This document shows, in pieces, positions 1-36,340 of a stretch of DNA of 36,340 nt. Every line of letters begins with the position of its first letter. Positions within the stretch are counted from its first letter, which is position 1. The notes beneath the pieces were generated by a model. It made no database searches. It was not told where the DNA came from and saw nothing but the letters and a program-made list of their open reading frames with translations. The translations under genes were made by a program, and so were the position numbers. Source of the DNA: Patescibacteria group bacterium (GTDB taxonomy: Bacteria; Patescibacteriota; Patescibacteriia; SG8-24); assembly GCA_028714475.1 (NCBI GenBank), contig JAQTNC010000013.1:1-36340 (forward strand), in the 5' to 3' direction.

Positions 1-43
1 CCCCTTATCCACAGGCAGTCGGAATCACCCCAGACCCTGAACC

Positions 44-96
44 AAAAAAACGACCCCGGCCGCCGCTCCGCAAGGGCGGAGTTTTGGCGGCAGGGG
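44..96 (-). terminator. Intrinsic terminator of the zinc-finger gene
   Basis: Read on the minus strand, a three-tier stem (93-96 with 54-57, 86-91 with 59-64, 76-81 with 66-71, loop 72-75) is followed by a seven-T run at 44-50. It lies just downstream of the stop at 125, so it fits that gene. Confidence 0.8.
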
Positions 97-124
97 TATT
101 CGGGCTCATGACGGACGGCTGGCG

Positions 125-463
125 TCAGTCGGTGGCGGGGCAGTCTTCGCTTGCGTCGTCCGAATTTCGGTCGCCCGCAGGTGCCTCTTCTTGAGCGGCG
201 ACGGGTGCCGGATGAACTGGCAGCACCTTTTCTGACCGAAGGCGCAGTGCCTCGAGCAGCGCGGCGAGAGCGGCAATCGTCGGGGCGACATCGGATTCCG
301 GCAGGTTTTCGGTTACCTTACTGACGGCACCCTCTCTTTCGCCGATGATGACCAGCGTCAACATTACGTCCTCGCTACAGATGTAGACGTCGGGCGGTCC
401 AGCGCAGAGCAAGACCACTTCGGACTGTCGTTTGCCGCAGAATGAGCAAATGCATTCTCTCAC
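125..463 (-). CDS. Small protein with a stand-alone ClpX-type zinc finger
   Basis: About 112 residues. Residues 6-32 match the N-terminal zinc-binding domain of ClpX (CSFCGK, then AGPPDVYIC), which in ClpX mediates dimerisation and adaptor or substrate contact. The ATPase domain is absent; the rest is an Ala/Glu-rich, probably flexible tail. The ligands seen are C6, C9, C29 and, where ClpX has its fourth Cys, D32. The GTG at 463 is chosen because an AGGA ribosome site sits about 8 bases upstream; a TTG at 487 is an alternative start without such a site. The gene has its own promoter (502-530) and terminator and is divergent from secA. Function is unknown; a role as a substrate or adaptor recognition module is inference. 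Confidence 0.75.
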   Translation of the reverse strand: MRECICSFCGKRQSEVVLLCAGPPDVYICSEDVMLTLVIIGEREGAVSKVTENLPESDVAPTIAALAALLEALRLRSEKVLPVHPAPVAAQEEAPAGDRNSDDASEDCPATD

Positions 464-501
464 AGGAATCTTCCTTTCTCCTGCCAAATCAGGTTGCGAA
501 T

Positions 502-530
502 AAATTAGCAGAAATAGCGCGTTTTGTCAA
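502..530 (-). promoter_or_regulatory. Promoter of the zinc-finger gene
   Basis: Minus-strand TTGACA (530-525), 17 bp, then TAATTT (507-502), with TGC directly before the -10. Confidence 0.75.
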
Positions 531-610
531 GCCCTGCGGCTTCCATAATTCGGTGCCTGTCCCCCTTATCCACAGGTGTCGGACACCGGAGCGTCGGATG
601 CCGCCTCGGA

Positions 611-639
611 TGGACAAAATCCCGCCGAAAAGACATAAT
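611..639 (+). promoter_or_regulatory. Proximal secA promoter
   Basis: TGGACA (611-616), 17 bp, CATAAT (634-639). Transcription would begin near 646, two or three bases before the secA ATG, so the mRNA would be leaderless. A second candidate is TTGTCA (524-529), 16 bp, TAATTC (546-551), overlapping the divergent promoter. Confidence 0.55.
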
Positions 640-648
640 TCTTCTGCT

Positions 649-3429
649 ATGTCCTTATTGACCAAAGTCTTCGGCGACCCGAACGAACGCGTCATCAAGT
701 CGCTTTTGCCGCTCGTCGAGGAAATCAACAATTTAGAGAAAGAAGTCGCTGGCTTGAGTCCGGAACAGCTGAAGGACGCCAGCCTGGAACTGCGCGCCAA
801 GCTCGAGCACGGCGCGACTCTTGATGACATCCTGCCGCGCGCCTTCGCCATCTGCCGCGAGGCCGCCAAGCGCACCCTCGGTCAGCGCCACTACGACGTC
901 CAGCTCATGGGCGGTATCGTCCTGCATCGCGGCCAGATCGCGGAGATGCGTACCGGTGAAGGCAAGACCCTCACCGCCACGCTCGCCGTGTATCTCAACG
1001 CGCTGACCGGAAAAGGCGTCCATCTCGTGACCGTCAACGATTATCTCGCGCGCCGCGACGCCGCCTGGATGGGACAGGTCTATGACGCGCTCGGCCTCTC
1101 GGTCGCCTGCATCAATCACGATTCCGCATTCAGATACGACGCCGCCTGGATGGCGCCAAAGCAGGAGAAGGAATTGACCGATGAGGATTTGGCCGCAGCC
1201 GCCGCGAAGGACGAAGGCGGGGCGCTCGACAAGAAGCGCGACGAGACCGGCGCGTTCCTCGTGCAGATGGATTACATGCGGCCAGTCGCGCGCCAGGAAG
1301 CGTACGCCGCCGACATCACCTACGGCACCAACAACGAATACGGTTTCGACTACCTGCGCGACAACATGGTCATGCGGCCGGAACAGCGCGTCCAGCGCCC
1401 GCTCAACTACGCCATCGTGGACGAGGTGGACTCCATCTTGATTGACGAAGCGCGCACCCCGCTCATCATCTCCGCGCCGGCCGAGGAAGCGGCGGAAACG
1501 TATTACAAGTTCGCGGACCTCGTGCGGCCGCTCAAGGAAGGCGTCCACTTCAACAAGGACGAGAAGATGAACGCCGTCACCTTCAGCGAGGAAGGCCAGG
1601 AGGAAATGGCGCAACGGCTGGGCGCTGATCCATGGGCAGCGGGGGACACGAAGTTTGCCTATCACCTCGAAGCCGCCCTCAAGGCGCAGGAACTCTACAA
1701 GAAGGACGTCAACTACATCGTCAAGGACGGCGAGGTCATCATCGTGGACGAGTTCACCGGTCGCCTGATGCACGGCCGCCGGTTCAGCGAAGGCCTGCAC
1801 CAGGCCATCGAGGCGAAGGAAGGCGTCGCCATCCAGCGCGAGAGCCAGACGCTCGCCACCGTCACCTTCCAGAACCTCTTCCGCATGTATCCGAAGCTCG
1901 CCGGCATGACCGGCACGGCCGCGACCGAAGCGGAGGAGTTTTCGAAAATCTACAAGCTTGACGTGACCGTCGTTCCGCCGAACAAGCCGTCGCGCCGCGA
2001 CGATTTGCCAGACCGCGTCTACAAGTCCGAAGAGGCGAAATACAAGGCCGTGGTCGAGGAAATCAAGGCGCGCCATGCCTCCGGCCAGCCGGTGCTCGTC
2101 GGCACCATCTCCATCGAGAAGAACGAGATTCTCGGCGAGCTGCTCAAGCGCGAAGGCGTGCCGCATGAACTGCTGAACGCCAAAAACCATGAGCGCGAGG
2201 CGACCATCATCGCGCAGGCCGGCCGACGCGGCGCCGTCACCATCGCCACCAACATGGCCGGTCGCGGCGTGGACATCATCCTCGGCGGCAACCCGCCGGA
2301 CAAGGAGGAGACCCAACGCATCCGCGAACTCGGCGGCCTCATGATCATCGGCACCGAACGCCACGAGTCGCGCCGCATCGACAACCAGCTCCGTGGCCGC
2401 GCCGGCCGCCAGGGCGACCCGGGCACCACGCAGTTCTTCCTCTCAATGGGCGACGACCTCATCCGTATCTTCGCCGGCGAGGACAATCAGCGCCGCATGC
2501 AGGGGCTCATGGAGAAGCTCGGCCTGCCGGACGACATGCCGATCGAGGCGAACATGGTCACGAAGTCCATCGCCTCGGCGCAGAACAAGGTGGAAGGCCA
2601 TCACTTCGACATCCGCAAGCACCTGCTTGAATATGACGACGTGCTCAACAAGCACCGCGAGACGATCTATCGCCGCCGCCGTGACGTCATCGAGCGTACC
2701 GGGCCTGATGCGCCGGCGGAAATCCGCGAGCGCGTGCTGGCCGTCGTCGAGGACGAGTTGGAGCGGCTCGTGCTGTTCCACACGGCCGGCGAAGACGAGA
2801 AGGCGTGGAACCTGAAGGAAATCATCGAGACGGTCGGGACGATGTACCCGTTGTCGTCGGAATTGCCGACCGAGCTCGAGAACCTGCGCCGCGAGGCCGG
2901 TTCGCGCGCCGCCGACGCCGCCGCCCGGACCGCCATCATCGAATACTTGGTGGCCCAGTCAGCCGCGGCTTATGAGCGCTTGGAAACGGCGCTGGATCAG
3001 CATCTGGCACAATATCCCGGCCAAGGCCGCTTCTGTGATGTCGTCCGTTCGCTCATGCTCCGCGCCATCGACATGTTCTGGGTTGAGCACCTCGACGCCA
3101 TGGAGCATCTCCGGACCGGCATCGGGCTCCAGAGCTACGGCCAGCGCGATCCGCTCATCGAATACAAGCGCGAGGCGTTCCGGATGTTCGGCGAGCTCAC
3201 GCAACTGATTGACAAGCAGATTGCCTATTCGGTCTTCAAGATCGGCATTGCGCCGGCTCCCGCCAAGGAGAAATCTCTCATCGAGCGCCAGGGCCTTCAG
3301 GTTTCCGGCGCGGCCAAAGGCGGGGAGTCGTCGTCCTCTTTGCGCGCACCCGGCGAAGACAAGGTCGGCCGCAACGACCCGTGTCCATGTGGGTCGGGGA
3401 AAAAGTACAAAAAATGCTGCGGAGCCTAG
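649..3429 (+). CDS. secA: Preprotein translocase ATPase SecA
   Basis: SecA is the cytosolic motor that drives unfolded preproteins through SecYEG. The 926-residue protein has the Walker A segment MRTGEGKTL near residue 100, the DEAD-type Walker [12 protein letters not shown] near 258, the second helicase motif [13 protein letters not shown] near 575, and a C-terminal SEC-C zinc motif (C912, C914, C923, C924). Relative to E. coli SecA, about 50 extra residues lie in nucleotide-binding domain 1 (roughly 150-205, rich in Ala, Asp and Lys). The frame is open upstream to 442, but the ATG at 649 gives the standard N-terminus [10 protein letters not shown] and sits directly behind a promoter. secD and secF lie about 14 kb downstream. 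Confidence 0.98.
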
Positions 3430-3450
3430 CAATACACACCATTTGTCACC

Positions 3451-3748
3451 ATCCCCCCGCAGTACTGCGGGGGGATCCAGAAACCTCGCGCTTCGGGCCG
3501 CCCTGTGGCAAAGCGTTCTGCCCCGACCTTGTGGAGGGGCAGGACCAAACCTAACCTGCCGCGGGTCCTGCCGCTCCGCACCCCGCTGGTGCTCTCCCTC
3601 ACCATTTCCGTCGGTGAAAAAACGGAGCGGAAATGGTGAGGGATGCGCGCCATCGGGGTCCCCGCTCCGCGTCACCCGCGGCTTCGTTCTACCAACCAAA
3701 TATTGTATGCGCTCGGCCTGCGGAGCCCTGTACCATTACGGTACAGGG
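3451..3748. repeat. Hairpin-dense intergenic region after secA
   Basis: No gene is supported between secA and 3845. The stretch holds a 26-bp perfect palindrome (3451-3476), a hairpin with GCCCC/GGGGC arms around ACCTTGTGGA (near 3520-3540), a 9-bp stem (3538-3546 with 3564-3572), a 15-bp perfect stem (3596-3610 with 3628-3642) that competes with an 8-bp pairing (3571-3578 with 3623-3630), and a 9-bp stem with a 5-base loop (3726-3734 with 3740-3748). None has a good T tract, so these are not plain terminators. Confidence 0.7.
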
Positions 3749-3844
3749 TGGCCTCGCGAAAGGACGATGAGTTTTCCGCAAGGAAAGGTTTAAAAACGTC
3801 ATTCCCCTAAAAGTTGGAATCTAGCAACTAGCCCGAGTGAATCT

Positions 3845-4501
3845 ATGAAGACCGGAATTTACAATTGGTGCTGCACTAGCGGGGGACATTGGGCTCGTCG
3901 CGCAACATTTGTTGTTAAATGGGCGTCATTTGGCGTGTTACTTTGGCTGCTTTACACCGGTCGAACGATTGGTGAAAACGCTTTTTTGTATTTTTTTAGT
4001 TCAGTTGCACAATCATTATTGGCTTTGGTCGGCGTGATTGGTGCTGTCGTCGTATTCAGAATGCAGCTGATAGAGATGGAGGCCGAAAGGTGCGCGGAAA
4101 GGATGACCGATGAATTATCCATTTGGTCATCAAAATTTACGGGAACAGATAAGTGGGCCGCAATTGATGTTGCACAGGAACTTGATAACAGCTGTCGCGA
4201 TGAGAAAACGGTCGCATCAATCCTTAATGCCGCACGCCCTCATCGTTTAAGACTGGAGACATTGAAAATTGATAAGTCGGATTTGCGAAACAACCTGGTT
4301 GATTTTGTGCTCGTCACGTTTATTACCACGGCTTCGGCATTTGGATGCGTTTTGGCTACACAACTATTTGTTCGATACCCACGGCTAGGAACAGTTGCTG
4401 CTATGAGCGTGCTTATGTTAGTCTGCTATTCTTTGCTGTTCGGGTGGAGGGTTGTGAAAAGCGTCGTCGGATACTCATACGCCAAGACGTGCACCGAGTA
4501 A
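3845..4501 (+). CDS. Hypothetical multi-pass membrane protein, AT-richer than its neighbours
   Basis: 218 residues with hydrophobic helices at about 22-40, 48-70, 148-170 and 180-202, giving a two-helix / cytosolic-loop / two-helix layout. The central soluble part (about 75-145) is charged. I recognise no family. The DNA is clearly more AT-rich than the flanking genes and uses many TTT, ATT and AAA codons, which suggests recent transfer. No clear ribosome-binding site precedes the ATG, and no terminator separates it from the next gene. Confidence 0.65.
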   Translation: MKTGIYNWCCTSGGHWARRATFVVKWASFGVLLWLLYTGRTIGENAFLYFFSSVAQSLLALVGVIGAVVVFRMQLIEMEAERCAERMTDELSIWSSKFTGTDKWAAIDVAQELDNSCRDEKTVASILNAARPHRLRLETLKIDKSDLRNNLVDFVLVTFITTASAFGCVLATQLFVRYPRLGTVAAMSVLMLVCYSLLFGWRVVKSVVGYSYAKTCTE

Positions 4502-4557
4502 GTAACGCAGGGGCCAAGTCTTGAATCTTGAATTCCTCTACGGCGCGGCGAAACAAC

Positions 4558-5082
4558 ATGAAAATCATGCCTTTCTCTGACAACGTCATCTTCTTTGATA
4601 CGGAATTCTCTACCCTTAATCCGTATGAGGGCGAGATACTTTCTGTTGGTCTAGTGAAGATGGGCGGCCAGGAGCTGTATCTTGAATTGGAGTACGAAGG
4701 TGCGGTCAGCGATTGGGTGAAAGAAAACATATTGCCGACTCTCACGGCCGAGAAAGTCAGCCGCACGGAAGCCGTCCGCCTGATAAAGGAATTTGTCGGC
4801 GATAGCCGCCCTTACGCGGTCTCTTACGTCAACCAGTTCGATACCATCTACGTTTACAAACCGTTTTCAATCGATGACCACCCATTTTTCTGGATACCGA
4901 TTGATTTCGCGTCGTTTCTGTTCATGGCCGGCATTGACCCAACCACCCACCTGTACGGCGAAAAGACGGGTTTTTTCTCGAAGTTGGGGATTGACAGCAA
5001 GAAATACCACCAGCACCACGCCCTTGATGACGCCAGAATCTTGAGGGAGGCGTATTTAAAATTCTTGAATCAGCCGACTTGA
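4558..5082 (+). CDS. DEDDh-type 3'-5' exonuclease-like protein
   Basis: 174 residues from the ATG at 4558; an in-frame TTG at 4528 is possible. Fold and motifs match the DnaQ/RNase T superfamily: D14 and E16 in FFDTEF, D95 in QFDTIY, and H153 followed four residues later by D158 in HHALDDA. These residues bind two metal ions that hydrolyse the 3' end of DNA or RNA. It is stand-alone, with no polymerase domain. The stop overlaps the region just before the HD-domain gene, so it heads a likely four-gene unit (nuclease, HD, SET, Nudix). The substrate cannot be told from sequence. Confidence 0.8.
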   Translation: MKIMPFSDNVIFFDTEFSTLNPYEGEILSVGLVKMGGQELYLELEYEGAVSDWVKENILPTLTAEKVSRTEAVRLIKEFVGDSRPYAVSYVNQFDTIYVYKPFSIDDHPFFWIPIDFASFLFMAGIDPTTHLYGEKTGFFSKLGIDSKKYHQHHALDDARILREAYLKFLNQPT

Positions 5083-5096
5083 CGGTGACAAAGTTT

Positions 5097-5654
5097 ATGA
5101 ACCCTTCCACCATCACCCAAGTCGAAAATTTCGTCCGCGAGGCCTTCAGGAAAAATCCGGCCTATAGTTTTGGCGACGGCGGAATTATGTATGACCACAG
5201 CGTTAAGGTGAAGGACCTCGCCCTTCTGATAGCCTCAAACATGGATTGCGACCGGGAACTCCTCGCGGTCGAGGCCCTGCTTCACGACATCGGCAAGGCT
5301 TATCCGGCTGACGCACAAACCCTGCACGAGCGGCACGAGGAACTCGGCTTCGAGGCGGCCGTGGCGCTGTTGCCGCAATTGCCCCTGACGTCGGAACAAG
5401 CCGAGTTGCTTAGCGGCTTCCTGCGTGGCAACATCAATTCAGTCGAGGCGGAAATCGTGAAGGATGCGGACACTGTCGCTTTCTTCGAGGACGAGCGGTT
5501 ACAGCGGGCGCTGGCAGCCTGGGCGCAGGAGCAAGGGCTCGCGGGCGAGATGCAGCGCAAGGCCGACAAGTTCAAGAATTTAAAGTTCAAATCAAGCCGC
5601 AACATCGCTCTGCCTTCCTATGAGGCGATGAAGAAGCGCTGGGGTCTGGTATAA
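5097..5654 (+). CDS. HD-domain phosphohydrolase
   Basis: 185 residues from ATG 5097; a TTG at 5079 that overlaps the previous stop is the alternative. HD signature residues are visible: H34 in YDHS, H63 and D64 in LLHDIGK, and D123/D125 in KDADTVAFFED. The family comprises metal-dependent phosphohydrolases acting on nucleotides or cyclic nucleotides; the compact single domain resembles YfbR- or YedJ-like proteins, and the substrate is unassigned. It lies directly after the exonuclease and about six bases before the SET gene, so co-transcription is likely. Confidence 0.8.
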   Translation: MNPSTITQVENFVREAFRKNPAYSFGDGGIMYDHSVKVKDLALLIASNMDCDRELLAVEALLHDIGKAYPADAQTLHERHEELGFEAAVALLPQLPLTSEQAELLSGFLRGNINSVEAEIVKDADTVAFFEDERLQRALAAWAQEQGLAGEMQRKADKFKNLKFKSSRNIALPSYEAMKKRWGLV

Positions 5655-5660
5655 TCCTGC

Positions 5661-6176
5661 ATGATTATGAAATCTTACCTCTCGCCCAAGACGAAGGTGA
5701 AGAAAAGCGCCATCAGCGGACGCGGGCTGCTCGCCGTGAAGCCGTTCAAGAAAGGGGAGCTCGTCTCCATCAAGAGCGGCCACATTATTGACGGCCAGAC
5801 CAAGAAACGGAACGAGAAGGTCATCGGGGACTCGGATCTGCAGATCGCGGACGATTTCTTCCTGGCTCCGTTGAGTCGACGGGAGCGGGCCACGACCATG
5901 ATGTACCTGAACCACAGTTGCGACGCGAACGTCGGTCTTGAAGGCAACATCGTATTCATCGCGATGCGGGACATCCGGGCGGGCGAGGAGCTGACCATCG
6001 ACTACGCGATGTTCGATGATACCGGCTCTTACGTGATGACCTGCCGTTGCGGAACGACTAAATGTCGTGGCACTATCCGGGGTGGCGACTGGCGACGGCC
6101 GGAACTGCAGAAACGTTACCGAGGATATTTTTCCGCCTTTATCCAGAGGAAGATGGACGAAGCGAAAAGAAAATAA
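5661..6176 (+). CDS. SET-domain protein lysine methyltransferase
   Basis: 171 residues. The SET core is clear: YLNHSCDAN (82-90; N84, H85, S86 and C87 bind S-adenosylmethionine and form the knot), GEELTIDYAM with the catalytic Tyr at about 115, and a post-SET cysteine cluster CRCGTTKC (C128, C130, C135). SET enzymes methylate lysines, in bacteria probably on chromatin-like, ribosomal or other cellular proteins. A second ATG at 5667 is equally possible as start. It follows the HD gene closely and precedes a Nudix gene. Confidence 0.88.
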   Translation: MIMKSYLSPKTKVKKSAISGRGLLAVKPFKKGELVSIKSGHIIDGQTKKRNEKVIGDSDLQIADDFFLAPLSRRERATTMMYLNHSCDANVGLEGNIVFIAMRDIRAGEELTIDYAMFDDTGSYVMTCRCGTTKCRGTIRGGDWRRPELQKRYRGYFSAFIQRKMDEAKRK

Positions 6177-6186
6177 CTAGAATTGT

Positions 6187-6642
6187 ATGAGCAACAAGGA
6201 GCGTTTCAAGCTGATTCCGGAAGTTTACCTTATCCTTAAGAAGGGCGGCCTGATTTTGTTGTCGCGGCGGTTCCAGACGGGCTACGAGGACGGGAAATAT
6301 AGCATGGTGGCGGGGCACGCCGAAGAGCACGAGACCATGCGGGAAGCGTTGGCCAGGGAAGCAAAAGAGGAGGCGGGCATCGCTGTTGAGCCGACCGAAC
6401 TCGAGCACCTGCTGACCATGCATCGCTGGTGCGGCGACCACGAGCGAATCGGCTTCTATTTCACGATGGACCGTTGGGACGGCGAAATCAGGAACTGCGA
6501 GCCGGACCGATGCGACGATTTGGGTTGGTTCCGCCTCGACCAGTTGCCCGAGAATGTCATTCCGTACGTGCGGGCCGCCATTGAATGTTCAGAAAACGGA
6601 ACGAGGTATTGTGAGTTTGGTTGGGAAAAGAAGCAGGCGTGA
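6187..6642 (+). CDS. Nudix hydrolase
   Basis: 151 residues with a canonical Nudix box at 43-65 (G43, E49, R57, E58, E61, E62, G64), which binds Mg2+ and cleaves nucleoside-diphosphate-linked compounds. The sequence SRRFQTGYEDGKYSMVAGH before the box resembles Nudix proteins annotated as NUDIX/ADP-ribose or (d)NTP pyrophosphatases; the substrate is not determinable. It is the last gene of the 4558-6642 unit and ends just before a bidirectional terminator. Confidence 0.9.
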   Translation: MSNKERFKLIPEVYLILKKGGLILLSRRFQTGYEDGKYSMVAGHAEEHETMREALAREAKEEAGIAVEPTELEHLLTMHRWCGDHERIGFYFTMDRWDGEIRNCEPDRCDDLGWFRLDQLPENVIPYVRAAIECSENGTRYCEFGWEKKQA

Positions 6643-6682
6643 GCCAAAGGTGGCGAAGGAATCGTTGTCGAATAAAACACAA

Positions 6683-6712
6683 CGGCCACTCGCAAGGCGG
6701 TGGCCGATTTTC
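6683..6712. terminator. Bidirectional intrinsic terminator
   Basis: A 7-bp stem (6683-6689 with 6700-6706) is flanked by a T run on the right (6708-6711) and an A-rich tract on the left, so it can end the Nudix unit on the plus strand and the two-gene minus-strand unit. Confidence 0.75.
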
Positions 6713-6741
6713 GTCGTTCTGAAGCAATGATGAAGAATGAT

Positions 6742-6918
6742 CTACTTGCTTTCGGGCTTGGGCTCGCCTTGCTGCTGGTTGAACTGGCGGACCTGATCCA
6801 GCAGGTTGGTGAGCGCCGGAAGGAGATACTTGCTGCTGACTTGCGTCGAGAGGGTTAGCCCTGGGCGCAACAGCGGGGAACCGATCGTGATGGTAATGGT
6901 CTCGTTCGTGTGTTTCAT
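6742..6918 (-). CDS. Small hypothetical protein (58 aa)
   Basis: Starts MKHTNETITITIGSP and ends with the polar tail QQQGEPKPESK. An AGGAG ribosome site lies 7 bases before the ATG at 6918-6916. A short predicted beta strand (ITITIG) is followed by an amphipathic helix (LLPALTNLLDQVRQF). No family is recognised. It follows the 86-residue gene by 33 bases on the same strand, and the bidirectional terminator lies downstream; the ribosome site and terminator together make it a credible gene despite its size. Confidence 0.65.
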   Translation of the reverse strand: MKHTNETITITIGSPLLRPGLTLSTQVSSKYLLPALTNLLDQVRQFNQQQGEPKPESK

Positions 6919-6951
6919 GATGTCACTCCTGGCAATTGAACGAAAGAGCAG

Positions 6952-7212
6952 CTAATCGACGTTCTCGTCGATCTGCAAAGCCCAAAGTCCAAGATTCAAG
7001 GCCTTGCGGAGTTGAACGACCGCCGCCTCGCGGCCGGGCTTGTCCGTGAGTTCCCTCCTAGCTCTGGCGACGTACTCCTCCACCATGAGCAACCAGAGGG
7101 AAAACGACCGCGCCTTGTACTCGGCAAACTCGGGGCCGGGTGGCCACTTGGCGAACTGGTTTCCCTCACGTTCCGCAAGGATTTCCTCGACTACTGCTGA
7201 CATGTCCTTCAT
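6952..7212 (-). CDS. Small helical hypothetical protein (86 aa)
   Basis: The ATG at 7212 follows a GGAGG site at about 5 bases; it reads MKDMSAVVEEILAERE. The protein appears entirely helical, with tryptophans in WPPGPEF, SLWLLMVEEY and LGLWALQ. The pattern of a helix with VEEY followed by RKALNLGLWALQ is loosely like MazG-type pyrophosphatases, but the metal-binding E-x2-E set is not evident, so that is only a possibility. It has its own promoter (7242-7269) and is the first gene of a two-gene minus-strand unit. Confidence 0.7.
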   Translation of the reverse strand: MKDMSAVVEEILAEREGNQFAKWPPGPEFAEYKARSFSLWLLMVEEYVARARRELTDKPGREAAVVQLRKALNLGLWALQIDENVD

Positions 7213-7241
7213 GGCGTCCTCCATTGGATGGTGCCGCTGGC

Positions 7242-7269
7242 ATTGTAGCAAATAAGAAAAGAACAGCAA
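7242..7269 (-). promoter_or_regulatory. Promoter of the small two-gene minus-strand unit
   Basis: Minus-strand TTGCTG (7269-7264), 16 bp, TACAAT (7247-7242), with TGC directly before the -10. Confidence 0.65.
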
Positions 7270-7292
7270 ATCGCTCCTGCATGGGGCGTGAA

Positions 7293-7322
7293 TTGCGTCC
7301 TAAACGCGATTTCTGCTAGGAT
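7293..7322 (+). promoter_or_regulatory. Promoter of the phosphatase/ASCH/SLOG unit
   Basis: TTGCGT (7293-7298), 18 bp, TAGGAT (7317-7322), preceded by TGC. The predicted start, about 7329, is only some five bases before the ATG at 7334 and no ribosome site is present, so the first gene is probably leaderless. Confidence 0.55.
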
Positions 7323-7333
7323 TTTGGCATCAT

Positions 7334-7909
7334 ATGTTCAGGGTTCTTCTCGTCCGCCACGGTCAGGATACGGACAACGCCGCCGGCGTGCTGAACGGTC
7401 GGCGCGATACGGAGTTGACCGAGCTCGGTCGCGAGCAGGCGCATCAGGTGGCGGCCAAGCTCAAAGGCGAGGGGATAGAGATCATCTACTCCTCGCCGCT
7501 CAAGCGTGCTTATGAGACCGCGCAAATCATCGCGCGGGAATTGGGTGTTGACGAGGTCATCGCGGATGAACATCTTGTCGAGAGAGATTTCGGCGTGCTC
7601 ACCGGGAAGTCAGGTGCAGATATTCCCAAATATGCCGCCAAACGCCTGCAGACCGACCGCGTCAATTATTTTTTGGAAGCGGAAGGCGCGGAAGATTTTC
7701 CGACCTGTCTCGAACGCGGCCGGACCATCATTAAGGAAATCCGCGAGCGTCATCCGAACCGGACCATTCTCATCGTCACCCACGGCGACATCGGCAAGAT
7801 GATCCGCGCCGCTTACCACGGCTGGGACTGGGAGCGCGGCCTGAAGACGCCGTATTTCGACAACACCGGCGTGCTGGAGCTGTCGGAGAAACAGGATATA
7901 ATCGAGTAG
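7334..7909 (+). CDS. Histidine phosphatase family protein (phosphoglycerate mutase-like)
   Basis: 191 residues. The catalytic RHG motif is at 8-10 (LLVRHGQDTD), with the phospho-accepting H9; SSPLKRAYETA (about 55-65) supplies the second Arg region and VTHGDIG holds H150. The family includes cofactor-dependent phosphoglycerate mutases, alpha-ribazole phosphatase and assorted phosphatases; the length and absence of mutase-specific insertions favour a phosphatase. It is the first gene of a tight unit with ASCH, SLOG, deaminase and second ASCH genes, so a phosphorylated nucleotide or sugar-nucleotide substrate is plausible (inference). Confidence 0.88.
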   Translation: MFRVLLVRHGQDTDNAAGVLNGRRDTELTELGREQAHQVAAKLKGEGIEIIYSSPLKRAYETAQIIARELGVDEVIADEHLVERDFGVLTGKSGADIPKYAAKRLQTDRVNYFLEAEGAEDFPTCLERGRTIIKEIRERHPNRTILIVTHGDIGKMIRAAYHGWDWERGLKTPYFDNTGVLELSEKQDIIE

Positions 7910-7966
7910 TGGCGGGAAGCCGGCCGTCGTCAGCGGCATGATTGGTGCGGCATGAGATAAGGAGAT

Positions 7967-8326
7967 ATGAAAAAAATCGGCGTTAAGCGCCTAATCGAAC
8001 TTACTTTTCTGCCGGAGAACCGCGATTCGTTCGTGGCTATTCGTGATGGTCGCAAGAAGATTGAGACGCGGGCGGCGATTGAAAAATACCGCGTCATCAG
8101 CCCTGGCGACCGCGTCCTCTTCACCTGCGGCAAGGAGCGTTTTACGCGGCGGGTGACGGATGTTCGGCGCTTTCGCGGCGTCGCGGCGCTTGTCAGGAAG
8201 TATGGCGTGCGGCGGATCAATCCCAACGTCCACACGGAAAAGGAACTGCAGAATTTGTACCGTAGCTTCCCCGGCTACCGCGAGAAGCTGCGGAAACATG
8301 GGTTGATAGCCATTGGTCTGATATGA
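7967..8326 (+). CDS. ASCH/PUA-like domain protein
   Basis: 119 residues with the ASCH signature: a helix ending in IRDGRKKIETR (G-x-K-x-x-E-x-R), then ISPGDRVLF, and a final strand GLIAIGLI. ASCH domains have a PUA-like fold; characterised members include ac4C amidohydrolase (YqfB) and small RNases, so a role with modified nucleosides or RNA is likely. The last codon overlaps the ATG of the SLOG gene (ATGA), indicating translational coupling. An AAGGAG precedes the start unusually closely (2 bases). Confidence 0.8.
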   Translation: MKKIGVKRLIELTFLPENRDSFVAIRDGRKKIETRAAIEKYRVISPGDRVLFTCGKERFTRRVTDVRRFRGVAALVRKYGVRRINPNVHTEKELQNLYRSFPGYREKLRKHGLIAIGLI

Positions 8327-8847
8327 AATTCATCGGCATTAGCGGCGGGTGGAAGAAAACCAACACGGCGGTGGAGGAGGCCGTGCGCGAGGCCGTGAGT
8401 CACATCATGGCGGCCGGCGACGGCATCGTGGCCGGCGGCGCGCTCGGCGTGGATTTTTTCGCCGTGGACGAGGCGATGAAGCTCGACCCGGCGGCCAGCC
8501 GCATCAAGGTTTTCCTGCCGACGACGCTCGAAAGATACGCGGCGCATTACCGGCAAAGGGCAGGGGAGGAAGTGGTGACGCCGGCGCAAGCGGAAATGCT
8601 GATTGGACAGTTGACTCGGCTGAAGCAAACCAACCCGGCGGCGGTCATCGAGAATCCGGCGAACGAAGTCGTGGACAAGGCGGCATATTTCGACCGCGAC
8701 ACCGCGGTCGTCAACGCCTCCGACGAACTCCTGGCTTTTCACGTCGTTTCCCACGTTAGCGACGGCCCAGGCACCCTCGACACGATCTCCAAGGCCCGCG
8801 CCAAGGGCATCCCCATTTCAGTGAGGGAGTTCAATTTATCGGAATGA
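8323..8847 (+). CDS. SLOG-type Rossmann nucleotide-binding protein
   Basis: 174 residues. The N-terminus MKFIGISGG and the motif AGGALGVDFFAVDEA (37-51) match the SLOG superfamily (DprA, LOG, YpsA-like), whose glycine-rich loop binds nucleotides or nucleotide-derived ligands. A later strand and helix (DRDTAVVNASDELLAFHV, then GTLDTISKARAKGIPI) carry the second half of the fold. SLOG proteins act as nucleotide hydrolases or as sensors in nucleotide-signalled conflict systems. It is translationally coupled to the upstream ASCH gene and lies six bases before the deaminase. Confidence 0.8.
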   Translation: MKFIGISGGWKKTNTAVEEAVREAVSHIMAAGDGIVAGGALGVDFFAVDEAMKLDPAASRIKVFLPTTLERYAAHYRQRAGEEVVTPAQAEMLIGQLTRLKQTNPAAVIENPANEVVDKAAYFDRDTAVVNASDELLAFHVVSHVSDGPGTLDTISKARAKGIPISVREFNLSE

Positions 8848-8853
8848 AACCCT

Positions 8854-9339
8854 ATGCGATATCTTGCCGACAACGAACGCGCTGACGCCGAACGCTGGAT
8901 GCGGGCGGCGGCCGAAGAAGCGAAGAAGGCGCTTTGCGAGCGGGACAAATGCGGCGCGGTCATCGTGCGTGACGGCGCGATGATCGGCGCGGGCTACAAC
9001 GCCCCGCCGCGCGACGACGAGCGGTACCGGATGTGTGCGGAAACAAACCGGCCCAGCGTCAAGCCGAAGTCCGACCGAACCTGCTGCATGCATGCGGAAT
9101 GGCGCGCGGTCATGGATGCGTTGCGTCGGCACCCAAAGGAAATCGTCGGCGGTCGGCTTTACTTCACTCGCGTTGACGACGCCGGAGTCATCCTTCGATC
9201 CGGCCGACCATATTGCACGGTCTGCAGTCGCTTGGCGTTGGATGCCGGCCTGGATGAGTTTCTCCTCTGGCACGAGGACGGCATCGCCAGCTATCCGACC
9301 GGGGAATACAATCGGCTGTCTTACGATTACATGGGCTAG
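8854..9339 (+). CDS. Cytidine/deoxycytidylate deaminase family protein
   Basis: 161 residues. The zinc site is H80-A-E82 (in CCMHAEWRA) plus C121 and C124 (in RPYCTVC), the standard C[H]AE / PCxxC arrangement with one residue inserted after the Pro. E82 is the proton shuttle. The family deaminates cytosine, cytidine, dCMP or related bases. Two extra cysteines (C77, C78) precede the HAE. It is the fourth gene of the 7334-9907 unit; with the flanking ASCH genes it supports a link to modified or free nucleotides. Confidence 0.87.
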   Translation: MRYLADNERADAERWMRAAAEEAKKALCERDKCGAVIVRDGAMIGAGYNAPPRDDERYRMCAETNRPSVKPKSDRTCCMHAEWRAVMDALRRHPKEIVGGRLYFTRVDDAGVILRSGRPYCTVCSRLALDAGLDEFLLWHEDGIASYPTGEYNRLSYDYMG

Positions 9340-9358
9340 CCGGGGGCGACACCAATCT

Positions 9359-9907
9359 ATGCACCACGTCGCCATCATGCGCCCCAGCTGGCGTCTCATC
9401 CCGAAAATAGTCGCTGGCGAGAAGACCATCGAGTCGCGTTGGTATCTGACGCGGCGGACGCCGTGGGGCATGGTTCGGGCCGGCGATACGGTTTATTTCA
9501 AGGATTCCGGCCGGCCGGTCACGGCGCGCGCCAGGGTCGCGGCCGTCGAACAGCACGCCGACCTCACGCCTAGCCGCGTTCGAGCGCTTCTCGCCGCGCA
9601 TGGCCGGGCCATCGGCATCGCTCCGGCCGACACGAAAATTTTTCACGCTCGTCTTAAGGACAAGCGTTTTTGCGTCCTCATCCATCTCAAGGACGCCTCA
9701 ACGGTCGCGCCGTTCGAGATTGACAAGACCGGCTTTGGCAACGCCTGCGCCTGGCTCACCATGTCGGACATCGACCGCATGCGGGTCAATGATGCCGGTG
9801 TGGCCAGGAGAATGAAGTCGAATAGGTTCGAAACAAAAAACGCCCATGGGGCGTTCAGACGGAAGGGGAGAGGCGCGGCCGTCACTCGTAGCGGAGTTCG
9901 GCAGTGA
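9359..9907 (+). CDS. Second ASCH-domain protein, possibly with a run-on C-terminus
   Basis: 182 residues; the ASCH core is IVAGEKTIESRW (G-x-K-x-x-E-x-R) and VRAGDTVYFKDSG, followed by RFCVLIHL and PFEIDKTGFGNACAWLT. After about residue 145 the sequence becomes low-complexity and basic and runs through the antisense gene's terminator (9835-9855), overlapping the end of the minus-strand CDS at 9882. A near-identical copy of the PFEIDKTGFGNACAWLT segment at 10238-10296 ends soon after, suggesting this C-terminus may have lost its original stop. It differs in sequence from the first ASCH gene, so the two are not a recent duplication. Confidence 0.75.
   Translation: MHHVAIMRPSWRLIPKIVAGEKTIESRWYLTRRTPWGMVRAGDTVYFKDSGRPVTARARVAAVEQHADLTPSRVRALLAAHGRAIGIAPADTKIFHARLKDKRFCVLIHLKDASTVAPFEIDKTGFGNACAWLTMSDIDRMRVNDAGVARRMKSNRFETKNAHGAFRRKGRGAAVTRSGVRQ
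9835..9855 (-). terminator. Terminator of the 75-aa minus-strand gene
   Basis: Minus-strand stem AACGCCC/GGGCGTT (9855-9849 with 9845-9839) with a CAT loop, running into a T tract. It lies inside the 3' part of the convergent ASCH gene. Confidence 0.65.
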
Positions 9908-10109
9908 GGGCGGCGTAGAGTTGCGGACGGTTCCTCTCGATGAGGCGCAGGATTTGGATGGCCCCCTCGATAGCATCGTCCCCGTCCACGTGCAATTCGT
10001 AAAAGAGCGTTTTTACCTGCTCGTCAGAGAATTCCTCCGGCGCGAGCACCGCCAGCTTGAGTTTCTCGACCTCGGACAGTTCCTGACTTTCCGGCTTCTG
10101 CTCGGACAT
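9882..10109 (-). CDS. Small acidic hypothetical protein (75 aa)
   Basis: Begins MSEQKPESQELSEVEKLKL and is helical and acidic; no family is recognised. An AGAGGTG ribosome site lies just before the ATG. It has a consensus-like promoter (10139-10167) and an intrinsic terminator (9835-9855), so it is a complete monocistronic unit. It is convergent with, and overlaps by 26 bases, the second ASCH gene; regulation by transcriptional collision is possible. Confidence 0.7.
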   Translation of the reverse strand: MSEQKPESQELSEVEKLKLAVLAPEEFSDEQVKTLFYELHVDGDDAIEGAIQILRLIERNRPQLYAALTAELRYE

Positions 10110-10138
10110 TTTTTCACCTCTGGCATTAGGTTTACGCC

Positions 10139-10167
10139 ACTTTAGCCGATTATTGGACTCGTGTCAA
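10139..10167 (-). promoter_or_regulatory. Promoter of the 75-aa gene
   Basis: Minus-strand TTGACA (10167-10162), 17 bp, TAAAGT (10144-10139). Confidence 0.7.
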
Positions 10168-10224
10168 CAAGTTGCGGACCCTCGATCGCCTAGCAGAGTC
10201 GGTCAATTCACGCCGTCACCCGCA

Positions 10225-10350
10225 TTGCCGTCACAGGCGGTCGCGCCGTTCGAGATTGACAAGACCGGTTTCGGCAACGCCTGCGCCTGGCTCACCGTGA
10301 TGGACGTGGCCGCCCTGCGCGAACCAAACGGTGCCGCTAATTCGATCTAA
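10225..10350 (+). pseudogene. C-terminal fragment of an ASCH-domain gene
   Basis: 10238-10296 matches 9702-9760 (inside the second ASCH gene) at 57 of 59 bases, with the two differences synonymous (GGC/GGT, TTT/TTC). The frame ends at 10350 with a different tail, VMDVAALREPNGAANSI. No N-terminal ASCH sequence precedes it, so it is a remnant of a paralogue, or of the original end of the neighbouring gene, separated by the insertion of the minus-strand gene. Confidence 0.7.
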
Positions 10351-10383
10351 AAAAACGGCACCCCCAGCGAGCTAGGGGCGCCG
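10348..10383 (-). terminator. Terminator of the 256-aa minus-strand gene
   Basis: Minus-strand stem with GGGG/CCCC and CGGC/GCCG arms separated by a one-base mismatch (10356-10365 with 10375-10383), followed by seven T. Confidence 0.75.
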
Positions 10384-10410
10384 CGTTGCGCGTTAGGAGT
10401 TGTCTGACCG

Positions 10411-11181
10411 TCAAGCGGCTACGGCCGGAACCCTAATCGTTGGGCGGCTGTCGCTCGCATCTCCGCGACGTGATTCGTACCGCGCTGACAGCGTCCGTCC
10501 CAAGAGGCTCTCTTTCCCGCAGATGGCCAGCGCCGTGTCGAGGGCGGTCAGGGCCTCATCGTCGGCGTATTGATCGCCGTCGATTCGCGAAATGGCGAGT
10601 TTTGTGGCTACGGCACCGCCCGAGCGGGACGACGCCGTTCCTGTCAGCTGGTCGAGGTGTTCCGAGACCACTTCCACCAGCTCGGCCACGACGGCTCCTT
10701 CGGGCGCGGTGACCGATGGCGTGTCCTGGTCCTGGGAAGCTGGATTCATCGCGGCGGGCTCGTCGACAGGTTGCGCCTTCACGGCAGCGCAGGACTCCCT
10801 GGCGATGTGCCATGCGGCGACCTTTTCGACCAGCCTCGCCACCCTCTCATTCAACAACCTCGGACTCGGATGCTTCGGGGGGCCGTAGATGAGGCTCAAG
10901 TCGATGGGACGCGATTTCTTGAGACCGCGCCCGGTCGGAGCCTGGCCGAACCGGTCGAACCAGAGCCAGTCGGCATCGCTCAACGGAATGTCGCCGTTTT
11001 TCACGTCCGCGGAGAGCGCCGCGGCGTACAATTGAGGCCCCCAATCCTGGAAGGCCACACATACGTCGTGGACCTCCGCGTCCGTGGGCGAACTCTCGAG
11101 AAACGAGCGAAGCGCGCCGCTGACGACACTGTCCGGTGCGCGGGACATGAGCAGACTGCGGATAATACCAATATGCTTCAT
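10411..11181 (-). CDS. Hypothetical protein (256 aa)
   Basis: The ATG at 11181 follows an AGGGAG site; the protein begins MKHIGIIRSLLMSRAPDSVV. Residues 1-130 look like a compact helical domain (with DWLWFDRFGQAP and LNERVARLVEKVAAWHIA); 130-190 is an Ala/Pro/Asp-rich linker; the C-terminus is another helical stretch (DDEALTALDTALAICGKES). I recognise no family, catalytic motif, signal peptide or membrane segment. It is a complete unit with strong promoter (11212-11240) and terminator (10348-10383), so it is very likely expressed. Confidence 0.75.
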   Translation of the reverse strand: MKHIGIIRSLLMSRAPDSVVSGALRSFLESSPTDAEVHDVCVAFQDWGPQLYAAALSADVKNGDIPLSDADWLWFDRFGQAPTGRGLKKSRPIDLSLIYGPPKHPSPRLLNERVARLVEKVAAWHIARESCAAVKAQPVDEPAAMNPASQDQDTPSVTAPEGAVVAELVEVVSEHLDQLTGTASSRSGGAVATKLAISRIDGDQYADDEALTALDTALAICGKESLLGRTLSARYESRRGDASDSRPTIRVPAVAA

Positions 11182-11211
11182 TCTTGACTCCCTGTGAGCT
11201 GGTTGAGAGAA

Positions 11212-11240
11212 ATAATAGCATAAAATACGGCTCTTGTCAA
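11212..11240 (-). promoter_or_regulatory. Strong promoter of the 256-aa gene
   Basis: Minus-strand TTGACA (11240-11235), 17 bp, TATTAT (11217-11212), preceded by an ATGC extended -10. Confidence 0.8.
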
Positions 11241-11332
11241 GATGGACACGGCTTCCGGTCGAGCTAGTGAAAATACCCAAAAAGGGGTAGCATGGAAGCG
11301 GAACCAGCCCAAAGTCCTTAAAGGAAACCCGT

Positions 11333-11758
11333 ATGAACTGCATCTTCTGCGACATCGTGAGCAAGACCTCGCCGGCGTCCATCATCTATGAGGACGACAC
11401 CTGCTTGGCGTTCCTCGACATTTATCCGGTGAACGAGGGGCATGCCATCGTCATTCCGAAACACCACTGCAGCGACCTGCAGGAGTGCCCGCCGCAGACG
11501 GCCCAGCACCTCATCGCCGTCGTCCAGAAGATCAACGCCGCCATCATGAAGGCCGCCGGGTGCAACGGCGTCATCAACGAGATTCGCAACGGCCTGGAAG
11601 CGGATCAGGAAATCATGCACTTCAACGTCCATGCCGTGCCGCGCAAGTTGAACGATGGCTTCGGCTGGTTCTTTCCGCCGGGTTACCGCGAGCGCCCAAT
11701 CGAACGGGAGAAGCTCGATCGGCTGGCCGAAGCGGTGCGACAGAACCTCAAGGCTTGA
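11333..11758 (+). CDS. HIT-family protein with Asn in place of the catalytic His
   Basis: 141 residues with HIT/HinT features: N-terminal CIFCDIV and YEDDTCLAFLDIYPVNEGHAIVIPK, and the HIT motif MHFNVHAVPR. The canonical motif is H-x-H-x-H-x-x, the middle His being the nucleophile attacking the alpha-phosphate. Here it reads H96-F-N98-V-H100, so the nucleophile is Asn (codon AAC). Known HIT hydrolases with this replacement (for example H96N in human Fhit) lose turnover but still bind substrate. An AAGGA site precedes the ATG by 7 bases. It lies 10 bases upstream of an MTH1-like Nudix gene, so the two are probably co-expressed. A nucleotide-binding or sensing role is inference. Confidence 0.88.
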   Translation: MNCIFCDIVSKTSPASIIYEDDTCLAFLDIYPVNEGHAIVIPKHHCSDLQECPPQTAQHLIAVVQKINAAIMKAAGCNGVINEIRNGLEADQEIMHFNVHAVPRKLNDGFGWFFPPGYRERPIEREKLDRLAEAVRQNLKA

Positions 11759-11768
11759 TTCAAAGGCC

Positions 11769-12239
11769 ATGAAAAAAGTCCTCACCCTCGCCATCATCGA
11801 ACAGAACGGGCGCTTGCTTCTTGGTCTCAAGAAGCGCGGTTTCGGCACGGACAAGTGGAACGGCTTCGGCGGGAAGGTGACGCCAGGCGAAACCATCGAG
11901 GAAGCCAACCGCCGCGAGTGCCGCGAGGAGTGCGGCCTGGAAATTCAGGGCGCCAGCAAGGTCGGCGTTTGCGAATTCGAGTTCCGCGGCAATCCGGAAA
12001 TCATGGAGGTCCACATCTTCCGCGTTCACGAATGGTCTGGCATGCCGCTCGAAAGCGAGGAGATGCGTCCACGGTGGTTCGGCATCGAGGAGATCCCATT
12101 CGCCGAGATGTGGCCGGATGACGCGCATTGGCTGCCGCCGCTCCTGGCTGGCAAGACCTTCACCGGCAAATTCCTTTACGACGAGAACGGCACGGAGATC
12201 ATCGAATACGAAATAGCGGAGACGGACGTGTTGCCATAA
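11769..12239 (+). CDS. MTH1 (NUDT1)-like Nudix hydrolase, probable oxidised purine dNTPase
   Basis: 156 residues. The Nudix box is complete at 35-57 (G35, E41, R49, E50, E53, E54, G56) and is preceded by KWNGFGGKV as in human MTH1. The C-terminal half also follows MTH1: EMRPRWFGIEEIPFAEMWPDD, where W115, D117 and D118 correspond to the W117/D119/D120 base-recognition set, then GKFLYDENGTEIIEYEI. MTH1 sanitises the nucleotide pool by hydrolysing 8-oxo-dGTP and 2-OH-dATP to monophosphates. The gene follows the HIT gene by 10 bases. Confidence 0.88.
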   Translation: MKKVLTLAIIEQNGRLLLGLKKRGFGTDKWNGFGGKVTPGETIEEANRRECREECGLEIQGASKVGVCEFEFRGNPEIMEVHIFRVHEWSGMPLESEEMRPRWFGIEEIPFAEMWPDDAHWLPPLLAGKTFTGKFLYDENGTEIIEYEIAETDVLP

Positions 12240-12282
12240 TTATTTCGGCGGACGCTGGACGGGATGCGATGCGCCCGGCTGG

Positions 12283-12462
12283 GTGAATCGCGAGCTGGCG
12301 AGCGATTCACGGGCAGCATGGGCTGCCCGGGGTTTGGCGAGCAATCACCGATTCCTTGCGAGCCAAACGAACGAGACCACGAGGCGCACTTGTCGGTGCG
12401 GTGAGTGGTCGAGTGAGGGAAGCCGAGCGCAGCGCGCCCGGACCAGCGTCTGCCACAACCAA
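12283..12462 (+). ncRNA. Candidate structured RNA: run of hairpins with a shared tandem G.A motif
   Basis: No protein is supported here. Stems: 12283-12291 with 12302-12310; 12311-12317 with 12322-12328; 12332-12338 plus 12341-12344 with 12356-12359 plus 12362-12368; 12375-12380 plus 12385-12389 with 12396-12400 plus 12405-12410. In stems 1, 3 and 4 a closing C-G pair is followed by GA on each strand (for example 12339-12340 facing 12360-12361), predicting tandem sheared G.A pairs. The series ends in the terminator at 12465-12489. It could be a 3'UTR structure of the Nudix gene, a separate RNA, or a palindromic repeat cluster. Confidence 0.4.
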
Positions 12463-12464
12463 AA

Positions 12465-12489
12465 CCCCGGCCGTGAGGCCGGGGCTTTT
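12465..12489. terminator. Bidirectional intrinsic terminator
   Basis: Perfect 8-bp GC stem (12465-12472 with 12477-12484), GTGA loop, then CTTTTG on the plus strand. AAAA directly upstream gives a T tract on the minus strand. Confidence 0.85.
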
Positions 12490-12633
12490 GCTCCTGTAGG
12501 CTGCGTGGGCGAGCCCGGAACTTGGTTGTTGAAAGCGGGTAATTCTTGTTCAGGCGGCTGGGTCAGATACATGTGTCTGCCGCGGCTCGTGATGTAATTT
12601 CATCCTGACGAATCTTCCGGACCTGTGCGTCTG

Positions 12634-12789
12634 TCATCTCGCGATGACGGCTTTCGAACTGGATCGTGGTGGAGCGGCTATCAACTGGTTATCAGGCTGG
12701 CCGTTGGACGCGAGTGGTGTCCGGTCGCGGCGTGAACAGTGTTGCTTTGTCCTGTCTTCGGCTGGTGCGTTTCCACAGAGATTGCACAA
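12634..12789 (-). CDS. Possible leaderless small CxxC protein (51 aa)
   Basis: A TTG at 12789 sits seven bases after the minus-strand -10 box, where transcription should begin, and opens a frame reading (M)CNLCGNAPAEDRTKQHC, a CxxC...HC pattern like a small zinc finger. The frame continues, Arg/Ser-rich, to a stop at 12634 that overlaps (ATGA) the ATG of a 23-residue frame. Evidence is limited to promoter position and the cysteines; the product may not be made. From 12490 to 12630 nothing else is supported. Confidence 0.22.
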   Translation of the reverse strand: MCNLCGNAPAEDRTKQHCSRRDRTPLASNGQPDNQLIAAPPRSSSKAVIAR

Positions 12790-12811
12790 GGCCTATACTA
12801 TACATTATAAT
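12782..12811 (+). promoter_or_regulatory. Promoter of the Nudix/NTase pair
   Basis: TTGCAC (12782-12787), 18 bp, TATAAT (12806-12811). It overlaps the oppositely directed promoter at 12797-12825. Confidence 0.6.
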
Positions 12812-12825
12812 CGTCAAAGTGTCAA
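12797..12825 (-). promoter_or_regulatory. Minus-strand promoter facing the terminator at 12465
   Basis: TTGACA (12825-12820), 17 bp, TATAGT (12802-12797). Its -10 lies in the spacer of the plus-strand promoter, so the two promoters should exclude each other. Confidence 0.65.
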
Positions 12826-12883
12826 GGGCGCGACCATCACAAAAGTCGTAACAAGCCCGAACCCAGCCAAATAACCCCTACTT

Positions 12884-13417
12884 ATGCCCGCTGAAAAAAT
12901 CAGTCTCGACCAGGCCAAATCCGACAAGCTCTTCTATTTCGTCGCCAACGTCGTCATTTACCGCCCGACGGACGGGCGCTGTCTCATCCTCAAGCGCAGC
13001 GAGCGCGAGAAGGTCCATCCCGGCAAATACTGCGTGCCCGGCGGCAAGCTCGAGTGGGCGGACATGGACATCGCGCGCCCGACGCGGATGAACGACGACG
13101 TAATTGATTTCGAGAACGCGGTCGAGGATCTGCTCGTGCGCGAGGCGAGGGAGGAGGCGGGCGTCGAAATCGGCAACGGCCTCAAGTATATCAACAGCGT
13201 CGCCTTCGTTCGGCCGGACGGAATTCCGGTCGTGCTCGTCAAGTTCGCCGCGCCGTATCTTGGCGGCGAGGTCAAGCTGGAAGAGGGGGGATTTACCGAC
13301 TTCGCTTGGGTCAATGCTGCCGAGGCCGAATCCTACGACTGCATCCGGGGCATTCCGGACGAAGTCGCGCAAGCCATCGCGGCGTTTTCCTGCGCGCCGG
13401 CGGCAAAAGACGCTTGA
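12884..13417 (+). CDS. Nudix hydrolase with an insertion inside the Nudix box
   Basis: 177 residues. VPGGKLEW (51-58) begins the Nudix box and REAREEAGV (86-94) ends it, but 18 extra residues (within ADMDIARPTRMNDDVIDF, 59-76) separate them compared with the standard spacing. E87, E90 and E91 remain as metal ligands; the earlier Glu of the box is not cleanly placed. The insertion would enlarge the loop next to the active site, so substrate choice may differ from the other two Nudix proteins here. It starts about 65 bases after a TATAAT promoter and is followed after 14 bases by a nucleotidyltransferase-fold gene. Confidence 0.85.
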   Translation: MPAEKISLDQAKSDKLFYFVANVVIYRPTDGRCLILKRSEREKVHPGKYCVPGGKLEWADMDIARPTRMNDDVIDFENAVEDLLVREAREEAGVEIGNGLKYINSVAFVRPDGIPVVLVKFAAPYLGGEVKLEEGGFTDFAWVNAAEAESYDCIRGIPDEVAQAIAAFSCAPAAKDA

Positions 13418-13431
13418 AAGATTGTCTCGAC

Positions 13432-13845
13432 ATGTCGAAACTGACCGATCATCCGCTTATCCGCGAGTTGCTCACGCTCGGCTTGCCGCCGGACGATTTT
13501 GCCATCTTCGGCAGCGGCCCGATGTTGGCGCATGGCCTCAAGGAAGCCAACGACTTGGACATCATCGCGCGCGGCATGGCTTGGCAATTGGCGCAGGCGC
13601 TCGGCGAGGTGCGGCGCTCGGCTGGCGGCGGGGTCAAGGCGGTTTTTGCGAACGGCCGCATCGAGATTTTTCCCGATTGGGGCCCAGGGGATTGGAACGT
13701 GAACACCTTGATTGATCAGGCGGAAATCATCGACGGCATTCGCTTCGTGACTTTGGAGAATGTCCTGAAATGGAAGAAAATGATGAACCGCCCGAAAGAC
13801 GCGGAGCATATCAGGATCATCGAGGATTATCTGAAAGGGCATTAG
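13432..13845 (+). CDS. Minimal nucleotidyltransferase-fold protein
   Basis: 137 residues with the pol-beta superfamily signature: FGSGPMLAHG (G27, S28) followed by D41-L-D43, and a third carboxylate E78 in GRIEIFP. The remaining helices carry KWKKMMNRPKDAEHIRIIEDY, common to stand-alone MNT-like and AbiEii-like proteins, where the RPKD segment follows the catalytic domain. Members transfer NMP groups to proteins, RNA or small molecules, and several are toxins or antitoxins. No HEPN partner is adjacent; its neighbour is the Nudix gene. Confidence 0.82.
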   Translation: MSKLTDHPLIRELLTLGLPPDDFAIFGSGPMLAHGLKEANDLDIIARGMAWQLAQALGEVRRSAGGGVKAVFANGRIEIFPDWGPGDWNVNTLIDQAEIIDGIRFVTLENVLKWKKMMNRPKDAEHIRIIEDYLKGH

Positions 13846-13869
13846 GGTTTCTCCCTAGAGCGGGACGCC

Positions 13870-14040
13870 CCTTTTCTCCCCCGAGCGGAGGCCGCCTTAG
13901 GCGGCCGCAGTCGAGGGGCGGGCCCTCCACAAGGTCGGGCCAGAATAATATATTATTCCTCGAGCGGAGCGCAGTCGGCGCACCATAATGTATTATTGTG
14001 CCGCCGCCCCGGCCCGGGAGCCGGGGCGAGGGGTTTCCCC
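13870..14040. repeat. Nested palindromic repeats downstream of the NTase gene
   Basis: The region between 13845 and 14053 holds a GGCCGCC/GGCGGCC palindrome (around 13888-13904) inserted in a CTCGACTGCG...CTCCGCTCGGGG REP-like palindrome; a GCCC/GGGC hairpin with the loop CCACAAGGT (around 13922-13940), the reverse complement of one at 3520-3540; a 16-bp AT palindrome (13943-13958); an uninterrupted REP-like copy (around 13959-13977); an imperfect hairpin with a second AT-rich core (13978-14003); and a CCCCGGC/GCCGGGG hairpin (around 14007-14026). No gene is seen. Confidence 0.65.
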
Positions 14041-14052
14041 TTGGTGTTGGAC

Positions 14053-14081
14053 TTGACAATCGCGGCCGTTGCTGATTAGCT
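14053..14081 (+). promoter_or_regulatory. Promoter of the 132-aa gene
   Basis: TTGACA (14053-14058), 17 bp, TTAGCT (14076-14081). Confidence 0.5.
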
Positions 14082-14182
14082 TTCCTCAACGCGAATGCCT
14101 CGAGACAAGTGGCTACGGCCGTTTGCCTTGAGCAAAAAAGCGCGCGGTTGCTGTTTTCACCACGCCAGAGAGGAGCGCCATC

Positions 14183-14581
14183 ATGAGTTGGGATTGGTTA
14201 TGGAGTCTGTTGAGGACTAGGGTCACCGTGCTGTTCGAGTTGGAAGACGCAAAGGCTCCGCCGTTCCGCCTGTCGGAAGTGTCTTTCGATGAGGATACCG
14301 TCCACGTCGAACAGGCGGATTTCGCCGGTCGCCAGGTTGTCGTCACCTTGTTCGGTAGCCAAGCCTTCGCGTTTTTCTATCAAGGGGACAACCGGGCGGT
14401 GTGCATCGCTCGTCGTCCGTTCGGCCGCGTTCTGGTCACTTACCGATACAAAGGCGGAAATCACTGGGTCGATCTCGACCGGTGCGATGCCAGCCTAGAC
14501 ATCGGTGGCAAGCCAGTCGTGGCCAAGCTCACGGACGGCCCGAAGCTGACCCTGACCCGCCGCTGGCTCACGGCTAGTTGA
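14183..14581 (+). CDS. Hypothetical protein (132 aa)
   Basis: Starts MSWDWLWSLLRTRV after an AGGAG site seven bases upstream. It appears rich in beta strands (TVHVEQADF, QVVVTLFGSQAFAFFY, RVLVTYRYKG, KLTLTRRWL) with a hydrophobic, Trp-rich N-terminal helix that could touch the membrane. No family or catalytic motif is recognised. The gene has its own promoter (14053-14081) and a strong terminator (14623-14658), so it is a self-contained unit. Confidence 0.7.
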   Translation: MSWDWLWSLLRTRVTVLFELEDAKAPPFRLSEVSFDEDTVHVEQADFAGRQVVVTLFGSQAFAFFYQGDNRAVCIARRPFGRVLVTYRYKGGNHWVDLDRCDASLDIGGKPVVAKLTDGPKLTLTRRWLTAS

Positions 14582-14622
14582 GCAGAGCCTCTTTACGTTC
14601 GGGCAAAGTCGCCCGAAAAACG

Positions 14623-14658
14623 CCACCAGCGCCTTCGCGCTCGGTGGTTTTGTTTTTT
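14623..14658 (+). terminator. Intrinsic terminator of the 132-aa gene
   Basis: Stem CCACC-AGCGC / GCGCT-C-GGTGG (14623-14632 with 14637-14647) with CTTC loop, followed by TTTTGTTTTTTT. Another hairpin (TTCGGGC/GCCCGAA, about 14598-14617) precedes it. Confidence 0.85.
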
Positions 14659-14671
14659 TGAAAAACGTCAT

Positions 14672-14712
14672 AAAAAAGAGCTCGGCCGGACCAGCAGTGT
14701 GCCAGTCCGGCC
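14672..14712 (-). terminator. Terminator of the zinc-ribbon gene
   Basis: Minus-strand 8-bp stem (14712-14705 with 14691-14684), 13-base loop, then GAGCTC and six T. Confidence 0.7.
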
Positions 14713-14753
14713 GTTTGGCAAGCGCGAGCGCGCTTACCGAGAAAGCTCTGTGT

Positions 14754-15170
14754 TCACAGGTAGAGCGTGTAGGATTTCGATCCACACACGACCACCTGTT
14801 GCCGTCCATTGTCCTTGACGCGCCGTGCTCCCATGAGAATGAGGGCGAGATAGGGATAGCGGCAGGCCAGGGCCACCCGCATCAGCGCAACCAGATTCTT
14901 CTCCTCGGTCTCGCGCTGGGCGCGTTGCTTTGCGGCCGTGCGCGCCGCCATCTGTACGGCCGAGAGCGCGGGCGTTGCGGTCGAGCCAGCCTTGTGGCAG
15001 TCCCAGCACAGCGGCGCATCGGGATATTTGCGCGGGGGCGTGAACTGCTTGTGGCACTTCTTGCACTCCTTCTTCGGCAAAGGTTGCTGGTGCGCATGGT
15101 GCGGATGTGCCGTCGCGGGCCGAGCGTTCGAGGTGGCAGCAGTCGTCGCGGAATGAGCTTGAAGGTTCAT
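14754..15170 (-). CDS. Hypothetical protein with a CxxC-CxxC zinc ribbon (138 aa)
   Basis: The ATG at 15170 follows AAGGAG by seven bases. An N-terminal 30-residue His/Ala/Thr/Pro-rich segment (with HPHHAHQQ) precedes a complete four-Cys zinc ribbon: C36, C39, C55, C58, with the spacer KQFTPPRKYPDAPL. A basic helical segment follows (AARTAAKQRAQRETEEKNL), then a C-terminal part ending in VVVCGSKSYTLYL. Zinc ribbons of this CxxC/PxxPxC shape occur in small nucleic-acid-binding proteins of CPR genomes (recollection). It is a monocistronic unit whose promoter is back-to-back with that of the secreted protein gene. Confidence 0.75.
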   Translation of the reverse strand: MNLQAHSATTAATSNARPATAHPHHAHQQPLPKKECKKCHKQFTPPRKYPDAPLCWDCHKAGSTATPALSAVQMAARTAAKQRAQRETEEKNLVALMRVALACRYPYLALILMGARRVKDNGRQQVVVCGSKSYTLYL

Positions 15171-15290
15171 CGGAGTCTCCTTGGGTTGTTTGTGGCGCGA
15201 TGGCGCCGATGGAATCCTGCCGGAAAAGGCGATTTTCTCCTGCTCCGGCAGGGACTCCTTCGGGCCAAACCCTCAACAACCTGACCAATT

Positions 15291-15319
15291 ACATTAGCAC
15301 AAAAAAGCGGTTTTGTCAA
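15291..15319 (-). promoter_or_regulatory. Promoter of the zinc-ribbon gene
   Basis: TTGACA (15319-15314), 17 bp, TAATGT (15296-15291), preceded by TTTTTTGTGC. The -35 box is two bases from that of the divergent promoter. Confidence 0.8.
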
Positions 15320-15321
15320 GG

Positions 15322-15350
15322 TTGACAGGGGAGGGTTTTTGTGCTAAATT
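15322..15350 (+). promoter_or_regulatory. Promoter of the secreted protein/metzincin pair
   Basis: TTGACA (15322-15327), 17 bp, TAAATT (15345-15350), preceded by TTTTTGTGC. The spacer closely resembles the divergent one, so the pair is almost mirror-symmetric. Confidence 0.8.
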
Positions 15351-15397
15351 ATAACGTTAGTTGCTTGGCTCATTCTACCTATACAGAGAGGAGGCAC

Positions 15398-15982
15398 ATG
15401 ATGCCCTCGAAATCCCTGCTGACGCTGGCGGCCGCTTTGGCCAGCCTGACCGTGACCGTTTCCGCCGCTGCCGAGCCGCAAGAGAAGCCCGTTTTCCAGG
15501 CCAAGGTTCTGGCCGAGGCCGGCGGGCCGCTGGTTCTCGCTTTTTCCACGCCGCGTCCCTTCGCGGGGAAGTTCACGACCAAGCCGTTCACCGGACTCTT
15601 CGGCCTGCAGATTGGTTCGCCGCGGTATTCGCCGGCGGCCATCGAGTTTGGTTACGTTCCCGGCAGCGGGTACGGCGCCAACCTGCTCATCAACATGGTG
15701 AGTGTCGGCGGCTTCCGCCTGCATCTGCTCGACCCGGGCGTGTTCGTGAACGCGGTCTCGCCGGTTTCCGTGGCGCGGATGCCGCGGAAGATCGACGTGG
15801 CGTTCGGGGCCGGCGCGGCCTTGGCGGTGTCGTCAAGGTTCGAGCTGACGCTCGACTGGCGCGTTTACCTGCCTGACCCGGTGACCGGCATCACCAAGTA
15901 CGCCAACATCTACGGCACCGTCTACGCGGACGAAGCCGTGAAAGGAGCTCAATGGCGACTCGGCTTTACCTGTCGGTTGTAA
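15398..15982 (+). CDS. Putative secreted protein of unknown function
   Basis: About 194 residues (the ATG at 15401 is better spaced from the GGAGG). Residues 1-26 form a Sec signal peptide: MMPSK, a hydrophobic core (LLTLAAALASLTVTV) and a likely AxA cleavage site (SAAAEP). The mature part is Gly-, Phe- and Val-rich with alternating strands (FGYVPGSGYGANLLINMV, FELTLDWRVYL), suggesting a small beta-rich extracellular domain. No family is recognised. The last 31 bases overlap the following metzincin lipoprotein gene, so the two are translated from one message and may act together outside the cell. Confidence 0.75.
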   Translation: MMPSKSLLTLAAALASLTVTVSAAAEPQEKPVFQAKVLAEAGGPLVLAFSTPRPFAGKFTTKPFTGLFGLQIGSPRYSPAAIEFGYVPGSGYGANLLINMVSVGGFRLHLLDPGVFVNAVSPVSVARMPRKIDVAFGAGAALAVSSRFELTLDWRVYLPDPVTGITKYANIYGTVYADEAVKGAQWRLGFTCRL

Positions 15983-16548
15983 TGGCTGTGGCGACGGCGC
16001 TCACCGTCGCCTGCGCGGCTCCGGAAGGGCCGCGCGACATCTGGGCTGAATCGGCTTGGACGACCCAGCAGTACGGGGATATCCGGGACATGATCGGCCT
16101 CTGGAACACCGTTGCTGAACCGTACGTCGGTTTCGCGCCGATCAACCTGCGCGGCAGCTACAAGGATCCGGACGGCTTCAATCGAGACCAGGATCTGAAC
16201 GACGGGCGCGCGGTCATCTATGCCATTGATGATCTGGCCACCGTTGAACATCTCCGGGCCGGCGTTCCGATCGGGGACGCCTATGCCGAAGGCCTTGGCG
16301 AGGACGTCGTCTTCTACCGTTTCCGGTACGGGTTTGCCGACCCAACGTTCGCGGAGTATTGGCGCCAGCATTTTCGTCGGCATGTCGTCCACGAGTTGGG
16401 ACATTGGCTCGGCTTGCCCGACAACGACGTCCCGGGTTCAATCATGAATGGGTTTCAGGGTGACGCGGAAACGTTTCAGCCCGAATCCCGCTACATCGTC
16501 CCGGGAGACATCAACAGCCTCTGCAACATCTACGCCTGCCAGCGCTAA
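15952..16548 (+). CDS. Secreted metzincin lipoprotein, snapalysin-like zinc metalloprotease
   Basis: 198 residues. An N-terminal signal with a lipobox-like LTVAC (Cys at 21) predicts lipid anchoring. The zinc motif is H147-E148-x2-H151-x2-G154-x2-D157 (HELGHWLGLPD), the extended metzincin form with Asp as third ligand, as in snapalysin (family M7); the Met-turn is SIMNG (M165). The surrounding fold (GRAVIYAIDDL, VVFYRFRYGF) fits a small metzincin. AAAGGAG lies four bases before the ATG inside the preceding gene. Expected function is cell-surface peptide or protein hydrolysis; the substrate is unknown. Confidence 0.85.
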   Translation: MATRLYLSVVMAVATALTVACAAPEGPRDIWAESAWTTQQYGDIRDMIGLWNTVAEPYVGFAPINLRGSYKDPDGFNRDQDLNDGRAVIYAIDDLATVEHLRAGVPIGDAYAEGLGEDVVFYRFRYGFADPTFAEYWRQHFRRHVVHELGHWLGLPDNDVPGSIMNGFQGDAETFQPESRYIVPGDINSLCNIYACQR

Positions 16549-16564
16549 GGCGCAGGCGCGACCC

Positions 16565-16600
16565 GACCCCTATCCGAGCTGCGGATAGGGGTCTAGTGTT
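16565..16600 (+). terminator. Terminator of the secreted protein/metzincin pair
   Basis: A 12-bp perfect stem (16565-16576 with 16582-16593), loop AGCTG, then a weak T-rich tail. Confidence 0.7.
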
Positions 16601-16605
16601 TATGG

Positions 16606-16640
16606 AATAAAAAGCAGCCGGGCTGTTGCCAGTCCGACTG
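16606..16640 (-). terminator. Terminator of the small minus-strand gene
   Basis: Minus-strand 11-bp stem (16640-16630 with 16625-16615, one mismatch and one G.U) with a GCAA tetraloop of GNRA type, followed by CTTTTTATT. Confidence 0.75.
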
Positions 16641-16669
16641 TCGAAGGGCGAGAGACCTGCGGCTACCTG

Positions 16670-16912
16670 TCAGTCCCGGAAGACCGTCAGCATTTCCGAC
16701 CCGCAGTCTATGGCCCAAGGTTGGCCGTTCAGGGTCGTTACCCTTGTTTCGGCAAGGCCATCTCTCTGCACTCTGTGCTGGTTGAGTCTGCGGCGAGTTT
16801 TGATTTCGTCGGACGGATAAATCTCGCTACATCGCAACCACGCAAAATGATCCGCGCATTTTCTTTTCCCTGACATCGTTTTCCCGGCAGTTTCTTTTGC
16901 TGCCGGCTCCAT
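16670..16912 (-). CDS. Small hypothetical protein (80 aa), probably leaderless
   Basis: The ATG at 16912 lies eight bases from the -10 box of a strong promoter, so it would start at or next to the first transcribed base; an internal ATG at 16876 (68 residues) is the alternative. The protein is basic, with KRKCADHFAWLRC and DEIKTRRRLNQHRVQRD, and ends CGSEMLTVFRD. No family is recognised. Support comes mainly from the complete unit: promoter (16921-16949), open frame, terminator (16606-16640). A CCGGCAG/CTGCCGG hairpin lies in the first codons. Confidence 0.5.
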   Translation of the reverse strand: MEPAAKETAGKTMSGKRKCADHFAWLRCSEIYPSDEIKTRRRLNQHRVQRDGLAETRVTTLNGQPWAIDCGSEMLTVFRD

Positions 16913-16920
16913 TTGGCGTG

Positions 16921-16949
16921 ACCATAGCAAAATTTAGACGTTTTGTCAA
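16921..16949 (-). promoter_or_regulatory. Promoter of the small minus-strand gene
   Basis: TTGACA (16949-16944), 17 bp, TATGGT (16926-16921), preceded by TTTTGC. Confidence 0.75.
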
Positions 16950-17011
16950 GATGAGTCTTGGTCAAATTTTGCCGACCCATCGCCTTGTCTTGACGCCTTC
17001 AGGCGGCTGTG

Positions 17012-17040
17012 TTGCCAAAACCCGCCCCATGAATTACGAT
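17012..17040 (+). promoter_or_regulatory. Promoter of secDF
   Basis: TTGCCA (17012-17017), 17 bp, TACGAT (17035-17040), about 70 bases before the secD ATG. Confidence 0.5.
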
Positions 17041-17110
17041 AATCCGCAGTTATGAAAAGGCGCGACCAAGGCGACGCCTTGGGATTGCGTTTTGAATATT
17101 TAAGCTGTCT

Positions 17111-19249
17111 ATGGCTAAAAAAAACGTGAGTTACTACGTCAGCGCCGGCCTCCGTGGCCTGGGGTCGCTCTTCGTACCGAAGACGCCGCGCGGTCGCGTC
17201 CGGCAAGCCGTGTTTCTCGTGCTGGTCCTGTTCGTCGTGGCCGGCAGCCTGACCGAACCCAAGTATTGGGATAAGGCGGCTGACTGGACCAAGGCCAAGA
17301 TCGGCGTCAGCGTTCCGCATTTCTGGAACCTGCCGTTCCGGTTGGGCCTGGACCTGCAGGGCGGCACGCACCTCGTTTACGTTGCCGACATGAAGGACAT
17401 CCCGACCGGGGAGCGCGACGAGGCGATTTCCGGCGTGCGTGACGTCATCGAACGCCGCGTCAACGCTTTCGGCATTTCCGAACCGCTCGTCCAGACCAAT
17501 AAGTCTGGCGAAGCCTGGCGCGTCACCGTGGATCTCGCCGGCGTCAAGAACATCAGCGACGCCATCAAGCAGATCGGCGAGACGCCCATCCTGGAGTTCA
17601 AGGAGCAGGGCGACGGCGCGCCGGAGCGGGCGCTCACGCCGGACGAGCAGAAGCAGATGGACGTGTTCAATGCCGCCGCTGACAAGAAGGCCGACGAGGT
17701 CCTGACCAAGGCGCGGGCCGCCGGCGCGGATTTCGCCCAGCTCGCCAAGGAGTATTCCGATGACGCGGCCACCAAGGACAAGGGTGGCGATTTGGGTTTC
17801 GTGGACAAGGAGGGGCCGTATGCTGAACTCGTGACGAAGGCACTCGACACCGGCGCCAAGGAAGGAACGGTCCTGCGTGAGACGGTCACGACGAGCGAGG
17901 GACATAACATCGTGAAATACAACGGCCGCCAGGAATCCGGCCAGGAAATCCGCGCCCAGCACATCCTTATCTGTTGGAAGGGCATTGAACGCTGCAATCA
18001 GGAGCGAACCAAGGAGGAGGCGAAGGCGCTCGCGGACAACCTCAAGGGTCGCGCCACCGCCGCGAATTTCGCCGCGCTCGCCAAGCAGAATTCCGATGAC
18101 GCCGGTTCGGCCGCCGAGGGCGGTGACCTGAACTGGTTCGGCAAGGGCGCGATGGTGCCGGCGTTCGAGACGGCCGCTTTCGCCTTGGCTAAGGGCGGCA
18201 TCTCCGACGTGGTGGAGTCGCCGTTCGGCTACCACATCATCCTCAAGACCGATGAGCGTCCGCTTTACCAGTACGGCCTGGCGCGCATCCTCGTGAAGAC
18301 CAAGTCGGCCGCCGATTACCTGCCAGCGCCATCGCCGTGGAAGAACACCCAGCTCTCCGGCAAGCATCTCAAGAAATCGGTTCTGGAGTTCAACCCGAAC
18401 ACTGGCGAACCGCAGGTCGGCATAGAATTCAACGACGAAGGCAAGACATTGTTCGCGGACATCACCAAGCGCAACGTCGGCAAGCCGGTCGCCATCTTCC
18501 TTGATGGCCAGCCGCTTTCCGTGCCGACCGTGCAGGAGGCGATTCTCGAGGGGAAAGCAGTCATCACCGGCAAGTTCTCGATTGTCGAGGCCAAGACCTT
18601 GGTCCGTCGTCTGAACGCCGGCGCCCTGCCGGTGCCGATCACCCTCGAGAGCCAGCAGACCGTCGGCGCGACGCTCGGCCAGGACTCGCTCGACAAGTCG
18701 CTTTACGCCGGCCTCATGGGTTTCCTCATCATCGCGGCGTTCATGCTCCTGTATTACCGATTGCCGGGCGTCATCGCCATCCTGGCGCTCCTGCTCTACA
18801 CCGTGCTCAACCTGTCGCTCTTCAAGATGATACCGGTGACGCTCACGCTCTCCGGCATCGCTGGCGTCATCCTCTCCATTGGCATGGCCGTGGACGCCAA
18901 CGTCCTCATCTTCGAACGCACCAAGGAGGAACTCCTGCGCGGCCGTCCGCTCCAGTCGGCGATTGACGAAGGCTTCAAGCGCGCCTGGCCGTCCATCCGC
19001 GACTCCAACCTCACCACCCTCATCTCCTGCACGATCCTGTTCTACACCAGCTCCTCGCTCATCAAGGGTTTCGCGCTCACTCTCGGCATCGGTGTCCTGG
19101 TCTCGATGTTCTCGGCCATCACCGTGAGCCGCACGTTGCTTCGCCTCGTGGGCGGCTGGGGTTGGCTGCACAGCACCGTCCTCTACCTGCCCGGCCTGCA
19201 TCGGGCGCCGGCCACGGCCGCCGCGGAGACGCCGGCGAAGGAAGCCTAA
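17111..19249 (+). CDS. secD: Protein translocase subunit SecD with inserted parvulin (PpiC) sequence
   Basis: 712 residues, longer than E. coli SecD (615). The first transmembrane helix (about 36-55) and the GLDLQGGTHLVY motif (near 78) are standard, as is the C-terminal membrane half (from about 525) with GMAVDANVLIFERTKEEL. Within the extracytoplasmic P1 domain, about residues 177-385 resemble SurA/PpiC rotamases: a degenerate copy (ADFAQLAKEYSDD...GGDLGFVDKEG) and then a full one (IRAQHILI, FAALAKQNSDD, GGDLNWFGKGAMVPAFE, SPFGYHIIL). SecDF pulls substrates out of SecYEG using the proton gradient; the insertion places a likely prolyl isomerase or chaperone at the exit. secF follows after 12 bases. 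Confidence 0.95.
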   Translation: MAKKNVSYYVSAGLRGLGSLFVPKTPRGRVRQAVFLVLVLFVVAGSLTEPKYWDKAADWTKAKIGVSVPHFWNLPFRLGLDLQGGTHLVYVADMKDIPTGERDEAISGVRDVIERRVNAFGISEPLVQTNKSGEAWRVTVDLAGVKNISDAIKQIGETPILEFKEQGDGAPERALTPDEQKQMDVFNAAADKKADEVLTKARAAGADFAQLAKEYSDDAATKDKGGDLGFVDKEGPYAELVTKALDTGAKEGTVLRETVTTSEGHNIVKYNGRQESGQEIRAQHILICWKGIERCNQERTKEEAKALADNLKGRATAANFAALAKQNSDDAGSAAEGGDLNWFGKGAMVPAFETAAFALAKGGISDVVESPFGYHIILKTDERPLYQYGLARILVKTKSAADYLPAPSPWKNTQLSGKHLKKSVLEFNPNTGEPQVGIEFNDEGKTLFADITKRNVGKPVAIFLDGQPLSVPTVQEAILEGKAVITGKFSIVEAKTLVRRLNAGALPVPITLESQQTVGATLGQDSLDKSLYAGLMGFLIIAAFMLLYYRLPGVIAILALLLYTVLNLSLFKMIPVTLTLSGIAGVILSIGMAVDANVLIFERTKEELLRGRPLQSAIDEGFKRAWPSIRDSNLTTLISCTILFYTSSSLIKGFALTLGIGVLVSMFSAITVSRTLLRLVGGWGWLHSTVLYLPGLHRAPATAAAETPAKEA

Positions 19250-19261
19250 CCTGACACGCAT

Positions 19262-20152
19262 ATGCGACTTCCTATCATCAAGTACCGCAACGCCTGGTTC
19301 GCCTTTTCCAGCCTGCTCGTTGTCTTGAGCGTGGTTGCCCTCTGGGTTTATCCGCTCCGGTTCGGCATCGATTTCACCGGCGGCTCGTCCATGGAGCTCG
19401 CGTTCAGTAATCGTCCGGCCGTGACGGAGATACAATCCCTGCTCGCGGAAAAGAACTACCAGGACAACATCGTTCAGCCGGTCGGTGACAACGGCCTCAT
19501 CCTGCGTCTCAAACACATGGACGAACCGGCACACCAGGCTCTGCTCACCGACATCAAGGCGAAATGGACGGACGCCCAGGAAATGCAGTTCCAGACCGTC
19601 GGCCCGACCGTCGGCGACGAGCTCCGCAAGAAAGCCATCTGGTCACTCACGCTCGTCCTGCTCGGCATCTGCTCATACATCGCCTTCGCCTTCCGCAAGG
19701 TGTCGAAGCCGGTCGCGTCGTGGAAGTACGGCATCATCACGCTTATCCCGGCCATTGCCCACGACGTGATGCTGCCGGTCGCGGTGATTGCCGTCGTCGG
19801 GCATTTCCTCGCCGTGGACGTGAACTCGGCGTTCATCGCCGCCATCCTGACCGTCCTCGGCTTCTCAGTGCATGACACCATCGTCGTCTTCGACCGCATC
19901 CGCGAGAACCTGCTCAAGACCGCCGGCGCCTTCGAGGACATCGTCGAACGCAGCGTCAACGAGACGATCGCGCGCTCCATCAACACCTCGCTCACGGTCT
20001 TCTTCCCGCTGTTCGCGACGTTCCTGTGGGGAGGGGAGAGCATCAAGTGGTTTGCGCTCACGCTCATCATCGGCCTCATCGCCGGCACCTACTCGTCCAT
20101 TTTCCTCTGTGCGCCGCTCCTCGTGGTGTTTCAGAAGAAATCCGGACGCTGA
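19262..20152 (+). CDS. secF: Protein translocase subunit SecF
   Basis: 296 residues with six predicted membrane helices. RFGIDFTGGSSMEL (34-47) is the conserved SecF counterpart of the SecD D1 motif; the second conserved segment VLGFSVHDTIVVFDRIREN (about 198-216) carries the membrane-embedded motif. It pairs with SecD to complete the accessory SecDF complex. The start follows the secD stop by 12 bases, and a strong terminator follows, so secD-secF is a two-gene operon. Confidence 0.97.
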   Translation: MRLPIIKYRNAWFAFSSLLVVLSVVALWVYPLRFGIDFTGGSSMELAFSNRPAVTEIQSLLAEKNYQDNIVQPVGDNGLILRLKHMDEPAHQALLTDIKAKWTDAQEMQFQTVGPTVGDELRKKAIWSLTLVLLGICSYIAFAFRKVSKPVASWKYGIITLIPAIAHDVMLPVAVIAVVGHFLAVDVNSAFIAAILTVLGFSVHDTIVVFDRIRENLLKTAGAFEDIVERSVNETIARSINTSLTVFFPLFATFLWGGESIKWFALTLIIGLIAGTYSSIFLCAPLLVVFQKKSGR

Positions 20153-20178
20153 CGGCAAAGACAACCATAATGAAGACT

Positions 20179-20203
20179 CCCCGGGCTCACGCCCGGGGTT
20201 TTG
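20179..20203 (+). terminator. Terminator of secDF
   Basis: Perfect 8-bp GC stem (20179-20186 with 20191-20198), TCAC loop, then TTTT. Confidence 0.85.
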
Positions 20204-20206
20204 GAT

Positions 20207-20236
20207 TTGACAATGTCCCGTTCGCGGCCTCATTAT
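20207..20236 (+). promoter_or_regulatory. Promoter of the 67-aa gene
   Basis: TTGACA (20207-20212), 18 bp, CATTAT (20231-20236). It overlaps an in-frame ATG at 20235, which argues for the later start at 20271. Confidence 0.55.
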
Positions 20237-20270
20237 GAAAAGGCGGCTATTTCCAAGGAGTAATGGCAAA

Positions 20271-20474
20271 ATGCACAAGTCTGAAGAGCAATGCGCTATT
20301 CGCGTGACGTTTCAGGACAGGGTTGGCGTCGGAGTGTTTGAATTATGCCAGGACGATTGGGGCGACCCAATTGGAATCGTGGAGCGGTGGCTCGAGGACA
20401 ACGCCGACACTTCACCGCGCGGCTTGCCTTACGTTCTCGGTGGAGAGCCGAACTATCAGCTGGTGGCGATCTGA
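20271..20474 (+). CDS. Small hypothetical protein (67 aa)
   Basis: MHKSEEQCAIRVTFQDRV, then an acidic part (DDWGDPIGIVERWLEDNAD) and LPYVLGGEPNYQLVAI. No family is recognised. AAGGAG lies ten bases before the ATG; the unit has its own promoter (20207-20236) and terminator (20528-20555), which together support expression. It separates secDF from the ATPase locus. Confidence 0.6.
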   Translation: MHKSEEQCAIRVTFQDRVGVGVFELCQDDWGDPIGIVERWLEDNADTSPRGLPYVLGGEPNYQLVAI

Positions 20475-20527
20475 TCGCGCGACGCCTCGACGGGCTTTGG
20501 TCGGGGTTCGGCACGATCGCCAAAAAC

Positions 20528-20555
20528 AGCAACCGTCCGAGTGCGGTTGCTTTTC
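20528..20555 (+). terminator. Terminator of the 67-aa gene
   Basis: 8-bp stem (20528-20535 with 20544-20551) followed by TTTC; an A run before it makes it usable from both sides. Confidence 0.8.
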
Positions 20556-20633
20556 TATTGGACAGCGCTTTGGCCGTTGACCAACAGTCAACAAAGCCAT
20601 TGTTTTAGGCAAAACAAGGTCGTTTTGTCGCGG

Positions 20634-20662
20634 TTGAAAGCGGGCTGATTTTTTGCTAATAT
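20634..20662 (+). promoter_or_regulatory. Promoter of the DUF/ATPase locus
   Basis: TTGAAA (20634-20639), 17 bp, TAATAT (20657-20662), preceded by TTTTTTGC. The mRNA leader is about 30 bases and carries GAGGAA before the ATG. Confidence 0.75.
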
Positions 20663-20700
20663 TAAGATAAGTAAGGCGACCCCAACAAAATAGAGGAAAA

Positions 20701-22131
20701 ATGCCGATCATCAACATAAATTTGGGCTATTTCGTGGATCTGGGCTTTTTACCGCTCCCGCAGATGATGTGGCGGCTGTTTTTGGACGGCGCTTGGATTC
20801 CGATCCTGATCATCGTCGGCTGGGGCGTTTGGGAGCTCTTTTTTCACTGGCGGCAGGTGCTTTACGCCAACACCCTGACTTATACCGTCCTGGCTATTGA
20901 CGTGCCGCACCTGAACGAACAGTCGCCGAAAGCCGTGGAGCAGATTTTCAGCGGGCTGTACGGCTCCTACCTGTTCCTCGACAAGATCGAGGAGTACTGG
21001 AAAGGCATGTACCAGCCGACCATCAGCATGGAGATAGTTTCCATCGGCGGACACGTGCAGTTCCTCGTCCGTTGTCAGACGAGAAACCGCGACTTGGTCG
21101 AGGCCTGCATCTACTCGCAATATCCGGACGCGGAAATCACCGAGGTGGAGGATTACGCCGCCAAGGTCGAGCTGCCCCTGCCGAACGAAACGACCAACGC
21201 CTTCGGCATCGAGTTCATCCTGGCGAGGCCCACGTACCTGCCGATCAAGACCTACATCCAGTTCGAGCACAACCTGTCGGAGGAATATTTCAAGGACCCG
21301 ATGTCACAGGTGCTTGAGGTCTTCGGCTCGATCAAGCCGGGGGAACAGCTCTGGGTGCAGTTCCTCATCACGCCGATCGACACCTCCTGGCGCAAGGAGA
21401 GCCAGAAGGCGGCCGACAAGATGGTCGGCCGGGAGGTGGCGAAAAAGAAGAACGCGCTCGAGCACCTGGCGGACATTCCGGTGATGGCGGCCAAGGAGAT
21501 GGCCGGCGTCGTCATGCCGCTCACGCCCGAGGCGCCTCCGAAAAAGTCATCGGACGCGATGCCGAGGATGCTGGCGCTCACGCCCAATGAACGCGAAACC
21601 CTTGAGGGTATCCAGAACAAGGCGGCCAAGCTCGGCTTCAAGAGCAAAATACGCATGGTCTATATCGGCGACCGCGCGGTGTTCAGCAAGGGGCGCGTCA
21701 TGACGGGCCTGATGGGTTGCTTCGCGCAGTTCAATTCCCTGCACTTGAACGGCCTGCGCGGCTACGGCAAGACCATGCCTAAGTCGAATTATTTTTGGCA
21801 GAAATGGACCCAGGTGGCGAAGACGTCGCGCATCATCAGGTATTACCGCCGCCGCACCAATTTCGGCGGTCCGACCTACATTCTGAACACCGAGGAGCTG
21901 GCGACGCTCTGGCACTTTCCTTACGTCCACGTGAAGGCGCCGCTCGTCAAGAAGACGGAGGCCAAGCGCGCCGAGCCGCCGATGGGCCTGCCGACGGAGG
22001 GCATGGCCAGCGGTGGCCCGTTCACGCGCGTGAAGCCGGCGGGTGCCGCGCCAGCCGCGCCGCCACCGCCCAAAGCTGAGACCCCTTACGACGAGGACGA
22101 GGAATTCCTCCGCAATCTACCGACTGCCTGA
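20701..22131 (+). CDS. Membrane-anchored partner of the VirD4-like ATPase, unknown function
   Basis: 476 residues. One membrane helix near the N-terminus (about 32-52, IPILIIVGWGVWELFF) is followed by a long cytosolic part with repeated alpha/beta patterns (YTVLAIDVP, ISMEIVSIGGHVQFLVRC, LWVQFLITPID, KIRMVYIGDRAVF) and a Pro/Ala-rich acidic tail. Paired proteins of this layout beside a TraG-type ATPase are, as I recall, common in CPR genomes and carry a DUF name; this was not checked. The ATPase gene starts three bases after its stop, so co-expression is certain. It may form the membrane ring to which the ATPase docks (inference). Confidence 0.85.
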   Translation: MPIININLGYFVDLGFLPLPQMMWRLFLDGAWIPILIIVGWGVWELFFHWRQVLYANTLTYTVLAIDVPHLNEQSPKAVEQIFSGLYGSYLFLDKIEEYWKGMYQPTISMEIVSIGGHVQFLVRCQTRNRDLVEACIYSQYPDAEITEVEDYAAKVELPLPNETTNAFGIEFILARPTYLPIKTYIQFEHNLSEEYFKDPMSQVLEVFGSIKPGEQLWVQFLITPIDTSWRKESQKAADKMVGREVAKKKNALEHLADIPVMAAKEMAGVVMPLTPEAPPKKSSDAMPRMLALTPNERETLEGIQNKAAKLGFKSKIRMVYIGDRAVFSKGRVMTGLMGCFAQFNSLHLNGLRGYGKTMPKSNYFWQKWTQVAKTSRIIRYYRRRTNFGGPTYILNTEELATLWHFPYVHVKAPLVKKTEAKRAEPPMGLPTEGMASGGPFTRVKPAGAAPAAPPPPKAETPYDEDEEFLRNLPTA

Positions 22132-22134
22132 CGT

Positions 22135-24489
22135 ATGTACGAGGCCAAACCCTACGAACACGACCACGAGAGCGAGGTGACGCTCTTCGCCGAGACGAAC
22201 TATCGCAACGTTCGGCGCAAGTTCGGTATCCGCACTGATGACCGGCGACGGCACATGTACATCATCGGCAAGACCGGCATGGGCAAGACGACGCTCCTCG
22301 AGAACATGGTGCTCTCCGACATCTATGCGGGGCACGGCGTGGCGTACATTGATCCGCACGGCGACACCGCCCAGAAGATCCTCGATTTCATTCCGGCGAA
22401 CCGCATCAACGACGTCGTCTATTTCAACCCGGCGGACATGGACAACCCGGTCGGGTTCAACATCCTCGAGATCGTCAACGACAGTCAAAAACATCTCGTG
22501 GCGGCCGGGCTCATGGGCGTGTTCAAGAAGATCTGGCCGGATGTCTGGTCGCCGCGCATGGAGTATATCCTGCTCAACACCATCTTGGCGCTCATCGACG
22601 CGCCAGGCTCGACGCTTTTGGGCATCTCCCGCATCCTCGTTGATGAGGAATACCGCAAGCGCGTCGTCTCGCTCTGCCAGGATCCGGTGGTCAAGACCTT
22701 CTGGGTCAAGGAATTCGCGTCCTTCTCCGAGAAGTACCGCACCGAGGCCGTGGCGCCGGTGCAGAACAAGGTCGGGCAGTTCCTCTCCGCCTCCATCATC
22801 CGCAACATCGTCGCGCAGGTGAAATCCACCATCAACATGCGCGAGATCATGGATTCGCGGAAGATCCTCATCGTTAATCTCGCCAAAGGCCTCATCGGCG
22901 AGGAGAACGCGCGCCTGCTCGGGGGCATGATCATCACGCGCCTCCAGCTCTCCGTCATGGAGCGCGCGGACATGCCGGAGACGGATCGTCAGGATTTTTA
23001 TCTTTACGTTGACGAGTTCCAGAATTTCGCCACCGAATCCTTTGCCAACATCCTCTCCGAGGCGCGCAAGTACCGGCTCAACCTCATCGTCGCGCACCAG
23101 TATATCGAACAGCTGGGCGACACCGGCCTGGCCGAGGCGATTTTCGGCAACGTCGGCACCATCATCTCCTTCCGCGTTGGCGCCAATGACGCCGAACAGT
23201 TGGCCAAGGAATTCGCGCCGCGTTTCACGGAAGAGGATCTCGTCAATCTCGGCAAGTACGATGTTTACCTGCGGCTCATGATCAACGGCGCCGCTTCGCC
23301 ACCGTTCAGCGCCACGACCTTGCTACCCATCGCCGAGTCCACCGGTTCGACCGAGAAGGTCGTTCGCGTCTCGCGCGAACGCTATGCCCGGCCGCGCGCG
23401 CAGATCGAGGAAAAGGTCTTGCGTTGGAGCGGCATGGGCACGGTGGACGAGGGCGGGATGCTGATGACGGAAGAGGAAAGCGAAGCCAAGGAGATGGAGG
23501 AGAAGTTCAAGGAACTTGAAGCCTCGTCGCCGAAGATTCCGGAATTAGCCAAGGTCGGCGGTGCCAAGAAGGATAAGCCGACTTTCAAGATACCGTGTTC
23601 CGTCTGTGGCAAGATCCAGGAGCTCACCTTCGAGCCGGACTGGTCGCGGCCGTGGTTCTGCAAGGAGGATCTGGAGAAGAAGAAGGCCGGACTCCTCAAG
23701 AACATCCCGACCGTCGGTCCGGGTCGTCCGCCGGGCTTGCCGCCCAAGGACCCGCCAGCGCCGTCGGCACCGGCCGCCGCCGTGCGTCCGCCACTGCCGC
23801 CTCCGCCGCCTGCCGCTGCCGTGATCGAGCCGCCCGCGCCAGCCGTTTCGTTGTCGTCCCTCTTCGGCAAGCGGCTTGACGAGGAGCAGGGCGAGGTGAT
23901 TGAGGAAGAGGGCGCGACCGATGACGTTTCTGAAGAAAAGGAAAAAGTTCCGCCGCTCACGCCGCGTCCTGGGTCAGGCGCCGCGCTCGTGAGCATGGAC
24001 GAGGCGAGGTCGCCGCGGCCGTCGCCGTCCATTGCGCCTCGGTCGGCCCCGGTCGCGTCAGCGCCGCGACCTTTCGCTCGCCAGAACCAACCGCGCCCGA
24101 ACGGTCCGACGGCACGACATCAGCCGCCGCGTCCGCCGATGGCCGGAAACCGCCTGCCGGGGAAACCCATGCCGCAGGCCTTGGCCCAGCGGCCGAAGCC
24201 CATGCCGCCGGCCCCGGTAAAATCGGTCGGCTTGGCGGCCTTGGCCAACGCGCCGCGTGCGGAAAAGAACGGCCCCGTTCAGAAGCGTCCGCTTGAATCG
24301 GTTCCGCCGCGGCCGAGCGTTGCTTCGGAAAAAGCCGAACCTGTGTCAGCGATGCCGGCCGCGCCTCCGATGGTGCCGCCCCCGCCGATGACGACGCCGA
24401 AAAACGCCGCATCGTCGGAACAGGTTCCGCCTGCGGCACCTCCGGCCGCGCCCACCCCCATGAAGCCCGGAGAAGTCATCAAGTTCTGA
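22135..24489 (+). CDS. VirD4/TraG-like P-loop ATPase with zinc ribbon and proline-rich tail
   Basis: 784 residues. Walker A is IIGKTGMGKTTLL (K51, T52); Walker B is LYVDEFQNF (D293, E294), followed by a Gln-containing sensor region (VAHQYIEQLGD) as in TraG/VirD4/HerA pumps, hexameric ATPases that move DNA or protein through a membrane pore. After the ATPase domain (to about 430) comes a zinc ribbon with C488, C491, C509 and D512 in place of the fourth Cys, then about 260 residues of Pro/Ala-rich, probably disordered tail. No N-terminal membrane helix is present; anchoring would come from the upstream partner. No relaxase or VirB genes are nearby, so this is not a standard conjugation locus. 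Confidence 0.9.
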   Translation: MYEAKPYEHDHESEVTLFAETNYRNVRRKFGIRTDDRRRHMYIIGKTGMGKTTLLENMVLSDIYAGHGVAYIDPHGDTAQKILDFIPANRINDVVYFNPADMDNPVGFNILEIVNDSQKHLVAAGLMGVFKKIWPDVWSPRMEYILLNTILALIDAPGSTLLGISRILVDEEYRKRVVSLCQDPVVKTFWVKEFASFSEKYRTEAVAPVQNKVGQFLSASIIRNIVAQVKSTINMREIMDSRKILIVNLAKGLIGEENARLLGGMIITRLQLSVMERADMPETDRQDFYLYVDEFQNFATESFANILSEARKYRLNLIVAHQYIEQLGDTGLAEAIFGNVGTIISFRVGANDAEQLAKEFAPRFTEEDLVNLGKYDVYLRLMINGAASPPFSATTLLPIAESTGSTEKVVRVSRERYARPRAQIEEKVLRWSGMGTVDEGGMLMTEEESEAKEMEEKFKELEASSPKIPELAKVGGAKKDKPTFKIPCSVCGKIQELTFEPDWSRPWFCKEDLEKKKAGLLKNIPTVGPGRPPGLPPKDPPAPSAPAAAVRPPLPPPPPAAAVIEPPAPAVSLSSLFGKRLDEEQGEVIEEEGATDDVSEEKEKVPPLTPRPGSGAALVSMDEARSPRPSPSIAPRSAPVASAPRPFARQNQPRPNGPTARHQPPRPPMAGNRLPGKPMPQALAQRPKPMPPAPVKSVGLAALANAPRAEKNGPVQKRPLESVPPRPSVASEKAEPVSAMPAAPPMVPPPPMTTPKNAASSEQVPPAAPPAAPTPMKPGEVIKF

Positions 24490-24492
24490 ACT

Positions 24493-25449
24493 GTGAAGAT
24501 TTCCGTTAAGCCATCCCGTCGCGAACGGCGCCTCTTCTTCATCCTGGGGGCGGCGTTCTTCCTGTTGCTCGCGACCGTCTTCCTGCGCCACGTCGTCGTC
24601 AGCGAGGAGTCCCGGGCGCGTCAGGCCGCGGAAACCGACTTACGCCTGCAGCAGCGCCTGCTGGCCAAGCGCCTTGCTCAAGTCGAGGAGAACGACGCCA
24701 ATGACCGTCGGTCACTCATGGAGGCGTTGGACAACAACTCCCTGTCATCCGGAAACGTGGGCGGATTGAAGGCTAACGCGCCGTTTGCCGCGGAAAAAAT
24801 CATCGGCGCCGTAGCCGAACTGATTTGCGTGGACAACGTAAATCGCGAGACGCTCTACACCGCGTCGGGCGTCGTCATTGACCCAGCCGGCGTCATCGTC
24901 ACCAACCAGCACAACCTGCGCAGCCGCGACAATTCGCTCATCCGCATCTGCGGCGTCGGCTTCACCGACGATCTCCAGAAATCACCGAAAATAGAATACG
25001 TCGCCGTCACCTCGGCGCTGCACAAGACGGCTGATCTCGCCATCATCCGCATCACCGATCGGCTGGACGGCGGCGCCTTGCCCGATGAGTTTCCGGCCTT
25101 GTCGCTCAAGGAATCCGCCGAGGCGGCGCGCGTCTTGAACCTGGGCGACGCCATTTACATCGGCGGCTACCCGAGCCTCGGAGCCGATACGTTCACCTTT
25201 ACCGCGGGCGTCGTGAGCGGCCGCGTCGGCGCGGAACTCATCAAGACCTCGGCACTCATTGACGCCGGCACGTCAGGCGGCGCGGCTTTCGATGCCGCCG
25301 GCCGCTACGTCGGCATGCCGACCGCGGCGGCCAAGGGAGAGATCGGCGGCAGCCTCGGCTACCTGATTTCCGCCGAGGTCGTGACGAAATTCCTAGACGA
25401 TTACTACGCCTTGAAGGCCTCCATCCCGGATAACGCCGGCGGCCAGTGA
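24493..25449 (+). CDS. Membrane-anchored trypsin-like serine protease
   Basis: 318 residues from a GTG start three bases after the ATPase stop. One membrane helix (about 14-33) and a short coiled coil (40-75, rich in Arg, Gln, Glu) precede a chymotrypsin-fold domain with H140 (VTNQHNL), D181 (TADLAIIRI) and S261 (DAGTSGGAAF). The usual GNSGGP is GTSGGA here. The topology predicts the protease outside the membrane, HtrA/DegS-like but without a PDZ domain. As the third gene after the DUF/ATPase pair it may process that machine's parts or substrates (inference). Confidence 0.85.
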   Translation: MKISVKPSRRERRLFFILGAAFFLLLATVFLRHVVVSEESRARQAAETDLRLQQRLLAKRLAQVEENDANDRRSLMEALDNNSLSSGNVGGLKANAPFAAEKIIGAVAELICVDNVNRETLYTASGVVIDPAGVIVTNQHNLRSRDNSLIRICGVGFTDDLQKSPKIEYVAVTSALHKTADLAIIRITDRLDGGALPDEFPALSLKESAEAARVLNLGDAIYIGGYPSLGADTFTFTAGVVSGRVGAELIKTSALIDAGTSGGAAFDAAGRYVGMPTAAAKGEIGGSLGYLISAEVVTKFLDDYYALKASIPDNAGGQ

Positions 25450-25453
25450 ACTT

Positions 25454-26125
25454 ATGCCTCGCCCCGTGACTTTCAAGACCGAGGACGGTGTGACCATCGC
25501 CGCCAATTTCTGTCGTGGCCGCGGCACCGGCCCGGTCGCGCTCCTCCTGCACATGATGCCGGCGACCAAGGAAAGCTGGCTCATCTTTTCGCCGCGGCTG
25601 GTTCGGCTCGGTTTCACCGTGCTCGCGATTGACCTGCGCGGCCACGGCGGCAGCAGCCAAGGTCCGGACGGGCATTTGGATTACAAATTGTTTGAGGATG
25701 AGGATCACCAGAAAAAAATCCTGGATGTTGAGGCGGCCGTGAAATATCTGACCGACACCCTCGGCGAACGTGGCCGTCGGCCGGTCATCGTCGGCGCGTC
25801 CATCGGTGCCAATCTCGCCATCGCCTTCGCCGGCGATCATCCGGAAATTCCCGCCGTCGCGGCGCTTTCGCCGGGCCTCGACTATCGCGGCATCACCACG
25901 CCGGATAAGGTGAAGCGACTCAAGGACAATCAAGCCCTGTTCCTCGCCGCGAGTGAGGAGGACGAGCTGTCCTTCAAGACCAATCGCGAACTCAAGCTGA
26001 TCAAGCCCGACGCGACCCTCAAGGAGTATCACGGTGCCGGCCACGGCACGGCGATGTTCGAACGCGAACCGGCCCTGCTCGATGAGCTGGCCGAGTGGTG
26101 CCAGGCCCACGCGGCAAAAGCTTAA
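25454..26125 (+). CDS. Alpha/beta hydrolase (dienelactone-hydrolase-like)
   Basis: 223 residues. The nucleophile elbow is VGASIGAN (S116), the oxyanion side is LLLHMMPATKESW, and the acid/base pair is in ASEEDE (about 170-175) and GAGHGTAMF (H197). The central RGHGGSSQ motif is standard. No signal peptide is seen, so it is cytosolic. Esterases or peptidases of this class have wide substrate ranges. It begins four bases after the protease stop and ends the 20701-26125 unit. Confidence 0.85.
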   Translation: MPRPVTFKTEDGVTIAANFCRGRGTGPVALLLHMMPATKESWLIFSPRLVRLGFTVLAIDLRGHGGSSQGPDGHLDYKLFEDEDHQKKILDVEAAVKYLTDTLGERGRRPVIVGASIGANLAIAFAGDHPEIPAVAALSPGLDYRGITTPDKVKRLKDNQALFLAASEEDELSFKTNRELKLIKPDATLKEYHGAGHGTAMFEREPALLDELAEWCQAHAAKA

Positions 26126-26137
26126 AAGCGCCGTTTC

Positions 26138-26166
26138 TTGTTTTCATCCAGACTAGCCTATACGAT
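26138..26166 (+). promoter_or_regulatory. Promoter of the HAD phosphatase gene
   Basis: TTGTTT (26138-26143), 17 bp, TACGAT (26161-26166). Confidence 0.5.
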
Positions 26167-26233
26167 GTAAGCAGCATCGAACGGACTAGTTCTTTTTGTC
26201 CGGCTTCGCGTCGGAGGAAGCGAGGGTATCTTT

Positions 26234-26815
26234 ATGGACAACCAGTCACCACCAAACACGAGACGCGTCGGATTGGATTTTGACGGTGTCATCGTTGACC
26301 ACACTGGCCATAAGATTGAGGTGGCGGCCAGGAGCGGCCTAAGGTTGGAACCCCGCCAGACCAACACCAACCTGTTTCACCAGCTGGTGTCGGTCGACGA
26401 CTACCGGCCCATGGCGCAGGTGATATACGGCGAGATGACGGAAACCGCCCCGGCCGTTTCGGGGGCCATCGAGCATCTACCGCTGATTCCGGGCGCCGCC
26501 TTCATCGTCTCCGCTCGCCGCGCGCTGTGGCAGCCGTCGGCTCGCCATTGGCTCACGTCTCACGGCGTTTTCGGCGTCATTCCGGAGGCGCGGGTGTTTC
26601 TCGCCGCGGACGAGCGCGCGAAGGTTCAGCAGGTCATTCAGCTTGGCCTCACTGATTTCCTCGACGACAAGTTGGACATCCTCTGTGACCTCCCGCCGAC
26701 GATGAGGCGGTGGCTGTTCGACGAGTATGGCGTGGCCGATGAGCTGAATCTGCCGTCAGGCATCACGCCAGTTCGCAGCTGGGCCGATTTCATCCGCCAG
26801 CTCACTCAAGGATGA
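26234..26815 (+). CDS. HAD-superfamily phosphatase, possibly 5'-nucleotidase-like
   Basis: 193 residues. HAD motif I is GLDFDGVIVD (nucleophile D15 and acid/base D17), motif II lies in FIVSARRA, and motif IV is DFLDDKLDIL (about 155-164). The small size and helical cap resemble 5'(3')-deoxyribonucleotidases and related phosphatases, so nucleotide dephosphorylation is plausible but not shown. GAGGG precedes the ATG. It is a monocistronic unit with its own promoter and terminator. Confidence 0.75.
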   Translation: MDNQSPPNTRRVGLDFDGVIVDHTGHKIEVAARSGLRLEPRQTNTNLFHQLVSVDDYRPMAQVIYGEMTETAPAVSGAIEHLPLIPGAAFIVSARRALWQPSARHWLTSHGVFGVIPEARVFLAADERAKVQQVIQLGLTDFLDDKLDILCDLPPTMRRWLFDEYGVADELNLPSGITPVRSWADFIRQLTQG

Positions 26816-26829
26816 ACCGACGTGTCACG

Positions 26830-26853
26830 AGGTGCCGTCTCCCGGCACCTTTT
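26830..26853 (+). terminator. Terminator of the HAD gene
   Basis: 8-bp stem AGGTGCCG/CGGCACCT (26830-26837 with 26843-26850), loop TCTCC, then TTT. Confidence 0.8.
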
Positions 26854-26864
26854 GTAGCTCACTC

Positions 26865-26893
26865 TTGTTAAAGGCGGCGTTTGGCGTTATATT
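26865..26893 (+). promoter_or_regulatory. Promoter of mnmA
   Basis: TTGTTA (26865-26870), 17 bp, TATATT (26888-26893). The ATG follows after 12 bases with no ribosome site, so the message is probably leaderless. Confidence 0.65.
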
Positions 26894-26905
26894 ATTCAGT
26901 CATCT

Positions 26906-28030
26906 ATGAAGCGGGCTGAACGGAAAAAAATCCTGGTAGCCATGTCCGGCGGTGTGGATTCGAGCGTCGCGGCGGCTTTGTTGTTGCATGAAGGCCATGA
27001 GGTCGTGGGCGCGTTCATGAAGAACTGGTCCGACACCAAGGATGAGCTGACCGGCGTCTGTTCTTGGCGAGCCGAACGGCGTGACGCGGAACTGGTGGCC
27101 GGTCGCCTCGGTATCCCCCTGCTCACCTTCGATTTCGAGAAGGAATACCGTACCGGCGTTCTTGAGTATTTCCTGCGCGAGTACGCCGCCGGCCGCACGC
27201 CGAACCCGGATGTGATGTGCAACAAGCTCGTGAAGTTCGGGCCGTTCCTAGCCGAGGCGGAGAAAATCGGGGCCGACGCCATCGCCACCGGTCATTACGC
27301 GCGCGTCGTGATGACGCGAGGCCGCGCGCGGCTGCTCGCGGGCGTTGATCCAAACAAGGACCAGTCGTATTTCCTGCACCAGCTCGATCAGTCGCAGCTG
27401 CGCCGGACGCTGTTCCCGGTCGGCGGCCTGCTCAAGACCGAAGTGCGCCGCCTCGCGCGCGAGTTCCGTTTGCCGACCGCGGAAAAGAAGGACAGTCAAG
27501 GCATATGCTTCATCGGCAAGGTCGAGCTGAAGGATTTTCTCGCGGCCCGGCTACCGTCGCGACCCGGCCCCATCGTCACCGTGGACGGCCATGTCGTCGG
27601 CCGTCATCAGGGCATGGCGCCATACACCATCGGCCAGCGGCACGGACTCAATCTCGGTGGGGGAGAGCCGTATTTCGTCGTAGACAAGGATGCCAAACGA
27701 AATGCCGTCATCGTGGCCCGCGGCGTGGAACACGAGGAACTCTATGCCACGGCGCTCATCGCCGCCGAGCCGCACTGGATTTCCGGCCGGCCGCCCTGCT
27801 GGCCGCCTGCCCCGTGGCCGCGAAGCGGCTTTACGGGGTGGCGCGGTCAGGCCCGCATTCGCTACCGCCAGTCCCTGCAGGAGGTCACGGTCAAGCCCGG
27901 CGAAGGCGGCCTCCTGACCGTCCGCTTCAAGGAACGCCAGCGCGCCGTGACCCCAGGCCAGTTCGTGGTCCTCTATAATAAGGAAGAGTGTCTCGGCGGC
28001 GCGGTCATCCGTTGCCGAATACAAACGTAG
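26906..28030 (+). CDS. mnmA: tRNA 2-thiouridylase MnmA
   Basis: 374 residues. The PP-loop MSGGVDSS (13-20) binds ATP to adenylate U34 of Lys, Glu and Gln tRNAs; catalytic cysteines are C105 (PDVMCNKLVKF) and C201 (QGICFIGK), which pass sulfur as a persulfide. The downstream beta-barrel segments (KDQSYFLHQL, GQRHGLNLGG) are conserved. Length is typical. It lies directly behind a promoter and is followed by a palindromic repeat and the GerMN-type lipoprotein gene. Confidence 0.97.
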   Translation: MKRAERKKILVAMSGGVDSSVAAALLLHEGHEVVGAFMKNWSDTKDELTGVCSWRAERRDAELVAGRLGIPLLTFDFEKEYRTGVLEYFLREYAAGRTPNPDVMCNKLVKFGPFLAEAEKIGADAIATGHYARVVMTRGRARLLAGVDPNKDQSYFLHQLDQSQLRRTLFPVGGLLKTEVRRLAREFRLPTAEKKDSQGICFIGKVELKDFLAARLPSRPGPIVTVDGHVVGRHQGMAPYTIGQRHGLNLGGGEPYFVVDKDAKRNAVIVARGVEHEELYATALIAAEPHWISGRPPCWPPAPWPRSGFTGWRGQARIRYRQSLQEVTVKPGEGGLLTVRFKERQRAVTPGQFVVLYNKEECLGGAVIRCRIQT

Positions 28031-28068
28031 CGGCCGGACCCTGTCCGGCACCACCTTGTATGGAAGGT
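28024..28068. repeat. REP-like palindrome copy 1 after mnmA
   Basis: GTAGCGGCCGGACCCTGTCC overlaps the mnmA stop and forms a hairpin (GCCGGAC/GTCCGGC around CCT), followed by a second one (ACCTT/AAGGT). It matches 28780-28806 before alaS. Confidence 0.65.
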
Positions 28069-28088
28069 GATAGATTCGGTGTCGCCGA

Positions 28089-28117
28089 TTGCCGAATGAC
28101 GGTCAGCGCGGTATCCT
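28089..28117 (+). promoter_or_regulatory. Weak promoter candidate for the lipoprotein gene
   Basis: TTGCCG (28089-28094), 17 bp, TATCCT (28112-28117); an overlapping TATTAT (28117-28122) lacks a good -35. Confidence 0.3.
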
Positions 28118-28149
28118 ATTATCGCTGTCTTGTAGATAAATCACCTCTT

Positions 28150-28776
28150 ATGAAGTACTCAAAATACGCCTTAATTATGTCCGCCGTCGGCCTCACTTTG
28201 GTCGGTTTTGGTTGCCGCGAAACAGGCGATCAGATCGGCACGGCCGTCGTCCAGCCGATTGCCGCTCCGGTCGCGGCCTTGAATTACGCCAAGACGACCC
28301 TTTCCGATACCCAGGCCAAGGCCAACGAGCAGGCCGAATCCGTCGCCAACGAGATGACCGTAGCCATGGTCCTGACCGATGGCACGGAAGCGCCCGCTGA
28401 AGCCGTCATCGGGGAAACCTTCGGCTGCAACGACAGGGTGGCTTTTACCAAAGCGCCGCGGATGACCGAAAGCGGCAACGTTCTGCAGGATGCCCTCACT
28501 TCGCTGCTGGCGGTGCGTGAATCCACATTCAAGGGTTTTTACAACGCCTTGAGCCAGTCAAGTCTGTCCGTGGAAAAGATCCAGAGCACGGACGGCGTCA
28601 CGACCGAGGTCTGGCTCAAGGGCCAAATCCAGTCTGCCGGCGCCTGCGATGACCCTCGCATCAAGAAGCAGATCGAGGCGACGGTCGAGAGACTCAAGCC
28701 GAAGTACAAGATTTTCCTGAACGGCACGGAGGAGAATTGGCGCTGCATCGGCGACATGAGCGGCCAATGCAAATAA
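28150..28776 (+). CDS. Putative lipoprotein with a GerMN-like domain
   Basis: 208 residues. A signal peptide (KYALIMSAVGLTLVGFG) ends at Cys 24; the lipobox GFGC is not canonical, so lipidation is probable rather than certain. The C-terminal half (about 110-190) fits a GerMN domain: LQDALTSLLAVRESTFKGFY, then VEKIQSTDGVTTEVWLKGQ and a final helix before KIFLNGTEENWRC. GerMN domains are extracellular ligand- or peptidoglycan-associated modules of unsettled function. The codon context and position between mnmA and alaS give no further clue. Confidence 0.7.
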   Translation: MKYSKYALIMSAVGLTLVGFGCRETGDQIGTAVVQPIAAPVAALNYAKTTLSDTQAKANEQAESVANEMTVAMVLTDGTEAPAEAVIGETFGCNDRVAFTKAPRMTESGNVLQDALTSLLAVRESTFKGFYNALSQSSLSVEKIQSTDGVTTEVWLKGQIQSAGACDDPRIKKQIEATVERLKPKYKIFLNGTEENWRCIGDMSGQCK

Positions 28777-28779
28777 TCG

Positions 28780-28806
28780 TAGCGGCGGGACCCTGTTCCG
28801 CATCAT
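28780..28806. repeat. REP-like palindrome copy 2 before alaS
   Basis: GTAGCGGCGGGACCCTGTTC resembles copy 1 with a few changes; the compensating G.U pair keeps the hairpin (GCGGGA with TTCCGC). Confidence 0.6.
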
Positions 28807-28812
28807 TTACCA

Positions 28813-30672
28813 ATGACCACCGCTGAAATCCGCGCGAAATTCCTCGCCTTCTTCCGAAGCAAGGGCCACGCCATCATCCCGTCGGCCTCGCTCATCCCGG
28901 AAAATGACCCGACCGTGCTTTTCACCACGGCCGGAATGCAGCCGCTCGTGCCGTATCTCTTGGGCGAACCGCATCCGATGGGCAAGCGTCTCGCCGATTG
29001 CCAGAAGTGCGTGCGCACCGGCGATATCGACGAGGTTGGCGACAACCGGCACTGCACCTTCTTCGAGATGCTCGGCAACTGGTCGCTCGGGGACTACTTC
29101 AAGAAGGAAGCCATCGAGTGGAGCTTTGAGTTCCTGACGGACGCGGAAAAAGGCCTCGGCCTCGACCCCCAGCGCCTTTACGTTACAGTTTTCGAAGGCG
29201 ATACGGAAACCGGCTTGGGTCTCGACGAGGAAGCCGCGATGTATTGGCAAAAAGCCTTCGCGACGAAAAACATTGACGCCAAAATCGGCGAGCGCATCTT
29301 CGCTTACCCGAAAAACAAGAATTGGTGGGGTCCGGCCGGCCAGACCGGCCCGTGTGGCCCGGATACGGAGATGTTCTACGACACGTTGAACATGACCGAC
29401 CGACGCACGCACGCGCCGGGGTGGGGTGAAGCGGACGAATGCCATCCGAACTGTGACTGCGGGCGTTACGTCGAGATTTGGAATGACGTCTTCATGGAAT
29501 TCAACAAGACCACCGACGGCAAGTTCGAACCGCTCGCGCAGAAGAACGTGGATACCGGCATGGGACTCGAACGTGTGGCGATGATGCTGCAGGGCGTTTC
29601 GACGGTCTTCGACATCGATATTTTTCAACCAATCATCCGGGCCATTGAGACGAAGACCGGCTGCCGTTATGGCGAGTCGCCGGAAATCATCCGTAGCATC
29701 CGCATCATTGCCGATCACCTCCGCACCGCGACTTTCATCATCGGCGATCAGCGTGGCGTCGGCCCGTCCAACAAGGATCAGGGCTACATCGTGCGCCGTC
29801 TCATCCGTCGCGCCGTGATGAGCGGTCGCAAGCAACTCGGCATCCAGGGCAAGTTCACGGTGGCGATTGCCGAGGAGGTCATAAAACTGTACGGCGAAAC
29901 CTACCCCGAGCTCGCCGCAAACCGCGAGCGCGTGATCCGCGAGCTTGACGCCGAGGAAGAGAAATTCACCCGCACCCTGGAGAAAGGCGTGGCCGAAGCT
30001 GCCAAGCTCAAGACGAAATTCGCCGACGCGACGGAAATCTCCGGCGCCACGGCATATTATTTATATGAATCGTTCGGTTTCCCGCGGGAAATGACCGAGG
30101 AGGAATTCGGCAAGAAAGTGAACGATACCGAATGGGCAGACGAACAGAAGAAGCACCAGGAAATGTCCCGCGCCGGAGCGGAGCAGAAGTTCGCCGGCGG
30201 TCTCGCGGACCATTCGGAAATCTCCACGAAATACCACACCGCGACGCATTTGCTGGATGCGGCCCTGCGTCAGGTGCTTGGTACCCATGTCGAACAGCGG
30301 GGGAGCAACATCACGGCCGAAAGGATGCGCTTCGACTTCTCGCACCCGGCCAAGATGACGCCGGAAGAAATCGCGGCCGTGGAAAAACTCGTGAACGACT
30401 GGATCGCCGCCGACTACCCCGTTCGTTTCGAGATGATGACCGTGGACGAGGCCAAAGCCGCCGGAGCGATCGGAATCTTCACGGACAAGTACGCCGGCCT
30501 TGGTAACCAAGTGAAGGTCTATCTCATCGGCGACGACACCCGCGGCTACATCTCCAAGGAAATCTGTGGCGGCCCTCACGTCGAACACACTGGCCAAATC
30601 GGCAGCTTCAAGATCCAAAAGGAAGAAGCCAGCTCCGCCGGCATCCGCCGCATCAAAGCCGTCGTCTCATAA
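28813..30672 (+). CDS. alaS: Alanyl-tRNA synthetase without C-Ala domain
   Basis: 619 residues against about 876 in E. coli. The class II catalytic core (FLAFFRSKGHAIIPSASLIPENDPT, motif 2 TGDIDEVGDNRHCTFFEMLGNW, motif 3 with GMGLERVAM) is complete, as is the tRNA-acceptor binding part. The editing domain keeps its zinc site: H475 and H479 (HTATH), C585 and H589 (CGGPH). The protein ends directly after it (IRRIKAVVS), so the C-terminal Ala domain that helps tRNA binding and oligomerisation is missing. No separate C-Ala gene is present here. Confidence 0.95.
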   Translation: MTTAEIRAKFLAFFRSKGHAIIPSASLIPENDPTVLFTTAGMQPLVPYLLGEPHPMGKRLADCQKCVRTGDIDEVGDNRHCTFFEMLGNWSLGDYFKKEAIEWSFEFLTDAEKGLGLDPQRLYVTVFEGDTETGLGLDEEAAMYWQKAFATKNIDAKIGERIFAYPKNKNWWGPAGQTGPCGPDTEMFYDTLNMTDRRTHAPGWGEADECHPNCDCGRYVEIWNDVFMEFNKTTDGKFEPLAQKNVDTGMGLERVAMMLQGVSTVFDIDIFQPIIRAIETKTGCRYGESPEIIRSIRIIADHLRTATFIIGDQRGVGPSNKDQGYIVRRLIRRAVMSGRKQLGIQGKFTVAIAEEVIKLYGETYPELAANRERVIRELDAEEEKFTRTLEKGVAEAAKLKTKFADATEISGATAYYLYESFGFPREMTEEEFGKKVNDTEWADEQKKHQEMSRAGAEQKFAGGLADHSEISTKYHTATHLLDAALRQVLGTHVEQRGSNITAERMRFDFSHPAKMTPEEIAAVEKLVNDWIAADYPVRFEMMTVDEAKAAGAIGIFTDKYAGLGNQVKVYLIGDDTRGYISKEICGGPHVEHTGQIGSFKIQKEEASSAGIRRIKAVVS

Positions 30673-30679
30673 ATATTCC

Positions 30680-30750
30680 CTGAGCGCAGTGTTCGGGGAC
30701 TGTCCCCTCGGATGGGGACTGTCCCTGAACACGTAGTCGAAGGGCCACCG
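30680..30750. repeat. REP-like palindrome with nested palindromes
   Basis: The whole alaS to 30755 gap: outer arms CCCTGAGCGCAG and GTAGTCGAAGGG enclose GTGTTC/GAACAC arms that enclose two copies of a GGGGACTGTCCC palindrome. Confidence 0.6.
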
Positions 30751-30754
30751 AGTC

Positions 30755-31768
30755 ATGGAACGCCCCCGTTTCGAACAACCACCCAGCCAGCCGAACGAGA
30801 ACCAGCCGCCACGCGAACAGCCGTTCGAGCGCATTTTCGGGCTGACGGAGGAAATGGAGGGGCCGGTCCAGGAAGAGACCAAGACGCTTTTTCTTGACCA
30901 GACGGAAGTCGAGGACGAGCTGGAGAAGACGACCGATGAAATCGAGACCATCGAGGCCGTCATCGAAGCGTTGCCGGGTTTTATCGGCCGCTATGGTGGG
31001 CGACCCTTGCCTTTCACTCCGGAGCATGTCCATTTGATTGAGGGCTCTCCACCTCCCGGCATGAATTTGGAGGCGATCGATTATGATACCGACACCCAGA
31101 ATGTTCGCTTTCTAATGCGTCCTGGTGCCGAAATACCTAACCTAGTCCTCGCGCATCACACCGCTCATGAGTTTCTGCACTGGCTGTCTTTTCACTCGGC
31201 CCAGCTGAAAGAAGGCGAGATTGCCGTTCGGCGAGCGGGTTTCCTGATGGCCGGCGCCAAGAAGGACGTGATTTACGGCACAGCCATCAACGAAGCCATG
31301 AACGAAGAATTGGCCAAGCGGCTTATCCGGCAAATGGAAAAAACTAGCGAGGTGGTCATGGACGATGTCCGCCGACGACAGGCCATGGCCGGCGAATTTG
31401 GGCTTACCGAGCCGGCGTCAACTGAAGATTTGTTGCTGATAAATCATTTGGACAAGGAGGATTACGCCTCCCCGGTTCAAATACACAGGTTCACCTATCC
31501 CGATGAACGCGCCGTCTTGAACGCCGTCATTGACGGCATCGCCGCCAAACACGCCGACCGTTTCACAGATCGCGAACAGGTTTTCGACGTCTTCGCCCGC
31601 GCCTACTTCTCCGGCCGCCTGCTCGAAATCGGCCACTTGATCGAAGGTACCTACGGCAAAGGTTCGTTCCGAAGGCTTTGGGAAGGCGAGGATATCACAA
31701 AACAACAAGCGGCCCTGCCGCCATCCGAACAGGCTCCTAGCGGCGAGCATCTGGAAAACGCGGCGTGA
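30755..31768 (+). CDS. Putative gluzincin-type zinc metallopeptidase
   Basis: 337 residues. H138-E139-F-L-H142 is an HExxH zinc site in AHHTAHEFLHWL; the helix INEAMNEELAKR about 40 residues later supplies Glu ligands (E180 or E184), as in gluzincins. The first 75 residues are polar, rich in Gln, Pro, Glu, with a possible coiled coil (EVEDELEKTTDEIETIEAV). No signal peptide is seen, so it is probably cytosolic. The peptidase domain is not assigned to a known family. The start at 30755 lies just after the repeat, without a clear ribosome site. Confidence 0.7.
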   Translation: MERPRFEQPPSQPNENQPPREQPFERIFGLTEEMEGPVQEETKTLFLDQTEVEDELEKTTDEIETIEAVIEALPGFIGRYGGRPLPFTPEHVHLIEGSPPPGMNLEAIDYDTDTQNVRFLMRPGAEIPNLVLAHHTAHEFLHWLSFHSAQLKEGEIAVRRAGFLMAGAKKDVIYGTAINEAMNEELAKRLIRQMEKTSEVVMDDVRRRQAMAGEFGLTEPASTEDLLLINHLDKEDYASPVQIHRFTYPDERAVLNAVIDGIAAKHADRFTDREQVFDVFARAYFSGRLLEIGHLIEGTYGKGSFRRLWEGEDITKQQAALPPSEQAPSGEHLENAA

Positions 31769-31830
31769 GAACCGTTTCACGCGACAAGAGCGCCGCTTCT
31801 TTTAGCCAAAAATCAGCCAATATCCGCCTC

Positions 31831-31858
31831 TTGACAGCGCGGGCAATCCTGCTATTAT
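31831..31858 (+). promoter_or_regulatory. infA distal promoter
   Basis: TTGACA (31831-31836), 16 bp, TATTAT (31853-31858), preceded by TGC. Confidence 0.75.
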
Positions 31859-31908
31859 ATTGAAGCTTTGCGAAAGGCAGGCCCGCGCCGCCCGGCGGCA
31901 GCGGTTTC

Positions 31909-31937
31909 TTGCCTAATTAAACGCATTAAGCTACAAT
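31909..31937 (+). promoter_or_regulatory. infA proximal promoter
   Basis: TTGCCT (31909-31914), 17 bp, TACAAT (31932-31937), nine bases before the ATG; the message would be leaderless. Confidence 0.6.
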
Positions 31938-31946
31938 TCAGCCGTT

Positions 31947-32210
31947 ATGGCTGAAAAGCACATGCCCAACCAGGTCGCTCAAGAGGGCGTCGAGGACGTA
32001 TCCAAGAAGTTCATCGAGATGAACGGTCGAGTGGAGGAGTGCCTCCCCGCCGCGACTTTTCGCATCGTCTTGGAGAACGGCCAGACCATCCTCGGTCACC
32101 TTTCCGGCAAGATGCGCATGAACCGCATTCGCCTCCTGCCCGGTGACGAGGTCAAGGTCGAAATGACCCCGTACGATCTGACCAAAGGCAGGGTCGTTTA
32201 CCGGTTCTGA
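31947..32210 (+). CDS. infA: Translation initiation factor IF-1
   Basis: 87 residues: a 14-residue N-terminal extension before the S1-type OB fold [20 protein letters not shown]...[31 protein letters not shown]-1 occupies the 30S A site during initiation. Its usual neighbour rpmJ follows after a 200-base gap holding a hairpin-associated promoter and a triple repeat. Tandem promoters precede it. Two 11-base segments (31876-31886 and 32216-32226) flank it as perfect inverted repeats. Confidence 0.95.
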
Positions 32211-32239
32211 CGCAAGCGGGCCTGCCCCGGCCCCGGCAG

Positions 32240-32268
32240 TGGACATAATCCGTTAGCTCCGGTATGAT
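32240..32268 (+). promoter_or_regulatory. Promoter of the rpmJ-rpsI cluster
   Basis: TGGACA (32240-32245), 17 bp, TATGAT (32263-32268). An 8-bp inverted repeat (32239-32246 with 32267-32274) overlaps both boxes and could be an operator or a DNA cruciform. Confidence 0.5.
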
Positions 32269-32329
32269 GTCCACGCATCCGTCCCTGAACCGGCGGAACG
32301 CATTTTATTAATCAATAATGGCGCGCAGC

Positions 32330-32395
32330 GGTTCGACAAGTTCACCACAGGTGGTTCGATGAACTCACCACAGGTGGTTCGACAAGCTCACCACA
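32330..32395 (+). repeat. Three tandem copies of a 20-23-base palindromic repeat
   Basis: GGTTCGACAAGTTCACCACA at 32330, and close copies at 32353 and 32376; the unit contains GTGGT/ACCAC arms and resembles the TTCGACAAGCTCA element common in environmental genomes (recollection). The last copy touches the rpmJ region. Confidence 0.8.
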
Positions 32396-32409
32396 TGCGC
32401 CTGACAAGC

Positions 32410-32523
32410 ATGAAAGTCCGCGCTTCCGTGAAGAAGATCTGCAGGAACTGCAAGGTCATCAGGCGCTACAACCGCCTGTGCGTCATCTGCAAGACGCCCA
32501 AACATAAACAACGTCAAGGTTAA
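32410..32523 (+). CDS. rpmJ: 50S ribosomal protein L36
   Basis: 37 residues, [20 protein letters not shown]..., with the zinc ligands C11, C14, C27 and H32 of the zinc-binding L36 form and an extra C24. It ends in PKHKQRQG as in most bacteria. An in-frame ATG five codons earlier is possible; neither start has a clear ribosome site. rpsM follows after three bases. Confidence 0.95.
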
Positions 32524-32526
32524 CCT

Positions 32527-32913
32527 ATGGCTGTCCGCATTGCCGGCATCACGTTGCCCAACAAACGCATCGAGATCGCCCTGACCTACGTCTACGGCAT
32601 CGGCCGCGCCCGTTCGCTCGAAATCCTTGCCAAATGCAAGGTGGACAAGAACGCGCGCGCCAACGACCTCACCGAGGCCGAAGTCAATCGTCTGCGCGAG
32701 GAGATTGAGAAGCATTACCGCATCGAAGGCGAACTGCGCCGCGAGGTCCAGGCCAACATCAAGCGGCTCAAGGAAATCGGCTCGTACCGCGGCATCCGTC
32801 ATGCCCGCGGCCTGCCGTCACGCGGCCAGCGCACCAAGACCAATTCGCGCACCGTGCGCGGCAATGTCCGCCGCACCATGGGTTCCGGTCGCACGAAGCT
32901 GACCAAGACGTAA
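32527..32913 (+). CDS. rpsM: 30S ribosomal protein S13
   Basis: 128 residues. [23 protein letters not shown] is the conserved N-terminus and [19 protein letters not shown] the conserved C-terminal segment that reaches the P-site tRNA. It contacts S19 in the 30S head. Second gene of the rpmJ to rpsI run. Confidence 0.98.
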
Positions 32914-32931
32914 TCCTGACCGGCTACCATT

Positions 32932-33390
32932 ATGGCAAATGAAGAGAAAAAAGCGACGGCCGCTCCGACGGCGGAGGGCACAGCCAAGGCTGGCAAAGCC
33001 GGCACGCGCGGCGCCCGCGGCAAGAAGCGCAAACAGGCGCGGTCCGTCCCGACCGGCCGGGCTTACGTGCACGCTAGTTACAACAACACCATCGTCACCC
33101 TGACCGACGCCAACGGCAACGTCCTGTCCTGGTCGAGCGCCGGCGTCGTCGGCTTCAAGGGGCCGAAGAAAGCCACGCCGTACGCGGCGAGCGTCATCGT
33201 CCGCGACGCGGTGGAGAAGGCGGCGGACTACGGCCTCCGTGAGGTCAACGCCTTCGTGAGCGGCATCGGTTCGGGCCGCGAGGCGGCGGTGCGCGCCCTG
33301 CACGCCAACGGCATCAACGTCCTGGCCATCAAGGACGTGACGCCCATCCCGCATAACGGCTGTCGCGCGCCTAAGCCGCGCCGCATCTAA
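32932..33390 (+). CDS. rpsK: 30S ribosomal protein S11
   Basis: 152 residues; the S11 core begins near 40 (AYVHASYNNTIVTLTDANGN) and ends in the conserved DVTPIPHNGCRAPKPRRI. The first about 38 residues are an Ala/Lys/Gly-rich extension, longer than in E. coli (129 residues in total). S11 lines the 30S platform near the E site. Confidence 0.98.
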   Translation: MANEEKKATAAPTAEGTAKAGKAGTRGARGKKRKQARSVPTGRAYVHASYNNTIVTLTDANGNVLSWSSAGVVGFKGPKKATPYAASVIVRDAVEKAADYGLREVNAFVSGIGSGREAAVRALHANGINVLAIKDVTPIPHNGCRAPKPRRI

Positions 33391-33400
33391 CGGAAACGCT

Positions 33401-34030
33401 ATGTCCAGGAGACTTGAATCGAAATGCAAGCAGTGTCGCCGCGAGGGCAACAAGCTTTATCTCAAGGGAGAACGTTGCGCCGGCGCCAAATGCGCGATGA
33501 TCAAACGCAGCTACAAGCCGGGCGCGCACGGCCCGACTTCGCGCACCCGCCCGACGCCATACGGCCTCCAGCTTCGGGAGAAACAGAAAGCCAAGGAGAC
33601 CTACGGCATGATGGAGAGGCAGTTCCGCAACTACTTCGAGAAGGCCAAGAAGAGCGTCGGCGACACCACCAGCACGTTCGTCCAGATGCTCGAGATGCGG
33701 CTTGACAACGTCGTCTATCGCCTCGGTTTCGGCAAATCCCGCCAGCTGGCCCGCCAGCTCGTCGGCCACGGCCACGTGACCGTGAACGGCAAGAAGGTGA
33801 CGATCCCGTCGTACCAGGTCAAGGCCGGCGACATCATCTCCCTCGCGAAGCAAATCCAGAAGAGCAAGCTTTTCGCGGACGATCTGGGCCGCATCGAGAA
33901 GGTTCAGCCGCCGGGCTGGCTCAACCTCGACGCCAAGGCGCTCACCGGCAAGGTTCTGACCAAGCCGGAAGGCGAAGACCTGCGCCAGAACTTCGATCCG
34001 AAGCTGATCGTCGAGTTCTACTCCCGTTAA
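33401..34030 (+). CDS. rpsD: 30S ribosomal protein S4, zinc-binding form
   Basis: 209 residues. An N-terminal zinc site has C9, C12, C26 and C31, the C+ variant, and an S4 RNA-binding domain (DNVVYRLGFGKSRQLARQLV, 95-115) is present. S4 nucleates 30S assembly and in E. coli represses this operon; whether it does so here is unknown. Confidence 0.98.
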   Translation: MSRRLESKCKQCRREGNKLYLKGERCAGAKCAMIKRSYKPGAHGPTSRTRPTPYGLQLREKQKAKETYGMMERQFRNYFEKAKKSVGDTTSTFVQMLEMRLDNVVYRLGFGKSRQLARQLVGHGHVTVNGKKVTIPSYQVKAGDIISLAKQIQKSKLFADDLGRIEKVQPPGWLNLDAKALTGKVLTKPEGEDLRQNFDPKLIVEFYSR

Positions 34031-34057
34031 GCTAACGGCCGTCATTGGCCCAATTCT

Positions 34058-34948
34058 ATGGAAGACATCCTTCTTCCGTCCAAAATCGAGGTCATTCCCG
34101 GCGAAAACGAGCGCCGCGGCACCCTCGTGGTCGAGCCGTGCTATCACGGTTACGGCACGACGATCGGCAACGCCCTGCGCCGCGTCCTGCTTTCCTCCCT
34201 GCCCGGCGCCGCCGTCACGGCGGTCAAGATCAAGGGCGCCAGCCACGAATTTTCCGCCTTGCCCGGCGTCAAGGAAGACGTCCTGGAGATTGTCCTGAAC
34301 CTCAAACAGCTCCGCCTGCGCCTTTACGGCGACGGGCCGGTGCGCCTTTTTTTGCGCTCCAAGGGCGAGGGCGAGGTGACGGCCGCTGACATCGAGGCAA
34401 ATTCGGACGTGGAAATCGTCAATCCGGAACTGCGCCTCGCCACCCTGACCGAAAAGAAGGCCGAACTCGAGATGGAGATCATCGTCGGCGTCGGCCGCGG
34501 CTACGTCACGACCGAGGAACGCGGCAAGGAAAAATCCGAGCTCGGCGTCATCGCGATTGACGCGCTTTATTCGCCGGTCCGCGAGGTCGGCTACCGCGTC
34601 GAGCCGGTGCGCGTCGGCCGAATCACCGACTACGACAAGCTGGTCATGGAAATCGAGACCGACGGTTCGATGTCGCCGGCCGAGGCCGTTGACCAGGCCG
34701 TGAAGGTCCTGCTCGACCATTTCTCGCTCATCCTGAATCGCGGTGTCGTCGAAGAGGCGGCCGCCGTGGAGGAAGCCGTCGCCGCCGTGTCCGCACCCAA
34801 GGAGGCCGAAGCCCCATCTGCCGCCGAGGAAGAGCCGGAGATGGAGGAAGAGCCGGCCACCCTGGAACCGGAAGCCGAGGAACCTAAGAAAAAGCCCAGG
34901 GCCAAGAAGGCTGACGGCGAGAAGAAGACGGCCAAGAAGAAGAAATAA
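34058..34948 (+). CDS. rpoA: RNA polymerase alpha subunit lacking the C-terminal domain
   Basis: 296 residues. The N-terminal domain (1 to about 228) is complete, with the dimerisation segment NALRRVLLSSLPGAAV (about 31-46) and the beta/beta' contact regions (VEPVRVGRITDYDKL, DHFSLILNRG). Where E. coli alpha continues into the alpha-CTD (IEELELSVRAYNCL...), this protein has about 65 residues of acidic, Ala/Glu/Pro-rich sequence ending in KKADGEKKTAKKKK. The next 46 bases before rplQ leave no room for an alpha-CTD. The enzyme would lack contact with UP elements and class I activators. Confidence 0.96.
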   Translation: MEDILLPSKIEVIPGENERRGTLVVEPCYHGYGTTIGNALRRVLLSSLPGAAVTAVKIKGASHEFSALPGVKEDVLEIVLNLKQLRLRLYGDGPVRLFLRSKGEGEVTAADIEANSDVEIVNPELRLATLTEKKAELEMEIIVGVGRGYVTTEERGKEKSELGVIAIDALYSPVREVGYRVEPVRVGRITDYDKLVMEIETDGSMSPAEAVDQAVKVLLDHFSLILNRGVVEEAAAVEEAVAAVSAPKEAEAPSAAEEEPEMEEEPATLEPEAEEPKKKPRAKKADGEKKTAKKKK

Positions 34949-34994
34949 CCGCGGCCCCGGCCGGACTACCCGGCCGTGCCCAATTGGAAGCGTT

Positions 34995-35345
34995 ATGAGA
35001 CACCGCAAAACCGGAAAGACGCTCGACAGGAAGAAAGGGCCGCGCGAGGCGCTCCTGCGGAATTTGGCGACCAGCGTCATCCTGTACGAGAAAGTTCAGA
35101 CAACCAAGGCGAAAGCCAAGGCCGTTCGGCCGTTCGTCGAGCGGCTGATTACGGTCGGCAAGGCTGGCGACATCAACGCGCGACGGCGCCTGCAGGGCGT
35201 CCTGTACAGCGCGAACGCCGTGCGCAAGATGGTGGAGGAGATTGGGCCGCGCTATAAGGAGCGTCGCGGCGGATATCTGCGACTCACCAATCTCGGTCGA
35301 CGCACCGGTGACGCCGCGGAAATGGTCCAGATTGAGCTGGTCTAG
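34995..35345 (+). CDS. rplQ: 50S ribosomal protein L17
   Basis: 116 residues; MRHRKTGKTLDRKKGPREALLRNL is the conserved N-terminus and GGYLRLTNLGRRTGDAAEMVQIEL the conserved end. A longer open frame runs upstream into rpoA, but the ATG at 34995 gives the family N-terminus. A CGGCCGG/CCGGCCG hairpin in the gap to rpoA lacks a T tract. Confidence 0.97.
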   Translation: MRHRKTGKTLDRKKGPREALLRNLATSVILYEKVQTTKAKAKAVRPFVERLITVGKAGDINARRRLQGVLYSANAVRKMVEEIGPRYKERRGGYLRLTNLGRRTGDAAEMVQIELV

Positions 35346-35356
35346 CTGACAATGTT

Positions 35357-35725
35357 ATGGCTACCAAGGAAATCAAGAGGAACAAGGTGACGATTGATGC
35401 CGACGGCCAAAGCGTGGGCCGCGTGGCGACGCAGGTCGTCCGTCTTCTGCAAGGCAAGCACAAGGCCGCCTACGAGCCGCAGGCCGATCACGGCGATTTC
35501 GTCGAGATCAGGAACGCGGCCAAGGTCAAGGTGACCGGCAAGAAGATGGAGCAGAAGGAGTACTTCCACTACAGCGGCTACCCGGGCGGCTTGCGCCGCA
35601 CCCCGCTCAAGGAGGTCATGTCCAAGAGTCCGGCTTTGGCCATTCGCACGGCCGTAAAGCGGATGTTGCCCAAGAACCGCCTGCAGGTCGGGCGGATGAA
35701 GAGACTCACGGTACACAACGACTAG
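35357..35725 (+). CDS. rplM: 50S ribosomal protein L13
   Basis: 122 residues, shorter than E. coli L13 (142). VTIDADGQSVGRVATQVVRLLQGK is the conserved N-terminal segment, and YFHYSGYPGGLRRTPLKEVM and AVKRMLPKNRLQVGRMKRL are the rRNA-binding core. The stop TAG is followed after one base by the rpsI ATG. Confidence 0.98.
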   Translation: MATKEIKRNKVTIDADGQSVGRVATQVVRLLQGKHKAAYEPQADHGDFVEIRNAAKVKVTGKKMEQKEYFHYSGYPGGLRRTPLKEVMSKSPALAIRTAVKRMLPKNRLQVGRMKRLTVHND

Positions 35726-35726
35726 T

Positions 35727-36340
35727 ATGACTGAAACGAAAAAAACAACTGATGAGAAGAAGGCCGCGCCGCGTCGTCGCCCCGCCGCGCCCAAAGCCGC
35801 CGGAGCCGCCGTCGTCAAGCGCGCACCGGCCAAGGAGCCGCACCGCGCCGCTCCGCGGGCGAAGAAAGAGGAATCCGGCGAAGAGACGAAGATCATGTCG
35901 GTGGCTCCGAAAACGGCCAAAGCCAAGGTGGCGGAGAAGCCCACCCGCGCCGTGCCGGCCGGCGAGTACATCTACGCCTTGGGCCGCCGCAAGTCGGCCA
36001 TTGCCCAGACCCGCCTGTATCATGGCGGCAAGGGCGTAATCACGGCGAACGGCCTGCCAGCCAAGGAGTATTTCAAGGTCCAGCAGTATGTCGATCGCCT
36101 GTATGTGCCGCTCAAGGCGGTCGGCCTCGACAACAAGGTGAACATCGACTTGCGCCTGACCGGCGGCGGCCTGAACGGGCAGTCCGATGCGGCCATGCTC
36201 GGCATCAGCCGCGCCTTGGTCAAGGACAACGAGGAGTATCGCCCGACGCTCAAGAAGATGGGCCTCATGACCCGCGACCCGCGCGAGAAGGAACGCAAGA
36301 AATACGGCTTGAAGAAGGCGCGCAAGGGCCCGCAATGGGC
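35727..36340 (+). CDS. rpsI: 30S ribosomal protein S9, cut by the window end
   Basis: 204 residues are visible. The S9 core starts near 80 (YIYALGRRKSAIAQTRLYHG) and runs to GLKKARKGPQWA, so only a few residues are missing. The first about 75 residues are an Ala/Pro/Lys/Arg-rich extension absent from typical S9. S9's C-terminal tail contacts the P-site tRNA anticodon. Confidence 0.96.
   Translation, partial: MTETKKTTDEKKAAPRRRPAAPKAAGAAVVKRAPAKEPHRAAPRAKKEESGEETKIMSVAPKTAKAKVAEKPTRAVPAGEYIYALGRRKSAIAQTRLYHGGKGVITANGLPAKEYFKVQQYVDRLYVPLKAVGLDNKVNIDLRLTGGGLNGQSDAAMLGISRALVKDNEEYRPTLKKMGLMTRDPREKERKKYGLKKARKGPQW

What the first reader, a model, noticed from the sequence alone, without database searches (positions are those of the whole stretch)
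34058..34948. RNA polymerase alpha subunit without an alpha-CTD
The conserved N-terminal domain is followed by an acidic and Lys-rich tail instead of the alpha-CTD, with only 46 bases to rplQ. Seen directly: no alpha-CTD sequence in any frame between. Inference: promoters here cannot use UP elements or class I activators. The tail may instead bind proteins or nucleic acid.
Basis: partly seen in the sequence, partly recalled or inferred. Interest (0 to 1): 0.7.

Follow-up and report, generated by a model that had tools for sequence, protein, structure and literature searches.

The report
RNA polymerase alpha with swapped tail
In this tiny-genome bacterium (an Uhrbacteria-like member of the Patescibacteria) and its whole class, RNA polymerase has lost the alpha domain that normally grips DNA upstream of promoters, and most members carry instead a floppy acidic-then-basic tail, sometimes ending in a DNA-binding "AT-hook" motif, that may do part of the same job.

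Summary
Observation confirmed. RpoA (34058-34948, 296 aa) has a complete alpha-NTD and no alpha-CTD: no Pfam PF03118 hit in the protein and none in any frame of the whole 1.41-Mb genome. rplQ starts 46 bp downstream. The loss is class-wide: none of 134 RpoAs read from the class has an alpha-CTD. It happened at least four times in Patescibacteria (single origin rejected, p_AU 0.002). Alpha-CTD loss in 'Parcubacteria' has been stated in one published sentence; I found no description of what replaced it.

New here: where alpha-CTD is gone, the acidic linker usually remains and a basic block follows it. Basic tails occur in 82 of 134 class members and 19 of 21 outside it, but in 0 of 57 linkers of alpha-CTD-bearing RpoAs. 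In 25 tails the basic block holds the AT-hook core RGRP (0.01 expected from shuffling). That is the acidic-plus-AT-hook anatomy of M. xanthus CarD. The window's own tail is the Lys-rich version without RGRP.

Best reading: a disordered nucleic-acid-binding tail partly substitutes for alpha-CTD's grip on DNA. Binding is inferred, not shown. 26 of 134 class members have almost no tail, so it is dispensable in some lineages. 'Cannot use UP elements' holds only for alpha-CTD-mediated recognition.

The parts
34058..34948 (+). rpoA: RNA polymerase alpha subunit without alpha-CTD (296 aa)
34058..34741 (+). alpha-NTD (residues 1-228), folded, complete
   Evidence: Pfam RNA_pol_L 26-222 and RNA_pol_A_bac 56-172; confident model matching solved alpha-NTDs
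34742..34885 (+). acidic disordered segment (residues 229-276), corresponding to the acidic alpha-NTD/CTD linker of other bacteria
   Evidence: pLDDT <50 from residue 233; linkers of alpha-CTD-bearing RpoAs are acidic, mean net -6.6 in Patescibacteria and -5.2 elsewhere
34886..34945 (+). Lys-rich end KKKPRAKKADGEKKTAKKKK (residues 277-296) where alpha-CTD would be
   Evidence: 11 K and 1 R of 20; highest Lys count among 362 proteins of the genome
34995..35345 (+). rplQ (ribosomal protein L17), next gene, 46 bp downstream; no room for an alpha-CTD
   Evidence: Pfam Ribosomal_L17 2.8e-32

Best explanation
This is the normal, functional alpha subunit of a lineage (the window's Patescibacteria class; closest named relatives are Candidatus Uhrbacteria) whose ancestor lost the alpha-CTD. 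The alpha-NTD still assembles the polymerase. The acidic linker that used to hold alpha-CTD was kept, and a short basic block evolved at its end. I infer that this disordered tail, one per alpha so two per polymerase, leaves the enzyme near the upstream promoter DNA and binds it mostly without sequence preference (Lys-rich version, as in the window) or with an AT-rich minor-groove preference (AT-hook version in relatives), partly replacing alpha-CTD's grip; the acidic part may tune that binding. Sequence-specific UP recognition and class I activation through alpha-CTD are gone, and strong promoters rely on a consensus -35/-10. Shown: loss of the domain, class-wide extent, repeated independent loss, recurrent acidic-then-basic layout, recurrent RGRP. 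Inferred: DNA (rather than RNA or protein) binding, position on the promoter, functional replacement.
For: No alpha-CTD in protein or genome. None of 134 class RpoAs has one. Outside the class 239 of 265 sampled phylum genomes have PF03118; 20 of the 26 others have a located RpoA clearly without it. Best tree: class monophyletic and next to alpha-CTD-bearing Doudnabacteria; at least 4 changes forced by well-supported branches; one clade of all alpha-CTD-less RpoAs rejected, p_AU 0.0019. Basic or hook tails in 82/134 class RpoAs and 19/21 alpha-CTD-less RpoAs outside it; no linker of 57 alpha-CTD-bearing RpoAs has a basic block. 79 tails have both blocks, acidic first in 72. RGRP in 25 of 154 tails versus 0.012 expected. 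In 23 hook genomes the DNA pattern for K-R-G-R-P plus a basic-type codon occurs 35 times in all frames, 21 of them at rpoA. Lys-rich in a 59% GC genome with mostly AAG codons, so not AT drift. Class rRNA promoters have exact TTGACA in 27 of 30, versus 11 of 29 in alpha-CTD-bearing relatives. Precedents: CarD's acidic segment plus RGRP hooks binds AT-rich DNA upstream of a promoter (PMC4374960); the WhiB7 AT-hook binds just upstream of -35 while WhiB7 is bound to sigma region 4 (PMC3905903).
Against: No binding was tested. 26 of 134 class RpoAs have fewer than 16 tail residues and 21 are acidic only, so the tail is not universally needed. The window's tail has no RGRP and no Pfam AT_hook match; the four hook tails scanned score below Pfam's cut-off. 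Basic and even KRGRPK tails also occur on ribosomal protein S9 in some relatives, where RNA is the likelier target. Lys content of class tails falls with GC (r = -0.48). The stronger -35 in rRNA promoters was not significant in the other alpha-CTD-less lineages (p 0.25-0.32). The independent-pairs test has too few pairs for significance.
Confidence: 0.5

Rival explanations
1. Simple reductive loss. alpha-CTD was lost because these organisms have few activators; the remaining tail is a decayed, weakly constrained linker with no specific role.
For: 26 of 134 class members keep almost no tail and 21 only an acidic stub; tail sequences diverge fast; alpha-CTD loss is known in reduced endosymbionts (PMC8321222).
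Against: Independent lineages converge on a basic block after the acidic linker and on the exact RGRP motif far beyond chance; the window's Lys-rich end is exceptional in its own genome.
Confidence: 0.25
2. RNA or ribosome tail. The basic tail binds nascent RNA or the ribosome (transcription-translation coupling) or keeps the polymerase in the nucleoid, rather than replacing upstream promoter contacts.
For: rpoA is co-encoded with ribosomal proteins, and S9 proteins of some relatives carry the same KRGRPK motif in an N-terminal tail; the window's S9 and S11 also have basic N-terminal tails.
Against: AT-hook RGRP is best known for AT-rich DNA minor groove (PMC4466236, PMC4374960); the block appears where a DNA-binding domain was lost.
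Confidence: 0.2
3. alpha-CTD function is supplied in trans by a separate alpha-CTD protein.
For: 29 of 286 class genomes encode alpha-CTD matches over the Pfam cut-off outside rpoA, many as stand-alone or sigma-region-4-fused proteins.
Against: None in the window's genome and none over the cut-off in about 90% of the class.
Confidence: 0.03
4. Assembly error or frameshift hiding an alpha-CTD.
For: None found.
Against: No alpha-CTD in any frame of the genome; same gene end in all relatives including single-contig genomes.
Confidence: 0.01

Closest known systems
Bacterial RpoA (alpha subunit; NCBIfam TIGR02027 / NF003519)
   Same: Complete alpha-NTD, gene order rpsD-rpoA-rplQ, above the curated cut-offs of both models.
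   Different: alpha-CTD missing; disordered acidic-then-Lys tail instead.
RpoA without alpha-CTD in Tremblaya and Hodgkinia (PMC8321222; the same paper says the loss is also present in Parcubacteria and in microalgal chloroplasts)
   Same: Domain absent, UP recognition by alpha-CTD lost.
   Different: There, erosion in degenerate endosymbionts; here a whole class with intact alpha-NTD and, in most members, a new basic or AT-hook tail. The paper's cited source for Parcubacteria (Nelson & Stegen 2015) does not mention RNA polymerase in its held main text.
Myxococcus xanthus CarD HMGA-like domain (PMC4374960)
   Same: Disordered acidic segment followed by basic RGRP AT-hooks on an RNA-polymerase-associated protein; this is the layout of the hook-bearing RpoA tails of relatives.
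   Different: A separate factor that binds the beta subunit and has four hooks; here the tail is part of alpha itself, with one hook or, in the window, none.
Mycobacterial WhiB7 AT-hook (PMC3905903)
   Same: AT-hook delivered by the holoenzyme to AT-rich DNA just upstream of -35.
   Different: Regulator bound to sigma region 4; not a core subunit.

Membership tests
Bacterial RNA polymerase alpha subunit (RpoA) | alpha-NTD with dimerisation and insert domains | tested here: met
   Pfam RNA_pol_L 5.6e-25 and RNA_pol_A_bac 6.2e-32; predicted fold matches solved alpha-NTDs
Bacterial RNA polymerase alpha subunit (RpoA) | alpha-CTD (PF03118) | tested here: not met
   No hit at E<=1 in the protein or the genome. 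alpha-CTD is not needed for RNAP assembly or basal transcription (PMC8321222), so I file it as an RpoA variant, not as a canonical two-domain RpoA
Bacterial RNA polymerase alpha subunit (RpoA) | Curated whole-protein cut-off of an RpoA model | tested here: met
   TIGR02027 274.5 bits vs 227.8; NF003519 293 vs 277
HMGA/CarD-like AT-hook domain (works like, not member of) | Disordered, acidic segment plus basic segment | tested here: met
   Window tail: pLDDT <50 over 233-295; 17 D/E of 45, then 11 K and 1 R of 20
HMGA/CarD-like AT-hook domain (works like, not member of) | RGRP AT-hook core | tested here: not met
   Absent in the window; no Pfam AT_hook match. Present in 25 other alpha-CTD-less RpoAs, four of which were scanned and score 9.7-16.4 bits, below the 17.4-bit cut-off
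HMGA/CarD-like AT-hook domain (works like, not member of) | Binding to AT-rich DNA minor groove | not testable with these tools
   Needs a binding assay

The most novel reading that the evidence does not exclude
In several Patescibacteria lineages the RNA polymerase alpha subunit exchanged its folded UP-element-binding domain for an HMGA-like tail (acidic linker plus Lys block or AT-hook) built into the core enzyme, a repeatedly evolved substitute for alpha-CTD.
Probability: 0.4. Interest if true: 0.8.

Novelty: new variant of a known kind. Interest (0 to 1): 0.62.

Why it matters
alpha-CTD is a main hub of bacterial promoter regulation. A whole class that lacks it shows that a broad cellular lineage, not only degenerate endosymbionts or plastids, can run without it. 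The recurrent appearance of a basic or AT-hook tail in its place suggests a simple answer to what part of alpha-CTD is hard to give up: a flexible grip on upstream DNA. It makes directly testable predictions about promoter architecture and in vitro transcription in organisms that are mostly uncultured.

Tried and rejected
Separate alpha-CTD gene in this genome: rejected. Assembly error: rejected. Lys-rich tail as AT-drift: rejected for the window (59% GC, mostly AAG codons). Tail as a genome-wide habit: rejected for this genome (1 of 362), but some ribosomal proteins also carry basic tails. Single loss for all Patescibacteria: rejected (p_AU 0.0019). UP-element loss read from promoter AT profiles of the own genome: -35/-10 sites are clear (105 of 162 regions vs 24 shuffled), AT just upstream is near background with a small rise 10-20 bp before -35; I draw no conclusion. 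Class rRNA promoters show stronger -35 and more AT at 25-65 bp before -35 (p 0.0001 and 0.0015, uncorrected for relatedness), not significant in the other losses. A first pass of gene extraction ignored strand and was redone. A greedy longest-ORF gene call chose antisense frames and was replaced.

Full report
The gene. The ORF at 34058-34948 encodes a 296-aa RpoA. Pfam sees the two alpha-NTD domains and nothing significant after residue 222; NCBIfam RpoA models and solved alpha subunits align only to about residue 222-264. rplQ follows after 46 bp. PF03118 does not match anywhere in the own genome (1.41 Mb, 43 contigs, 100% complete) at E<=1, nor does a profile made from Patescibacteria alpha-CTDs at E<=10 (no positive control for that profile). 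An AlphaFold model from 12 sequences gives a confident alpha-NTD matching solved alpha-NTDs and a disordered 233-295.

Extent. In 28 genomes (own, same family, order and class), RpoA ends without alpha-CTD. Of 286 class genomes, 274 gave an RpoA; I read 134 different ones in full and none has an alpha-CTD. The 47 PF03118 matches in 39 class genomes lie, wherever I could compare with a listed rpoA position, at other places than rpoA, and the 30 I read are not RpoA. One weak match (G463:C33, 277-aa frame, 8e-6) could not be placed because no rpoA was found in that genome. The nearest named relatives are Candidatus Uhrbacteria, then Magasanik-, Buchanan-, Falkow-, Veblen- and Kerfeldbacteria, all without alpha-CTD; a Doudnabacteria, a Paceibacterota, one of four loci named Moraniibacteriota and 40 of the other 41 loci in the L112-L153 set have it (the exception, L120, is titled Patescibacteria). 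Equating the class with ABY1 is from my own knowledge.

Repeated loss. Outside the class 239 of 265 sampled genomes have PF03118. Of the 26 without, 21 gave an RpoA; 20 are clean losses and one (L190) carries a diverged alpha-CTD-like end. On a tree of the alpha-NTD (71 rows) the presence/absence label needs 6 changes, at least 4 forced by starred branches; holding all alpha-CTD-less RpoAs together is rejected (p_AU 0.0019). Deep branches are only moderately supported, so the exact number is uncertain.

What stands in its place. Linkers of alpha-CTD-bearing RpoAs are acidic (mean net -6.6 in Patescibacteria, -5.2 elsewhere) and none of 57 has a basic 12-residue block. alpha-CTD-less tails in the class: 60 basic, 22 with RGRP, 21 acidic only, 26 shorter than 16 residues, 5 other; outside the class 18 basic, 1 RGRP, 2 acidic (one of them L190). 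Of 79 tails with both an acidic and a basic block the acidic one comes first in 72. RGRP occurs in 25 tails against 0.012 expected from shuffling each tail; these fall into 13 separate groups on the larger tree, though relatedness and weak support mean fewer independent gains are possible. Four hook tails give Pfam AT_hook as their only match, at 9.7-16.4 bits, below the cut-off of 17.4. In 23 hook genomes the encoding pattern occurs 35 times, 21 at rpoA; others include S9 N-terminal tails and a recombinase-like end. Association of loss with basic tail on independent pairs goes one way only but has too few pairs for significance; the 71-row subset was partly hand-picked, so the class-wide counts are the ones to use.

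The window's tail. It is the Lys-rich version: 17 D/E of 45, then 11 K and 1 R of 20, the most Lys-rich C-terminus and the only acidic-then-Lys one among 362 proteins from 436 kb of the genome (gene calls by a home-made codon model). All 10 members of its family that were read have acidic tails of 37-68 residues ending in a Lys block (in two of them the block is too short or too mixed for my basic-block threshold). The genome is 59% GC and most of the Lys codons are AAG.

Promoters. The only 16S gene found has an upstream site TTGACA-17-TATACT with a GC-rich -37 to -58 and A-tracts further up. In the class 27 of 30 rRNA promoters have exact TTGACA, against 11 of 29 in alpha-CTD-bearing relatives and 8 of 15 in other alpha-CTD-less lineages. 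This fits compensation by a stronger -35 in the class but is not independent evidence, because the class is one lineage and the other losses do not differ significantly.

Mechanism. alpha-CTD binds the AT-rich minor groove upstream of -35 (established knowledge). CarD joins an RNAP-binding part to a disordered acidic segment with RGRP hooks and binds AT-rich DNA upstream of a promoter (PMC4374960); WhiB7 brings an AT-hook to AT-rich DNA just upstream of -35 while bound to sigma region 4 (PMC3905903); H-NS and Lsr2 use AT-hook-like motifs (PMC4466236). By analogy I infer that the RpoA tails hold upstream DNA. RNA or ribosome binding is the main rival after plain reductive loss.

Prior knowledge. 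PMC8321222 reports alpha-CTD absence in Tremblaya and Hodgkinia and says in one sentence that it is also present in Parcubacteria, citing a paper whose held main text does not mention RNA polymerase. I found no description of the tails or hooks in the held open-access library; subscription papers and preprints were not searched.

Noticed in passing
L030, L031, L032, L033, L035, L036, L039, L041 (class genomes): Proteins of about 270-470 aa with a sigma-70 region 4-like helix-turn-helix followed by an alpha-CTD; two were confirmed by Pfam (Sigma70_r4 4e-21 and 1e-16, RNA_pol_A_CTD 3e-20 and 8e-21). Several keep residues that align with the E. coli DNA-binding set (R265, N268, G296, K298; numbering from my own knowledge). 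They sit in a class whose RpoA has lost alpha-CTD.
   Followed up: partly
L029, L034, L044, L045, L046, L053: Small stand-alone alpha-CTD proteins of about 100-160 aa in class genomes.
   Followed up: partly
L315 (G000:C4), upstream of 16S: rRNA promoter TTGACA-17-TATACT with GC-rich -37 to -58 and A-tracts about 11 bp apart further upstream.
   Followed up: partly
L400, L401 (G330 and G388, downstream of rpoA): Ribosomal protein S9 with a basic N-terminal tail carrying KRGRP(R/K)K, in the same genomes whose RpoA tail holds KKKRGRPKK.
   Followed up: partly
window 35727-36338 and 32932-33390: S9 and S11 have long basic low-complexity N-terminal extensions.
   Followed up: no
window 30755-31768: 337-aa protein with no significant Pfam match, upstream of infA.
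   Followed up: no
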